Source: Tieghemiomyces parasiticus (Eukaryota; Kickxellomycota; Dimargaritomycetes; Dimargaritales; Dimargaritaceae). Taken from it: DNA of 64,000 nt. A model generated the notes under the pieces. The model was not told the DNA's origin and made no database searches. It saw nothing but the letters and a program-made list of their open reading frames with translations. Location: NCBI GenBank assembly GCA_027575765.1, contig JANBPT010000023.1, positions 1 through 64,000 on the forward strand, written 5' to 3'. Made by a program: the position numbers and the translations under genes. Positions 1-64,000 of this stretch are shown in pieces (position 1 is the stretch's first letter; each line of letters starts with the position of its first letter).

Positions 1-3000
1 CTTTACAATGAACCGGTGATTGGACGCAGGGTCAGCCGTCCCACGTCGCCACCGTACCCATCTGTCACTCCACTCTGGGGATCATGGCTGGCCTTGGTAC
101 GGCGTAGCTCAGCCAGGGGAGACGGGCGCTGTACTGTCCGCGATAGAGGACTACATTCCCGTATAGTTCACCCAAGTTACAAAATCAGCCCATACCAAGC
201 GCTGGGCGGCATAGTGGATTTCGAAGGTATGGGTGGTGACATAATATATGGAAAGACGTTACCTGTGAAAAACAACCCCCGTCGGCGGGACCATGCATCG
301 GCAGCTTGCCTTCCCCGTCCCTCGTCAAACCTGTAAACGCCTTGAGTTGGGAGAAACCTCCCGCGAAGCCCACTACATAAAAAGGCTATGCTGTGGTCCT
401 GGCCTTACTAATTTGGGACTAACAAACACCCCACGGCAGGTGGTCAGAATTAGACCATATGAGGTGGTGGAGTCTGAGGGTGAACAGCTGGCAGCCAGTT
501 GTGCGCAGGAAAATTTGAAGGGTGGCGTGTATCGCGGTCCCAGCGAAAAAAAATAATTATCACACCTACCTGGCACAAATGACCCGAAACGAGTGATGGG
601 TGGAATGCCACGCTTAAGAAGGATTCCCAAGTAAAAGGCGATGAAGTATACTCCGAAGTAGTGCCCATACATACTCCCCGCCGGTCATTTGCCTCTACTT
701 ACTGACTTTGCACTCAAATGAGTAGAGTGCGGCCAACCCTACTGCGTTAGGCAGTCGGATACTCAAATGGCGATCCATCCGTGTTCGACCCGTTACCGTT
801 ACCAGTAATCTCTCCGGCGGTTTATGGGTGAGACACGGTAGCGGTAATTCGCTGCTATGCCCCCCCATTTCCTTTCTTTACGGTCATCCGTAAGAATGAC
901 CTTCAAAGGTTCCCACTCGCTCGACCTCGGCAGCAGGTCTCCTTAGCGGTGGTACGATGGCATGGGTTTATTAACCTGGTGTTAGAAGGTGAGAAGTAAA
1001 CATACATCATCAATGAGAACTGTGGGCTGGCCAGGGTGGGAACCATAGGGTTGAAGGAGAGAACAGGGCAACCGCTGGATTAGCTTCCAGCTAGTACTAC
1101 TGCCTACAATGTAACAGGGGAAGGAGGTTACTTCGCCCAAACAGGATAAGACGGGTTTGTTCTGTATCACGCGTGTTGCGGCTTCGGTGGTGAGCCGCGG
1201 CCCGAATACATGTAAGCCCCCTTTAGGGCGGGAGAGCCATGTGATTCTAGCATCCTTGATTGTGCCGGACAGGAACTCTCTGTTAACTGTTTGGGCTCTC
1301 AGACGGGTTACTCCCGAAGCACCATGCGCCATTTGGCAATTTTGACCCGACACGAATGCCCCTTTGCAGTTCATTGACTTGACATCCTTAAGTGGAACCG
1401 TCTTCCTAAACCCTTGGCTACACCTCCGAGAGTTAGCCAGGCACCACACGAACGGCTAGCGGTTGGCTGGGTGCCCTGACGAAATATTTTTGCATCACCA
1501 TGTCCCGTGCCTAGTTGTGGTTTCCGGGCTATCTTTTTCACACCAGTGGCGATGGTCTCTTTAGCAGTATTTGCTCACTGTACTGGTAAAAAAAACTGCA
1601 CTGCTTTCCGCCAGGCCGACACCACTTTTGTCCGGGCGGCCAGTCTTGCACACACCATTGGTCTAAAATTGAAGCAATGTCATCATCCTGGTTGTCCTAT
1701 TTACTAGCTTAGTAACCCCGACGACTGTCGGCCTATAAGCTAGTTCAGGGATTGGGCTGTCCGTAGAGAAATAATGTCGGCCATGAAGGGGTTCCGGCCC
1801 TTCTGAGCAGTGACCAGCCATATCAAAGGGCTGATCTGCTAGCGTGGGAGCTTGTAAGCCCGGTGCTCCGCCCACGCTGAATCGAGCCACGGTGTTTGGG
1901 CACATGGGGAACGGGGACGTAGCTCTCCGTATCTGACCAATACTCACGTCACCCAGGTCCTTGAGTGATGTTAAATATGCTCCCTACTACCACCATCACT
2001 ACCTAGGGTCCATACGGCACAAGCAGGATAGCTGGGGGTAGCCAGGCTCAGTTCGTTGCCACGCTAGTTTTACTTGCTGCGGGTTCCGAGTTGCTGCCGG
2101 GGCCCCCTTTTTTTTTCTAGGCCCTTAAACCGTGGCCAATCACTAGAGCCCCGGTCAATCGAATCATGAGGGTTAGGGGTCGAGAAACGATGATAAAGAG
2201 GGTTATCGAGGCTTCACAGGGGAGCGGATTGTGAATTGGGGGAGGGTTTTTGGAAGGGAGGTTGAGAGGGGAGAGGGATGGAGATTGCTCCGCCGATTCC
2301 AACGCCCTATCTCCCCAATCTTCCCTGTTTGCTAAGGGACGGCCAGGGGAGGGTTGAAGCGAGGAAGTACATATTCACCGCTACTACTGGGGTATGGGTT
2401 ACTTTACCCAACTCCTACATGATACGACCGATTTGGCAGACTGAACGAAAGGCCACCGGGTGACGGGGCTAATTGAGACCGGCTTGTTGCTGCCTTCTGC
2501 ACTACTGCATTTACAAGCTGTAAGCTGTGAATATATCTTGACATCATGCTCGGTTCGTTTACACATACGTGCGACGTTGAAATGGGTGAATATGCAGCCA
2601 CGGACAATAAATTTCCCCCCTTAGTCCGAGCTTACTCGCCACCAGTGTATCATATTGCTCCTTCCGGGAAGCAGGAGTTGTCGGCCGTCTACATTATTCG
2701 TAGGTCCGCCATTCGCATATCAAGCCCTACCTTATTGGTCTCCGTGGCTAAGGACACCTAGGGATGCTGGCGGCTCTCGCCTCGACGCATCGGCAGGCTG
2801 GGTCCTGCGGAAGCACCCGCCGCCAATCCTCCAAATGGGCAATGGTCCGGGGAGTTACCCATAAAAGGTCCGATCGGTGAAGTGAGACCACGCCCGCGTC
2901 ATAGTTTGACGTCAGGATCCACGGATCGATTCAAGGCCACACGGTATTTGGAAGGATAGGGGGAATGCAGGTCAAGTTATTCTTCCTGTGGATACCTGAT

Positions 3001-6000
3001 CCATTCTTGCATGTAAAATCGTCCTGCACATCATGTTCGTAGCCCTTTTTGCATTAATATTCTGTATCAGAAGGTTTCTAGTTGCACTTCACGTCCACTA
3101 TCAAGTTTGGTGAATAATACCTTGGAATCATTGCGTGGGCCTTAACGACTCACCGGCGAATCTTCAGTTCAGGAGGTAGTCCTTCTTGTGATGGCCTCTC
3201 TCTAGCGCCACCCCGCTGTTCACAGGCCAACCTTCCGGATCACATCTCACCTCCTTGTGGCTGCTTCCCTTCTACTGCCGGCGCCTTTCTACAATTTGCC
3301 GTGGTTCCCAATCTACATGGCGCATTATCCTATGCATAATCAGTGCACGTCATCCCTAAATAATTGAGTGGCCAGCAATACGACTCGGGCCCTAAATTTC
3401 TACAGACGTCAAAGTCAGGTATTGAGAAAGGGATGGTTTCGTGATGCTCAGGGAGTAGCGGAGGATAGCACACAACAAATGGATCGATAGCCATCGCTAC
3501 GGGACACCCCGAACTATAGATCCGAAACTCGGATGTTGAACCCGGTGCGGCACCCAACTGGGGCTGGTTTTGAGCGTAAGGCTCAACGCCTCATTAGAAG
3601 CACCAGATAACCTCCCCACATGGCACCAGCAGGCAGGGGGGCGACGAGGAAGTTGGGCCGCGGAGCGGAGGCATCCCCTGTGACGTTTCTATGTGGTATG
3701 TGTGGTATGTAAACAAGAGTTCGGCGGCCCGTCGGATTGGTACGCGGCTACGCCCTATGGCGTCGATCGCATCTGGCTACGATGGATTGGCCCCAACGGT
3801 CTACTAGCCATCGTCCCTGGATTACCATCGCTGGCCCTTGATTACCCGCCAGGATACCAGAAGCCAGGAATGGTTGAACCCATCGACAATGGCCCAAATA
3901 TTCACTTCTGGTGACCTTCTCTAGTCTTACACTGAGCCGTACGGTGCTTGGATCCAGAGAGGAAGGTGGTTTACATTGCTATCGGCGATTTAGACTTTGA
4001 AATCAAAGTTGTTTGAGCCAGTCGGCTTCGGCGGTCGCCTACGTCCGGACAAAAAAGGACGGTGAGCCTAACCGTTCTAGTCACCCGAGGGCCGTTCACC
4101 CGTATTTGTCGCGTACGCCAGGCGCGATCCGTCGAGCAGCGGGAAGCCAATGACATCAATGCTGCTCAGGGGGGAGGAGGGCGGACTCCAAACTGATTAT
4201 AGAGGTCGGAGATTTTAACACTGATAAAGCGACCGCGACAGGCTTTCATAGAAGGGGGTCATGAGGGCGTTTATTCCAGGCATTGTTGCCACAGCCGTTC
4301 ACACTCTTCATTCTCATTAACACATAGGGATACCCAAGTCGGCCCTGCGAGTTGACGACATTGAGGTCAGGTTTGAGGCATGTCAATACAACGAGTGATA
4401 GGGAAAAGAGACGGCGGAGTTGGGATCCCCAATTCATTTGCCGAGAGGATACGGATATGCCTAATGATACCTTATCCGGCCAGGGTTACTTGCAATGGCT
4501 CGGGAAGGTGAGCCGACTGGCCCTTCAACTAGGGGCCGGCTTTCCCTTACTATTTCCTTATATCTATACAGATTTATATTGGTTTACCAGTTCCGCAGCC
4601 TACCCCTTCCTCTCTACGAACGTAACCCCGGTATACCTTCCAACCTCTCCAATTTAGGCCGCGCCTCCCCCCTACTAGGGTGCCGGTGTTTTAAGAGTGG
4701 TTTGTACAAGTGTAGTCGCTCACCGTAGATGGCCTTGATACCAACGCGAAGTTTTTACAACCCACAATTCCTCCTCTCTACGAAAATCGCGGCCACCGAC
4801 ACCTCTTTGTTGGGACTGCAGTATAGAACAAAATGGCAGATGACGCCGTGCGTGTGTATGACTACTTCATCGTCCATGATGCGGACCCTCCCGCTAAAGC
4901 AGGCACAACTGACTTTCAACTTGACTCAGTGCATTGTCTCTCTCACCCTGCCCTACACTTACATAGCAGGGGGAGGATCGATGCTGAGGTCGAGTCCTCC
5001 ATGAATTCCACCAGGAATTGTAGTAAGTTTAGTTAAACTGCGGCCAAAAAGAAATACAGTTAGTTTTGTTATTATCCTCCGGACTAGGGACGACGGTGGG
5101 CCAGTAGCGCTGCGCATTTTACCAGCTCCAGGCAGGCAGGCCCTGGTCAGGAGTCGGTGAGTTTTTAAGTTATCGGGCGCCTGCCCCGCTCGGCCTGGCA
5201 GATCCCTACGAATTAACAATTGATAGTGAAGTGTAGAACATAAGGATCATCCTCCACTCTTTTCAATGAGGCTACATTCGTCCAATATCTTAAGAACTCA
5301 TGTTCAACTACATTAACCTCGTTGGCTATTGTATGAAGACCACAGCGCAAGGCTAAGGAATGACAGCGTAATTGATTGGCATAAGGCGACCGATGGGAGA
5401 GCCAACTACCGCCCTAAGTCGCTAGGCAACTTGGGGCTAACATGGTCAGTACGTTCATCACTTACCAAATTTAATGCAGCATACCCACGGACTGATATAG
5501 AATCGCCGGTACGGATTGTTTTGAATGCCCAGTAGCATTATCACTGTGGCCTCTTCCAGTCCATCGTGGTTTTCTAATTCCCGGCCTATCGCCAATCATG
5601 ACGGTGAAAAAGTCTCAGGCTTAGGGGATGGCTTTATGATACCCCATTAGAATTTCCCCGGTCGTTAATCTTTCCATTATCCCGGGAGTTATATAGCTAT
5701 AGCTGAACTAAGGAGACCAGTAGGGTGGGTATAGCTTGTGCCGTGGTGTTTGACAAGATGTGCAGCCAGTGAGGACGTCCGAGCTAGGGTAGAGGCTGAG
5801 GCTGGTGCTCGGGCTTATTGAGCTACGTTGTTAACCGAGCCGATTAGTCTGACAAGGGTTATACAACACGCTCCTCTCGTCATTGTGATTAAGCATAGCC
5901 TGGACTCTACCCGGTCTCCGAATTCCCTGTAAGTGCAAAGTAAAAGCTAGGGGCTCTAGCCCATGCCCTCGGACGGGGGGAAATGAAGGTCAAGTGATTG

Positions 6001-9000
6001 GCCTGAAAACAGTTGGTCGGCTCAGCATCACTAGCTTACTCCCGTCCTCTGCCCGAATCAGGCCTTGGAGACTGGACGCTGTCTAACGGCCCTTGTCGAT
6101 GCTCATACCGATTACGAACGTGATAATATGCGACCTGAAACGAGCCGGTACGGGAAAAGGAAGGCCCGTATACGGTGGGGTAGGCAAATGGTTAACCATG
6201 ATCGCCGTACAGGCAACCCTCCCTTTATTCCATCAACGGCCTAACTAGGCACCCTATAACTGTCTATCCTCAATAACCCAGTATCCAAATACTCACTCCG
6301 GGAGACTACACTTTATTTTCTCGAGCCCTTTTAGACGGAAGCCAGTTGAAAGCCTAGGAAACCATACTCAGATTCCTACGGTTGGTGCACATACCGAATG
6401 TATATGTTTCGGGAGGGTCGAAGGCTTGAGTGGAGGGACTGGTCGACGAGGGTTGGCATGGATGGCATTTGAGCCCAACAGGTTACACTTAATTGTCACG
6501 AAGGGACGGGCGGTAATTGCCCAGGAGGGTCAGGCGCGGGAGCCGAAGGGAGTCAGCCAACGCGGGGTAGGGACGAGGGAGGGGGGCGTGGTGTTGTAAG
6601 GGAGAAGAAGTTAGCCCGCTCAACCCAACTAGGGTGACCAAGTCAGGATTGAGGGCCCTCATCAACGAGTAGGGACCCCGGATATCATCAAGGCCTAAAT
6701 TAGGGTTGCAGGCCCTGGGGGGTGATAAAAGGTTTGGGGTCTATGTTTCCGCATTGTCGCCACCTTTGATTTGAAAGTCGAGATGGTAGAGCTGAGTCGA
6801 GGAGGGATTGGGTATAAGAGGGGAGAGGGTGGATGATGCCGAGGTTTCCGGGGTCCCTGCGGCGAGTAGGCAAGAATATTACACCCCCCTTTCCCATTCC
6901 CGCACTGGCATTCTCACCCTCGAAATAACACCACACTCTCGTTTCAACAGGCAATGATGAAGAAGTCGAAGAAGGTGGGGTTTCCGAAGGCCGTGAATGC
7001 CGTTGTTGCATCGTCAGTATCCCTCTAGTACATCAAGGATGCAGATGGTAGGATATCCTCGGGCAGGGGTTGACGGATCGGCTGCAGACGCCATGACTGG
7101 TTGGAAATATAGAGGGTGTGGAAACAGGAAGCACATGCACCCTACAATGGGAAGGCAGGCTGCTCGTCCGGCAGCCCGGAGGAACGTGGTGTGGAGTAGC
7201 CTGAGCGTATGGCACCACTCGCGATACTGTCTCGCATTCAGACTCGGCATGATTGGTGTGGTAATAGAAGGGGGGCAGCAACGTAGGGGTTAGTTAAGTC
7301 ACTGGCTCCTGCCCAAGGTAGGATTGTAGTGGTCAACTCGAAAATATCCGGCACGACCTCTAAATGAAGACGAGGAAACGCTCAAGTCTGATCTCCTTAA
7401 AGCCGGGTTCGGTGACTAAATCTTACTACCCCCCCCGGACCCGGAGTCCGCTAAATCATGCCCCCATTAGTCGTCATTCGGAATTGACAGTAGGGGCAAT
7501 CCGCAACTCGATAACCAGAGCCAGACTTTCGTAAAGAGTCCTCAAATTTAAAAATAATTGTCGGTCAAGTGTACCGACCGCTGAGCCATTGGAAGAGCCT
7601 AGCCTAGGAGAGGCTTCGCTAAAAGGCCGTCGGCTGATCGAGTACAATTGCTGCGGTACTGTGAACTTCACGCGGTAGTGGGCGAAAACCCGAGTTTTAC
7701 AAGTGAGAAATTACTGGCGAGGTAGTCGATTTGCTTACGCGCGGCCCAATCCCTAGGGTTGACACCGAGTTGAGGCGTCCACTTTCCACCTTTGCTTGAT
7801 GAGAACCAGCTACATAATAGGCCAAAAGAGCAGTAAACCCATTTTCGAAATACCCGTTAGTCTGCCCCTGCCATCGTGCCCATCGTTGGGGGCCAGATGG
7901 GTATCTGACCGCCTGGTCTCCATCGGTAGACTGGGATCGAGGCTTTAGTGTGTATCGCAGCCCCATCGTAAAGATCGGAGAACGGATTCGAGCGATCCAA
8001 ATCGGGCCGAGAAACGGCCATCGTCCATCGAAATTTTTACGATACAACAACATAAGGCGAACGGTGGCCAAAAAGAATAGCTAATGGATAGTGTTGATTA
8101 AGCCGGTACTACAGCTCATCCTTACGCATTGCTACGGCCAGACTTATGCACGGTTATTCCCAGCATCCAAGGTAAACATTGGGAAAGGCGGGCTACAGTG
8201 CCTTCAGTGTCGCAGCCACGGCTTCGCGTAGTGCGGGGCCATATCCAATCACCCCCTTGCTGCTCATCAGGGCAGCTCCAAATGGTAGTGCTGTGGTAGT
8301 CCTTGCCAGCCCTCTGCTCACACTACTTGGTATCTGCAATACTGGTTAATGGTATACGGTAGTTTTAAGTAAGCTATACGTAACTGTACCTCAAGCATCC
8401 GCCATACCTCTCACCTATTGCGTTATGGCGTGACTGGGCCCACAGCGGTGTGAACCTGGGGGGGGAGGGAGTGAGCAGTAGGACCACACGTTGAAACACG
8501 TGTAGCGCCGCCAGACTAGGCCGCAGTCAATCATCTAGCTCTCCGTCGCCAAACGAAGGATAAACTGTAGGTAGGGATGAACGAGACGATGGCGGCTCCA
8601 TCTGGTATTCGCTGTCACAACGCAAGAGGCGATACAAGCCACTGATAATCCTACGATGTTCATCGCCAGCGAACCCTGACTTACGAAACACGCACCCAGA
8701 CAATAAGATAGAGTACAGGGATTGGCAACAACATACTACCGTGGGCTTTGGAACGATCATTGCGGGTCTCCAACGTGTACCACCTCCGTTTTCCGACCCG
8801 TCTCAGAATCCGTCTGATTTGTTGTACCTACCAGGGTAAAGAGTATCGGGGCCATACCCCATGCGCCACCGCCAGTTAGATCGCGAACGCGGGGGGTACC
8901 CGGGTGCTCGACCTGGTTTCGCCTTGGACACCTGTGTGGCGTTTTGAGCTTTCGTGTACCATCGTTTTCCCTTTTGTCGATTAAAGAGGGTACAATACCA

Positions 9001-12000
9001 AGCAAATAAGTTCAGGATAGGGCCTCAATCAAGGCTATAGATTGGTCACATTTCACCCTATCCGCACTATTAATGCCACATTAAGATATCAGCCAATGTC
9101 ATGGTTGGCATAGATGATAGTATGGATCGTTATTCGTTTCAAAAATGTTTCCGCCTTAGCGTTGTCAGTGCCATGACGGCGGTTCTTTTTTCGCGCTGGT
9201 TGTAATTGTAAATGGTATAGGAGAAGGTTGTATTGCAAGCCCTGACTCCCCAATGATTCAAGTTCACTATCTGGTGAGCGTCTGAACCACAGACCCATCA
9301 GACCCCGTCTCGTCGAGATTTCCCGTAACAGAGCAAGTAGGTGAAGTCAAGAATTAAGAAGGAGTGGTCAGCCTGAGTTTAGTATACCACCCTATTTTAG
9401 CGCCTTGGATTATGATAAATGAACTACTATAATGCTTACAGCGTCGATCAAACTTGAGTGGTTCCCTCGCAAACTTTTACAGCACGTAATGCTGTGGTGT
9501 GGGATTGACAGATAATTACCGGATAGTACCAATGAAGCTACTCTCGATTTAAGTCCCTCGGCCGGCAGTGAATCATTTGAAAAGAATCCTCAGTCCGACT
9601 CCCTGGTAAATAAAGAGATAGAGACGATGTGCACCATCTAAACCCAGCAAACCCCGCTCGTCGTGAAGTTGATTGGCCGATCCATCAAGAGACGAAATTT
9701 CAATTCATTTCGTTCTAGTTGTCTGTTACGCTACGTATCTGCTAATTGCGTGGGCAATCCAAAGACCTATCTATGCCAATTATGGCCATGTATGGCGTTG
9801 GTGCGGTTGCTGGCCTACAGAGTTATGTTTCAATCGATCTATATACGCCCAGGCCCCCATCCCACCAGATGAATCGCTACTCAGTAAGATGCCTTAGTCT
9901 TAACAACAAACAGCCGTTAATCACACCATAATCACGATTTGGTTCACTATCCGCTACCTTGACCCGAAAATAGCAAACAGCCCTCTCGCCAGTGGCCAGT
10001 CTGATCTATCCCATAGCTTAACTTAATGCCTATAGCTCTGTACAATATTACAAGAGTGGGCTGTGCGGGCGGTTTCATAAGTGAAGGTTGGTTCTGCAAA
10101 CTGTTTTTGTTTACCGATCTCCTGGGCGCACACGGCTTTACCTGAGGGCCAATAGGCATCACTTTAATACCATACCCAACTAGCTTCGTGGGTGAATTGA
10201 CATGGGGAACAATATATGGTGCACGGTTCAAATTAGCTGCCGCCTGTCTGCAACATTGCAAGTACACGCCTGAGAAACATTGTCCGATAAATCCAGCATG
10301 ATTAGCTCATCGCCTACAATAAATGCTAGGCTGTGCCCCCCATCGCCAGTAGACCGAGTGTCCCATGTCAACGTACACGCAGACCGAGATTCAGCTCTTC
10401 ACACCACGTATGGCGCTGACTAGGCCTCGATTTCCGCATCTGGGTATAGGGCCAGAATACCAACACCCCTATCCATTTGCTAGCTCACATTATTTAGACC
10501 GGAGCCTGCTAGATAGATACAATGTCACACTCCGCCAGGTGGACAGACATACTATCGTCGTCGCGATTGCTGGCGCTAGGCTGAAGATTGGATTTTGAAA
10601 CCTTCGTAGTATAACGAGGTACATCAGTGAAGTCTCGCTATAGTAGGAAATCTGAGCTATCAAGAGTCGTTACCCACGAAGGCTAACTGGTTTGGGGCTG
10701 TGGAGTGGTTACCAGTAGGATAGCATCCGTTAAAATGTAATATCAAACGTAGAAAGTCAAGCCAGTTGTACATTACGGGGTGGTTGCCGAGGGTGCGGGA
10801 GCTGGTACTCAACCAAGTCCACCCCGACCCGTTTGCCAAAGGGCAGCGGGGTGTCTAAGAAGAGGGCGGAGGGAAACAGCACCCAGGGACGGCTAAAATA
10901 TTAGGGAAGGGCCTACTGATCGAACGCAAGGGGAGGGTACTCGAATTGTCGGGTTAAGTACTGACCGAAAAAGGGACTGCGCCCCTCGGGGTCCTCGTTC
11001 CCTATATCGACCCCAGAACGAAAATAAGACGCGTCGAAGAAGTTCATCAGGGAGGGTTCCAGCACGGAGGAAGGGAAGGGTAGCTGGATGTAAAAAAAAC
11101 AACAGCCAGTATGCGGAAGCCAGCGCTAGCAGAATTACCAGTTTCTATTGAAAGACTCAGGGATTCGAGTGGGAAACGGAGGAAGGGCGGAGAGTGGAGA
11201 GGGTGAAATACGCCACCCAAAGTGAGGTTGCCTCTCTAGCAGCCCTTAGCCGGTGATGGTGAGGTCTGCAGGTCGGCGCGGTCCGTTCTAGCCGTCCGTC
11301 ACACGACCTTCGCCCTTCGGGCCCCCCTTGTTTAATGAGATAAGCTAACGTTCCTTTTGCTGGCCCCTCGCATTCACCAAACCGCTTCGCATAGGGGCGG
11401 CTCCCTTTCCTGGCCAGTTCATTAACGCAAGAGTTGCATGACCTGCCTCTCACCTTCCGAGCCCTGCCCTGCCTCGCTGTCTGGCTTGGCCTAGAATGGC
11501 AACGGTGGAGGTGGACTCATGTCGGGATATGCAGCGTGGAAGAGACGCGTCTTCGCACGGCGTGCTAATCTGAAGGGTCTGAGGGGAGGGTATGGGACTA
11601 ACTTTTCAAATCACTGTCGAGTGAAAGACGTGGTAATGATGCCAGAAGAATCTGGCTATTATGTTGGTCACTCCCTGGCCCAAACCGGTATTGAAACCTG
11701 GTTTAACCTGGGGAAGGGGGGGGTTAAGCTGGTAATGAAGGGGGGGAGGTAATATGCATAGCCGGTCAAACGATGGAGATTATCATGGATAGGTCTGTCG
11801 GAATCGTCCTCTCTGCTGATTTCCTAACCCTTTAACGCCCAGGTAGCCCCACCAGCCCCTCTCGGCTACCACCAGCACCCCTGACCTAACGCTGCGCAAG
11901 ACTTCTGCCTGACATGGCGGGCAGAGTAATCTGCTGGTGAGGCGTTTGTTTCATAGCCCCCTGCCAGTCAAAGATTCTTCCTCCCCCCCCTTCTCAAAAT

Positions 12001-15000
12001 TGCTCTACACTGCTACTTTGGACCGTTGACCAATGTCACCATCAGGTGGTCGGCAGTGTCGTTAATTTTTAAGTGATTGAGTGCCCGTACCTGGCCCGCC
12101 CTCCTCCTCACCGCCACCCACTCGCACCTCCACCTGTGTGCAACCATGTGATCTGTACCTCCCTGCCCACCCCCTTCTTTAACCTTAGATTGTCGTCTTT
12201 CACAGGGTATATCGGTAAATTTCTTAACCGAGGAGGGCTATACCAGATCTTCCCTGCGTAGTACCTTTGAATCGGGAGGCCTTTCATCAAGTTGCCTCGA
12301 CCCTCACCAGAATCTCAGTAGTGAGGTATTGGAAGTGAAGGAAAGTTGGGCTGCGCTGGTGCGGGTTGGCATTAGGCCCAGTGCAGCTGGGGGAAAGAGA
12401 GAGAAGGGGAGGAAATGGGTAGGTCATCTCCTACCGCAATACACGCACCCTCTGTTAATGCCGGTCTTAACTTGGATGGGGATATACCCCGCCCATCTTT
12501 ATTGCCACCATATGGGTGGCCCCTCTTGCATCGGGTGCACCTGACTCCTGTTCCCATCTCCTGCCGAATTTCGTACCGGGCCATACCGTGCAGCCAGGCG
12601 CCGTTCTGATGTTCTGGTCACGTTCATGGTCCTGCAGCTTGCCCATTAGCTTTAGCGGGGCGAGTGGCGAAGGACAAGAGGAGGGGTGGCTTGCAGGCCG
12701 TTCTCTTTACGGAAAAATACAGGCAATGGCTCTGATTTATGTTAGAGCGGCAGGAGCCGAGACGCCCTACCAGGCTGGGTGCCAGTAGGGGCGCTCCTAC
12801 GTGGCAAAGTGGGGACTGTCTGCAGCAACGACCACTGTCCATGCTCTGAAGCCTGCCTCATTTAGCCCGCGCGTCGCCACCCTCTGCCGAAAATCTGATC
12901 ACACCTGAACTGCAGGCCGGATAGAGCTACCTGACCAGGCCCTGGCCTAGCCACTGGTGATTAATTACCTAGGAGGTACAAGTCAGATGCACCAAGGGGG
13001 GGAGATGTAGACTGCAGGGTCGGTCCGAGGGCCAGCCGCAGAATGGAATGTAGAGACAAGGAAAAGTGTCGAAAATGAGCGGGTGACGGTCCATGGGAAG
13101 GTGGGCAATGAAGGACGGAGTGCTCTGCTTCAATCGATTGGGTGATAAATTTGAGAGACATATGTGCGGGCTTCAAAACCAATTCCACGGACCGTTAGTG
13201 TGATATAGCGGCACAGAGAAGACCTGATCACGGGATGGAATAACTACAACTAGGCTACAGGCTCCAGATCAACTGAGCACGGGGAATGTCTAGAAGCATA
13301 ATCGAGGGGGGGGGGGTCGTTTGCGGTTCCCGTGATCGCCATGGTGCGTCCTTCTCCCGGCAGAACGTCAATCAATGACCTTGATACCCACCAGTCTGAC
13401 TCGGCCGAAGCTACTAAGGTATTCAAGGCCCCGGGGCGCTAAGGTTACCAGCCCAGAGAATGATTCTGACCCGCTGTGGTAAAGTACACTTAACGAATAG
13501 CGGAGGGAAGGTGACGAGTCCCTTTCCGCTTATCCGTTGCGCAGCGTATCAGTCGCTTGTTGCATTCTCTAGCCGCCTCGCCTTCGCTCCTAACCGTACG
13601 ATGCGGCGCCGACCTTCGCGTTACTCTAGACGGATAGTTCCTTCCGCCCCCCCTTAGAGCTAGTCAGTTGACCCACACACCCGACACCACTATTCAGTAC
13701 CAACCTACCCTCTACCCTATTGCATATCCTCTGCAGGCCATGCCCCTGTAGCCATTTCCGTTCGTTCGACCGCTTTGTTGTGTCACGCGGTCTTTCCATC
13801 TCCCTCCCCCTTTCTCGTTGACCTCTCACGCCCTAGTTTGGTAAGAAGTTGCCCGTTTAAACTAACTTTCCGGCCCGTTAATCAGTACCTAGTTAGGATG
13901 TATCTCTAGCGCTAAGCTCGGTACCTCATAGCTCCTGATTGATGAGGTTTGTATAAAGAAGTGGAGCACTATTGGTACCCAAATGGTCCGAGGATGTGGA
14001 AGGCGGGGACCAGATTAGGGGGAGGGGAACATGACTCAGAATCTACCAACAGACGGGGGCCCTTAACCGCCGCCTTCAGCCTCTCTCCCCAGATACCATT
14101 ACATCAATGGTCGTATTTGTATGACTGAGGTTTACTAACAGGTCCTTCTTTTATTTCGGGGGGAGGTGTATCATAAGCTGAGGAGTGTTCACGGCTGTGT
14201 ATCCCTTTGATCGAGTCCCCCCGGCTATTAGTCGCTTTATACCTTGATATTACCGACGCACATTCCGGGGCCGGAGTCACACGTCGGGCGTCGGTTGTTT
14301 GGTGCAAGGCTGCTCACTTGCATCAGGTTTGATCCCACTCTTCTACCATCCCTGGAATTTGCCAGACAAATACAGAGTTTAGTTGTTGACAAAACGTAAA
14401 AGGTCAAATTACGTCTTTTTCAGTTGGTGAAACTTGTATAACGGTTTGCGGTGCTCCAAGTTGACTGGCAACGTAGATAAAGGTATGAATCAGCTGCTCA
14501 GCCGCGTCTAACGTGGCGTGGGTATCCTGGGAGCCTAGCCAGTCCAGTCTACATGATGGACTACGTTTTTCCAAGTAGTCGGTTTTCGCCTCCTTAAATG
14601 TCCAACTCAGAATACTCAGGCTGCCGCTGTAGAGTAATCCTAAAACGCAGCTTAGAACGGCTTGTTGCACATGTAGCACTCACGCTGCTTATCCAATGGG
14701 GGGGGCACCACAGTAATTATGGACCCCAATTTACCAAAAATCGAGCTATTTAATATTCAAGCTATTAGCCTATGGCGAATGAGGCCGCAATAGAGCTAAT
14801 GACTTCCAAGCGTACTAATGTTTGATGGCAGTTGACAATTCCCCACGGCATCCAGGCGTGGCCAAGAAGGTCGAGATTGACCGTATAGGGCAAGGCGAGC
14901 AGTAGGTAATGTGCCGTTCACAACTACTCCTGTGGTAGATCTCTCTACTCGCAAGAATGGATTTGGGGAGATATCGCATGGCAGCCATTTGGCGATGCTG

Positions 15001-17490
15001 TATGGTCTACGCTAAAGACACGACTTTACCAGTTAATTGGTAGAGGTTAGTCTCCCCCGCCTTTCAACCATGCTACGTGGCCAACGTGCGACTACTTAGA
15101 CCATGCTGTGTTTTGACGAAATAAGTAAAGATGCGATATAGGAGGTGCTAACCATCACTTTCCCCTCTTGGCTGGGATGGGCCCTCAGCGGTGGAAAAGC
15201 CCACCTCGACGTCGCCGAGTAATGCCATGTTCGTAATGTGGAGCTAATTGGAGCAATCAGGCATCGTACTGAATCCCCTTAGTGGGGCGATAAGGTAGTA
15301 CGCGCGGACAAGCTGTAAGGCTCAGTGCATTCTGGGGGCGCTACCCTTTACAGTTTGGCTAAAAATGGTGGGTTAGATTCGAGGGCGGGGCACGCCCGTT
15401 CTAATCTGCAACGAGCTATAAAAAGTCAAATGGACCTTCACAATACCAGAGCCTGAAAGTCCGATGCGGTGTCGCCTGGCTTCCACTAGGATTAGGGCGC
15501 TTCCCTGCATGTTTAGGAGGAGATGAAGGTCATAATTTCCGGATGCTTTTGCAAGGTCAAGCTGAACATAGGTAAGCCAATCACATGCGAACCGCTTACT
15601 GACCATGGATAGATGCTGCAGTACAGTAAGATCATTTGAACCCAACTATTACCAAGAGGTTAAGTGGATCATAGATGTCTACACGGGCAAAGGCGGAGCA
15701 ATTCGTCAATATTATTTAAGCACGGTCATCCCATGGTATACCTTGTAAGCAGCTGCCTAAGCATGAGGTTTGAACCATGACGGGTTGGATCGGGAGAATC
15801 CCAGCTTCCAATAAAGCAAGGGAGTTGAGTAGCAACGCATGTCATTCAGCGGCGTCTCTTTAGAAGAGGGTACGCAAGCCGCTTATAAATGACCCAGACC
15901 AAGTCCGGTCTTGGATAAAATTAATATTACAATCTGGGCAGTCGACTCCCACGGATAATCCAACATTCACATATAGCTGTGGGTAAACTGCAATGTTCAT
16001 TATGTACCTCCCCAAGTCGCTACCCCACTTTCGGACAAACGCGTCGCTTGGAAGATCCGCCAACGGCAGTTAGTAGACATTGGGGTTGCAATTCGTTGCG
16101 AACTGGGGAAGTTCAGGCTCAAATATCGCCGCCAATAGTGACCCTCGTAATAACCAAGAAGCTGGAGTACCCCCGCCCCTTTTTACAGAAAGCACCCTCG
16201 GCCGCGCCCAACGGGGGACGTGACGGTCATGAGATAGTTTGATATGGCCGTAGTCTTTTTTTTCGGTAGGGAGAGGAGTGGCTCGGTTATTTTCACCATA
16301 TACCGACCCTAATTTCCTCAATATGACCATCTACTCCAGACATTGAATAGTATAGGTAATGTTTATCGTAAATGCAATATTCTTAACCCTTGGAGGACCG
16401 ATGGAAGCCAGGAAAGGTGTTAGACATTGACCCTGGACAGCAGTTTTTGACCCTAGCAGCAGCTTGGATTTCCGGGCTGATATCACAGGCCCTGGCATAC
16501 TCGTATGCGTTTAGCGCTTGATTGTATCAGTGGAATAGCGGTGCGCTCACTCTCCCCCTTCCTATGGGCTTTTAAGTCAATGTTTGTACTTGATGCGGTG
16601 GAAATATGCTGGTTGACGTACGATGTGGTAGGGGAGAGAAGGGGGCACTTTACAGTAAGCAATCTGATCACCACCATCTGTACCAATTAGCTTACCAATC
16701 CGTGCTCGGAAGAACTCGTAAAATTCAACCGGCCGCCTAGGTCACGAACTGCGCTGATTAACTGCATGTTGGGGCACGTTTTACTATCTACCGCTTTGGT
16801 CGATAGGAAGGTTTTAAATATATAGGCCATTTCCACTAGTACAACGTTTTGCCTGACGACCAACAAAGCGTACCCTCTCAGGGTTTCGATGAGGCTGATC
16901 ACCTGGCCTAGAATACGATTACGTTCCTGCCGTCTCGCTCTCGGATCGGTTCAATAAAATAGTATAGTTGTGAGGTGTCCTATCTGCTTCGGGGAGTTTG
17001 GGTGGCAAGGTGTGGTGGGCCTGATTTCCGTCGCCAGATACACATTGGGTGTTCAGTCACACCTCGGGGCTGACTTACCTAGTTAACTGGAGAAGAGGCC
17101 GGGGTTCGTGGTCTAGCTGCCGTTGTCTGGCCAGGATCTCGCTTATCTGGTCGCAAAGGGAAGACTCTTGGCAAAGAGTGGAAGCAGGGTGGGGCTACGG
17201 GTAAGGGGCTATAATTACCTCGCCGGGTAGTAGACACCTCCCTCAGGATCAGTCTGGATGTGCGGGGCGCAGGGGAGGGGGAGCGCCGTGGTCGTGGAGC
17301 TGATGAGGGCATCAGCGATGGGCGTATTCCCCGGCGCGGTTAAGCGTGTCCAGGTAGGCGCACGCCTGGGCAGCAGGGTGGGTTGCAGCTTTCCCCCTGG
17401 CGTGGTTTGCTACCCCCGCACACTGGACAGGCAGCGCCAACGTGGCCCGGGTGATTCGTCGATGCGTCTATCGAGCCTAGGCTCGCATTA
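1..17490. other. Gene-free stretch, about 17.5 kb
   Basis: No open frame here reads like a conserved protein. The longest (minus 1449-982, 155 codons; minus 8071-7697, 124 codons) lack recognisable motifs and the C-ending codon preference of the real genes in this window. I found no convincing chain of exons joined by splice sites in phase, no tRNA box A/box B pair, no rRNA and no clear transposon remnant. A few patches have strand-biased composition: purine-rich on the plus strand around 6400-6900 and 10860-11460, pyrimidine-rich around 13640-13830. These resemble the C/T-rich leaders of real genes but lead into nothing recognisable. Degenerate or lineage-specific genes cannot be excluded. 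Confidence 0.6.
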
Positions 17491-17544
17491 ATGCCCCGCA
17501 CGGCTGATCACTCCTTACTTCGCTAGTTCACTCTCCGACCCACC

Positions 17545-18890
17545 TTGGCTGAAGTTGGACGAGTTAATGTGTGGTCTCACCATCAGAGCCCCCTAATACC
17601 CCCCGTCCGCGCATCCACCCTGGGCACTCAGTGGGGGAGGTCGATTCCCCCCTCGCCTTTCACCCGCGCTTCCTGCTCACCATCAGCCACCTCTTCAGAG
17701 CCACGCCGCGCAAACCGTCTCGATCTGCGACCTTCCCCATCCCCACTCGCCCGCTTATCCTCCCACTCGTACTGCCCCGGGCCCGTCCAGGGTGTATAAC
17801 AGTTCCTTACTCCCCTCTTAGCCGCTCGCTTCACACTTGTCTGCTTCGTTTTCCCTCCCCTTTCGCCTTGTCCACTTCGCATCTCCGGATCCATCTCGAC
17901 GGTAAGGCAATTAGCATGGCTAAGACCGTGCTCATCTCGTATGCCCTTTCCACCTGGCTGGCTGACGGCGCGTATGGTCACTACCAGCTTCGGCCCCCTT
18001 GCCCTGATGACCCTGGCGATCGCCGGCCACTTGAGCCCGACAGGTAGCACATAGCAGTTGAGGAAAGGAGAAGCCCTCGGCGCTTATCGCCCTCCAGCCC
18101 CAGCTCGCCTGGGCGAGCGCTCTTGGTTAGCGTGGCGGGCCAGAGCGTCACTGTTGTTTACCTAAGCTCGTGCCACTGAACTTTGTCTCTCCGTTTGCTT
18201 GAGGTCGCCCCTTGGGCTACTCGATGCTAATACCTAACGCGCTAGCTCTACCTTCACCCTCGTGTTACGCACTATGGCTAACCCCTGCTTCGTCCTCCGC
18301 TCGCCGAATGTCTACCACTGACTCCCGTTTTCGCAATATTATATCTGAACCTACGTGCTGTACTCCGCCCACCCAGCCGTCCCGGTTTCTTTTAGCTTCC
18401 GTCAATCGCTCTCTCGCCACTATTTAATTCCTCTCGCCACTTCTCCCCATAAGCATCATGGCCCCTGCCGCCGCAGTAAGTCCCCCCTACCTAACCGCAG
18501 ACTATGCAGTTAGCGCCGCTGTGCGACCTCCCCCCCCCCACGTTTGATTTTATTTTTACTTCTTTCTTGCAAGCAGCTCATTGAGCCTCAGGAGTTTCCA
18601 GGCAGCCTACTGGCCTTTTCATCCTCAGCGTCCGTGCGAACCCTCTGGCCACCCATAAACCTTGGCTTAGAACCCCGCGGATGCACCGAACTTTACCCCG
18701 TGGGCCAGCTCATCCGTCGCTTCGGCCTCCCTCGCCCCGCATCCTAATTCCTGCTCCTCTCCTATGCCCTGCCGCTCATCTGGCGCGCTGACCATCCCCT
18801 ACATCTGATGTGTGCATTGTCTAATTGACCATCTTGAATTCCCATCCTTACCCTTTTCCTCTTTTTTTTTCAACGCTGCTCTACCCGACC
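17545..18890 (+). promoter_or_regulatory. C/T-rich upstream region of the septin gene
   Basis: The plus strand is strongly pyrimidine-rich over much of this interval, as upstream of several other genes here. Long open frames on both strands (17571-18047 plus, 18050-17628 minus) follow from the base bias and do not look like proteins. A TATA-like element (TATTTAAT) lies near 18421. It precedes a short ATG-initiated exon at 18459 with a strong GTAAGT donor, described separately. The septin start codon at 18891 directly follows a T-run and C/T-rich sequence. Extent and function as promoter and leader are inferred from position and composition. Confidence 0.5.
18459..18747 (+). CDS. Possible small two-exon gene, unknown product
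   Basis: Candidate exons are 18459-18476 (MAPAAA) and 18577-18747. They join in phase across a 100-base intron with a GTAAGT donor, a CTAAC-like branch sequence and a long T-rich tract before CAG. The product would be 62 residues ending in FGLPRPAS, with no recognisable motif. A TATA-like box lies about 40 bases upstream of the ATG. The intron signals are good, but the pair may instead be 5' leader sequence of the septin transcript or an upstream ORF, because the septin start follows only about 145 bases later. I do not recognise the protein. Confidence 0.28.
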
Positions 18891-20001
18891 ATGTTTGGCT
18901 ATTCGTCTGCCCACGCCTCTCCTTCCTCTGGCACTAACAAGTTCCAAGGTTACGCCTCCCAACAGACCCGCCCCGGTAGCCACAGATGGAAGAATGCTAA
19001 GAAAGGCCTGCAGTTCACTGTCATGACGGTTGGTAAGTGCCCCCGACAAACCAGCGGTATTAACGGGGAGAAACCCTACAGACACGCTCCTTTTAGCAGC
19101 TCTCCGCCAACCGTATTTAACCTACTGTCTCTATATAACGCCTCCTCTTAATATCCCAGGCTGCCCCGGTCTAGGCCGTACCACCTTCATCAACACATTG
19201 TGTGAGAAACAAGTGCTGCCCTCCGTTGAAATTGGCAACCCCGAGACTGCCCACGAGGTACAGCCCATGACCTTCAAGCCCTACAACGTCGAGATGGAGG
19301 AGGACGGTATCAAGATCTCCTTCACCGTCATCGATACGCCCGGCTTCGGCAATGGTATTAACAACGAGGAGCACTTCAAGCAGATCGTCCACTATCTGGA
19401 GACCCGCTACGAGGAGACACTGGCCGAGGAGACCCGTATTAAGCGTAACCCCAAGTTCAAGGACAACCGCGTGCACGCCTTGCTTTACTTTATCACCCCC
19501 ACCGGGCACGGCCTGCGCGAGCTCGACATTAAGCTCATGAAGCGCGTCGGCAACCGTGTCAACGTGATCCCTATTGTCGCCAAGTCTGATTCGTTGACCG
19601 TGGACGAGCTGAATGCCTTCAAGAAGCGCGTCATGGAGGACATTGACAACTTCCGCATCCCCATCTACAACTTTCCCTACGACGCCGAGGAGGACGATGA
19701 GGAGACTGTCGAGGAGAACCGGGAACTTCGCCAGCTGCTGCCTTTCGCCATCGTCGGGAGCGAGGAGGAACTGGTCGACCAGGAAGGGTCCGTGGTTCGT
19801 GTGCGTACCTACCCATGGGGCCGCGTCGAAGTGGACAATACCGAACATTGCGATTTTGCTCGCCTCCGGTTCATGTTGCTTAACTCGCACCTCTCGGACC
19901 TGAAGGAGATCACCCACGATATTCTGTATGAGAACTACCGTACAGAAAAGCTATCTGACGAGAACACGGGCGAGAGTGGTGTCCCCGTCGAGGCCCAGTA
20001 A
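18891..20001 (+). CDS. Septin, Cdc11-like
   Basis: Septins are filament-forming GTP-binding proteins that scaffold the cell cortex, septum and growing tips. Exons 18891-19032 and 19160-20001 join in phase inside the P-loop and give 327 residues. Seen: G1 motif GCPGLGRTT at residues 48-56, G3 DTPGFG from residue 106, G4 AKSD at 188-191, and the septin-unique element near the end (HDILYENYRTEKLS). The P-loop lysine is arginine (R54), and the short basic N-terminus before QFTVM resembles yeast Cdc11 more than Cdc3, Cdc10 or Cdc12. The protein stops about 15 residues after the septin-unique element, so it has no coiled-coil C-terminal extension. The start was chosen as the first ATG in frame, since the upstream frame has no usable acceptor. 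Family assignment is very secure; the Cdc11 subgroup is likely. Confidence 0.94.
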
Positions 20002-21249
20002 GCGCTCGCCTCCTCCTGCAGCTCGCTAGCCGATCCGGCCCGCTGGGTCCCTATACCCACTCACCACACCATTCTATACGCCCAAGCGGCCAAGCTCCAA
20101 ATACTTGTGGCCCATCCCGCCTCTTTACTTACCCCGCCAGCGGCGCCCCCCCCCCATCATTATCCATCTACTACATGTCTCACACGACGCGTTGGATTCC
20201 TGTGGTTGCCATCCCGCAGCCGACTGTCCCCCTTCCCATTCGCTGATGCCCTCGATCTTTTTAACGTTTCTCTTTTTTCATTTTACTTGCCAATTCTACA
20301 TTCTAATGTTCCCCTTCTCGTCGGACCTTAACCGGGTGTTTACTAAACAGCCAAGTCACGTCAAGGGTATTCCTTCCATCTGGAAGCTGATCGGCCAAAA
20401 GCGGGTTCGAGCTGCGGTGTGTTCCACGTCGCTATTAATAGTTCCGTCACCCCCACCGCCATTTGGCTGCAGAATTCTAGGTACTAGTAATGGTTGCGTT
20501 GATGAGAGTCCCTTGCTCAGTGGCCCATGGTGTGTGCTCCACGCTAAGATGGTTGAAATCAACATTACCCAATTAGTAATCATTATATCGCCTTCAGTGG
20601 GCCCAACTATACCTCTCAAGCCTGCATACTTCCACTATACGAGCTGCCACCCACTGGACAATAAGCTGTCTGGAAGAGTCCAACCTCATCAGCTTTTCTC
20701 CGTATTGTTTAAAGTTAAATGTTGGTGTTGATCCCATTGATCGTACATGGTCTCGGCGTATTATTGAGGCACCAGGCGGTTATATTTTGTCGGCTGGGAG
20801 AGTGTGGTGATTTCTTACATCCATTGTCTGGTTCCAAGGAGCTCGAGCGTTTCTGGGGGGGATGTACATATATCCGATCTCTCCTGGGCTTTTTTTCGTT
20901 AGCGTGTGAATAGTAAATGATACACAGTGTGGCTTGGGTGAGGATTGTCTCCCTCTTCTCTTTCTAAATGGTAGGCCACCAGCGGGCCAACTTAAGTACC
21001 TGGTGACCATGAGGTCGCCGGCATGAGGTGGGCGGCTGCTGCCCATATATAGACCTACTATGGCCGCCCGACGGTCTACTCGGTCAAAGCACCCAACTTC
21101 CATCTTACACCATTATATACATAACCACCCAACGCCTTGTTAGATTGCTTATTTCACACTTCACTTGACTGCACTTTGTATTACCCGTGTTGTATGCCAA
21201 CGTTACGTTCTAGCAAGATTATCGCCTAGCTATTGGTCCAACTTTCGCC
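20002..21249. other. Intergenic, septin to lipase
   Basis: This is the 3' flank of the septin and the promoter side of the lipase. The first part is pyrimidine-rich, which opens a spurious 208-codon frame (20105-20731) with no protein-like features. Nothing else is recognisable. Confidence 0.6.
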
Positions 21250-22584
21250 ATGAAGTTCCAGGTAATATAATTGACGCCCACATGGCCAACGCGACAAAAT
21301 AATGTCGTACAGCAGTGCATGGTGGTTACAGGGACCAAGGCTCCTGTTCTAACGGCCTTTATTAATATTATTTTTGCATGTTCAGTAAACCCAACCCCAC
21401 ATTGATGTCCCCGCCCCTACTAATTGACTCACCTGACTTTTCCGCTGCCCCTCTCTCACACATACTTGGTCATATCTTGTTTGACACGCAGCAGAGCCTC
21501 CTCAGATGCATTGCCGTATTCATGGCTATTTGTGTCGGCTGCACCCGTGCTTCCATCCCTAGGGCCAAAGGTTCTGATGTGAAAACTCTCACAGCCAGCC
21601 AAACTTCCGTCCTGCAGACATTTGCATTGTAAGCTCTATGATAGCCGGTGGTGCGTACTAGCTCACGGGTTACCAACTCCTTAATTATGCATCCGAGGCG
21701 ACCAATTAGACGTACATCGACAACGTGGTCTCCCGAGGTGCAGCTAGACGAGCCGAGCGAATCAACCTGGTCGTTAAACTAACCTTCATTACCTCCGCTC
21801 TATACCCTGTACCGACATACTTCACCCGTGCTTCTGGCTGCCTCTTAGCTACGCCTTGGCCTCATACCAGGATGTGACGGATTGGGGCTGCTCGGCCTGC
21901 ATTAACGAGACTAAAGGCACGAGTTTCGTTTCACAATTTAACTCCTCGACGGAAGGTGTCCACTGGTACCTGGCCGTCCACCCGACTACCCATACCATCA
22001 TTTTGTCCTTTGAGGGTACCACCAGTGAACGCGTGATGACCTACTTTAAGGACATACAGATCACGCGGACGCCGTGGCCACCGGGGGTGGATGATTCCTC
22101 AGTGCATAATGGATTCCTCGAGTCCATGATAGCGGGGGCGCCCGGAGCGATGGTTGCCTTGGAGAAGCAATGGGCCAAGACGCCCAATTACCGCCTTGCG
22201 ATTACGGGTCATTCCCTGGGCGCCGCGCAAGCCGTCTTGTTTGTTACCTACCTAGCCGTTCGCCGGCGCCAGTGGTTGGTGAACACCACTGTCTATACGT
22301 ACGGTCAGCCTCGGGTGGGTAACGCTGCGTTCGCCGCCTACTACCAGAGCCTGGGGGTACCCACCACGCGTGTGGTAAATCAGCACGACGTGGTCCCCCG
22401 AATGCCAACGCGAGCCTGGGGATTTGCCCACCACGGCAATGAGGTATGGATCCGGCCCGACGATAGCGCCGTCGTTATATGTCCGTCCATGGGCGTTGAG
22501 GAGAATCCACAGTGCAGCGTCAGCCTGTCGTGGCATGAGCTAAACGTTGCCGATCACCGTCAGTACTTTGACGCCCGTACGTGA
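21250..22584 (+). CDS. Secreted class 3 (Rhizomucor-type) triacylglycerol lipase
   Basis: Predicted extracellular lipase hydrolysing acylglycerol esters with an alpha/beta-hydrolase fold. Exons are 21250-21261 (only 12 bases, MKFQ), 21492-21628 and 21849-22584, all in phase, giving 294 residues. The short first exon joins a hydrophobic stretch to make a signal peptide (about residues 1-24), which supports the splice model. Seen: oxyanion region FEGTTSE, a lid-like segment, nucleophile elbow GHSLG (S172), acid D230 in NQHDVVPRMP, and the catalytic histidine H286 in ADHRQYF. The HHGNEVW segment matches the conserved strand before the C-terminal cysteines. Length and motif order fit fungal lipase 3 proteins. 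A feruloyl esterase of the same fold is a less likely alternative. Confidence 0.95.
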
Positions 22585-23339
22585 GTTGTAGACGGTAACA
22601 GCATCCAACGTTCATTGTCTGTATATACAATTTAAGTTCATCCAAACACTACTTAGCGAGTTTTCTTCACTCAATGTCGCCTTTTAATTGTGCAGTACAA
22701 ATGGGTACGCGGTATATTGCGGCCCGCATCGGTTCCATTGTAAATTTATAAAACTCAGACTTGGTACGATAAGTTCAAAAAATAATGAGGTACAGGCAGC
22801 CGAGGTCCATCGATGGTACGAGGGTGGTCATCATATCTATCACATGGTATGTCGTCGTTCCAGTTGTTCAATATGGGAATCAAAGGTTGGGTAAAAATCG
22901 GTACTATATAGTGCCTTTACAGGGGATCAGAGTTGCTAGGTTAAGTTTGATATGTCTGGAATGAGCCGCATACTGTATACACCTTCCCCGTTTAGCGGAG
23001 AGACCTTAACTGCGTAATGAAGAAAATAGGATATATATATATATAGGTGCTACCAAATATCGTGAGGATTTTAAGTAAGAGGTCTCAGATCGCAGTATTC
23101 CAGATGAAAGCTAAGAGAGTCAACAATGACAAATCGATTGGCATAAACCACTCCAGGATCAAACTATTTTTGACTTCGCAGCTTGCTTTTTCAACCATCC
23201 ATTATGTTGCTTTTTAAAGTCCCCCTCCCTCACTCCACCCAAGTTAACCAGGCGTGATGTATGGGCCCTTATATATAATTACTATCTGGAGGGCTGCAAG
23301 GCAGGTGCTATTCTAAATGTTTTGACTTCCACACTGGGC
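22585..23339. other. Intergenic, AT-richer
   Basis: No gene is visible. The stretch contains a short (TA)n run near 23033-23046 and TATA-like sequence near 23270, and leads into the mariner relic. I could not find a terminal inverted repeat that would mark the transposon's left end. Confidence 0.5.
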
Positions 23340-24323
23340 TCAGCTGCCCCTAGCCACTCCACCTTCTACAGGTGGCTGGCCCGCTTTCGCACAGGCCATC
23401 ACTCTTTTGCAGATGACCCTTATTCTGGCCGCCCATCAGATGATATCGGTGGATATTAGGGGGACGTGATCCTGAAACGGCTAAAAGAAGACCCCCGATT
23501 GACTGCTGAGCAGCTGGCCCGAACCTGCCATACTTCCCCTAGTACCATGTGCAATGTCCTGCATAGGGACCTGGGACTATGTAACTATTTTAATTGCTGG
23601 ATCCTCCACAACCTCACCAATGGCCAGCACCACAAGTGAGTACGTTTTTCCACTGAGTTACTGGAGAAATTTGATGGGGTCAGTGACTACCTGCTGGACT
23701 CCTTCGTCACAGGTGACGAGACTTGCGTGTACCTTTATGATCCCCCCTGCTGGCTCTAGTCGCTAGAGATGGTGTCCTAAAGGTGGCCCTGTCCCAACTG
23801 AGACCCACTGAGGCCATACCCCACCCAAGGTGATGCTGGCCATTTATTTTTCACCAGGCGTGGCATATTACACCTAAGTGTCAAGCCCCCTGGTGTCCAG
23901 GTCTCCACCGAACTCTATGTAGAGTATGGGCTGGAGTCCGTGGTCCAGGCCTGGGCGGAGGCACGTGGAAGTCTGGACCATCACCCCCTGCGGCATTACC
24001 ATGATAATGCACCACCACATTGCGCTGTAGCTACGCATACTTACATATCCGCCTCTTCACGCTTACTTCTTTAGGCCCCTCCCTACAGCCTTGGCCTGGT
24101 CCCCCGCGACTTCTGGCTGTTCAGGAATGTCAAAAAGTGGCTGAGGGGCAAGAAGCTCAGCACAGTGGAGGCGGTCATGGACGCCTGGCAATCGGAGCTA
24201 ACCAGGTTCCATTCAAATGACTCTAGAACCTGCTATGCTAGCGGGATAGGAAGGGCTCGTCGAGTAGTACAGAGTAATGGCAACTATATTGAATATAAAC
24301 GATTTAATTTTGAGGAAACCTAA
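23340..24323 (+). pseudogene. Mariner-family transposase relic (broken)
   Basis: Fragments of a mariner transposase can be read in order on the plus strand, interrupted by stops and frameshifts. From about 23352 the helix-turn-helix part reads with SHSTFYRW, then SGRPSDD and LTAEQLARTCHTSPSTM, with a stop at 23457. The catalytic part has VTGDET (first Asp near 23715), a frame-shifted VMLAIYFSPGVAYYT, HYHDNAPPH (second Asp near 24003), PPYSLGLVPRDFW (third Asp near 24108), and a tail ending GNYIEYKRFNFEET before the stop at 24321. The acidic residues are still present, but several in-frame stops (for example after PPCWL) and frame changes make the gene non-functional. Target-site duplication and terminal repeats were not identified. 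Confidence 0.85.
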
Positions 24324-27074
24324 ATTTTATGCGGTACCTATGCTGCAAAGGAATGAGTTTTCGACACTCAGCTGTGAAGCCAACTCAGTGCAAGTTGCAA
24401 ACTTTGGAGTCATTGCGGGAAGAGAATCAGGGGAGGCCCATAGACGATGATGCACACATACCGTACGGTCACTACAGGCAGCCCAAATTGTTAAGCAGGC
24501 AAAACAGCAGCTTTACATCTCACTAAGTGAATGGTGACCTGGGGTGCAAACGGGACTAGAGATCTTTGGTATCGCATTGGCTGTGGATGCTGCCGGTACT
24601 ACACTGCAGAATGGAAGCGGGTAAAACAATAGCTGTTGCTGCGCGAGACTTCCACCCTAGGTCCCAGTGTTGCCCGTCTGTCCCCTTATTTCCCCGCCAT
24701 TTCTCTTTATAATGGTGGGTGGGAAGGCGTGCTGCACCGGTTGTCACAGGTGGTTGCGGTCCATCCACTCTATTCGAACATCGGGTAGGTCCTATCGAAG
24801 AGCCCAACTTGATGTCCTACCGACACCTGGTCATTGGGGGGAGGAAGGCGGCATTCTGCTTTGGATTTGGAGTTCGGCTACTCGAACTGTAGTATGCGGA
24901 AATTGGGCCTATCGACACAAAGACCGCGCGGCGCACCCTTTGTGTCAATAGGCCCAATTATATCCCCTTCTTCTCCTTTCCCGTTGCCGATCAAAGGAGA
25001 GAAAAAGGTTGTAGTGACACGGATACGTAAAATATGAGTGTACTGTTGATCATATATTCCGATAAACGTTGCTTTGTACATGCAACAACCGTCTTTGCTC
25101 TGCGCATGCGGTGGTCTTTAGTCGTATTACGAAGAAGACGACACTCTCAGCCTTTGCGTTGGGGGTGTAGCCATCGCAATTGTCCGATAGGTCGTGGTTA
25201 AAAAATATTGGCAGATTGTGACCCTCCCCTAGTTGTAAAGCTTACCAGTGAGCATGCAGTGTTCGCCCCTTTGGCGGTAGGATAAGATGCACCTTATCGC
25301 CAAGCCGTCATAATCGATAGGAAATTCTGTTCGGTACCATCTGCCCACTAGGATGGCGTCGAGCTTCAAACTGATGACGATAGTTCATGGTGACGCCCAC
25401 TTGCGCTAAGTTACACAAATGCCATATGTAACTGCACATTGCAGTCCATAACTATGGTATTGAATAATAACAGGGTGAGCATAGGGCTTGGTCCGTGCTA
25501 GACGCCTCGTTTGTCATACGTATTTTTTTAGGACAGTGGTTCCCTAGTCGACGCCACAAAGTAACGAGTGGCTTTTCGATAAGGTCGAGGTGTTGAAGGT
25601 GTCTGCGGAAGAGTGGTTGGAACCGGTGTAGAGGAGTTGATCGGGTACGGAGCTCAAGAGAAGGTGTAGGAGGGATAGGTGGAGGTGAGGGGGAGGGAAG
25701 GGACTAAAGTAAAAGTCATTTTATGAGCTTTGAAGTCCCAACCTATGGTTCCGGGCACCCTCTTGCAAACCGGTGGGTACATCCTACGTTTGCATGATCA
25801 AGCGACAGGCCTTTCTCCCCCCTTCCGTTACGAAGGGCAGCCCACCGTTGCTATCGGCGGACAGTCATCGTCATCTCGCCACACCCATTGATCTACGAAT
25901 CTACTATTTCACCTATGGTAACCTCAGCAGCCAGTTACGGTACGGGCCGAATCCTATCGCCCACACATCCGGCCATTATCTCGGTAAGCACCGCCAGGTA
26001 GAAAACCGTCCCCGGTTGCAGAGCTCATGAGCGGTATTCCTCATGCCGATAGTTTCGGTAAGAGGGAATGATGCCTGTACTGTTAATATAGCCAATCGGA
26101 TAGAGCATGTCATGCCAAAATTACTTCACTGCTAGACCTTCGTGCAGAATACGCAGGGGTTGGCTTCAATATTTAGTTAATGTTATTAGTAGCCAATTAC
26201 TGCATGTAGTAGTAGTAGTAGCGAGTATAGTGCCGTTGAGCTTAATTGAAATGTCCACGGTGGGTCGGTTGGATGAGGCTTGGCAGGAGTGGACATAGTC
26301 GTCGGCCTGAGTCCAGCCCCAACGGCACCGACGTTCCGTGGGCCCCGGTCGAATTTAACCGATTTATAGAGAGAGGGAGAGATAGAGAGCAGCGCCAGGC
26401 GAAATGACTTCAAGTCAGCACCCGGACCGCCTTCCATCCCGAGTCCCCTTCCCCTTTCCAATAAATCCTACGAAGTATGGCAAGGGATGGTGCTAAAGCA
26501 CCACACTGGCCTAGTAGGCACACTCTGTCCCATGGCCGTGTAAGCCAAGAGGGGACTATAGGTTTGCTTGGTGTTTGCCTATCTCGCAAATTTACCGCCA
26601 CCGTTAACTTTGGCTAAGAGTCGCTTGTGGGTGAATTGGACGGTCACATCCTGGCGAGGGTGGTCGTAGTGGTTGACGCCCGTTGGGCGAGCGGATGGGA
26701 ACATACACGCATAGCGTCTGGTCTACAATAAAAGAGCCGAGATGGAGTGCTTTCGCCGGGATGTGGGAGGTAACGATTCAGAGGGGAAATGTCGCCACGG
26801 GAGGACCGGCTGATGGTGGCGAGCAATATGGGTCCACCGTGAATTCTAATTGTGCACGGGTCCTCCGACGTCCTTTGTACCAGTGACCTCAGGGCCTGGT
26901 ACTCTCCTTTCCCCCTTGTTTTACCTTCCTTCTCCTCTTATTTTCTCGCTGTCGATCTGATAGCACGGGCCGCCGGCTCGAAAAAAATAGAAATGATGGT
27001 TATTCACTGGGGTGGTGGCCCCTCCCCGTAGTCTGCGGCCTAATCGTAGAGGCCACCGTAGTCCGGCCACATGA
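24324..27074. other. Intergenic, about 2.7 kb
   Basis: No supported gene. It holds a near-perfect 22-base inverted repeat (24901-24959) and a short TAG/TAGTAG run near 26208. The last 200 bases form the promoter region of the first secreted paralog. ORFs of 60-95 codons here show no motifs. Confidence 0.55.
24901..24959. repeat. Inverted repeat, 22-base arms
   Basis: Left arm 24901-24922 and right arm 24938-24959 are reverse complements with one mismatch (C at 24913 against the T expected). They flank a 15-base GC-rich loop. The arms begin and end in AATTGGGCCTAT / ATAGGCCCAATT. It could fold as a stable hairpin in RNA or as a cruciform, or be the remnant of a very short palindromic element. 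No terminator role is implied, since it is far from any supported gene. Confidence 0.85.
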
Positions 27075-27083
27075 ATATTTAAA
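26945..27083 (+). promoter_or_regulatory. Promoter of first secreted paralog, shared layout
   Basis: After a pyrimidine tract comes a GATCTGATAG segment (about 26954-26963). Then follow a CTCGAAAAAAATAGAAATG element at 26977-26995 and a TATA-like TATTTAAA near 27076, about 145 bases before the ATG. The same order with similar spacing occurs before the second paralog at 29708-29838. That parallel is the main evidence for function. Confidence 0.55.
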
Positions 27084-27219
27084 CCCGACGTTGCCCTACC
27101 TTCAACAGCATCACCATCAACCACTGCCCTCACCACCCTCGCTATAACGTTGTCTACTTTCCTACCGAGTTACCCGATTCTTGTGGCCCCACCTCACGAC
27201 TTAAGCAACCTCGTCCGAT

Positions 27220-27744
27220 ATGCGTCTTCTTTCCGCCTTCGCCGTCGCCACCGTGGCCGTCTCTATGCTGTTGGCCCCCAACTTAGCCAGCGCCAGCCCG
27301 TCCAACGCCGTCGTGCACCAGGGTACCGAGCAGCACCTCCAGCGCCGTTTCTTCACTAGTGAGCAAGAGAAACAGCGCAAAAAGGAGTATCGTGATGCAA
27401 AAGACGCTTACAAACAGCGTGGGGAGATGACGCCTGAGGCGAAGAAGGAAGTCAAGGATGATCTAGACCTCAAGAAACACTGGGTGGACCCCAACTTCCT
27501 CCGCAAAGCGAAGCTCCACTACTCCAAAAAGCTGGCGGAGGATTCCAAGAAATCTGGCAAGAGCCCCAACGCGTTCAGCAAGTTCTTCGCCTACAGTGAC
27601 GACGAGCTAAACAAGATCAACGGGATGGTGCAGAAGGGTGACGAGTTTAAGCCGAGCATTCTCAATCCTGCGCGCTACGCTTACAAGGCACTCGGCGCCG
27701 CCAAGGTGATCCCTGGTAAGCCTACGGCTACCACTGCCGCCTAA
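27220..27744 (+). CDS. Small secreted basic protein (paralog 1)
   Basis: A single-exon gene of 174 residues that I cannot assign to a named family. An N-terminal signal peptide (about residues 1-25) ends in ASA. A basic pair follows in HLQRR (residues 39-43), a possible processing site. The rest is a lysine-rich, mostly helical-looking chain with no cysteines. The core from KKHW through LRKAKLHYSKKLAEDSKKSG and FFAYSDDELNK is matched in the gene at 30008 (WRKARLH, LAKKSG, LLSYGES), so the two are diverged paralogs. The N-termini also align: MRLxSxxxxTxA, LLAP, and QxLxRR before the core. Secretion is well supported; an effector or host-interaction role is only a hypothesis. Confidence 0.82.
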   Translation: MRLLSAFAVATVAVSMLLAPNLASASPSNAVVHQGTEQHLQRRFFTSEQEKQRKKEYRDAKDAYKQRGEMTPEAKKEVKDDLDLKKHWVDPNFLRKAKLHYSKKLAEDSKKSGKSPNAFSKFFAYSDDELNKINGMVQKGDEFKPSILNPARYAYKALGAAKVIPGKPTATTAA

Positions 27745-29707
27745 GGTACTGTACTTGGTCGCAGGGCTTCACTTGCGTTGGCGTCTATTCTTTGGGGCAC
27801 CCCGGGCCTTTTTTCTCTAGCCACTATCCGCTGGCTACCGTACCATTTCACCTCGACGTCCGGCTTTCGTTTTTCAGTGTATATATGAGAAGCTGCCTTT
27901 TAACAGCACTTTGGCAGCCAGTATTTTGCGATGATGTAGCTCAGCTCCTAGCATCTTGTTTATTTCTGCTCGCTTACTATTTTTTCACTACCCCTCTTTT
28001 CGTATAACGATATTTTTTGCCCCTCCTCGTCGATGGCAACCGCTACCTCCGGTTAACTTTGACTCTACTGTCTTTCTGAAAGGTTGAAAGGAGCGCAGGT
28101 ACTCCCATATCTGCAAATTCTCTCGATGGGCACTTTGGTCACCCATATCGCGCAAGCATTTCTGCTTTCCTGATAGTGTTTCAAATAAAAGGTACCCTAT
28201 GTATACTGAAGCCAATTTAAGCAACTTCAATATTAAGCTAGAGGAAACCAATCATTGTCTTGTAGTTGAACCCTATATAGAATTGGGATTTAGAAATCGT
28301 TTAGTGTACCATCTTTTAGACTTGAACCATGGACTCGCAGAACAGCTTTGATTTATCCTATCCCACTATACACAAAAGTCAAGCTCCCCGCCCAAACCCA
28401 ACATATATTTCCAAGAAGATTGCACCGGGCTTCATTGCGACTTGTACTTCCAAGGTCATAAGGACTGGGAACTCCGCGCTCTACTCTCGTTTTCTCCGCC
28501 GTCAGGTACTCATAGTTGACCCGATTTCATACGGGATATTACAAATCTAACGTCGACCTCTATGGTTTGGTCACTCCTTCGACTATGCTGATGGCATTGA
28601 TGGGGGGGTGTAGCCTATTCCCTGCCGGTGGAAAGCGCCAACCTAATCAATCATCAATTCTAGCCGACTATACTTCGCCCACTGGCTATGGGCCGTCTTG
28701 CACAGAGAACTGGGATTGTACAATTATGGTCGACCGCTGAAACTCTCTAGCGCCTCAACAACGACTAGTGCCATCGGTAAAACCTTCAGACCGCTTATAT
28801 CTCAAACGGCCTTACCGCGAGTAATTCCTTCCTGCTGGACGCCATAGTAATGGTGGAGACGATCCGACCGTTATTTTACAGCTCACCAATGGGCACCAGT
28901 GACCGGACTGGTGGGACTGGAAAGAATGGTCTGACATCCATCTCGTCAGACTGATATCGCTGGGAAATTGAAGGCCTCCAGGTGCTACCTTAATCAATCT
29001 AAGCTTCATTTTGCTACCTGCGTTTAAAGAGCTCCCGGAGTATTTCAGACGGATGCGCATTACCCGTAATACGAGTTGGAAAAAAAATTACTCCTTGAAA
29101 TAGAACTACCATGTGCATACACACTCGCCTTGAAGACGGATGATTTTCATACCGCACATAAAATGAGATGCACACTTTATAGCATAGTTGCCACAGGGTA
29201 GGGCGACGACGGCGGTTCGAGGAGAGACCAGCGAGCGCACGCAGCGGATAGGTGCGGAGCAGATAGCTCAATATGGAATATAGTCAACTAGTCATGGGTG
29301 AATGGCCAAATAACCTAATTGTTGGGTAAGTATGTGGCATGGAGAATGCGAGCGATTGAAAGAAGGTAGCCAACAGCGATACGGAAAAGGTTGGCCAACC
29401 ACACTAAGCGAAGAAAAAGGCATATAAGGGCACCGTGTCAATGTGCAGACAGCAATGATGGCGGCCGGTATGTCCAACCAGACAGGCCAATCAACGTGCA
29501 ATGTGGCAGTTCATTGATGACAAGTCACTGCCAATGGCACGTTGACCTGGCTTCGACTCCTTCACTGTACCTAGACCATACATGAGTGCAGCCTCTCTGA
29601 GGCCTTACTGCTGGTGAGTTCAAAGTAGGCCTCGGCCCTCTCCCCCTCTCGTTTTCTTTGTTCCTCTCCTCTCCCCTTCTCCCCCTCCTTCCCTTCTCTC
29701 CTGTATC
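27745..29707. other. Intergenic between the secreted paralogs
   Basis: About 2 kb with no supported gene. The first part, after the stop codon, is T-rich and probably 3' flank. ORFs such as 28329-28550 (73 codons) carry no motif. From about 29630 the plus strand becomes strongly pyrimidine-rich, leading into the promoter of the second paralog. Confidence 0.55.
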
Positions 29708-29838
29708 TTCGCGGTTTGATAGTTGACGCGAGTCTCGACTCGAAAATAAAATACAATGTGAGCTGGGTCTATGACCCTGGGGGTAAACTGGGGCCCAGCC
29801 TCTCAGGCCGGCCTGGCTCGGCTTCATAGCTATTTAAT
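29708..29838 (+). promoter_or_regulatory. Promoter of second secreted paralog, shared layout
   Basis: A pyrimidine tract is followed by a TTTGATAG segment (about 29714-29721) and CTCGAAAATAAAATACAATG at 29739-29758. A TATA-like TATTTAAT follows at 29831-29838, 177 bases before the ATG. The A-rich element starts about 92 bases before the TATA-like box here and about 98 bases in the paralog, so the layout is conserved. Confidence 0.55.
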
Positions 29839-30007
29839 CTCATCGCCACCCAGCCTTCTGTGCGTCATTCATTGCTCTTCACCTTGGCAGCTTAAACCAT
29901 ACCGCCCCTTTTACTTTACCTACCTATTCGAGCAATTCTATTTACCCTTTCCTAAAGCCCTTCGAACCATCCCCCCTCTCCACTCCCGACCTAACTCCTC
30001 CCTCCTC

Positions 30008-30607
30008 ATGCGTCTCATTTCGTTCTACGTCACCACCGCGGCCTTCGCCTTTCTACTGGCCCCCATTTGGGCCACCAACACGTCGTTGGCCGTCACCGTG
30101 CGCCGCGATACTCAACAACTGTTTCGCCGTGATGCTTCGTCGGACCGTACCTCTAAAAGGGAACTGCGTAGGAAATTATCCAATGAGGCATTGGAAAATG
30201 TCGAGGAAGCGAGGATGAACTATGAGAAAGTGAAGAAAGCAGGCGAGGATGCAACCTTTTCCCGAAAAATGATGGAGGCCATGAAACATGATTACAAGTG
30301 GAAGAGGAAGTGGCAGTCCCCCAGCGTTTGGCGCAAGGCGAGACTCCACCTCACTTACGAGCTTGCCAAAAAGTCTGGTGCCACTCGTAAGCGAATCCAT
30401 CCGCTCAAGCGGCTATTGTCTTACGGAGAGAGTACCATGAAAGAGATTGAATCGCTACCGAAAGAGAAAGGCGAGTTTGAATTAAGCAAAGGTAGTCCCG
30501 TGCGCGCCCTTATCAATAAATTTGTCGGTAGAAAGGTGGCGCCCAAAAGGTTTGGACCCAGTACTTCTGCCAGGTCCGCCAACCTGAAGAAGACCTCCAC
30601 CGTCTAA
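30008..30607 (+). CDS. Small secreted basic protein (paralog 2)
   Basis: A single-exon gene of 199 residues, diverged paralog of the gene at 27220. The frame is open upstream to 29771. I place the start at 30008 because it begins a signal peptide (MRLISFYV then a hydrophobic stretch with LLAP) aligning with paralog 1, and because the upstream part is C/T-rich leader. A QQLFRR motif (residues 36-41) matches QHLQRR in the paralog. The core has KWQSPSVWRKARLHLTYELA and a KKSG segment, followed by LLSYGES. The chain is lysine/arginine-rich and lacks cysteine. No known enzymatic motif is visible. Secretion is well supported; function unknown. Confidence 0.82.
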   Translation: MRLISFYVTTAAFAFLLAPIWATNTSLAVTVRRDTQQLFRRDASSDRTSKRELRRKLSNEALENVEEARMNYEKVKKAGEDATFSRKMMEAMKHDYKWKRKWQSPSVWRKARLHLTYELAKKSGATRKRIHPLKRLLSYGESTMKEIESLPKEKGEFELSKGSPVRALINKFVGRKVAPKRFGPSTSARSANLKKTSTV

Positions 30608-31474
30608 GACCACTGTACACGCTCATCGGGTTGCATGTGGGTTAGACTCAATCCGTTCGGAGTTTTTACTTTTTTTTTTGTGGCTTTCCATCAATGGCAA
30701 TTCTACCTCCCTCTCTTGTATTTTATTCAATGAAAAATATAATGTGCTCAACCTCAATGGCATCATCGCCCCAGTCATTTAATATGGAAGTGGTCCAGCC
30801 CTTGGAGCAGTAGTTTTACCTTCCAGTTCGGCTCTTCGCACATGCTTACTCATTTTTGGCAATCTCATTGTCTTTTTCTGACCCCACACCTTTTGTCCCG
30901 CCACTTTCACTCGACTTTTTTTTATTCGCTGTCGTAGCTCTGGAGGCATGAGGACAAGGCGGACGACCATAGGCATCGAGTAGGGCTTATGACATATATG
31001 ACTCTGACCCTACGTCGGGTATATTCGCTTGGTAGACGATGGCATAAATAAATCTTGGTACGTAGTGGGCACTTGCAGATCTGACATATTGTAGTGAACA
31101 GCGAAACGGCGACGAACTAGTAACCCTGCAGCTGCTCCTAGAAAGGTGACATGACGGCACTGGACGCGCACTGCTGTCGATCGATTTACTGCGTATCACT
31201 GGGCCCTTTCCCCCCCTCCAAAACCACCCATCCGCCCGCCCACTAACTGTCAAGTTCTAGCTGTACCTGTCGATTTTCTAGCGAAGTTCGGACGAGTGGG
31301 TCACCAACTGTCGACATTTCATTTCAGTGGCCGTACTTTACACCCGACGACTTCAGAGTAACCAGTCCACCCCGCACTGGGGAGGGGGGGAAGGGGAGTG
31401 TATTCTCGTCAGAGCTCCCGATCGCTTTAAAGTTGGTCCTTTGAAGTCGTACATACTCGGAAAAGTCACACAGT
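30608..31474. other. Intergenic, convergent 3' flanks
   Basis: Lies between the stop of the second secreted paralog (+) and the stop of the TRIP4-like gene (-). Plus-strand T-runs and A-rich sequence near 30660-30745 look like 3' flank. A 65-codon basic minus-strand frame (30976-30779) has no identifiable features. A pyrimidine-rich acceptor-like site on the minus strand near 31377 could add a last exon to the TRIP4-like gene. Confidence 0.5.
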
Positions 31475-33085
31475 TCACCTGGGGCCCTTACTCTTGTTCT
31501 TTCGCCGGGGACGGGACCTCCCTCCCTTCGCTCTTGTGTCCTCATCGGGCTCAAAACTAGCACCCGGGATCTCGCGCCGCTGACCCGAGGGGCCATCCTC
31601 GACGGGCAACTCCTCATGGGCCGCCGCCGCCACCGTGGCCTCGACATACTCGGGTACGATGTCAGGCGCCGACACGGCGTGCGAAGAGTTTCCCCGAGTT
31701 GGCAACTCGGGTCCGGCCAACTCGGTAGGGGTCGGCGCAGGTAGATCCGAGGCCACAAGGGCCCGCCGGGTGACTTTCTTCGTGACGAGGTCGATACTAA
31801 GGACTTGGGTGCCCCGCCGCCGCTTCTCCTCCAGTTCCGCGTCGCGCTTAATCTGCTGCCGTTGCCGCCGCTCGTACTCAGCCCGCTCCTGCTTGCTCAT
31901 CCAACGGACGTCATGGGCGTCCAGTGACCCAGTACCCGCCCGTTGGGCGGTCAGCAGCCGTTGTGCGTTCTGGGCAGCCGTATGATCGGCCTCCAAAAGT
32001 CGGTCGCGACGGGCAAGCGCCTCATCTAGCGCCAGGGCATCAGCACCACTAATGTTTTCTAAGTGGTAATCGGCCGGTAGGTCAGCCGGGTCCATGAGGC
32101 TTTCATGTTCTCGGGTTATAACAAGACGACCGCAGGTGAGACACGGACCAGGGCCCTCTACCGTACAGACAATGCGGCCGCAGTCGATACAGTTACGTAA
32201 CAGAGCGTGGACGGTGGCTGCCATTAGGAAGTGGTCAATACGGGCGGACAATGGAAGGGGATGAGGCTAAATTATACTCTTGGCATAGGTCTGACCAGGA
32301 CAGGTTTCTCTCTAGTTACCGACCAGTAGCTTTTGCAGCAGATTTCAATCTGCGACTCAGCGGAAGGCAGGGCTGGAAACCACGGAGAAATGGCAGGTAT
32401 AACACTTACCTGCGCAGGGACACGCTGGCCGGTCGGTAAGGGCCTTGAGTCGCTCAATTTGCGCGGCCCCCCACACATCGGTCACGGACTTGTCCCCCTT
32501 TTTGCCGCGCCGCTTGCGAGCGGACGGTCGCTTGCCCCTCTCAGAGGCCGTGACAGACCCATCGGGGGAGAGGGCAGCGGGTGCATCCGGTTGTTGAGGA
32601 GATGACCGACCACTAAGTAAAGGGGGTGGGGGGTGCACGGACAATGAAAAGGTTAAAACGTTGCCTGGGATACACGATGGGTTCGCCGCTGGGTAGTTGG
32701 GAGAGGGCCACTAACCAGTGGCTTCCTCATAGATAGACTCTCGGACTCACCTGGTGGCGACGGACGGCGCAGGAGACTTGTCGCGTGCGGACGCCTTACC
32801 CTTACCAGCCTTGCGCCCGGTCCGCTGGGATCGGCTGTTCGCCACGACTGGCAGACCCAGGGCCTCGATACGTGGGGTGGACGGGAAGACCCGTTCGGCA
32901 AAGGAATCGGCAAAATACCAGGTGGCATTGGAAGCACCCATCATGTCAATGAGTTGATCACGCAGTTCATTGGCGCTTGGTAGCCCGCTGAGAAACTCGG
33001 CGATCTGGACGGTTTCGTTCTCGGGTAGGCCCAACCGGTCAGCGAGCTCGCGGGCCGCCCATTGCAACGTTATCGGGTTGGCCAT
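31475..33085 (-). CDS. TRIP4/ASC-1-like C2HC5 zinc-finger protein
   Basis: Homolog of activating signal cointegrator 1, in animals a subunit of the ASC-1 complex acting in transcription coactivation and disassembly of collided ribosomes. Exons on the minus strand: 33085-32751, 32612-32410 and 32217-31475, in phase, 426 residues. Seen: N-terminal helical region with EFLSGLPSANELRDQL; then the C2HC5 finger with ligands C176, C178, H183, C189, C192, C197, C205 and C208 around CGRIVC and EGPGPCLTCG; then the family helix from LLEADHTAAQN to WMSKQERAEY. An intron falls inside the finger between C178 and H183. No C-terminal ASCH domain is present. An in-frame ATG at 33136 would add 17 residues. A donor at the stop codon with a strong acceptor at 31377 could replace the last residues and end at 31319. 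Confidence 0.9.
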
Positions 33086-33523
33086 GGCGGGATTGGAGGC
33101 CGAATGATTGGTGACGAGGAGGGCAGGAGATGGCAATCGGGGTCAGGAATGATTCCGAGGGGTGAGTATGGGCCTCGGTGTAGGTCTATATTCAGGGTAA
33201 CCCGATGCTTTAGAGCTGGGGGGGGGCGGCAGGCCGGAACTGTGACTGGTACAAACGAGACGCGAGGTATTGGAGTGTAGCTTGTGGGGGGGGGAGATGG
33301 CTGAATGCTTTTATACGCTGAACTAGATCAGTGCTGAGTTTTAAACTTGAAGATGGTTAGTTTCATTTAGCTGCAATATAGATGGTCTTTAACTCCTCGT
33401 CGGTCCTCACTGCTTCCCTCGCCCTTCTCAGCCTGGCCTGAACTCCGACGCTGCTGCGGTAAACTATATCCCCACCTCCCGTGTGTACACCCTTGGGACC
33501 TTCCGCAGCTGCAGCTCGAGACA
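33086..33523. promoter_or_regulatory. Divergent promoter, TRIP4-like / aldo-keto reductase
   Basis: 438 bases separate the two start codons, so both promoters must lie here or overlap. The half next to the TRIP4-like gene has plus-strand G-runs (near 33220 and 33284), giving it a C-rich leader. The half next to the reductase is C/T-rich on the plus strand. No TATA box stands out. Confidence 0.6.
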
Positions 33524-34932
33524 ATGACTTCCGGTTCTTTGCCCCCTATCGCGAGCGGTCCAGCTTCATCCACGCCCGCCTTCACGCTCTCGAACGGCGA
33601 CCGAGTACCGCAGGTAGGCCGTAAGTGAACAAAGCGCCCTTTTACACTTTTTATTTATAGCTTGACATACTAGAGAGAGACAAGAACACCCAGTCCATAC
33701 CAACTTGAGCTACACCCTACCCTGACTAGCTCGGAACGTTTGACCTCTACCTATACGCAATACATCCGCGCCTACCCAGTTGGCACTCACCTCATCAAAG
33801 ACCCCGGCGAGATTGACGTGGCCATCAAGGCCGCTGTCCGTTGCGGATATCGCATGATTGGTAGGTGTCCATGGATCCCTTTTTACCGTCCACAGGGATG
33901 CCCTAACTAGGCGTCTTAAACAGCAGGGATATTGCAACGTTCACAACAATGACCTCTCACAATCGACTGCTACACCTCGTCGCCCCATGGGTGGGCCGCG
34001 GGGACTCCTGTGTACATCTCCAGACACCGCCACGGTCTACCGTAATGAAGAAAGCATCGGGACGACCCTTCAGGACATCTTGGCCCGCCCGGAAACTTAC
34101 CATGTTACTCGGGCGGACCTCTTCATCGTGAGTAAACTGGCGCCACGCGACCAGGGCTACGACGCCTGCGACCGGGCGGTACGGGCGTCCTTAGCCCGCC
34201 TGCAACTGGACTACATTGACCTCTACCTAATCCACTGGCCGGGCACTCAGAAACTGCCCAGTGACAGTGACCGCAACCCAATCAACCGGCTAGGAAGCTG
34301 GCGGGCTCTGGAAGCCCTGAAGGCTACAGGCCTCGTCCGCCATATTGGGGTGAGCAATTACACCATGGACCACCTCCGCGATCTGCTATCGGCCGCCGTC
34401 GTGGCGCCCAGTGTGCTGCAGATTGAGTACCATCCACTGTACCAACCGACCGCGCTACTGCTAGACCTCTGCCAGGCGCACGGGATTCAGCTGCAGGCCT
34501 ACTCGAGTCTAGGGCAGGGCCGTTTTCTCGAGGGTGGTAGCGTACCCCTCCCACTCTTGACCGCTCTGGCCGACCGATACCAAGTCCCAGCAAGCGCCAT
34601 CCTACTCCGTTGGGGTATCCAGCACGGCGCCGTCGTGATTCCCAAGTCACGGGACCCACAACGCATCCGCGACAATATACGGTGCCTAGACTTTGAGTTG
34701 GATATCGAGGCAAGTTACCCCTGATCTGCCGGTATACTTTGAGTTCTCTTAGACCGAGTGGCACCTTCGTACTAGCCGCTGCAAGTCTTTAGCTGCTCCT
34801 TGACTAACTGTCCGTATACTGTACCCACCCTTCATTCTTGTTTTACCCCATTCATAGGCCATGGCGGCGCTAGATGCACTAGGTAATAATGAACCGGTCA
34901 AGTTTTGCTGGGACCCGGCTATCATTCGGTAG
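33524..34932 (+). CDS. Aldo/keto reductase
   Basis: NADPH-dependent carbonyl reductase of the AKR superfamily, cytosolic, converting aldehydes and ketones to alcohols. Exons 33524-33620, 33780-33860, 34024-34709 and 34858-34932 are in phase, 312 residues. Joining exons 1 and 2 restores VPQVGLGTHL; joining 2 and 3 restores RMIDTATVY. Catalytic tetrad D60, Y65, K97 (SKLAP) and H130 (LIHWPG) is complete, with family signatures HIGVSNY and the coenzyme motif VVIPKSRDPQRIRDN. The third intron starts with GCAAGT, not GT. Without it the frame hits a stop after SYP; with it the C-terminus continues as EAMAALDAL and NEPVKFCWDP, as expected for the family. Exact substrate unknown. Confidence 0.95.
34710..34857 (+). 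other. GC-AG intron in aldo/keto reductase gene
   Basis: Donor GAG|GCAAGT and acceptor CATAG, with a CTAAC branch-like sequence near 34804. Removing it restores a typical AKR C-terminus; reading through gives an early stop. The flanking exons meet at a codon boundary. Confidence 0.88.
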
Positions 34933-36440
34933 CGGAAGCTACGATCGGCATGCCCCTCTGGGCCTGGTCCATACGATCAGAGATACCTTGGGGTTTGTAG
35001 TGGACGACGGGCCTTCTGATGCACACAGTGGGGAAAAGGGGGGCCGTCATGGTAACCTCGCCAGCCGTACCCGGCCGATACGGGCTCTAACGGGGACCAT
35101 CTGGCCACCCCTGCAGGGCTGTGCTGTCGCAGAGGAGAGGGGCCGGCCGATTGAAAATACGTTGGCTGCGGAGCCCTCAGAATTGACACTCTAATCCTTG
35201 TGATAGTGGGCCAAATAAACGGATGAGGGATGGACACGTGAATATGTGGAGGTAACATCGTTAATATATCTCGTCCGCGAGTTGGGTAGCACCCGCTGCC
35301 AGAGTTTCAAATCCATCTCCCAAGGGAGACCCGCTGGAAAGCAGGGAATCTTGCGAGCCGAAAGCAGCCTACCGTTCCGACTATTCTACCCACGCTGAGC
35401 GTAATGGCCTCTCCCTTGCTGACACTGCCAGCCGCTAACCTTCAAAACCTGGCCCGGTCCGCCCCCGTGGCCCAAATCTCAAGTGCCGGACCCTCTACAT
35501 CCTAGTATTTCTGAGGGCCAATCCCTGTACCTCTACAAACCTGCTTCTTTATTGCAGACGTCGCAGCCTCGGTGCTGAACGAAGCCAGGTCGGGAGAGGT
35601 TAGTGACAGCCCCCAGGCACCACGACCGGCCGTTGTACCCGACTCCTCGATGGCTATAACCTTTTTCTTTTCGCTTCGTCCTTAAGCGATTTGGCCGCTA
35701 GACAGTCTTGTATTACAACCCTTACCCAATCCTGCTACCCTTTGCATAGTCGACCAGCAAGCCTGTGCCACCTGCTCCGCAGTCTTCCTCATGCCCTAGA
35801 TGGGCCAGACCCGGCCATTGACATTGCTTTTTTTTTTTCCAAGTACCCTTTGGTCGACCGACCCGCCCAATCACTCCGCCGCAGCCCTCTTCCCATCTCA
35901 CCACGGCAAGCCAGCCGCACTGTCATCCACGGATTTTTTTCTGCTTGCCGAGACCCGGCCGCGCCACCCGATCAATCCTGCACCCTGCGCTCCCCGCCCG
36001 TCCCCTATCTTTTTTCCACCTATCACCGGGCTACCCCCTTATACGTGCAGCGCACACGGCCGACCAGGCCCAACCGGAAGCCCGCCATATGCCCTTAACT
36101 CCGCCCCTTTCCCCTTCCGTGGCCACCGTCCACGTCTGGCATTCCTGCTTCTCTGTCTTGTGTCTCGCCTGCCGCATTTCTCCCGCTTCGATAGCCCGCC
36201 TACGTTTATAAGCCCCGCCCCGCCACGTCCCTCGTTGTCTCCATTCCTCTACCGTCCGCCTCGTTTCTCCTCTTCTCCTAGCCATACATACCACCGCCTC
36301 TCTCTTGGCAGCGGAGCTTCTACCCTGCTCGCCTCGGAAGCCTATACTTGCCCTTCACTCTATCTGGTCTTCCAAAACAGTCTCGCTCCCCCTCCCGCTC
36401 CCGCCCCCCACCACTCGCCTCAATAACCCCCCTCTCAAGA
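34933..36440. other. Intergenic and C/T-rich leader of the VIT gene
   Basis: The first part (to about 35400) has no feature. Around 35401-35610 is an ATG-initiated frame (MASPLLTL...) followed by a strong acceptor-like site (CTTCTTTATTGCAG near 35559). It could be a small spliced gene, but no model was convincing. From about 35690 to 36440 the plus strand is strongly pyrimidine-rich, opening spurious frames of 135 and 208 codons, and is best read as promoter and leader of the transporter gene. Confidence 0.5.
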
Positions 36441-37752
36441 ATGAGCGCCTCCCACTCGGCCACCGTCCACACCGAGCGCAGCCCGCTCAAGCCGGCGTCG
36501 TCGCGGACGTCGTCTGAATTTGACGGCCGGACCCCCTCCGAGAGCTCCGACGTGGTTGTTAGCCATCGGGAGCCCCATTCCGACAGCGCTGATTTCATTC
36601 GCGACGCTATTCTAGGACTGTCTGACGGGCTGACCGTCCCGTTCGCCCTAGCCGCCGGCCTGGCCACCCTGGACAACACTTCTCTTGTGGTCACCGCGGG
36701 CCTTGCTGGTAAGTTGGTTAGCGTTCTATTGAGTGTTCCTGCCTTGGCCAGGTGGGAATGACGTGCCGTGGTTAGGCCCTGTAGTCAAATAGTCCGAGCG
36801 TATATTTACACGGTGAGGAATATTCCGCGCCGCTTTCCTTACCGCGCCGCCTGCTGAACTACTTACCAGCGCGGTGTGGAGTAAGACGGGTTTAGATATC
36901 CCACTCCTGTCGTTAATTTACGCGGGCAGCCTCTTCCCCTCCTCGCCGTCGATGAAATGCTGGCTAAGGGGAGAATGAATGGGTGATTTGAAACTATACA
37001 GCCCCAACAAGTTGTTATGGACCGCAATTTCGTCTCTTCAGTCACCCACCAAACAAATCCATAGCCTACGCGCTCTAAACGTAAATAGCGGCCGGCCCCT
37101 GCTAGATAGTCTGTAACTAGTGGCTCAATCTATGACCCCTACCCGAATTTCACGACTAACCTTCTGCGCCCCGCTCTATCTATCCTACTGGCCCCCCTTT
37201 TTCCTCGATCCAGAACTAGTTGCAGGTGCCATTTCTATGGGCCTGGGTGGCTTCCTAGCCGGCACGAGCGAGATTGAGCACTACGACTCAGAGCGCCGGC
37301 GTGAGGTGCAGGAGCTGATTGACGTACCGGAGGAGGAAGAACAGGAGATTGTGGACATATTCACCCCCTACGGGCTGACACGCCAGGACATTGAACCCCT
37401 GCTGGCCCGCCTGCGCCGCGACCCGGAACGGTTCGTGGATTTCATGATGCAATTCGAGCTCAAACTGGAGAAACCCAGTGAGTACCGTTCCCTGGTGTCG
37501 GGGGCCACCATCGGCGTAGCCTACTTTGTCGGCGGACTCATTCCGCTTTTGCCTTACGTATTCATCCCGCGCGCCCAGCTGGCCCTACTGGTCTCGGTCG
37601 CCGTTACCCTCCTCGCCCTCTTGGTGTTTGGCGTGTTCAAGGCCCGTGCTATCGGCCAAGTTAGCGTCGTCAAGAGCGCCCTCCAGACCATGTCGATCGG
37701 TGCCCTCGCCGCTGGTGCCTCATACCTGTTGGTCTACCTTTTCAACGTCTAA
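36441..37752 (+). CDS. VIT1/CCC1-family vacuolar iron/manganese transporter
   Basis: Predicted tonoplast transporter moving Fe2+ or Mn2+ into the vacuole by H+ exchange, used for storage and detoxification. Exons 36441-36708 and 37214-37752 in phase, 268 residues; the join restores AGLAELVAGAISMGLGG. Seen: TM1 with RDAILGLSDGLTVPFALAAG, the conserved aspartate and the MGLGG of TM2, a glutamate-rich cytosolic metal-binding region between TM2 and TM3 (EEEEQEIVDIF, then FVDFMMQFELKLE), and three further hydrophobic segments. Motifs match plant VIT1-type proteins more closely than bacterial ones. The start at 36441 was chosen because an earlier in-frame ATG (36348) would add residues translated from C/T-rich leader. 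The intron is 505 bases, long for this window. Confidence 0.95.
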
Positions 37753-39456
37753 AAATAATTCGCGCGAGGGGGGGGGGTGGATTCGTCCAGGGGGTTATTT
37801 TTACCTCGATTGGATCCGCACACCAGCTTTCGCATGGTACCGAACCACCATAGTAGTGGATAGCAGAGCGAGGGGTGGGTCAGGTGGGTTATTCTTGTTG
37901 GGCCCAATCTCTCTAGCCCCCCCCCCCTTCCTTTCCACCGCTGCTCATTGGCGAGCCCTTTCCTTGTACCTACCAATTTTCCGACTTCATCTTCTGAGCT
38001 TGCTTGGAATGCCCGTAGCGGGACTAGATACCCTTGTACATGCCTAGGGTCAACTCACATATCGCTTGGCCCTGGCTTGCGACTATCCTGGTGCATTGCT
38101 TCGAGTGTCGCTGACTCCGGCCTGCCCTGGTGCGGAATTTTCAAATTATTTCATATATATCTATCGATATATATATTGGAAAGGTTAGCCCGTCCATATC
38201 CTTCCTCTACAGTTTGTCCCTTTACGATTACATTCGATTTCCCGGTATTCCCGGTATTTGACCCATTTGTATCTCACAGTACCCTTTCTCACCCAACCAA
38301 CCCTTTTCACGTGTAATTGTACGTTTTGACCTCTCTACGCTTTCCTAATAAACCATTATATAGGTAACATGCTGGATTGGCTGGTAGCGGGCCGTTTCTC
38401 TAGGAGAGAATGATATGGCGTTTGTGAACTATACTGTATTTTGTAGAGGTATTCGCATAGTAGCAGATTTATTTTTGCGCCTGTCGAGATTAGAACTGTG
38501 CGCTACTCACTCGCCAACTGTGCGTCTTGGGTGACGCGTTGTTTGCATGGGCTGTGGCCAGCCAGTATGCGTCGTCGCATTTTGCGCCAAAGCTGGTGGA
38601 TCCTGCGTTGCGCCTCTTGCTGTTGATGTCGCCAAGTCTTCGAGCTGCACCGACAGCGCCAAGGTAGACGCTACTTGCCATACCAGCCTAGGTCAATGCC
38701 ACTGACGGCTGGACAGAGAAGCTTCATCTGAGAAATGGGAAGAATAACTGCTACCTGCTGTGAGACAACGTACTAATAGGCTCGACCATTGGCCATTCTG
38801 CTAACGTTTCTCACTGTGCCGTATTTTCATAAATGCAAACGCACACACATATGGCTTGGCTTGTTAAATGCAAAATTTGCCTCCATCGAAACGCGAATTC
38901 ACGGGACACGCGCTACAAATACTACACATGGGTGGCGTGATATACATCATCACATGGCGCAACCTCATTTGCAAATAATAGTAGATCAGCCCACCGCTTG
39001 GGCCATACCTGGGCTGGTAGCTTCGGTTGGAGCTGGGTGACGGATAGGGAAGTCTGCTAGAAGTATGGTGCATTTATTGGTGTACAAGGAACCAGCGTCA
39101 AGTCAGAGTTTATGGAGAGTGGGAGATGACAGGCGACTGTGACGAAGCATGAGCGCAGCATGGATTTTAAACGTGAGGCGATAATAAATATAGACCAATA
39201 ACGTACAAGAGTGAAAAGGGAAGTAAGTCATAATATACACTGTAGAAAACAAGCGCTGGGCATTGCAGCTAATATAGTAAATCTAATAGGCAGGGAGGAG
39301 GAGTATTGTCTACGGGAAGAGGCTGAAGTATATTGACATAGTCCAAATAACCCCTTCCTACATACCGCTACTGACATTGACTCCTCAAGAGAAAATGTGG
39401 ATGTGTGTGTGTGGGGAGGGGAGGAGGATAATCTATAACGTGGTGGACTGGGCACT
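37753..39456. other. Intergenic, 3' flanks of convergent genes
   Basis: No supported gene. Contains an AT-rich imperfect palindrome around 38152-38178 (ATATAT...ATCGAT...ATATAT), and T-rich sequence after the VIT gene. A 63-codon minus-strand frame at 38681-38490 has no recognisable motif. Confidence 0.55.
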
Positions 39457-40530
39457 CTAAACCTTGGCCTTCTGACAAACGTCAACCTTAACGTGCGCTG
39501 CCTCGTAACTGGGCGGGGCCGCGGTTTGGCAGAGCGTATCCTTGGCCTTACTTCCCTCTACCCGGGTGCTGTCCTCCCCCTCGGCAATGGCGTAGCGAAC
39601 CCGGCGGTTACATAAGGTGGTGCAAAGGTCGGCAATAAGGGCGCACAGGGAAATAAAGATGGCGCAGGTTCCGGTACTGGCCAAAAGGGATATGATGAAA
39701 AGACGGGTCACTATGGACAGTTCAAACCACCAACCGTCAAAGCTACCGACGGTGCTATCGGCCCAGCGGCTGATACGGGACCCGAAGGACTGGGATGCGG
39801 CCAACCGAGCTGCGGTCTCCGCGGTGCCGGTGTACGGCATGAGAGTGGTGTAGCCGCCATCCAGGCCGATTTCGTAGACCAGGGCGCTACCCAGGGTGAT
39901 ATCCGTGCCCTCCCGGCGGACGGTGCCATTCGGGGACACCCAGAATGTGGGGCCCACGTATACCCACTCGCTGGCGAGGGTACCGTCGGCCTTTTCGACT
40001 TGGTCATCTACCACGGCCAGGCGTACCCGGCTCAGGGTCACTAAACCGGCTTCAGGATCCTGTACCTGAACAGCCTCGGCCTCCACCTGGTAATCCTCCC
40101 GGTCAAGGTTGGCGAAAAGGAGGTCCACTTCATCCAGGAGTTGGTCGCCCACGATAAAGTGTTCCACGGCCAAACGACTCGACCCGGCCGCCTCGGTGGT
40201 CAGCGTCTGGGAATCAATCGTGGTAGCCAGCTGAGCATCGACGGGTAGGTAAGGGCCCTCGGGGGCCACGGCCAGGTCCAGCACGATATGGGCCTGTCGG
40301 GTACCCAGCCAAGCGGAGTGGTGTGTGAAGGCGCCGTCATGATAGTCCTCGGCCTCTACAGTGTAAATGTCGTCCGTACGCTTCACATTGAGTTGAAAAC
40401 GCGGGTTGAAGTCGGCGCTCCGGACGGACTCCAATTCGACTTTAACGCGAGGATAGTCCACTAGCAATTGCTGAGCGATAGTCGTGCCGGCGGCAACCAG
40501 GACAGCCAAGTATAGGGCGGCGACCTTCAT
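39457..40530 (-). CDS. Unknown type I membrane protein with PPSY tail motif
   Basis: A single-exon gene of 357 residues; I do not recognise the family. It has a signal peptide (about 1-19), a large lumenal or extracellular part (about 20-270) with a predicted N-glycosylation site (NGT), one transmembrane helix (about 276-303, from SIVTRLFIISLLAS), and a cytosolic tail of about 50 residues. The tail holds C-rich segments (LCTTLCNRR) next to the membrane and a PPSYEA motif at 339-344. PPxY motifs bind WW domains, for example of Rsp5/Nedd4 ubiquitin ligases, so a role as cargo or adaptor at membranes is possible. Codon use matches the other genes. No paralog is in this window. Confidence 0.8.
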   Translation of the reverse strand: MKVAALYLAVLVAAGTTIAQQLLVDYPRVKVELESVRSADFNPRFQLNVKRTDDIYTVEAEDYHDGAFTHHSAWLGTRQAHIVLDLAVAPEGPYLPVDAQLATTIDSQTLTTEAAGSSRLAVEHFIVGDQLLDEVDLLFANLDREDYQVEAEAVQVQDPEAGLVTLSRVRLAVVDDQVEKADGTLASEWVYVGPTFWVSPNGTVRREGTDITLGSALVYEIGLDGGYTTLMPYTGTAETAARLAASQSFGSRISRWADSTVGSFDGWWFELSIVTRLFIISLLASTGTCAIFISLCALIADLCTTLCNRRVRYAIAEGEDSTRVEGSKAKDTLCQTAAPPSYEAAHVKVDVCQKAKV

Positions 40531-40966
40531 AATGATTATGCGGGGAGGTATGGTCTCTGTAAAGCAGGGGCGCAGGCGGAGAGCTGCAGCTAGCGGAGTA
40601 GTCTAATCGTCGGGGAGTGTCGAGACGTACGCGCGCCGACCAAGTAAGGCTAGTGGGTGCCGATGCTGTCTAGGAGGGGAGAGGGAAAGAGAGAGAGAGA
40701 GAGAGGGCGGGGCTGTTGGCCTAAGCTAATGTTTTTGAATGACAGAGAGAAGAGATTGAGGAAAGGAGAGGGGGCAGGGGGCTACACGCGTTCCGGCCGC
40801 TCAAGTAGTTAGAGGATAGGGAACAGTGGCGTAGGAGAGAATGGTTGTACAATGTGTGATGAGAGGTGGTAGGTAATAGGAGTGGACGCGGAAGGGAGTA
40901 GAGCGGCGGGAAGCGTAATAGGATGGAGGGAATGCGAGTGGGTGCGACGGTCGGGGGCTATTTATA
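40531..40966 (-). promoter_or_regulatory. Leader and TATA-like box of the membrane-protein gene
   Basis: On the minus strand a TATAAATA box lies at 40966-40959, about 430 bases before the ATG. The sequence between is C/T-rich and includes a (CT)n run (plus strand GA repeat, about 40688-40707). A long C/T-rich leader fits the pattern of other genes here. Confidence 0.45.
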
Positions 40967-41018
40967 TCATCTAGAGCGGTAGAAGGGGAAGGGAAAAGGC
41001 GGTAAATTGGGTGATCAC

Positions 41019-41307
41019 TTACGATGAGGTATCGGGGGGCCAATGTGAATGAAGGAAGGAGGAGCGGCATCAAGGCTGGACGATCAATAATCCGCAGGCC
41101 ATAGATATAGGACAGAACAAGGTAAGAGGAGACGATCCACAAAAAAAAAATCGCCATTGATAAGGGACCAACCCTGTCCATTAGACCACTAGGATGCGAG
41201 CAACCGGGTGTCATAAAGAGAATAGGGGATGAAGGGCTGACGAACGAAGCAGTGAAGAGGGCATCGTATATATTGGAAAGCGGAGCCTGTATGGTAGCGG
41301 GCATTCT
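41019..41307 (-). other. Open frame resembling an elongase N-terminus, doubtful
   Basis: From an ATG at 41307 the minus strand reads MPATIQAPLSNIYDALF, later a hydrophobic helix (SMAIFFLWIVSSYLVLSYIYG) and RIIDRPALM, then a GTAAGT donor near 41018. The helix followed by a basic R-P segment resembles the first membrane helix of ELO fatty-acid elongases. The catalytic HxxHH region is not found downstream, where a promoter region and another gene lie. It may be a gene fragment or coincidence. Confidence 0.2.
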
Positions 41308-41399
41308 TAAAAAAAAAATAACGGCACGAACAGCAAATTGTAGGGTGGAGCAGTGATACACACCACAGCGGCTGCTCTGTTGGCCAAGAGAATCGCATA

Positions 41400-44379
41400 G
41401 GTATCATTGAAGCGACTCTGCCGCCAGTCCAGAGGTCCACTAAACTGTTGGAGGTTCGCCGGACACTCAAACGGGCTGTTAAAGACCTATTGGGCGGACA
41501 ATGCAGGGGCGGAGAAAGCGGGAGAGATGCAGCACCCTTATCGACATGCCTGCTTCTGGCCTGTCCAGGGACTGATGGTCAATCCCGCATGTATATCGAA
41601 CAGGTCGGAGGGAAGGTGGGGCGGGCGGGTAGCCGAGGCGACTGAATAGTGGGGGGGGGGAGGGCACGACCGGCGGAGGAGCCAGCGTTAGCGAACATGT
41701 CACAAAGGGACCCAGCGTCGTCCGAGCCACCGACTCCGTCCGCTCAAGGCCCCTGACCCGGCCGTTGCGTCATTTGGTGCGTGAAGGAGGGGGAGAAGTG
41801 AGGGCCCGGCACAGACCCCATGTCGTGTAAACCCATTGTGGTCATGGTTAGATGATGACGAACAAGGGAGGCTTCCCGGTCAACCCACCGCCCCCATTAG
41901 TTAGCAATCTCCACGACGACCGCTGGTTAGCAACTCGTCGTCTTGGGGAGAGATTGGGTTGGTGGCGAGTCCGGTCTATCCTTTGGCCAGCTTGTGCAGT
42001 GGGAAAGGGGCAGGTGAAGAAAAAGACAGAGGAGGGGCCGGGTGCAATTGCGGTTCCCTTTGTCGCGTGGGGGCCCACTTTGGACGCCTACCGCACGAAT
42101 TCTCCGTTCGGCCAAGGGGCCCGCGAGGCTCCGGGCCCTGTACAACCGACCACCACTTGACCAACCAGGATGATAATGGCCTAAGGCAGCCATGCCTGGC
42201 ACCTCCTTGTGTACAATCCAACCATGCAGCGCCCCTACTTCCCCCCTCCTCGATAATGATAATGATCAACCGATTCACTTCGAATCGACCGTATCGATCA
42301 CTTAGGACCCAGGCTATTTCCAAGCTGCAAGCGAAACCGTCCAAGCTAAGGCTGTACGTAAAGTGAACGAGGATATATCTAACCCTCACACCTCTCGGGA
42401 AGAACACCGAATTGACGGTGATAATTGTTTGGCAGAAAGGCAACGGAGAAACGGCGAATGGGTATTAGTGTCACCAAACGAGGTGGGGATCACCATTCAC
42501 CAGCTGGTTGATACTTCTACCCGAACCCCCCAACCAGCGATCACGAGAAGGAAATTGCTAGCCTTCCAAAAGAACAAGTAACAAGTAACGGCAGACGCTC
42601 CCCGCGAGAACCTAGAGACCCCTCCCCTATAGTGGTGGCTCCCCACCACACCCCGGGTTGGCTCCCTACTACCAGAATTCACCCATCATTTACGTATGCT
42701 TATTTAGTTTGCTTGATTGATCGCCCCACTCGGCTCAACCCTTGCCGCCCAACTCGGCGTCAGCGGCCACTATATCAACCTAACCTTATACAATGGGCGG
42801 CGAAGACTGACGGGCCGGCGGAGAGGTTAGGTGTAATGAATTACAGCAGCCCTCTCAACCTAGGCTAAGGGTCCGGTAGGTGTGTTCGTTGGGGGGGGGT
42901 GAATTATCATCTAGGGAAGCAAGAAGAGAGGGGATGCGAATCCACCCGATCCCCTGCGGTAGGAGTAATCGTGCTTTGAGAAATATGGGGAACAAATATG
43001 TGATAGTAAACCTTTATTAGTGCCAACATGGTGCCGTATATAAGGCACAGACCGGTGCCTTGGCCTTGTCGGTAGAGCGCTAGTGGAGAGAGTAATGTAA
43101 TCGTAGGGAAGCGTTAGGAAGTATGACAAGCGTCGTTCGAAAAGGAGAGATGGCCTAGATGGCTGTGGTAAGACGTGGAGGTGGTGAAATTGGCTACTGT
43201 TCTCGTCGGATGCATGGGTAGCTGGTCGGAGGCGTAGCGAGGTCGTTTGGTGACTACCTCTAAGTGCATCGTGGTGTGGTCTCGTTTAGGGCGACCACAT
43301 TCCTTGACAGGGCTTAAAATTACCATCGATCGGTACCCCCGTAGACTAGGCTTAGCCAAGTTTGCTCCGTTTAGAGACGAGGCCACGAAGTGTGACTATG
43401 TGGAGACTGATGAGTAAAGGGGGGGAAGAGTGGTCATTCCCAAAGTAGACACGTGTTGGGCTTCTCAGGGAGTCAAATGCGTCAGTAAAGCTTTTCAAAG
43501 GTAAGCGGCTGACTAGCGCTTAGCTTAGTCTACTACCAACCGGTGGATCGATATCTTAAATGAGAAACGGAGGTGGGTATCAAGCAGCCAGCCATCCACT
43601 TCAAAGCCCACAGTAAATGGTATGAGCGCCACCATCCTTTACTATAAGGGTGGCAAAGTAATAGTTTTTAACACATGGGCCTTACGCTTTCTGGGACTAG
43701 AGTGCTAGCTAGTGGCACTAAGATAATTAATTACTGTCAGTTAGCGTTTACTTTGGTCAGGATTGACAGGCTTTAGCTGTGTGGATTATCACTTTTCTCA
43801 TCGCTCCATAGCTCTCCCCTCCCCTATTATTACCCATTGATATCCGTGATCGACAGGAATGTGCGTCCGGATATGCAGATTCACCTCATGCTAACCACTG
43901 TGACTGTTATGAGGGTCCAGCTTGACATGTGAGATTAAAGGGCATCACAAGCTGAAACTAAGGCGCTGAGGTCCCCAGCTATCAGGTTGCCGAAGCGTGA
44001 TTCTCGGAGTACTGTATGAATGACCCCTCCCCTCCTCTCCCTGACTCGTCCGACCGATTAAACCGGGAAAACTGAGGCTAAAATGTTTATTGGTCTGGCT
44101 AGCTCCGGATACTAAGGAGCTGGCGGAGGTAAGTGTATACGCGCCCAAAGTGTCGCTATGATCGACTGATGAAGACTTTGACAAGATACAAGGCGATGGT
44201 CTGGCCCGCTATAGGGTAATCCCCTCCCCTCACTTGCAAGCCCAGCCGCGATCCAGCCCAGCACTCAAGAAAAAAAAAGGGGGGGTGCGGAGGAGGGGGC
44301 TCTAGCAAACGCAATGACCAGATAATAAAGTGAGGGAAGCGCCCAACTCCAAGCCGCCCCCATAGGTTCTTCCTTTACC
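41400..44379. other. Intergenic, about 3 kb
   Basis: No supported gene. A 90-codon minus frame (43386-43114) and a 72-codon plus frame (42363-42581) look no better than chance. A short hairpin (AAGGCAC...GTGCCTT) lies near 43041-43060 beside a TATATAA sequence. Sequence GGTAGAGCGC near 43070 resembles part of a tRNA A box but no B box follows. Confidence 0.5.
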
Positions 44380-47239
44380 TCACTCATCGCCAATGGTCAA
44401 GACAATCTTGCCCATGTTGTGGTTGCCCTCCATGTAACGGTGGGCCTCGGCGACTTGTTTCCAAGAAAACACCTTGTCGACCACAACCTTAAAGTCCCCG
44501 CCGACGATCTTGGGCATTACGTGCTTCTCGACTGCCTCAGCCAGATGTTGCTGGTATTCTACGGATCGCGAGCGCAGTGTCGAACCTTGGATCTATATGC
44601 AGCGCGTTGAACGAACATAAGGAGCGGCAGATTTAGAAACAGTCCAGTGTCAATGTGATTATCGAGAAGGTAGGGGAAGACTGATACAAGGCGTTAATCC
44701 CGTGGCGACCATTGGTCAGAGAGCCAGGTGGGGAAGAATGATGGCCAGAAGCAGCCCCTCTGCTTCGGACCAACAACAGTCCGGGCTTTAGCGAGCAGCC
44801 ACGCCTAGCATAGGTGGCTACCGATGTGTGCGGCCAAGCGTGGAGAATAGCGTTGACATACCGTGAGACGCTTGAACAGGATGGGCCCGATATTGGCCTT
44901 TTCGAGTTGGACACCTGTGTCGTTATCAAGTCAAAAAGGGCGGTAAAGGAAGCACAGAAGTCGACGTGCAAGCGGAAGGATTAGTCTGGTAACTTAAGGT
45001 CCGAGAAGAGGGACAAGCGTAGTCGGGACAGTCGTCCAGCTGGCAATTTCTTGCTCTGCTATTGGATACAGCAGAAGCAGAACCAAGCACTGTACCTACC
45101 GGAGAGGAAACCAAGGAGGACCATGTGGCCGTCAAGAGCTAGGCTGTCCAAGTTCCTCTGCCAGTAGTTGGCGCCAATGTAGTCCACGAGCACGTCCACG
45201 CCGCGACCGTCGGTCTCGCGCTTGATCTAGGGGGGCGAATAACGCGGCGTCATTTGAGAGGAAAATGGACGGGTTAGAAAATGGTACTGCATAGCTGGCT
45301 AGTAAAACCCTGGGTAATAACGCGACCTGTCACCAAGTACGGCTTAGAGCAGTGACCAGCGAGAAAATATTCATGTTACGAGAAACCGAGAGGATTATGG
45401 CGTAAAATCGTTGCACCAACCTACCACTTCGGCAAAGTCCGCCTCCTTGTAGTTGATTGTGTGGGTGGCGCCTAGGCTGCGACAGTGCTCTAGCTTTTTG
45501 TCGCTCCCGGCCGTGGTGAAAATCCGGCGCCTGCAGTGATTGCACGTAGGGATGTGTAAATAAATGAAATATATATACTATTGGTACCACGGGCGAGGTC
45601 GGGAGACCAGTAAGTAATGGCGCGGGGTACCGGCACAGTTACTAGTGCGACCCAGTGACGGCAATATCAGGGTGCCCTGCACCTCGAGGCCACTAGTGCC
45701 ATGCGAGCATGATACCTGGAGGGTCTCGCCACTTACGCTCCGACCAAACGGGCGATCTGAATCGCTGCCGTGCTCACGCCGCTGGCGCCGGCATGAATGA
45801 GGATGTCCTGACCTGTATCCCGTACATGATATCATTTGTGAAATAAGCTACCGGTTAGGCCCGGATTTCTCCGTGACGCCATTCGCCTCCAGCCATGCCC
45901 CGGAGTTGAATGGGGTCGAGTTGCATACTATTTCAGATAGACTTGCCATTCTGTAACTTGGAAATATGTTTGACCGCCTGCCAGGCCGTGATGCATGCCT
46001 GTGTCGAAATCGTGGGCCACGGCAGGGGGGAAGGGCAGGATAAATGGGTAGAAAAGTAAGCCACGGTTTACGTACGTAGCGCGACCGCGGGGTGTGTTCT
46101 ACCCTGCCTTGTCGCTTCCGTGGTGGCGCGCCTACCTCAGGAATGGCCGCGGCCACTTCGAACGTGATGCCTTCAGGAATGTGCATTGCCATGCGCGCAT
46201 CGATGACAGCGAACTGGCGCGGTAAAGTGTACATGTCATGTTTAAGTCCACGTAGCGGTGATTAATACTTGAGAAGAGTACACAGTGCTCATTCAATTGT
46301 AGGCGCCTCTGCCATGCTTAAAGGTTGGTGATACTTACTTCGGCGTAGGCACCGCCGTACATGAGACCGAATACGCGGTCGCCCGCTCGGAACGACGTGA
46401 CTGTAATTATTGGACGGTCAAGTATGAAGATGTATGGTGGGGGAGAAGGGCGTTGTAGCTGTCTATTGGATGTACTCAACGCTGGATTATTACACAAATG
46501 CAGACGGCAAGCGCGGTAGCGCCAGCGGTTTCGGCTAGTTCAGCTGCCGGTTACTCTCCACGACTTACCATCCGTGCCGACACTTTCGACGACACCCGAC
46601 ATCTCAACGCCTAGGATTTGGCTAGCGCCCGCGGGCACTGGATAGCGGCCCTCGCGCTGCACGATATCCATACGGTTGACGCCGATGGCCTTGATCTGAT
46701 AGGCATAACGTTCATCAAAAAAATTGGATTCGTTAAGCCCAGTATCCAACACTGGTTTTCTTGATCTCATCACTAGCTATCTTGCTCAGGCCAGTTGTTT
46801 CCTCGAGCTACTCCCTGGGAAGTTCCAGGGAGGTAGGGGAGTAAGATCCGCTAATGTAAACTGGCAGTGTTGGCCGACGCAGCTACCTACTTTGACGAGA
46901 ATCTCGGCGGGCTTGGGTTCTGGTTTACCCACCTGGCCAAAGGTCAGCTGGGAGCTGTCGCCTATAATGAAGGAACGTGTACATCGCAGTGGTTAGAGGT
47001 GTCACGAACGACAAGTACTAACGATACCACGTTAGAACCACGACTCTTTCATACTTTAAGTGGACACCTCCTGCCCGTGACGCACAAAAATAGCGGAAGC
47101 CTCAGGCGATAGCGACGTGGCCACCGGGACGAAACCGTCTCGCTGGCCTAGCGTTTCGCTCGCCGACGTATCAAGCCTACACATTTGTAAACCTGTTGGC
47201 GAATGACCTACCTGGCTGCTTAACGAGAACGGCCTGCAT
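44380..47239 (-). CDS. TP53I3-like NADPH:quinone oxidoreductase, 11 exons
   Basis: Zinc-free member of the medium-chain reductase family, reducing quinones with NADPH. Minus-strand exons: 47239-47212, 46961-46891, 46695-46569, 46400-46339, 46213-46136, 45998-45947, 45812-45737, 45530-45425, 45226-45100, 44914-44862 and 44592-44380. All are in phase; total 330 residues. Seen: [11 protein letters not shown] start, [54 protein letters not shown], Rossmann segment [30 protein letters not shown] and MGKIVL end. The order and PGASxILGxE/NYW motifs point to the TP53I3 (PIG3) branch rather than zeta-crystallin. The sixth intron has a GC donor. Eleven exons for 330 residues contrasts with several single-exon neighbours. 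Confidence 0.95.
45813..45946 (-). other. GC-AG intron in quinone oxidoreductase gene
   Basis: On the minus strand exon 6 ends AATG and the intron begins GCAAGT at 45946; the acceptor is ATACAG before 45812. Joining gives [14 protein letters not shown] in frame, as expected between the catalytic and nucleotide-binding parts. No nearby GT donor keeps this frame. Confidence 0.85.
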
Positions 47240-48313
47240 GGTATCGTTGTGGGAATGTGGCTTGGGGGTTAGGAATGTTCAAGTGTCGAGTTGCAATGGA
47301 CGGGGCAAATGCGGTAAGCGCAGGGGCAAGTGATCAGCTTATTAAGTTACCCTTGGCCCCGTCGCCGGTGTCTCAGAGGGTGGAGGGTTTGGTTGAGGGC
47401 ACAGCCAAGCCAGTCACAGCGGGCCTGGGGAAATGAGACGGTCGATAACCCCGCCAACTCGGCATCCCACACGTCACTGGGACTGCTTTGTCAGCAACCA
47501 AAGGGCACTCCATCCCACTGATTCGACCACCGTACGCGGAGCAGTCCGCTCCCCCTTTCCTTCCGTAGCGTGGTTAGTGGCCAGCAGGGGGCGGGGCTCC
47601 ATTTGCTAGGTTCGCATGATTGTTGGCCTTGGCAAAGAGAACGGTTATAGAGGCCTGCCTCCCTAGCAACTGGCTTCGAGCAGCTGATTGCTGCGTTCCA
47701 CTGCGGCATTGTGTCCCCCCTGTCGGCGAACGCGTACACGGCTTTGGTACGCTCGTATACCAGCAAAACCGTACCGCCCACTGATAACTCTGCCTTAGAT
47801 GTCCCGCTCCCAAGCATAAGGTTTGGCCGCTTGGACCTTTGCGGGCCCGCCAAGGGGCTGCGCATGTGCGCTGCTCGCCTCGATTTTGCCCACGCTCACC
47901 TCCCCCCATGAAAGACGTAGTCACACGACTTTGGGGCGTTTGATTTCGAAGCCGCAGCCCATCGGGACTCGCCCAATCGGGAGGCGCCCCGAATACCCAC
48001 TGTCGTCACGCCAGCGGGTTTGGGCCGGTCCGGGTCCCGAGCCTGTAGTTTCCTTCCTTCCATCCTCTCTCTGGAAAACATTGGGGGGGGGAGAGAGGCG
48101 AGGCAGTGTGGCTGGTGGGGGGGGGCAAAGAGACGCTTGGCATGGCCGGTTATGGGAAAGTTGTACTTCCTAATGCGTTCGAAATAACCTACCATCACTA
48201 TCCTGTTCACCCATTTCCTTACGCTCCTCTCTGGCTTCCTTTTCATTGCGACCCTTTCGTATTCCGTCCCCAATACTACCGCCTTAATAACCCCACACCA
48301 TCACTTCAGCACC
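47240..48313. promoter_or_regulatory. Divergent intergenic, quinone oxidoreductase / LFG
   Basis: About 1.07 kb between the two start codons. The 130 bases before 48314 are C/T-rich on the plus strand, as in other leaders. G-runs occur near 48084 and 48117. Overlapping open frames up to 125 codons on both strands look spurious. Confidence 0.5.
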
Positions 48314-49159
48314 ATGGGTAAGGTCACCATGCCCACTCCGGGCGACACCAGCCCCTACCCAGCCGCACCCCCTGCTTACCAGGCACCTGTGGCTTCGTCC
48401 TCGGCGGGAGGCGGTGCTCACCGCTACCAGGCCATTCCGGAAGCTGACACGAACCCCACAGGCGGGGAGGACGACGACCTACCTGACGACTTCAAGTATG
48501 GCACCACAGTCAGCCAGTGCGACGTAGATATTCGCCACGCCTTCATCCGCAAGGTATATTCCATCCTCACTGCCCAGCTCCTGGCCACCACGGGTATGGG
48601 TATTCTCTTTATGTTCAACCAGACCGTCAATACCTGGGCCCTGCAAAATGTGTGGTCGCTCTACGTGTCGGCGTTCGGTTCCCTGGGCGCTCTGCTGGGT
48701 CTACTCTGGAAGCGACGCTCTTACCCAGCCAATTTTGTGTGGCTGAGCGGGTTCACGCTGCTTGAGGCCTACAGTATCGGGTTTGTGGTCAGTCTGTACG
48801 ATACCACGCTGGTGCTGCAGGCCCTGCTCATCACCCTGGGCCTGTTTACCGTCCTGACCCTCTTTACCTTCCAATCCAAGTTTGACTTTAGCCGCCTGGG
48901 CTCCATCCTGTTCTTCGCACTAATGGGAGTACTGTTGGTCGGTCTAGTCCAGATCTTTTTGCCCTTCAACCGCACCTTCGACCTGATCATGGCTGTGCTC
49001 ACCGCCGTCATTTTCAGTGGCTACGTGCTTTACGATACTCATAATATCATCCACCGCCTATCCCCCGAGGAGTACATTGTGGCCGCCGTCGACCTATACC
49101 TCGACATTATCAACTTGTTTTTGGCCATTCTGCGCATCCTGTCCAACTCCCGTGACTAG
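48314..49159 (+). CDS. BAX inhibitor-1 / LFG (TMBIM) family membrane protein
   Basis: Multi-pass membrane protein of the TMBIM family, related to Ca2+ leak across ER, Golgi or vacuole membranes and protection from cell death (yeast Bxi1/Ybh3). Single exon, 281 residues. The first 65 residues are proline-rich and soluble, with a PPAY motif at 19-22. Then FIRKVYSILTAQLLATTG opens the first helix. Six to seven hydrophobic segments follow, and the signature FSGYVLYDTHNIIHRLSPEE leads to AAVDLYLDIINLFLAILRIL. Conserved aspartates in VLYDTHN and LYLDIIN fit the pH-sensing pair of the family. N-terminus and motifs favour the LFG4/GAAP-like branch. The CCATGGG start context and leader support the start at 48314. 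Confidence 0.95.
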   Translation: MGKVTMPTPGDTSPYPAAPPAYQAPVASSSAGGGAHRYQAIPEADTNPTGGEDDDLPDDFKYGTTVSQCDVDIRHAFIRKVYSILTAQLLATTGMGILFMFNQTVNTWALQNVWSLYVSAFGSLGALLGLLWKRRSYPANFVWLSGFTLLEAYSIGFVVSLYDTTLVLQALLITLGLFTVLTLFTFQSKFDFSRLGSILFFALMGVLLVGLVQIFLPFNRTFDLIMAVLTAVIFSGYVLYDTHNIIHRLSPEEYIVAAVDLYLDIINLFLAILRILSNSRD

Positions 49160-51612
49160 GCCTCCGATAGCTGTGTGGGTGAAGAGCGGATGGCCCTCAA
49201 GCGCCTATCACTGTGTTCATCTCGTACCACACCCCTTTGTAAGCTATGCTCCTATTACACTTAGCACCATACAATACACCCTGTACCATGACATCTGGGT
49301 GGGATCAAGCGCGTCCTGATAATACGTATTTGTCGCTCTGCAGAAACTACCGTGACCATCCGGCGGCGCTAAGGAGTGACTGTGCCCAACTCTCTTACGT
49401 TGTCCAAGGACAGCGACCTGAATAGGGTGCCCAATGTACTTGCATTAAAAACGCCAGTGGTTGTGAAAGTGAGTAAACAATGAAGCAGGCGACCTGTAGA
49501 TACGGACGTGAGGCCCAAAGGGACCAAACAAGGGCAAGAGTGATTAATGAAGAACTTCGTTTTTGCACAGAGTTGTTAAAGGGCAGTCATTGTGAGAGGG
49601 TTGGTAGAGAATGGAAATACGAAATGTGCTACTAAAGGGATTCAGTCGAGGTGCCAGCGAGGTTCAAGGCGAGGCGTTGGCAGTAAAGAAGGTGCGCGGA
49701 TATGACATGTAAAGGCGGGATGTGTATTCGAGCCATACACCCCTGATTAAGGCCAGTGCAGATATTCGGAAAAGCAAGGTAGACTGCTCGCATTCTTGGC
49801 AATGACCCCATGTAGTCCATGGAGAACTAAGACGGGAGCAGTTGCTATCCGAACAGGAAATCTGTTTAGCTCAACGAGTACAGGATACCAACTTGTTAAA
49901 TAAGGACAGTAATGGAATGCATATCAAAGTCTGCGTGACTAGCTGCTTCCATTGCCCCTGATGAACGACGTATAGCCCTGTGGTGGTTGACAATTCTAAT
50001 GTACAAACCTTCGATCGAATTCTTCATCTGTATCGACCACTGTCTCTTGTGCTTGTTTTTTAGTTTCAACAACGCCTTGTCGACTGTTGTAAACAGATAT
50101 GAGATACACTGGGATAAAAAACGATGGTGATTGCTCTGGTAAACCGCAAATACGACTACTGTAGAGCATAGGATGCGCCCTTAATCGGCCGTAACAATAC
50201 AGGCAGACTTACCTTGTCATTACTTATTCATGGGGGGGATGCACCTTAAACAATATAATTTCAGAGAGGAGAGCAGGAGACCGTACATAGAGCAATTAAC
50301 CAGATAAACAGAGTCAAAACTGGGAGAGGGTAGATACTCGTATGGATAGCCTGCAGTCAAGGTAAATTGTGGCGGAGAGGTACGGGAGGCGGCCCCAACG
50401 GACCCACCAGCTTCATATCACCTCCTGCCCCCAGCCCTTGCGCTCCACTAGTTACCAGGCCTACCGGGCCAAGAGGAACAACAACATTCTCCAGAGGGTA
50501 TAGAAAAGGGCCGGGGGAGGACCCTAGCTCATCTCTTTTCTCTTCAGTATTTCATTCGTCTTATTATTTCACTTTACCTTGTCCCGTGCCCCTCCCATTT
50601 TACCACCCGTTTACTTAGTCCTCTAACTGACAACCGTTAGGCCTCGTCGGCCCTTGCTAGGTGAGCCCGTCTTCAATAAAGCTCAACCTGACTCATTACT
50701 ATTCAGTTCCGTTCTATTAATAAGCTTTCTTTATTAGTTGGTTTCGTTTGGTCAGCTCGCCTTTTCTCCCCTAGGGTAGTTTTCCCTACGACAGGAACGA
50801 GACTTCCCACTTTTGTAGAAGCTCGACGTGCCGGACCGGATATGGTTGGGTGTGGTCGGTTAGATTCATTACCAGGCAAGCCCAATTGGGATCAGATAAA
50901 ATGGCCCCGCTCTTTGGCATATCTCCAGGCTTTGGATGCACCAACGTTGCCAGCTTCGAGTGGTATCCCTACTGAAGCTAGCTGAAAATAATGGTAATAG
51001 GCCCGGAAGGCCAACGAGGTAGGGTGGAAGTGATTCGGGCTTGGCACCGTAAATGTAGCATTCCGCACCTGAAAAATGTGAGACTTCCATCCTACCAGCG
51101 CCATTAAACAGGGCAAGTCTTCAACACCTAACTACGAGCGGCAGGGCACGAAATCAGCACTGCCAAGATGGTGCCATCACAGTTACCTGGCTGGTCCTGA
51201 AGAGGTTCCCAGGGACCACTACGCTGCATAGGTGGACAGCTCAGGTATTAATAATTCGTACGTTTGGTGGTAGCATGTGGGTGAAGCCCTTGCCAAGCAC
51301 GCTGGAGACCGGCCCCGATTTTCCATTGATAAGCGAAGTGGACATTAACGGGGCGCTATGGCGGACCGTGGGCTCTGCTGCCTCACAAGATGACGTCTAG
51401 GCGGAGTTTCAAAGCGGGAAATCCGCCGGAACCTCTAGCTTCGCCGCGTACCCTATGAAGTGTGTACATGGTGCTTGACCCGCCACCGGATCGACCGCAT
51501 TCCCCCACGACCACCTTTCGCTGTCCCCTTCCCAGTCGCGATTAGGCCTTCCTAGCAGCCCCGCTGTCAGACTTCAGCTGAACTTCATCGCCATCTCGCC
51601 TCCTCGTTCGCC
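49160..51612. other. Intergenic, about 2.4 kb
   Basis: No supported gene. A C/T-rich segment at 50500-50620 resembles a leader. Opposed AATAAA-like signals occur near 50675 (plus) and 50730 (minus), but no gene upstream of either could be confirmed. Minus-strand frames of 60-74 codons between 50703 and 51116 have no motif. Confidence 0.5.
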
Positions 51613-52738
51613 ATGACCGCGATGCAAAGGCCGTTCGTGGCGGTAGTTGTGCTTGTCTACCGGTCTTCAGACAACAAAGTCCTGATTGGTCAACGCAAAG
51701 GCGTCCTTGGCGAAGGTGGGTACAGCGCATATACAGACCCTAGCTGGTAGTGCACTCAGCTCCACGGCAACGGTCGAGACTGCGATTTCCCCCGAAGCAA
51801 ACTAACTCACCCGCCACCATTACGCGCTGGCCCCCTGGGGCACTTGGCCTAATATTATCTGAACATACGTGTCACTAGGGGCATGGGAACTCCCCGGAGG
51901 TAAGTTGACAGGCCCGGTTGGAAGGGTTCAGCTCTTGATGACCAAGCCTTCTCAACTGATTGACACGGCCAAGCTACGGTAACCTTATGGTCGGGTTCGT
52001 TTCATTGGCTTGCAACCCCCCATATGACTTCGCCGGGCTAATCCTCAACCACTAGGTTATCCTTGTTTACCTTCCCCGGTGTCAGGCTCTATGGAGTACG
52101 GCGAAACCTTCGATACTAGCTGCCAGCGTAAGTATAACTACCTGCCGGACCACACCGGAGTCTGCTGACGGAGCAGCGAGTGTAAAGAGACCAACTAGGT
52201 TATACCCATAGATCCTACCACTTTTACACCCGCCACTGCTACGTACCTTGCCTTATCGGTCACCAGGTGAGGTCAAAGAGGAGACCGGTCTCGACGTAGC
52301 GGGCATCCGGCTGGTGACCGCCAAAAACATTATATTCGAGCAGGCCCACAAGCATTTCGTCTCCCTGTTCTTCGCTGCGCAGTGTGTAGACGCGGATCCT
52401 GTCCCCAAGGTAAGTTTTGCCGGCTCTTGGCAGTAAAACCCTAATATGAGAGCGGCCCTGCACCACCCGCCTTGGCCACACGATGAGGACCAGCGTCAAG
52501 GAAGTGAGTAGGAGCCAATTATCTCGGACGACTGGTTTCGCAGCTAATTTACAAGCCCTCGATTTGCAACGCAATCCTAACTCAGCTTATGGAACCAGAT
52601 AAGAGCGGGGGCTGGGTGTGGACCTCGTGGTCAGAACTACGCGAACGAAAGTACAGCCCGCTGTTTGGTATCCTCAACGACCTGGTTGACGAGTACCCTC
52701 AGGGCCCTTGGTTGGCATCGTCGAGCGGCCCCGCGTAG
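51613..52738 (+). CDS. NUDT15-like Nudix hydrolase
   Basis: Small Nudix pyrophosphohydrolase, likely acting on modified nucleoside triphosphates. Exons 51613-51715, 51879-51899 (21 bases), 52086-52127, 52267-52409 and 52586-52738 are in phase; 153 residues. The Nudix box is complete: G42-x5-E48-x7-R56-E57-x2-E60-E61-x-G63 (GGSMEYGE, then REVKEETGL), and it is spread over three exons. KGVLGEGAWELPGG before the box and the EPDKSGGWVWTSWSEL segment after it resemble NUDT15/MTH2 and plant NUDT1 proteins. The start at 51613 follows C/T-rich leader. It lies 1.3 kb before the second Nudix-containing gene, in the same orientation. Substrate is not predictable from sequence alone. Confidence 0.93.
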
Positions 52739-54062
52739 ACGTGATCGGAGGTCTAACTGGGCAACGGGGCCAACAGTATCCCTTGGCTGGTGTATCGTAG
52801 TTTTGGCTGATTCCAACTTTAGTAAATAGGAACACGCAACATAACGAATATGGTCATGGTTAAATATAGGTGTTATGTTCCACTACAGCGATGCCAGTCG
52901 AATCCGCTGAATAAGGGCATGAGGCCTCACATCACGTCTCCTTGGCCGAGTAATGGGTGGTATCTGGCATCCTCCACTACAGGTGGATTCTGGATGCAGG
53001 GTCAGCGTCGACTCTGGCTATTTTGAAGGCTAATTATTTTGACTGGTGGCTACACTCCCCATCATCTTACCACCGAGTAAAAGCGAGCTACCACCGCACA
53101 GTAACTCTATACCCGCTGACCTTGGTAAGGCATTGCTGCAGTAACAGGCCGTGTGCTGGTCGCCTTCCAAGAACTACCGTAGCTCGCCGTTAAGAAAGAC
53201 GACGGCGCCGAACCTCCTTGGTGATACGAACGTCACGAGCCGACGTTTGCCCTTCGGGGATTTTCCTTGGCCATTGTTAACCTAAACCATGCCGCTGGCC
53301 GCAGGAACCGGCGCCACCAACCGTGCGGGACATTTAGCTGCCAGGGTTTAGTGTCAACCCCTCAAAGCCATTGGGCCTCATCAGCTTATTCGGCCGAACT
53401 AGCCCGGTAACCACAGTGATCTTTGTACTAAAGCCGTTCCGATTGTTTGCGATATAGCCTCGAATCTGCCAAGGCCAGGTCGTGCTTGCAGGCCACATGC
53501 GGCCGGGAGGAAAGGAGCAGAGGGAGGGGGCGATGTGGGGCGGCCAGCCGACGGCTGGTTGAGGGTGAAAGTATGGGAATTACCACGCCGCCGACCAACT
53601 CCCACCCCCTATCGCACTCTTTCCCCCGAGAGCACGTTCCACTGCTTGGACACCGCCCACTTTAATACCCTTGGCCATCTACTGCCCGTCCCACCCGTGG
53701 TGGATCGGTATGACTTCGCCTGGGCCGAGGGGTCCCTTTCTCGCCCGCTATTCCTCGTAGCCTGTATCTTCCGGCATAGTTTATGGGATCGCTTACCTCC
53801 ACCCCATCCGTTGTCGACCACCCTTCCGTTGGAACTAGACCCGATCGTTCCTAGTCCCTTAAACCGTTCGTCCCTGGCTTGAACATCTCCTACTCATCAT
53901 CCACTAGCTTCCCAACCATCAAGTTCCTTCTACGCCTCCTTTCACCGACCGCCACCCCCCACCCTGGTCTGCATCCCCCATTAGCCGAGCGACCCCACTC
54001 CTCACCCCTTCATCCCTCTACTTCGCAAGTCCACCCTCGTCCGTCACCGCAACGAACCCTCC
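52739..54062. promoter_or_regulatory. Intergenic and C/T-rich leader of the fusion gene
   Basis: The first 800 bases show nothing. From about 53540 to the ATG at 54063 the plus strand is pyrimidine-rich, opening a spurious 115-codon frame (53535-53882). Best read as promoter and long leader. Confidence 0.5.
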
Positions 54063-56465
54063 ATGTCGACGATCAACGCCGCTGGGCTTGTAATTTTTCG
54101 CTATGAGAGGAACCAGCCCGAGTACCTGTTAATTAACGACGCCTTTAACCACAAGCGCCACTGGTGCCCGCCTAAGGGCCGCGTGATTGGTCAAGAAGAC
54201 GAGCTCAAGTAAGTACTACCTTCCGCTACACACACGGCCCGGAGACGTTGGCCAGTCTAGGCATGCTTCCCGGTCCGAGCTCCGCCAATGCGCAGTCACA
54301 AGCGTTGGTCGACGATCCGCTGGCTCGTTTCCCCCCTTATTAACCAGTTCGACATCCTGCGTGCTCTCCTCGTACACTCATCCTAACTATTAAAATTTCC
54401 TCTCTATAGGTGTGCCGTCCGTAGTAGTTTGGACGTGGTTGGCCTCGCCATCCAGGACCTTCAAGTCGACGACCAGTTCGCCGCCAACCTCAAGTACCTC
54501 TCCGGCACTCAGGCCAAGCATGTGGCCTACTATCTTGCCCGCCTGGTGGACCCCCACCGGGTGCTGCGCATTGGAGCCGGCCTCAACCACTGCTGGTTGC
54601 CCCTTGCCCCGGCTTTGGACAAGGCTGCCTACCCCAATATGCAAGACGTGCTGAACCAGGCCCATGCCTACCTCTTGCAACACCGCGACCGTTTCACCAC
54701 CCCCTCCCCGCGTACCCGCCCGGATCCCGCCAACGGTCGTAGCGAAGAGCCCCGCCGTGTCTACCGCCCGCCCCACCAGCGTCAGTCGACCGATGAAGGT
54801 TCTCCGCGCGGTCCCGGTACGGAATCCCCCTCTGAACCCGATGCCGAGATCAATCGAGGCTACCGGCGTTACAGCCGCGGCGAGGACAGCAGTACCGGAA
54901 GCGGGATGTACCGTCCGCCTCGCCAACACCGGGCCAACTTCGATCCAACCCACGAAGAGGATGGTGATGGACACCCGCTGCACAGCCAGATGCGTAACCT
55001 GCGTCTCAATCCCGCCGCGACTGGGCCTGATGCTGCGCGCTTAGGTTCCAACGGCCGGGGCCCGTCCCTGTCCGAGAGTCCCATCTACAAGACCCGCCTG
55101 TGTCGGACCTTCGAGATCGAGGGCGCCTGCCCCTACGGCCCGAAGTGCACCTTTGCCCACGGGCCTGAGGACCTGCGCGAGCGACCCCGGCCCCCGCCTG
55201 TCGCCCCGCAGGCCGGCGGTCCCTACCCACCAACCTCCGGAGCGGGTCCCCACCAGGGCCCTGGCCGTCCTTCCCCCTACGGCCTGACCGACCCGGCCAT
55301 GAGCCGTACCAATAGTCAGGGCTGGACCCACCCGGCCTTCGCCCGGCCCGCACCCACTGAGAATCCCTTGTTCAAGACCCGTTTGTGCGACAAGTTTATG
55401 CGGGACAACTACTGCCCCTACGGTGACCGTTGCACCTTCGCCCACGGCTACGAACAACTCCAGAACCGTCCAAACGCCCCGCTGGCGTTCTCAGGCCACG
55501 AGCACCAAGGCCCGCCCTACCATGGTGGTGGGGGTGGCAGTGCCGGTGGTTACGGTATGAGCAGCAATATGCGCTCTCGGGAGCCGATCCTCCTCGAACC
55601 GCGTACCCCTCTGGCGACGCCCACCTCGTTCCTAGAGCACGCCAACCGGCTCGCCACGGTGGCCACCGCGACTCCCGTATCCGCATCTGTCCAGCGGTCT
55701 GTGGACACCGAGCCCGCATCCGCTGCCCCCGCCCGACCGGCTACCCCACCGGCCTCAACCCCAGCGCTGGTGGAACCCGCGCCCCAGGAAAAGGGCCGCG
55801 GTAAGAAAAAGCACCAGAACCACGAGGAGGTCCAGCGTCGCCCGCGTATCGTCGAGGTCGATGCCAAGGAGTTTGCCAAGTTTGAGCAACCCCCGCCCAA
55901 GCTGCGCGAAGCGACGGCTGCGGCCAATTCTACCTCCGCGTCGCCCCGCGTCGCCCAGGACGAGGCCCTGGCGGCCGAGCTGCGTCAGCTCCTACCGAGC
56001 CCGCTCCTACCCGCTTCAGGCACCGCCCCGCCCAAGGCGTTGACCGCCCTGAGCAAGGAGGTGACCCGCTTCGAATTCCGCCACGATGTGTCGAAGCAGC
56101 AAATGTTCCACATCCTCATCCCGGCCCTCTTTGAACAGGGCGGCACTTCCACCGCCGCACCGACCCCGGAGCGGATCCAATCCCTGCTGGCCCACTACCG
56201 CCCGCTGTTTGCCGGATACCTCAAATCGCCTGCGGACCAACGTCTGCTGCTGAACGCCTGGGACCGGCACATCACAGCTCACTCGAAGGCCTGGCTCTCC
56301 CGGGCCGCCGTGGTCTTCAAGCTCAACTACGACCTGGATCTGGTCGACGAAGAGGTGTTCCTGGCCTGGAACGCCGAAGCGCTGGCCGACAGTGAGCTCA
56401 AAAAGAAAGTGGCTCCGTTCGTAGAGTGGCTGGCCACCGCCGAGGAAGAGGATGAGGATGAGTGA
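54063..56465 (+). CDS. Degenerate Ap4A-hydrolase Nudix + two CCCH fingers + W2 domain
   Basis: Exons 54063-54208 and 54410-56465 join in phase (AA|G) to give 733 residues. Residues 1 to about 145 match the asymmetrical Ap4A hydrolase (NUDT2) fold: AAGLVIFRYE, WCPPKGRVIG, then KHVAYYLARLV and NHCWLPL. Its Nudix box keeps G39, E45, R53 and G60, but the catalytic glutamates are S54, D57 and V58, so hydrolysis is doubtful. A disordered R/P/S-rich linker follows. Two TTP-type C-x8-C-x5-C-x3-H fingers, C280-H299 and C375-H394, each have the lead-in YKTRLC or FKTRLC and FAHG, typical of AU-rich RNA binding; they are 75 residues apart instead of about 18. After a linker, about 570-733 is a W2 domain ending PFVEWLATAEEEDEDE. 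Likely an RNA-binding translation regulator (inference). Confidence 0.92.
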
Positions 56466-56909
56466 GGCATTACTGCTGAGGCGTGGCTCACTCAAAGATG
56501 CCGCGGGCATCCCCGCGTTACAGCAGACTTTGTGAATCTCGCGGTCCGTTTACCCACCCTTTTTCACTACGCCACAGGCGTTAATTACGTTTGTCTATTT
56601 ACATTTTCCACGTTTACTTCCGTCATCCACGCCCGATGCAGGTCCTTCCACCTAGCTAGGCGCCCGCCAAATATTCTATACTCTACCACTCGCATATTCA
56701 CCTCTATTCAATACATCGCGGCGAGCATCGCCCTCTATGCCCGTTGGTCATCCATCTCTCTTACAGGCGGGGGTATTGAGTGAATCGACCCCTATAGTCA
56801 CGGTACCTCCTCCATTTCCTGCCTTTGCGATCGGCTCAATGAGAATATGTCGCCCAATTCGAACATTTGAGCTACTGGAAGCTACAGTCCGGATGATTTA
56901 TTCACGCGG
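56466..56909. other. Convergent intergenic region
   Basis: 444 bases between the stop codons of the fusion gene (+) and the VMA22-like gene (-). No gene; AT-richer, and it presumably holds both 3' ends. Confidence 0.6.
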
Positions 56910-57736
56910 TTACTCTGCGACCATTTTGCACTGCTCAATGCGTTCGGCGGCGCGGTTCAAGGCAAGCTGGAGACTGGCCAACCGTACTGCTGACTGGAGA
57001 CCCCGCATAAAGTGGCCTTGGCTTCTTTTGAGGGCAGGCGGAGTGAGAATGCCAAACCAGTGGAGCGGGTCCCGACTAGCGAAACGTTCCGTGGCACCTT
57101 GGGAATTTCCGCCAGTATCGCCTTTAGTCCCAGTGGAAGGCATAGTATCCCCATCGGCTGGCCCATCGGTAGCCAGCGGAGGACCAGCGCCGCCTCGGTA
57201 CCTCAGACCGTCTTTGGCCGCGGAAACTAAGGTCTCCTCCGTACCCTGACGATCAGTGGGCGTGCCAACTGGTACGAGGTCAAATAGGGAGGCGGGCTTC
57301 TGATCGTGGACTGTCGAGCCAGGAGTGCCCTGACTGCAGGAAGGGAGAAGTGAATAGCCATTGGGGCATAGCGTAGTACGGTGAGGGGCCGGGCTATGTC
57401 AGGCTAGGTGGGTGTGCTGAGAGACTGGGAAGGTAAAGTTCGCCTGGAGCCTGAATAGAAATCTCGGTGGACTGCTACTTGGAGCTGATGTCCGAGTCGT
57501 ATCTGCACGTCTACACCAGGGTTCAGGAAAGGGACTTACATTTTCCAGTTACTTTGCATGCGTTGGTCATAGGAACCGGGCGAGAGTCGCTGTGGTGGCA
57601 GGGTGCGCTTAGCGTCGGCTAGGTCCCAGAACCCCTGACCCAATATCCGCCCCAAGACCTGCCGCTCGGCCTCGTACTGTGCCAGCAGCTCGAAGTAGTC
57701 ATTGACGAGCAGGTCAGCATCGTTTCGTTCCGACAT
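56910..57736 (-). CDS. VMA22/CCDC115-like V-ATPase assembly factor
   Basis: Homolog of yeast Vma22 and animal CCDC115, which help assemble the V0 sector of the vacuolar H+-ATPase in the ER. Minus-strand exons 57736-57540 and 57333-56910 are in phase; 206 residues. Seen: N-terminal helix LLVNDYFELLAQYEAERQ, GFWDLADAKR and the SPGSYDQRMQ segment, a low-complexity middle of about 90 residues, then the C-terminal signature DPLHWFGILTPPALKRSQGH followed by a helix ending in ERIEQCK. Motif order and length fit the family, whose sequences are poorly conserved. The 206-base intron has a GTAAGT donor and a C/T-rich CTGCAG acceptor. It is divergent from POL2. Confidence 0.85.
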
Positions 57737-58523
57737 GACGCAGTGAAGCCGAAACAAACTGACGCGGGAGGTAAATGGGGTATAGAATATGGACAATGGA
57801 ATGAATATAGCCGGTCTGAGAACGCCAATGCTGGGCGGCTGTCCTCAATAATGTGGGCAGAAAACAGTTGGATGAGGTAGGTGGGGAACGGCATAGGCAA
57901 GGGGTGCTAAGTAAGCTAGCCTTTGGTGACTTTAGGTAGGCCAAAGCCGGCCCAGTGTAGAGTGCAGTTAATTGAGGCCGGTTCGGCTAATTCCCTGGAC
58001 ACCCCACTCCTTCCTCCCCCCACCCCATCACTTGAATATGCACCGTGGGTAGTGTGATAAGACGACAGATGGTACTGGCGACGTCGTACACTGCCGACGG
58101 TAGTATCGTAGTCACGTGCTTTAAAGATGCACCCCTCATTCGTCGGACCTTCAATGCGATCGCCATCCGTATTTACGCTTGACGGCTTGAACTACACCTA
58201 CGGTGTGAAGCGTATGGCGGCTTCTGTTTACAACTAGCTCTCCATGCCATCTCCGGCTCTGCACATTAGAATACACTAGCTAACCCAGACCTCCGTATCC
58301 GTTATTGCCCAACTCTGCCATACACCTTTAACACTGTGCTACTATTATTCGTATCGGCAACTATTTTGCCTAGACCTGAGTCGCCCAGCATTCCACTTTT
58401 TTTAGTTTGTTCGTCCTTCCTCACCCCGTTGTATACTTAAGTTCTCTGCTGCGCAACCGTCTGGAACCACCCGCGAACATTGTCAACCCGTCCCACTGGG
58501 CTCATATCCTAGACGATTGCGAC
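57737..58523. promoter_or_regulatory. Divergent promoter, VMA22-like / POL2
   Basis: 787 bases between start codons. A CACGTG E-box-type palindrome lies at 58113-58118. I found no ACGCGT (MluI cell-cycle box) although POL2 is a replication gene. The last 150 bases before POL2 are C/T-rich with a T-run near 58400. Confidence 0.5.
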
Positions 58524-61500
58524 ATGGCGGAAGAGGTCGATGTCGAGAAGCAGCACCAAATCGACGAGCGCTTAGGATTTCACCGTTATCAAGAAGGACC
58601 AGAGAAGCTGGGATGGCTCGTTAATATCCAACCGGTAGGTCAAAGTCTTCACTCTGCTTGGAATCCGCGCACTTGTGCCAGAGATATAGCAAAGCTCATT
58701 GGTCCATCGACATCGAATCGGCCCACTGGCATGAGCACTGGCTACGCATAGCGATGCGAGGGTGCCTACAGGCGGTCTGTAGCACAACGGGCACTTTTCT
58801 TAACTGTGCCCTTTCCCTACACTGGTCGACTCACACCGCCTTATCTTTTAGACTACCGTATCGAGCGTCGACAAGAAGTCCACCCGCTCGGCAGTGGACC
58901 TCTACTTCCTTGAAGAGGACGGCGAATACTTTAAATGCACCCTGGCCTACGATCCGTACTTTTACGTGATTTGCAAGGTAAGTCAGGCACTATCGTCTAG
59001 CATGCCCGGCACTCAGCCATGTCGGGTTCGGGTCATATGCATCACACGGCGCCTTTTCCAATATCCTCACGGCCACAACCTTTCCTCATTTGATCCATTT
59101 TATTTTCGATTCTGCTTCGACCATCTTGATTATCCACAATGATAGCCCGGTACCGAGAGCGATGTTGACGAGTACCTGCGTCGCAAATTCGAAAGAATCA
59201 TCCAGAATGTGGTTAAAGTCCAAAAGACCGACCTGCACCAGGTGAGTACCATTTGGTGATCCAAGGAAACAGGGCTTGAGAAGAAATGGATCCGCGTTAC
59301 CAGCCCCACAAGTTTAAAACGCAAGGTTACCAATGACTGACTGTCGCTCCTGCTGGCCTCCCTGACGACTAACCTGCCCGATTTCGCCCGACCCTTTGTC
59401 CCTTACCGACCGACGTTTTCCAACCAGCCGAATCACTTGGTCGAGCCACCCCGGACCCTGCTCAAGCTGATATTTCGTAACACGCAGGAGCAGATGCAGG
59501 TCCGCCGAGAGCTGGAGCCCATCATCCGGAAGAACAAAGCCCGGGCCCAGGTTATGGACACCTACACCACCATGCTCAGCAGCCGACCGGAGGGCAACGG
59601 CGCTCGCATCCTCGACCCCATGGACTGCATCTCCGACATGCGCGAATACGATGTCCCCTACTACGTTCGCGTAACCATTGACAATAGTGAGTCACCCCAC
59701 ACGCCTGAGTCATCCTGGTCTTCGACTGAGATGGCTGGTCAGATCAGTGGCTAGTAGAGACATGTCAACGTACATTTTCACTAACGCTGCACCCCATCTC
59801 ATCCCTACCCAACTTCAACGAACCTCTTCTCTCGACCATTCCTCTCCCCCCTCCCCTCCTCAACGCCAGATATCCGCGTCGGACTATGGTACAATATCAA
59901 GGCGCTACCTGCCGGTGAGCTGCAAATCACACCACGGCCCGACCTGGTCAAACGTGCGGAGCCCATCGTTCTGGCTTTTGATATCGAAACTACTAAGCTG
60001 CCTCTCAAATTCCCCGATGCTGCCTTCGACATGGTCATGATGATATCGTACATGGTAGACGGCCAGGTAAGGCGCCGTGTTTAACCGGCCTGCTCCCGCT
60101 CATCGCACCTTTCCAATAACAGATTCCCATAATCTAACCTCCTCATCTGGCATTCTGTCATCCAACTGCTCCGCACCTGCCCCCATTATCAGGGCTACCT
60201 CATTACGAACCGCGAGATCGTGTCATCCGATATTGAGGACTTTGAGTACACCCCGAAACCTGAGTACGAGGGCCCGTTCATTGTTTTCAATGAGAAGAAC
60301 GAAGTAAGCATTTCGACTTGACAACTACGTCCCACCGTGCCCCATTCCAAAGGGGGCGCATATTGATGTGAGACCACGGTGCCAAAATACTGACTTTGCC
60401 CGACCACTACGTTTTTCTCCGCCCCCGACTATTCCACTCCGGCGGCGGTTTTAGAAAGCTCTCCTGCGCCGTTTCTTTGAGCATTTCCAGGAGGTTAAAC
60501 CCACCGTAATTGCGACCTACAACGGTGATGCTTTCGACTGGCCATTTGTCGAGGCCCGGGCAATCTTTCACGGCCTGGATATGTTCCAGGTAAGTCATCA
60601 AGTGTAATCTATTATGTTTACCGCCGTTTCCCTCCCTTCCGCTTAAACTCCGCATCTGTCCCGACCACGCGTTACTCACATCCCCTAATTAATTTTTTCT
60701 GCCCACCTCCCCCATCTATACCCAGGAAATCGGATTCTTCAAGGACAGCTCCGACGAGTACAAGAGTCGGGCGGCCATCCACATGGACTGCTACCGCTGG
60801 GTCAAGCGTGACAGCTACCTTCCCGCGGGGAGCCACGGTCTCAAGGCTGTGACCACCGCCAAGCTGGGGTATAATCCAATGGAGCTGGATCCGGAGGACA
60901 TGACCCCTTACGCGGCCGAGAAACCACAGGTCCTGGCACAGTACTCCGTGTCCGATGCCGTGGCTACCTACTACCTGTATATGAAGTACGTGCACCCGTT
61001 CATCTTCTCTTTGTGCAACATCATCCCCCTCATCGGCGACGAGGTGCTCCGCAAGGGGTCCGGTACGCTGTGCGAGATGCTGCTCATGGTGGAGGCTTAC
61101 GAGGGCAACATCATTATGCCCAACAAGCACGTTGATCCGCATGGCCGCATGTTCGAAGGCCACCTTATCGAGTCTGAGACCTACGTCGGTGGCCACGTTG
61201 AGGCGCTGGAGGCTGGTGTGTTTCGCAGCGATATCCCCGAGTCGTTTAAGGTCGTGCCTGCCGCTGTACAGCGCCTGATGGATGAGGTGGACGCCGCCCT
61301 ACGCTTCAGTATCGAAGAAGAGGCTCAAAAGGCCCTGTCCGACGTGACAAATTACGATGAGGTCCGGGACGCCATCCTTACGCAGCTGACCACCTTGCGC
61401 GACGCCCCTGTACGCACCGATCCGCCACTCATCTATCACTTGGACGTGGCAGCCATGTACCCCAACATCATCCTGACTAACCGGTTGCAGCCCGACGCCC

Positions 61501-64000
61501 TTGTCGACGAGGCCACGTGTGCACGCTGCGACTTTAACGTCCCGGGTAAGACGTGCGACCGGCGCATGACGTGGGCGTGGCGTGGGGAGTACTACCCGGC
61601 CCAGCGCAACGAGTACAATATGATCCGTAACCAGCTGGAGACCGAGACCTTCGTACCCAATCACGGCAAGAAAGATGGGGCCCCGCGCAGGTTCCGAGAC
61701 CTGTCCGCTGCCCAACAGGCCGAACTGCTGCAGGCCCGCCTGGGGGAGTACAGCCGCAAGGTGTACAAGAAAACCAAGGAAAGCCGGGTGGTATCTCGCG
61801 AGAGCATCATTTGCCAGCGTGAGAACCCGTTCTATGTCGACACGGTGCGCAACTTCCGCGACCGCCGTTACGAGTACAAGGGGATGCACAAGACGTGGAA
61901 GGGTAAATGCGACGAGGCCACCGATGCGGCCGCCCTGGACGAGGCCAAGAAAATGGTCGTCCTATACGACTCACTGCAACTGGCCCACAAGTGTATTCTC
62001 AATTCCTTCTACGGATACGTGATGCGCAAAGGCTCCCGATGGTACTCGATGGAGATGGCCGGGATTGTGTGCCTGACCGGGGCCACCCTGATTCAGATGG
62101 CCCGTCAGCTGGTGGAGCAAATTGGCCGTCCCTTGGAACTCGACACGGACGGGATTTGGTGTATCCTGCCCGCTGCCTTCCCGGAGAACTTCACCTTCCA
62201 GCTCCGGAACGGCAAGAAATTGCCGATTTCCTACCCCTGCGTCATGCTCAACCACCTCGTACACGCCCAATTTACCAACCACCAGTACCACGAACTGACC
62301 GACCCGACCCGCCGTTTGTATCGCACGCGCAGCGAGAACAGTATCTTCTTTGAGGTGGATGGGCCCTACCGCGCCATGATCCTACCTGCGTCCACCGAGG
62401 CCGACAAGCTACTCAAGAAGCGCTACGCCGTGTTCAACCATGACGGGTCCCTGGCTGAACTCAAAGGGTTCGAGGTCAAGCGCCGCGGTGAGCTCAAACT
62501 CATCAAGATTTTCCAGTCGCAGATCTTTCGGGTATTTTTGGATGGTACCACCTTGGCAGAGTGCTATGCCGCGGTGGCGCGCCTGGCGAACCAATGGCTG
62601 GACATTCTGTATGGTCGCGGAGCCACTCTGCATGACACTGAGCTATTCGAGCTCATTTCGGAGAACCGCAGCATGTCCAAGTCCCTGGCCGAGTACGGTG
62701 CCCAGAAATCCACCTCCATCAGTACTGCCCGCCGCCTGGCCGAGTTTCTGGGCGACCAGGTGGTCAAGGACAAGGGCTTGTCCTGCCAATTTATTATCTC
62801 CGCCCGGCCCGCGGGCCTGCCTGTGTCAGAACGGGCCATACCAATCGCTATCTTCTCGGCAGAACCATCTATCCGTAAGCACTACCTACGCAAATGGCTG
62901 CGGGACCCGGGACTGCAGGACATGGACATTCGCGGGATTTTGGACTGGAACTACTATATGGAGCGGTTCGGCTCGGTGATCCAGAAGCTCATCACCATCC
63001 CGGCCGCCATGCAGCGCATCAGTAATCCGGTACCACGCGTCAAGCACCCGGATTGGCTGGCTAAGCGTGTGGCCATTCTCAACGACAAGCACAAGCAGCG
63101 CACCATCACCGACATGTTCCGCCAGCTTTCCGCGGCTAAGGGCACGGCATTAGAGCAGGGGAGTGGTGAGGACGGCAACGAAGTAGCCACGGCGGCGGCG
63201 AATAGCACCCATCCACCCGCGGCCCCCGACCTCGAGGATTTCGGCCGATTGGACCCCGCTGGTGCGTCGTCAAGGGGTACAGCCCGCCCCGCTGTCAGCC
63301 GCAAACGCGCTCGCTCCCAGGGTGGCGCCCCGCAGCTCGACCTGAGTGGGCTGCCTGACCCGACCACGGTCCCGCGTCCCGACGAGGACTACGCTGGCTG
63401 GCTGGCCTACGCGAAGCTGAAATGGCGGCGCCAGGCCCAGCACCGCGCCGCCCTACGTCACTACCACCAAGACCAGCCCGGTAGCGCCGGGGGTCCGGTC
63501 ACCACCGACGCGGGCGCAGGCCCTGGTCCCAAACGAGCCGCTCTGGGCCTTGGATCTTACTTTGGCCGCACACGCGATCTTCTCGCCTCCGCCCCGTGGC
63601 AGATCGTTCAGGTCGTCCCTACTGACGTGCCCGGGGTTCTCCGCGCTTGGATTTTGGTCAACCGGGCCTTCCATGCAGTGCAGCTCGAAGTCCCACGTAC
63701 CTTCTACGTGAACAGCCGAGTGCCCAATCCTGCTGGGGACGCCGCAGCGGCTTACGTGACGCCCGTGCGAAGCTTGACCCTACCGCGCTCGCAACCGTGC
63801 CACCATCTGTACCGCTTCACCATGCCCGAAGCCGTTTTCCACCAGCACAGCAAGTCTTTCCGGACCCTGTTTAGCCACCCGGGGATACTCGGGGTGTACG
63901 AAACCCAGGTTGAGCCCGTGTATCGATTTCTGCTCACCGTGGGCTGCACCTCCGCGGTCACCTCGGCAGGACAATCTCTGTCAGCCGAACGGTCGACCAA
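58524..64000 (+). CDS. POL2: DNA polymerase epsilon catalytic subunit (3' partial)
   Basis: Leading-strand replicative polymerase with proofreading exonuclease. Exons 58524-58634, 58852-58977, 59146-59241, 59428-59686, 59870-60066, 60193-60303, 60455-60589 and 60726 to beyond 64000, all in phase; about 1436 residues are in the window of a protein usually near 2200. Seen: ExoI FDIETTK (D235, E237), Exo[11 protein letters not shown] (D325), Exo[16 protein letters not shown] (D422), motif [10 protein letters not shown] (D585) with the family's methionine, the Fe-S cysteines in [13 protein letters not shown] and [23 protein letters not shown] and [16 protein letters not shown], motif C DTDG (818-821), and a PCNA-binding-like QRTITDMF at 1136-1143. 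Gly/Ala/Pro-rich linker then leads into the inactive C-terminal half, where the window ends. Divergent from the VMA22-like gene. Confidence 0.98.

Follow-up and report, generated by a model that had tools for sequence, protein, structure and literature searches.

A conserved protein family of early-branching fungi that combines a degenerate NUDT2-type Nudix domain, two CCCH zinc fingers and a W2 domain

Results

A single gene in the window, by which we mean the whole 64,000-nucleotide stretch of Tieghemiomyces parasiticus DNA that was analysed, encodes a protein of 733 residues in which a NUDT2-type Nudix domain is followed by two CCCH zinc fingers and a W2 domain. What is new here seems to be a conserved, undescribed combination of known domains, one of which is probably a pseudo-enzyme throughout the family.

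The gene lies on the plus strand and is spliced from two exons. Exon 1 (54063..54208) encodes the N-terminal part of the Nudix domain, from residue 1 to residue 48 together with two bases of codon 49, and is identical to the deposited protein P0001. The 201-nt intron (54209..54409) begins with GT and ends with AG, has a CTAAC branch-site-like element near its 3' end, and splits the Nudix box. Exon 2 (54410..56465) encodes the rest of the Nudix domain, the linkers, both fingers, the W2 domain and the stop codon. Upstream of the ATG there are stops in frame. A protein database search returned IWQ60_000841 (733 residues) of Tieghemiomyces parasiticus, a fungus of the Dimargaritales within Kickxellomycota; this protein is 100% identical to the window protein over its full length. 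Together with Pfam and fold searches, this deposited protein confirms the claim of an earlier note on this DNA that the three parts are carried in one spliced frame.

A second copy of the gene is present on contig C649, and its splice donor and acceptor are identical to those of the window copy. Comparison of the two assembly copies reveals 0 non-synonymous and 6 synonymous differences in the Nudix part, and 17.5 non-synonymous and 36.5 synonymous differences in the whole gene (dN/dS 0.153), all of these being small counts. Many genes have a nearly identical second copy in the assembly, a pattern resembling that of an unphased diploid or of two nuclei; an example is the C510/C649 pair (L009 and L010), with 97% identity in the main exon.

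A read-through fusion with an upstream Nudix gene was considered and rejected. That multi-exon gene, on the plus strand at 51614-52738 (about 51.6-52.74 kb, splice approximate), matches plant Nudix hydrolase 1 PDB chains (E 1.6e-26) and NUDT15 and has an intact box, REVKEETG (EVKEETG after an exon ending in R), indicating that it belongs to a different Nudix subgroup from the fusion.

Related proteins were collected with searches that require shared 5-residue words. A whole-protein search gave at least 21 matches and two Nudix-region searches gave 61 and 26, for a union of at least 75 distinct proteins including the window protein. Two C-x8-C-x5-C-x3-H units are present in all 75, and the order Nudix, finger, finger, W2 is found within one protein in 69 of the 75, the window protein included. 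Nudix columns occur in 74 of the 75 (P0021 is without most of the Nudix part), a count that leans on the search because in two of the three cases the Nudix region was itself selected for. A family W2 profile detects the W2 domain in 70 of 75, although the 21 proteins from which the profile was built were bound to match; the five proteins in which it finds none are models of 395-513 residues. In an independent Pfam scan of 25 diverse members at E up to 0.01, zf-CCCH was detected in 25, W2 in 24 and NUDIX in 21. Across alignment A1, with 19 of its 21 rows used, mean pairwise identity is 0.59 in the Nudix domain, 0.77 and 0.67 in the two fingers, 0.46 in the W2 domain and 0.27-0.33 in the linkers.

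The named members come from Mortierella relatives, Glomeromycotina, Mucorales, Endogonales (Jimgerdemannia), Calcarisporiella, Basidiobolus, Dimargaritales, Coemansia and chytrids, with the higher groups assigned from the genera. No Dikarya or non-fungal name appears among the matches listed by the word-based searches; the family was thus found here only in early-branching fungi. Its spread over chytrids, Mortierella relatives, arbuscular mycorrhizal fungi, Mucorales, Basidiobolus and Kickxellomycota suggests that the Nudix-CCCH-CCCH-W2 family is probably ancient in fungi.

The Nudix domain of the window protein (54063..54698, residues 1-145, with the intron inside) has profile and fold matches of the NUDT2 / Ap4A-hydrolase type, and the earlier note was right to assign it so. 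Its box, GRVIGQEDELKCAVRSSLDVVGL (54177..54446, residues 39-61, with the intron inside), is degenerate and departs from the NUDT2-type catalytic box Gx5Ex7REUxEExGU with all of its glutamates. We aligned the Nudix rows of the family with the Ap4A hydrolases of human, C. elegans and Plasmodium, keeping weak rows in the counts: P0074, with a gene model that is scrambled at the box, P0065 and P0075, which have deletions there, and P0066 and P0067, which start inside the domain. The second glutamate of EExG in the REx2EExG box (human E62) is glutamate in 0 of 74 rows, and its position is occupied by I in 56, L in 6, V in 4, T in 4, A in 3 and S in 1. The RE glutamate (human E58) survives in 47 of 74 rows; Asn takes its place in 19 of 74, the named ones being Glomeromycotina, and Ser or Val in the four Dimargaritales. 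At the first glutamate of the EE pair, 53 of the 74 rows have E and 16 have D, and the SHEH-equivalent glutamate (human E110) is kept in 55. These three remaining glutamates are all kept in 32 of the 75 proteins, a Linnemannia copy among them. The window copy keeps none of the four, having S54, D57, V58 and, at the SHEH position, A105; P0002, P0003, P0004, P0018 and P0065 likewise keep none. Some Nudix enzymes are active with non-canonical boxes. Judged from its sequence, the Nudix domain is probably catalytically dead across the whole family.

Though probably dead, the domain is not decaying. Ligand-contact positions are kept in the family at Tyr82 (73/73), Lys89 (74/74), Lys42 (70/71) and the His of HHW (67/71), an aromatic residue (Y or F) stands at the human Phe128 position in 74 of 74 rows, and the window protein keeps H33, K38, Y78, K85 and Y123. 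In the Plasmodium enzyme, such residues have been assigned to phosphate and adenine contacts, and Glu130 seems to hydrogen-bond the adenine amino group (PMC4734340). At the human Glu130 position, however, all 74 of the 74 rows have S, T or N, suggesting that the base bound may not be adenine. The proposal in the earlier note that the Nudix part reads dinucleotide polyphosphates gains support, on grounds that the note did not give, from the loss of hydrolytic glutamates with retention of most ligand contacts; the change at the Glu130 position speaks against simple Ap4A binding.

Other Nudix genes in the genome keep intact boxes. In addition to the upstream neighbour, these include L001 (REVFEETG), the one locus that matched when a strict pattern was applied to 4 loci, and which we take to be Dcp2-like. 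A genome search with a human stretch gave no match to a stand-alone NUDT2; this weak search also missed the split Nudix exons of the window.

The two CCCH fingers lie at 55086..55166 (residues 275-301) and 55371..55448 (residues 370-395) on the plus strand, each with the lead-in KTRLC. Their best PDB matches include TTP and BRF2, and also MEX-5 (6pmg); the structure model has low confidence in the fingers. The earlier note had described them as TTP-type, and the C-x8-C-x5-C-x3-H form in tandem partly bears this out, but their spacing and lead-in differ from those of TTP. From the last His of finger 1 to the first Cys of finger 2 the linker spans 29-75 residues in the 75 proteins, and 75 in the window protein, against 18 residues in BRF2/TTP as counted in the 1rgo alignment. 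The lead-in is KTR or KTK in 150 of the 150 fingers and KTE in none, and the window protein is without the (R/K)YKTEL that marks at least finger 1 of TTP/ZFP36. In TTP and MEX-5, the lead-in position affects sequence preference, with Arg/Lys leading to looser, U-rich binding. By sequence, therefore, the fingers of the family are not a canonical TTP tandem.

Since the best zf-CCCH matches in the genome are those of the fusion gene, the fusion was considered as the only TTP-like protein of this fungus. This was rejected when a TTP query found a separate TTP-type tandem CCCH gene, L030 (contig C721 of assembly G000, 3414-3737, minus strand), at a single place in the assembly. Its finger 1 is split by an intron, its linker is 18 residues long, and its lead-ins are KTELC in finger 1 and KTKLC in finger 2. 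The presence of this gene indicates that the fusion is a distinct gene, with the lead-in separating the two at finger 1 only. A further tandem match on C224/C921 (E 5.9e-4 and 0.002) has other spacing and is without the KT lead-in; we presume that it resembles a DUS3-type pair.

The W2 HEAT domain occupies 55944..56447 on the plus strand. Structure prediction shows the W2 HEAT fold at residues 561-728 and the W2 profile also matches, so the W2 domain that the earlier note had claimed is well founded. An acidic C-terminal tail, TAEEEDEDE (56436..56462, residues 725-733), stands at and after the end of the last W2 helix, and the acidic tail pattern is found in 65 of the 75 family proteins. The 11 Pfam families matched by the window protein at E up to 1 do not include the eIF5 N-terminal eIF5/eIF2B domain (GAP), and at the same threshold there is no Pfam match to a 5MP-type N-terminal MA3-like HEAT domain.

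Besides the fusion, the genome contains a 409-residue frame (C1219/C995), a W2 exon on C741/C413 and a partial W2 on C693, which by eye we take to be eIF5, 5MP-like and eIF2B-epsilon, respectively. The family W2 profile scores these at 70.5 bits for eIF5, 33.0 for the 5MP-like exon and 22.7 for the eIF2B-epsilon-like sequence, the last score being lowered because the C693 sequence is partial. A PDB profile search with the W2 domain likewise ranks eIF5 first, and by sequence the domain is nearest eIF5. The fold-based W2 matches are to eIF2B-epsilon, with no eIF5 or 5MP among the best 50 listed, which does not count against either. A W2 tree with outgroups, unrooted and with weak supports, leaves the family unplaced. 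The lysine boxes in the tail of eIF2-beta are a shared binding site for the C-terminal domains of eIF5, eIF2B-epsilon and 5MP, and 5MP competes with eIF5 for them (PMC12224906).

Between the Nudix and W2 domains, the structure model has short helices only, mostly with pLDDT under 70. A conserved segment like KNLNIALPLDSQR is present in the linker after the Nudix domain in 38 of the 75 proteins (P0012, P0045 and others), and the window protein has a related segment, MRNLRLN, at 54990-55010 (residues 243-249). To judge from its conservation, this segment is likely a short binding motif. The first linker of the window protein also has two YRPP motifs, at residues 167 and 216, and YRPP or FRPP occurs at varying positions in 31 of the 75 proteins.

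Discussion

Since this three-part protein is shared by many early-branching fungi, it is likely a regulator of which messages get translated. We favor, at roughly even chances, a reading in which it is a cytoplasmic adaptor that binds mRNA and works in translation initiation, with the fingers on mRNA, the eIF5-like W2 domain docking, and the non-hydrolysing Nudix domain serving as a binder of a ligand or partner. The earlier note's suggestion that initiation factors are tethered to mRNAs is likewise an inference. The two CCCH fingers would bind U-rich or AU-rich mRNA and in this way choose messages. The W2 domain would dock on the factors that bind eIF5 and 5MP, namely the eIF2-beta lysine-box tail and possibly eIF3c, and start-site selection or initiation on the bound mRNAs would be tuned in the way that 5MP tunes it globally. 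For its part, the NUDT2-type Nudix domain would have given up hydrolysis and may modulate the rest of the protein by binding either a partner protein or a nucleotide (Ap4A, an NTP or a cap-like 5' end).

The finger matches to TTP and BRF2 would also suit a divergent TTP-like regulator of mRNA decay, in which the linkers recruit deadenylation or decapping factors, the W2 and Nudix domains are mere interaction surfaces, and initiation is no target. Such factors could be recruited by the long disordered linkers, in one of which 38 of the 75 proteins have a conserved ALPLDSQR segment. However, the separate TTP-type gene in the genome, with its KTELC finger 1 and 18-residue linker, may already fill the ARE-decay role, and we know of no role in decay for a W2 domain with an acidic tail, the tail pattern being present in 65 of the 75 proteins; we consider a decay regulator rather unlikely. 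A targeted decapping or NpnN-hydrolysing enzyme, whose Nudix domain still cleaves caps or alarmones via altered active-site residues while the fingers aim it at mRNAs, strikes us as distinctly improbable. Nudt2 can hydrolyse guanosine caps and pppRNA (PMC9283932), and the RE and SHEH-equivalent glutamates are kept in 47 and 55 of 74 rows, with three of the four glutamates kept in 32 of 75 proteins. Against this stand the absence of the second EExG glutamate from 74 of 74 rows, the further loss of the RE and SHEH glutamates and the Asp at the first EE position in the window copy, and the intact boxes of other Nudix genes in the genome, the Dcp2-like L001 and the upstream neighbour.

It is also conceivable, though we think it unlikely, that the same architecture works with a ligand-free Nudix domain that binds protein only or dimerises, making the protein a constitutive repressor or stringency factor like 5MP. 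Consistent with this, three of the four examined glutamates vary by lineage, as with Asn at RE in the named Glomeromycotina and Ser or Val in the four Dimargaritales, and protein-interaction roles are known for Nudix homology domains (PMC5389931). The near invariance of most ligand-contact positions would be unexpected without a ligand, although it could be structural. The initiation adaptor that we favor may be a nucleotide-gated switch, in which the dead Ap4A-hydrolase fold senses Ap4A or a related 5'-5' polyphosphate and controls W2 engagement with eIF2/eIF3 on finger-chosen mRNAs. This stronger form likewise has little more than an outside chance of being correct; if true, it would let a stress nucleotide act directly on message-specific initiation in early-branching fungi.

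In the initiation adaptor reading, a single polypeptide made of familiar parts would connect the choice of mRNA, the initiation machinery and a nucleotide pocket. Among the matches listed by the word-based searches, the family was not met in yeasts or other Dikarya, fungi whose translation has been studied. A pseudo-Nudix domain with conserved ligand contacts also makes a eukaryotic role of Ap4A testable by binding.

The earlier note knew of no described protein combining the three domains. This fits our literature search, most subscription papers lying outside it, which found no paper combining Nudix, CCCH and 'W2 domain', but the combination is itself widespread in databases (at least 75 proteins). 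Likewise, no description of the three-part protein was found among the listed matches from the W2/CCCH/eIF5, early-diverging-fungal Nudix-zinc-finger and fungal TTP literature; PMC11319710 and PMC6362508 mention the W2 domain, CCCH and eIF5 once each. Deposited members have the same three-part order under source-given names such as 'nudix-type motif 2' (Linnemannia) and 'Cth1p' (Rhizophagus). Automatic names of the former kind hide the combination in databases, so that the sequences are known while the family is seemingly undescribed.

Each part of the protein can be compared with a known system. With tristetraprolin / ZFP36 the family shares two C-x8-C-x5-C-x3-H fingers and a YKT-type lead-in, but it differs in having linkers of 29-75 rather than 18 residues, KT[R/K] rather than KTE, and extra domains. 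The fingers of C. elegans MEX-5 also have KT-R/K lead-ins and a longer linker, and to our knowledge MEX-5 has no Nudix or W2 domain; it is a match to the fingers in the PDB and not an orthologue of the family. We also know of no CCCH finger or W2 domain in CF Im25 / NUDT21 (CPSF5), which is among the Foldseek matches to the window Nudix domain (2j8q, 3p5t), with NUDT2 being nearer. CF Im25 is a catalytically inactive Nudix protein in an mRNA factor and binds Ap4A, although regulation of CF Im25 by Ap4A is termed questionable in the same review (PMC7705103). The W2 HEAT domain and acidic tail are held in common with the eIF5 C-terminal domain and 5MP/BZW, from which the window protein differs, by Pfam, in being without the eIF5 N-terminal domain and without the 5MP-type N-terminal HEAT domain. 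Finally, the window protein shares the Nudix fold of the NUDT2 subgroup with NUDT2 / asymmetrical Ap4A hydrolase (4ijx, 3u53, 1ktg), but it is without the catalytic glutamates and carries the fingers and the W2 domain in addition.
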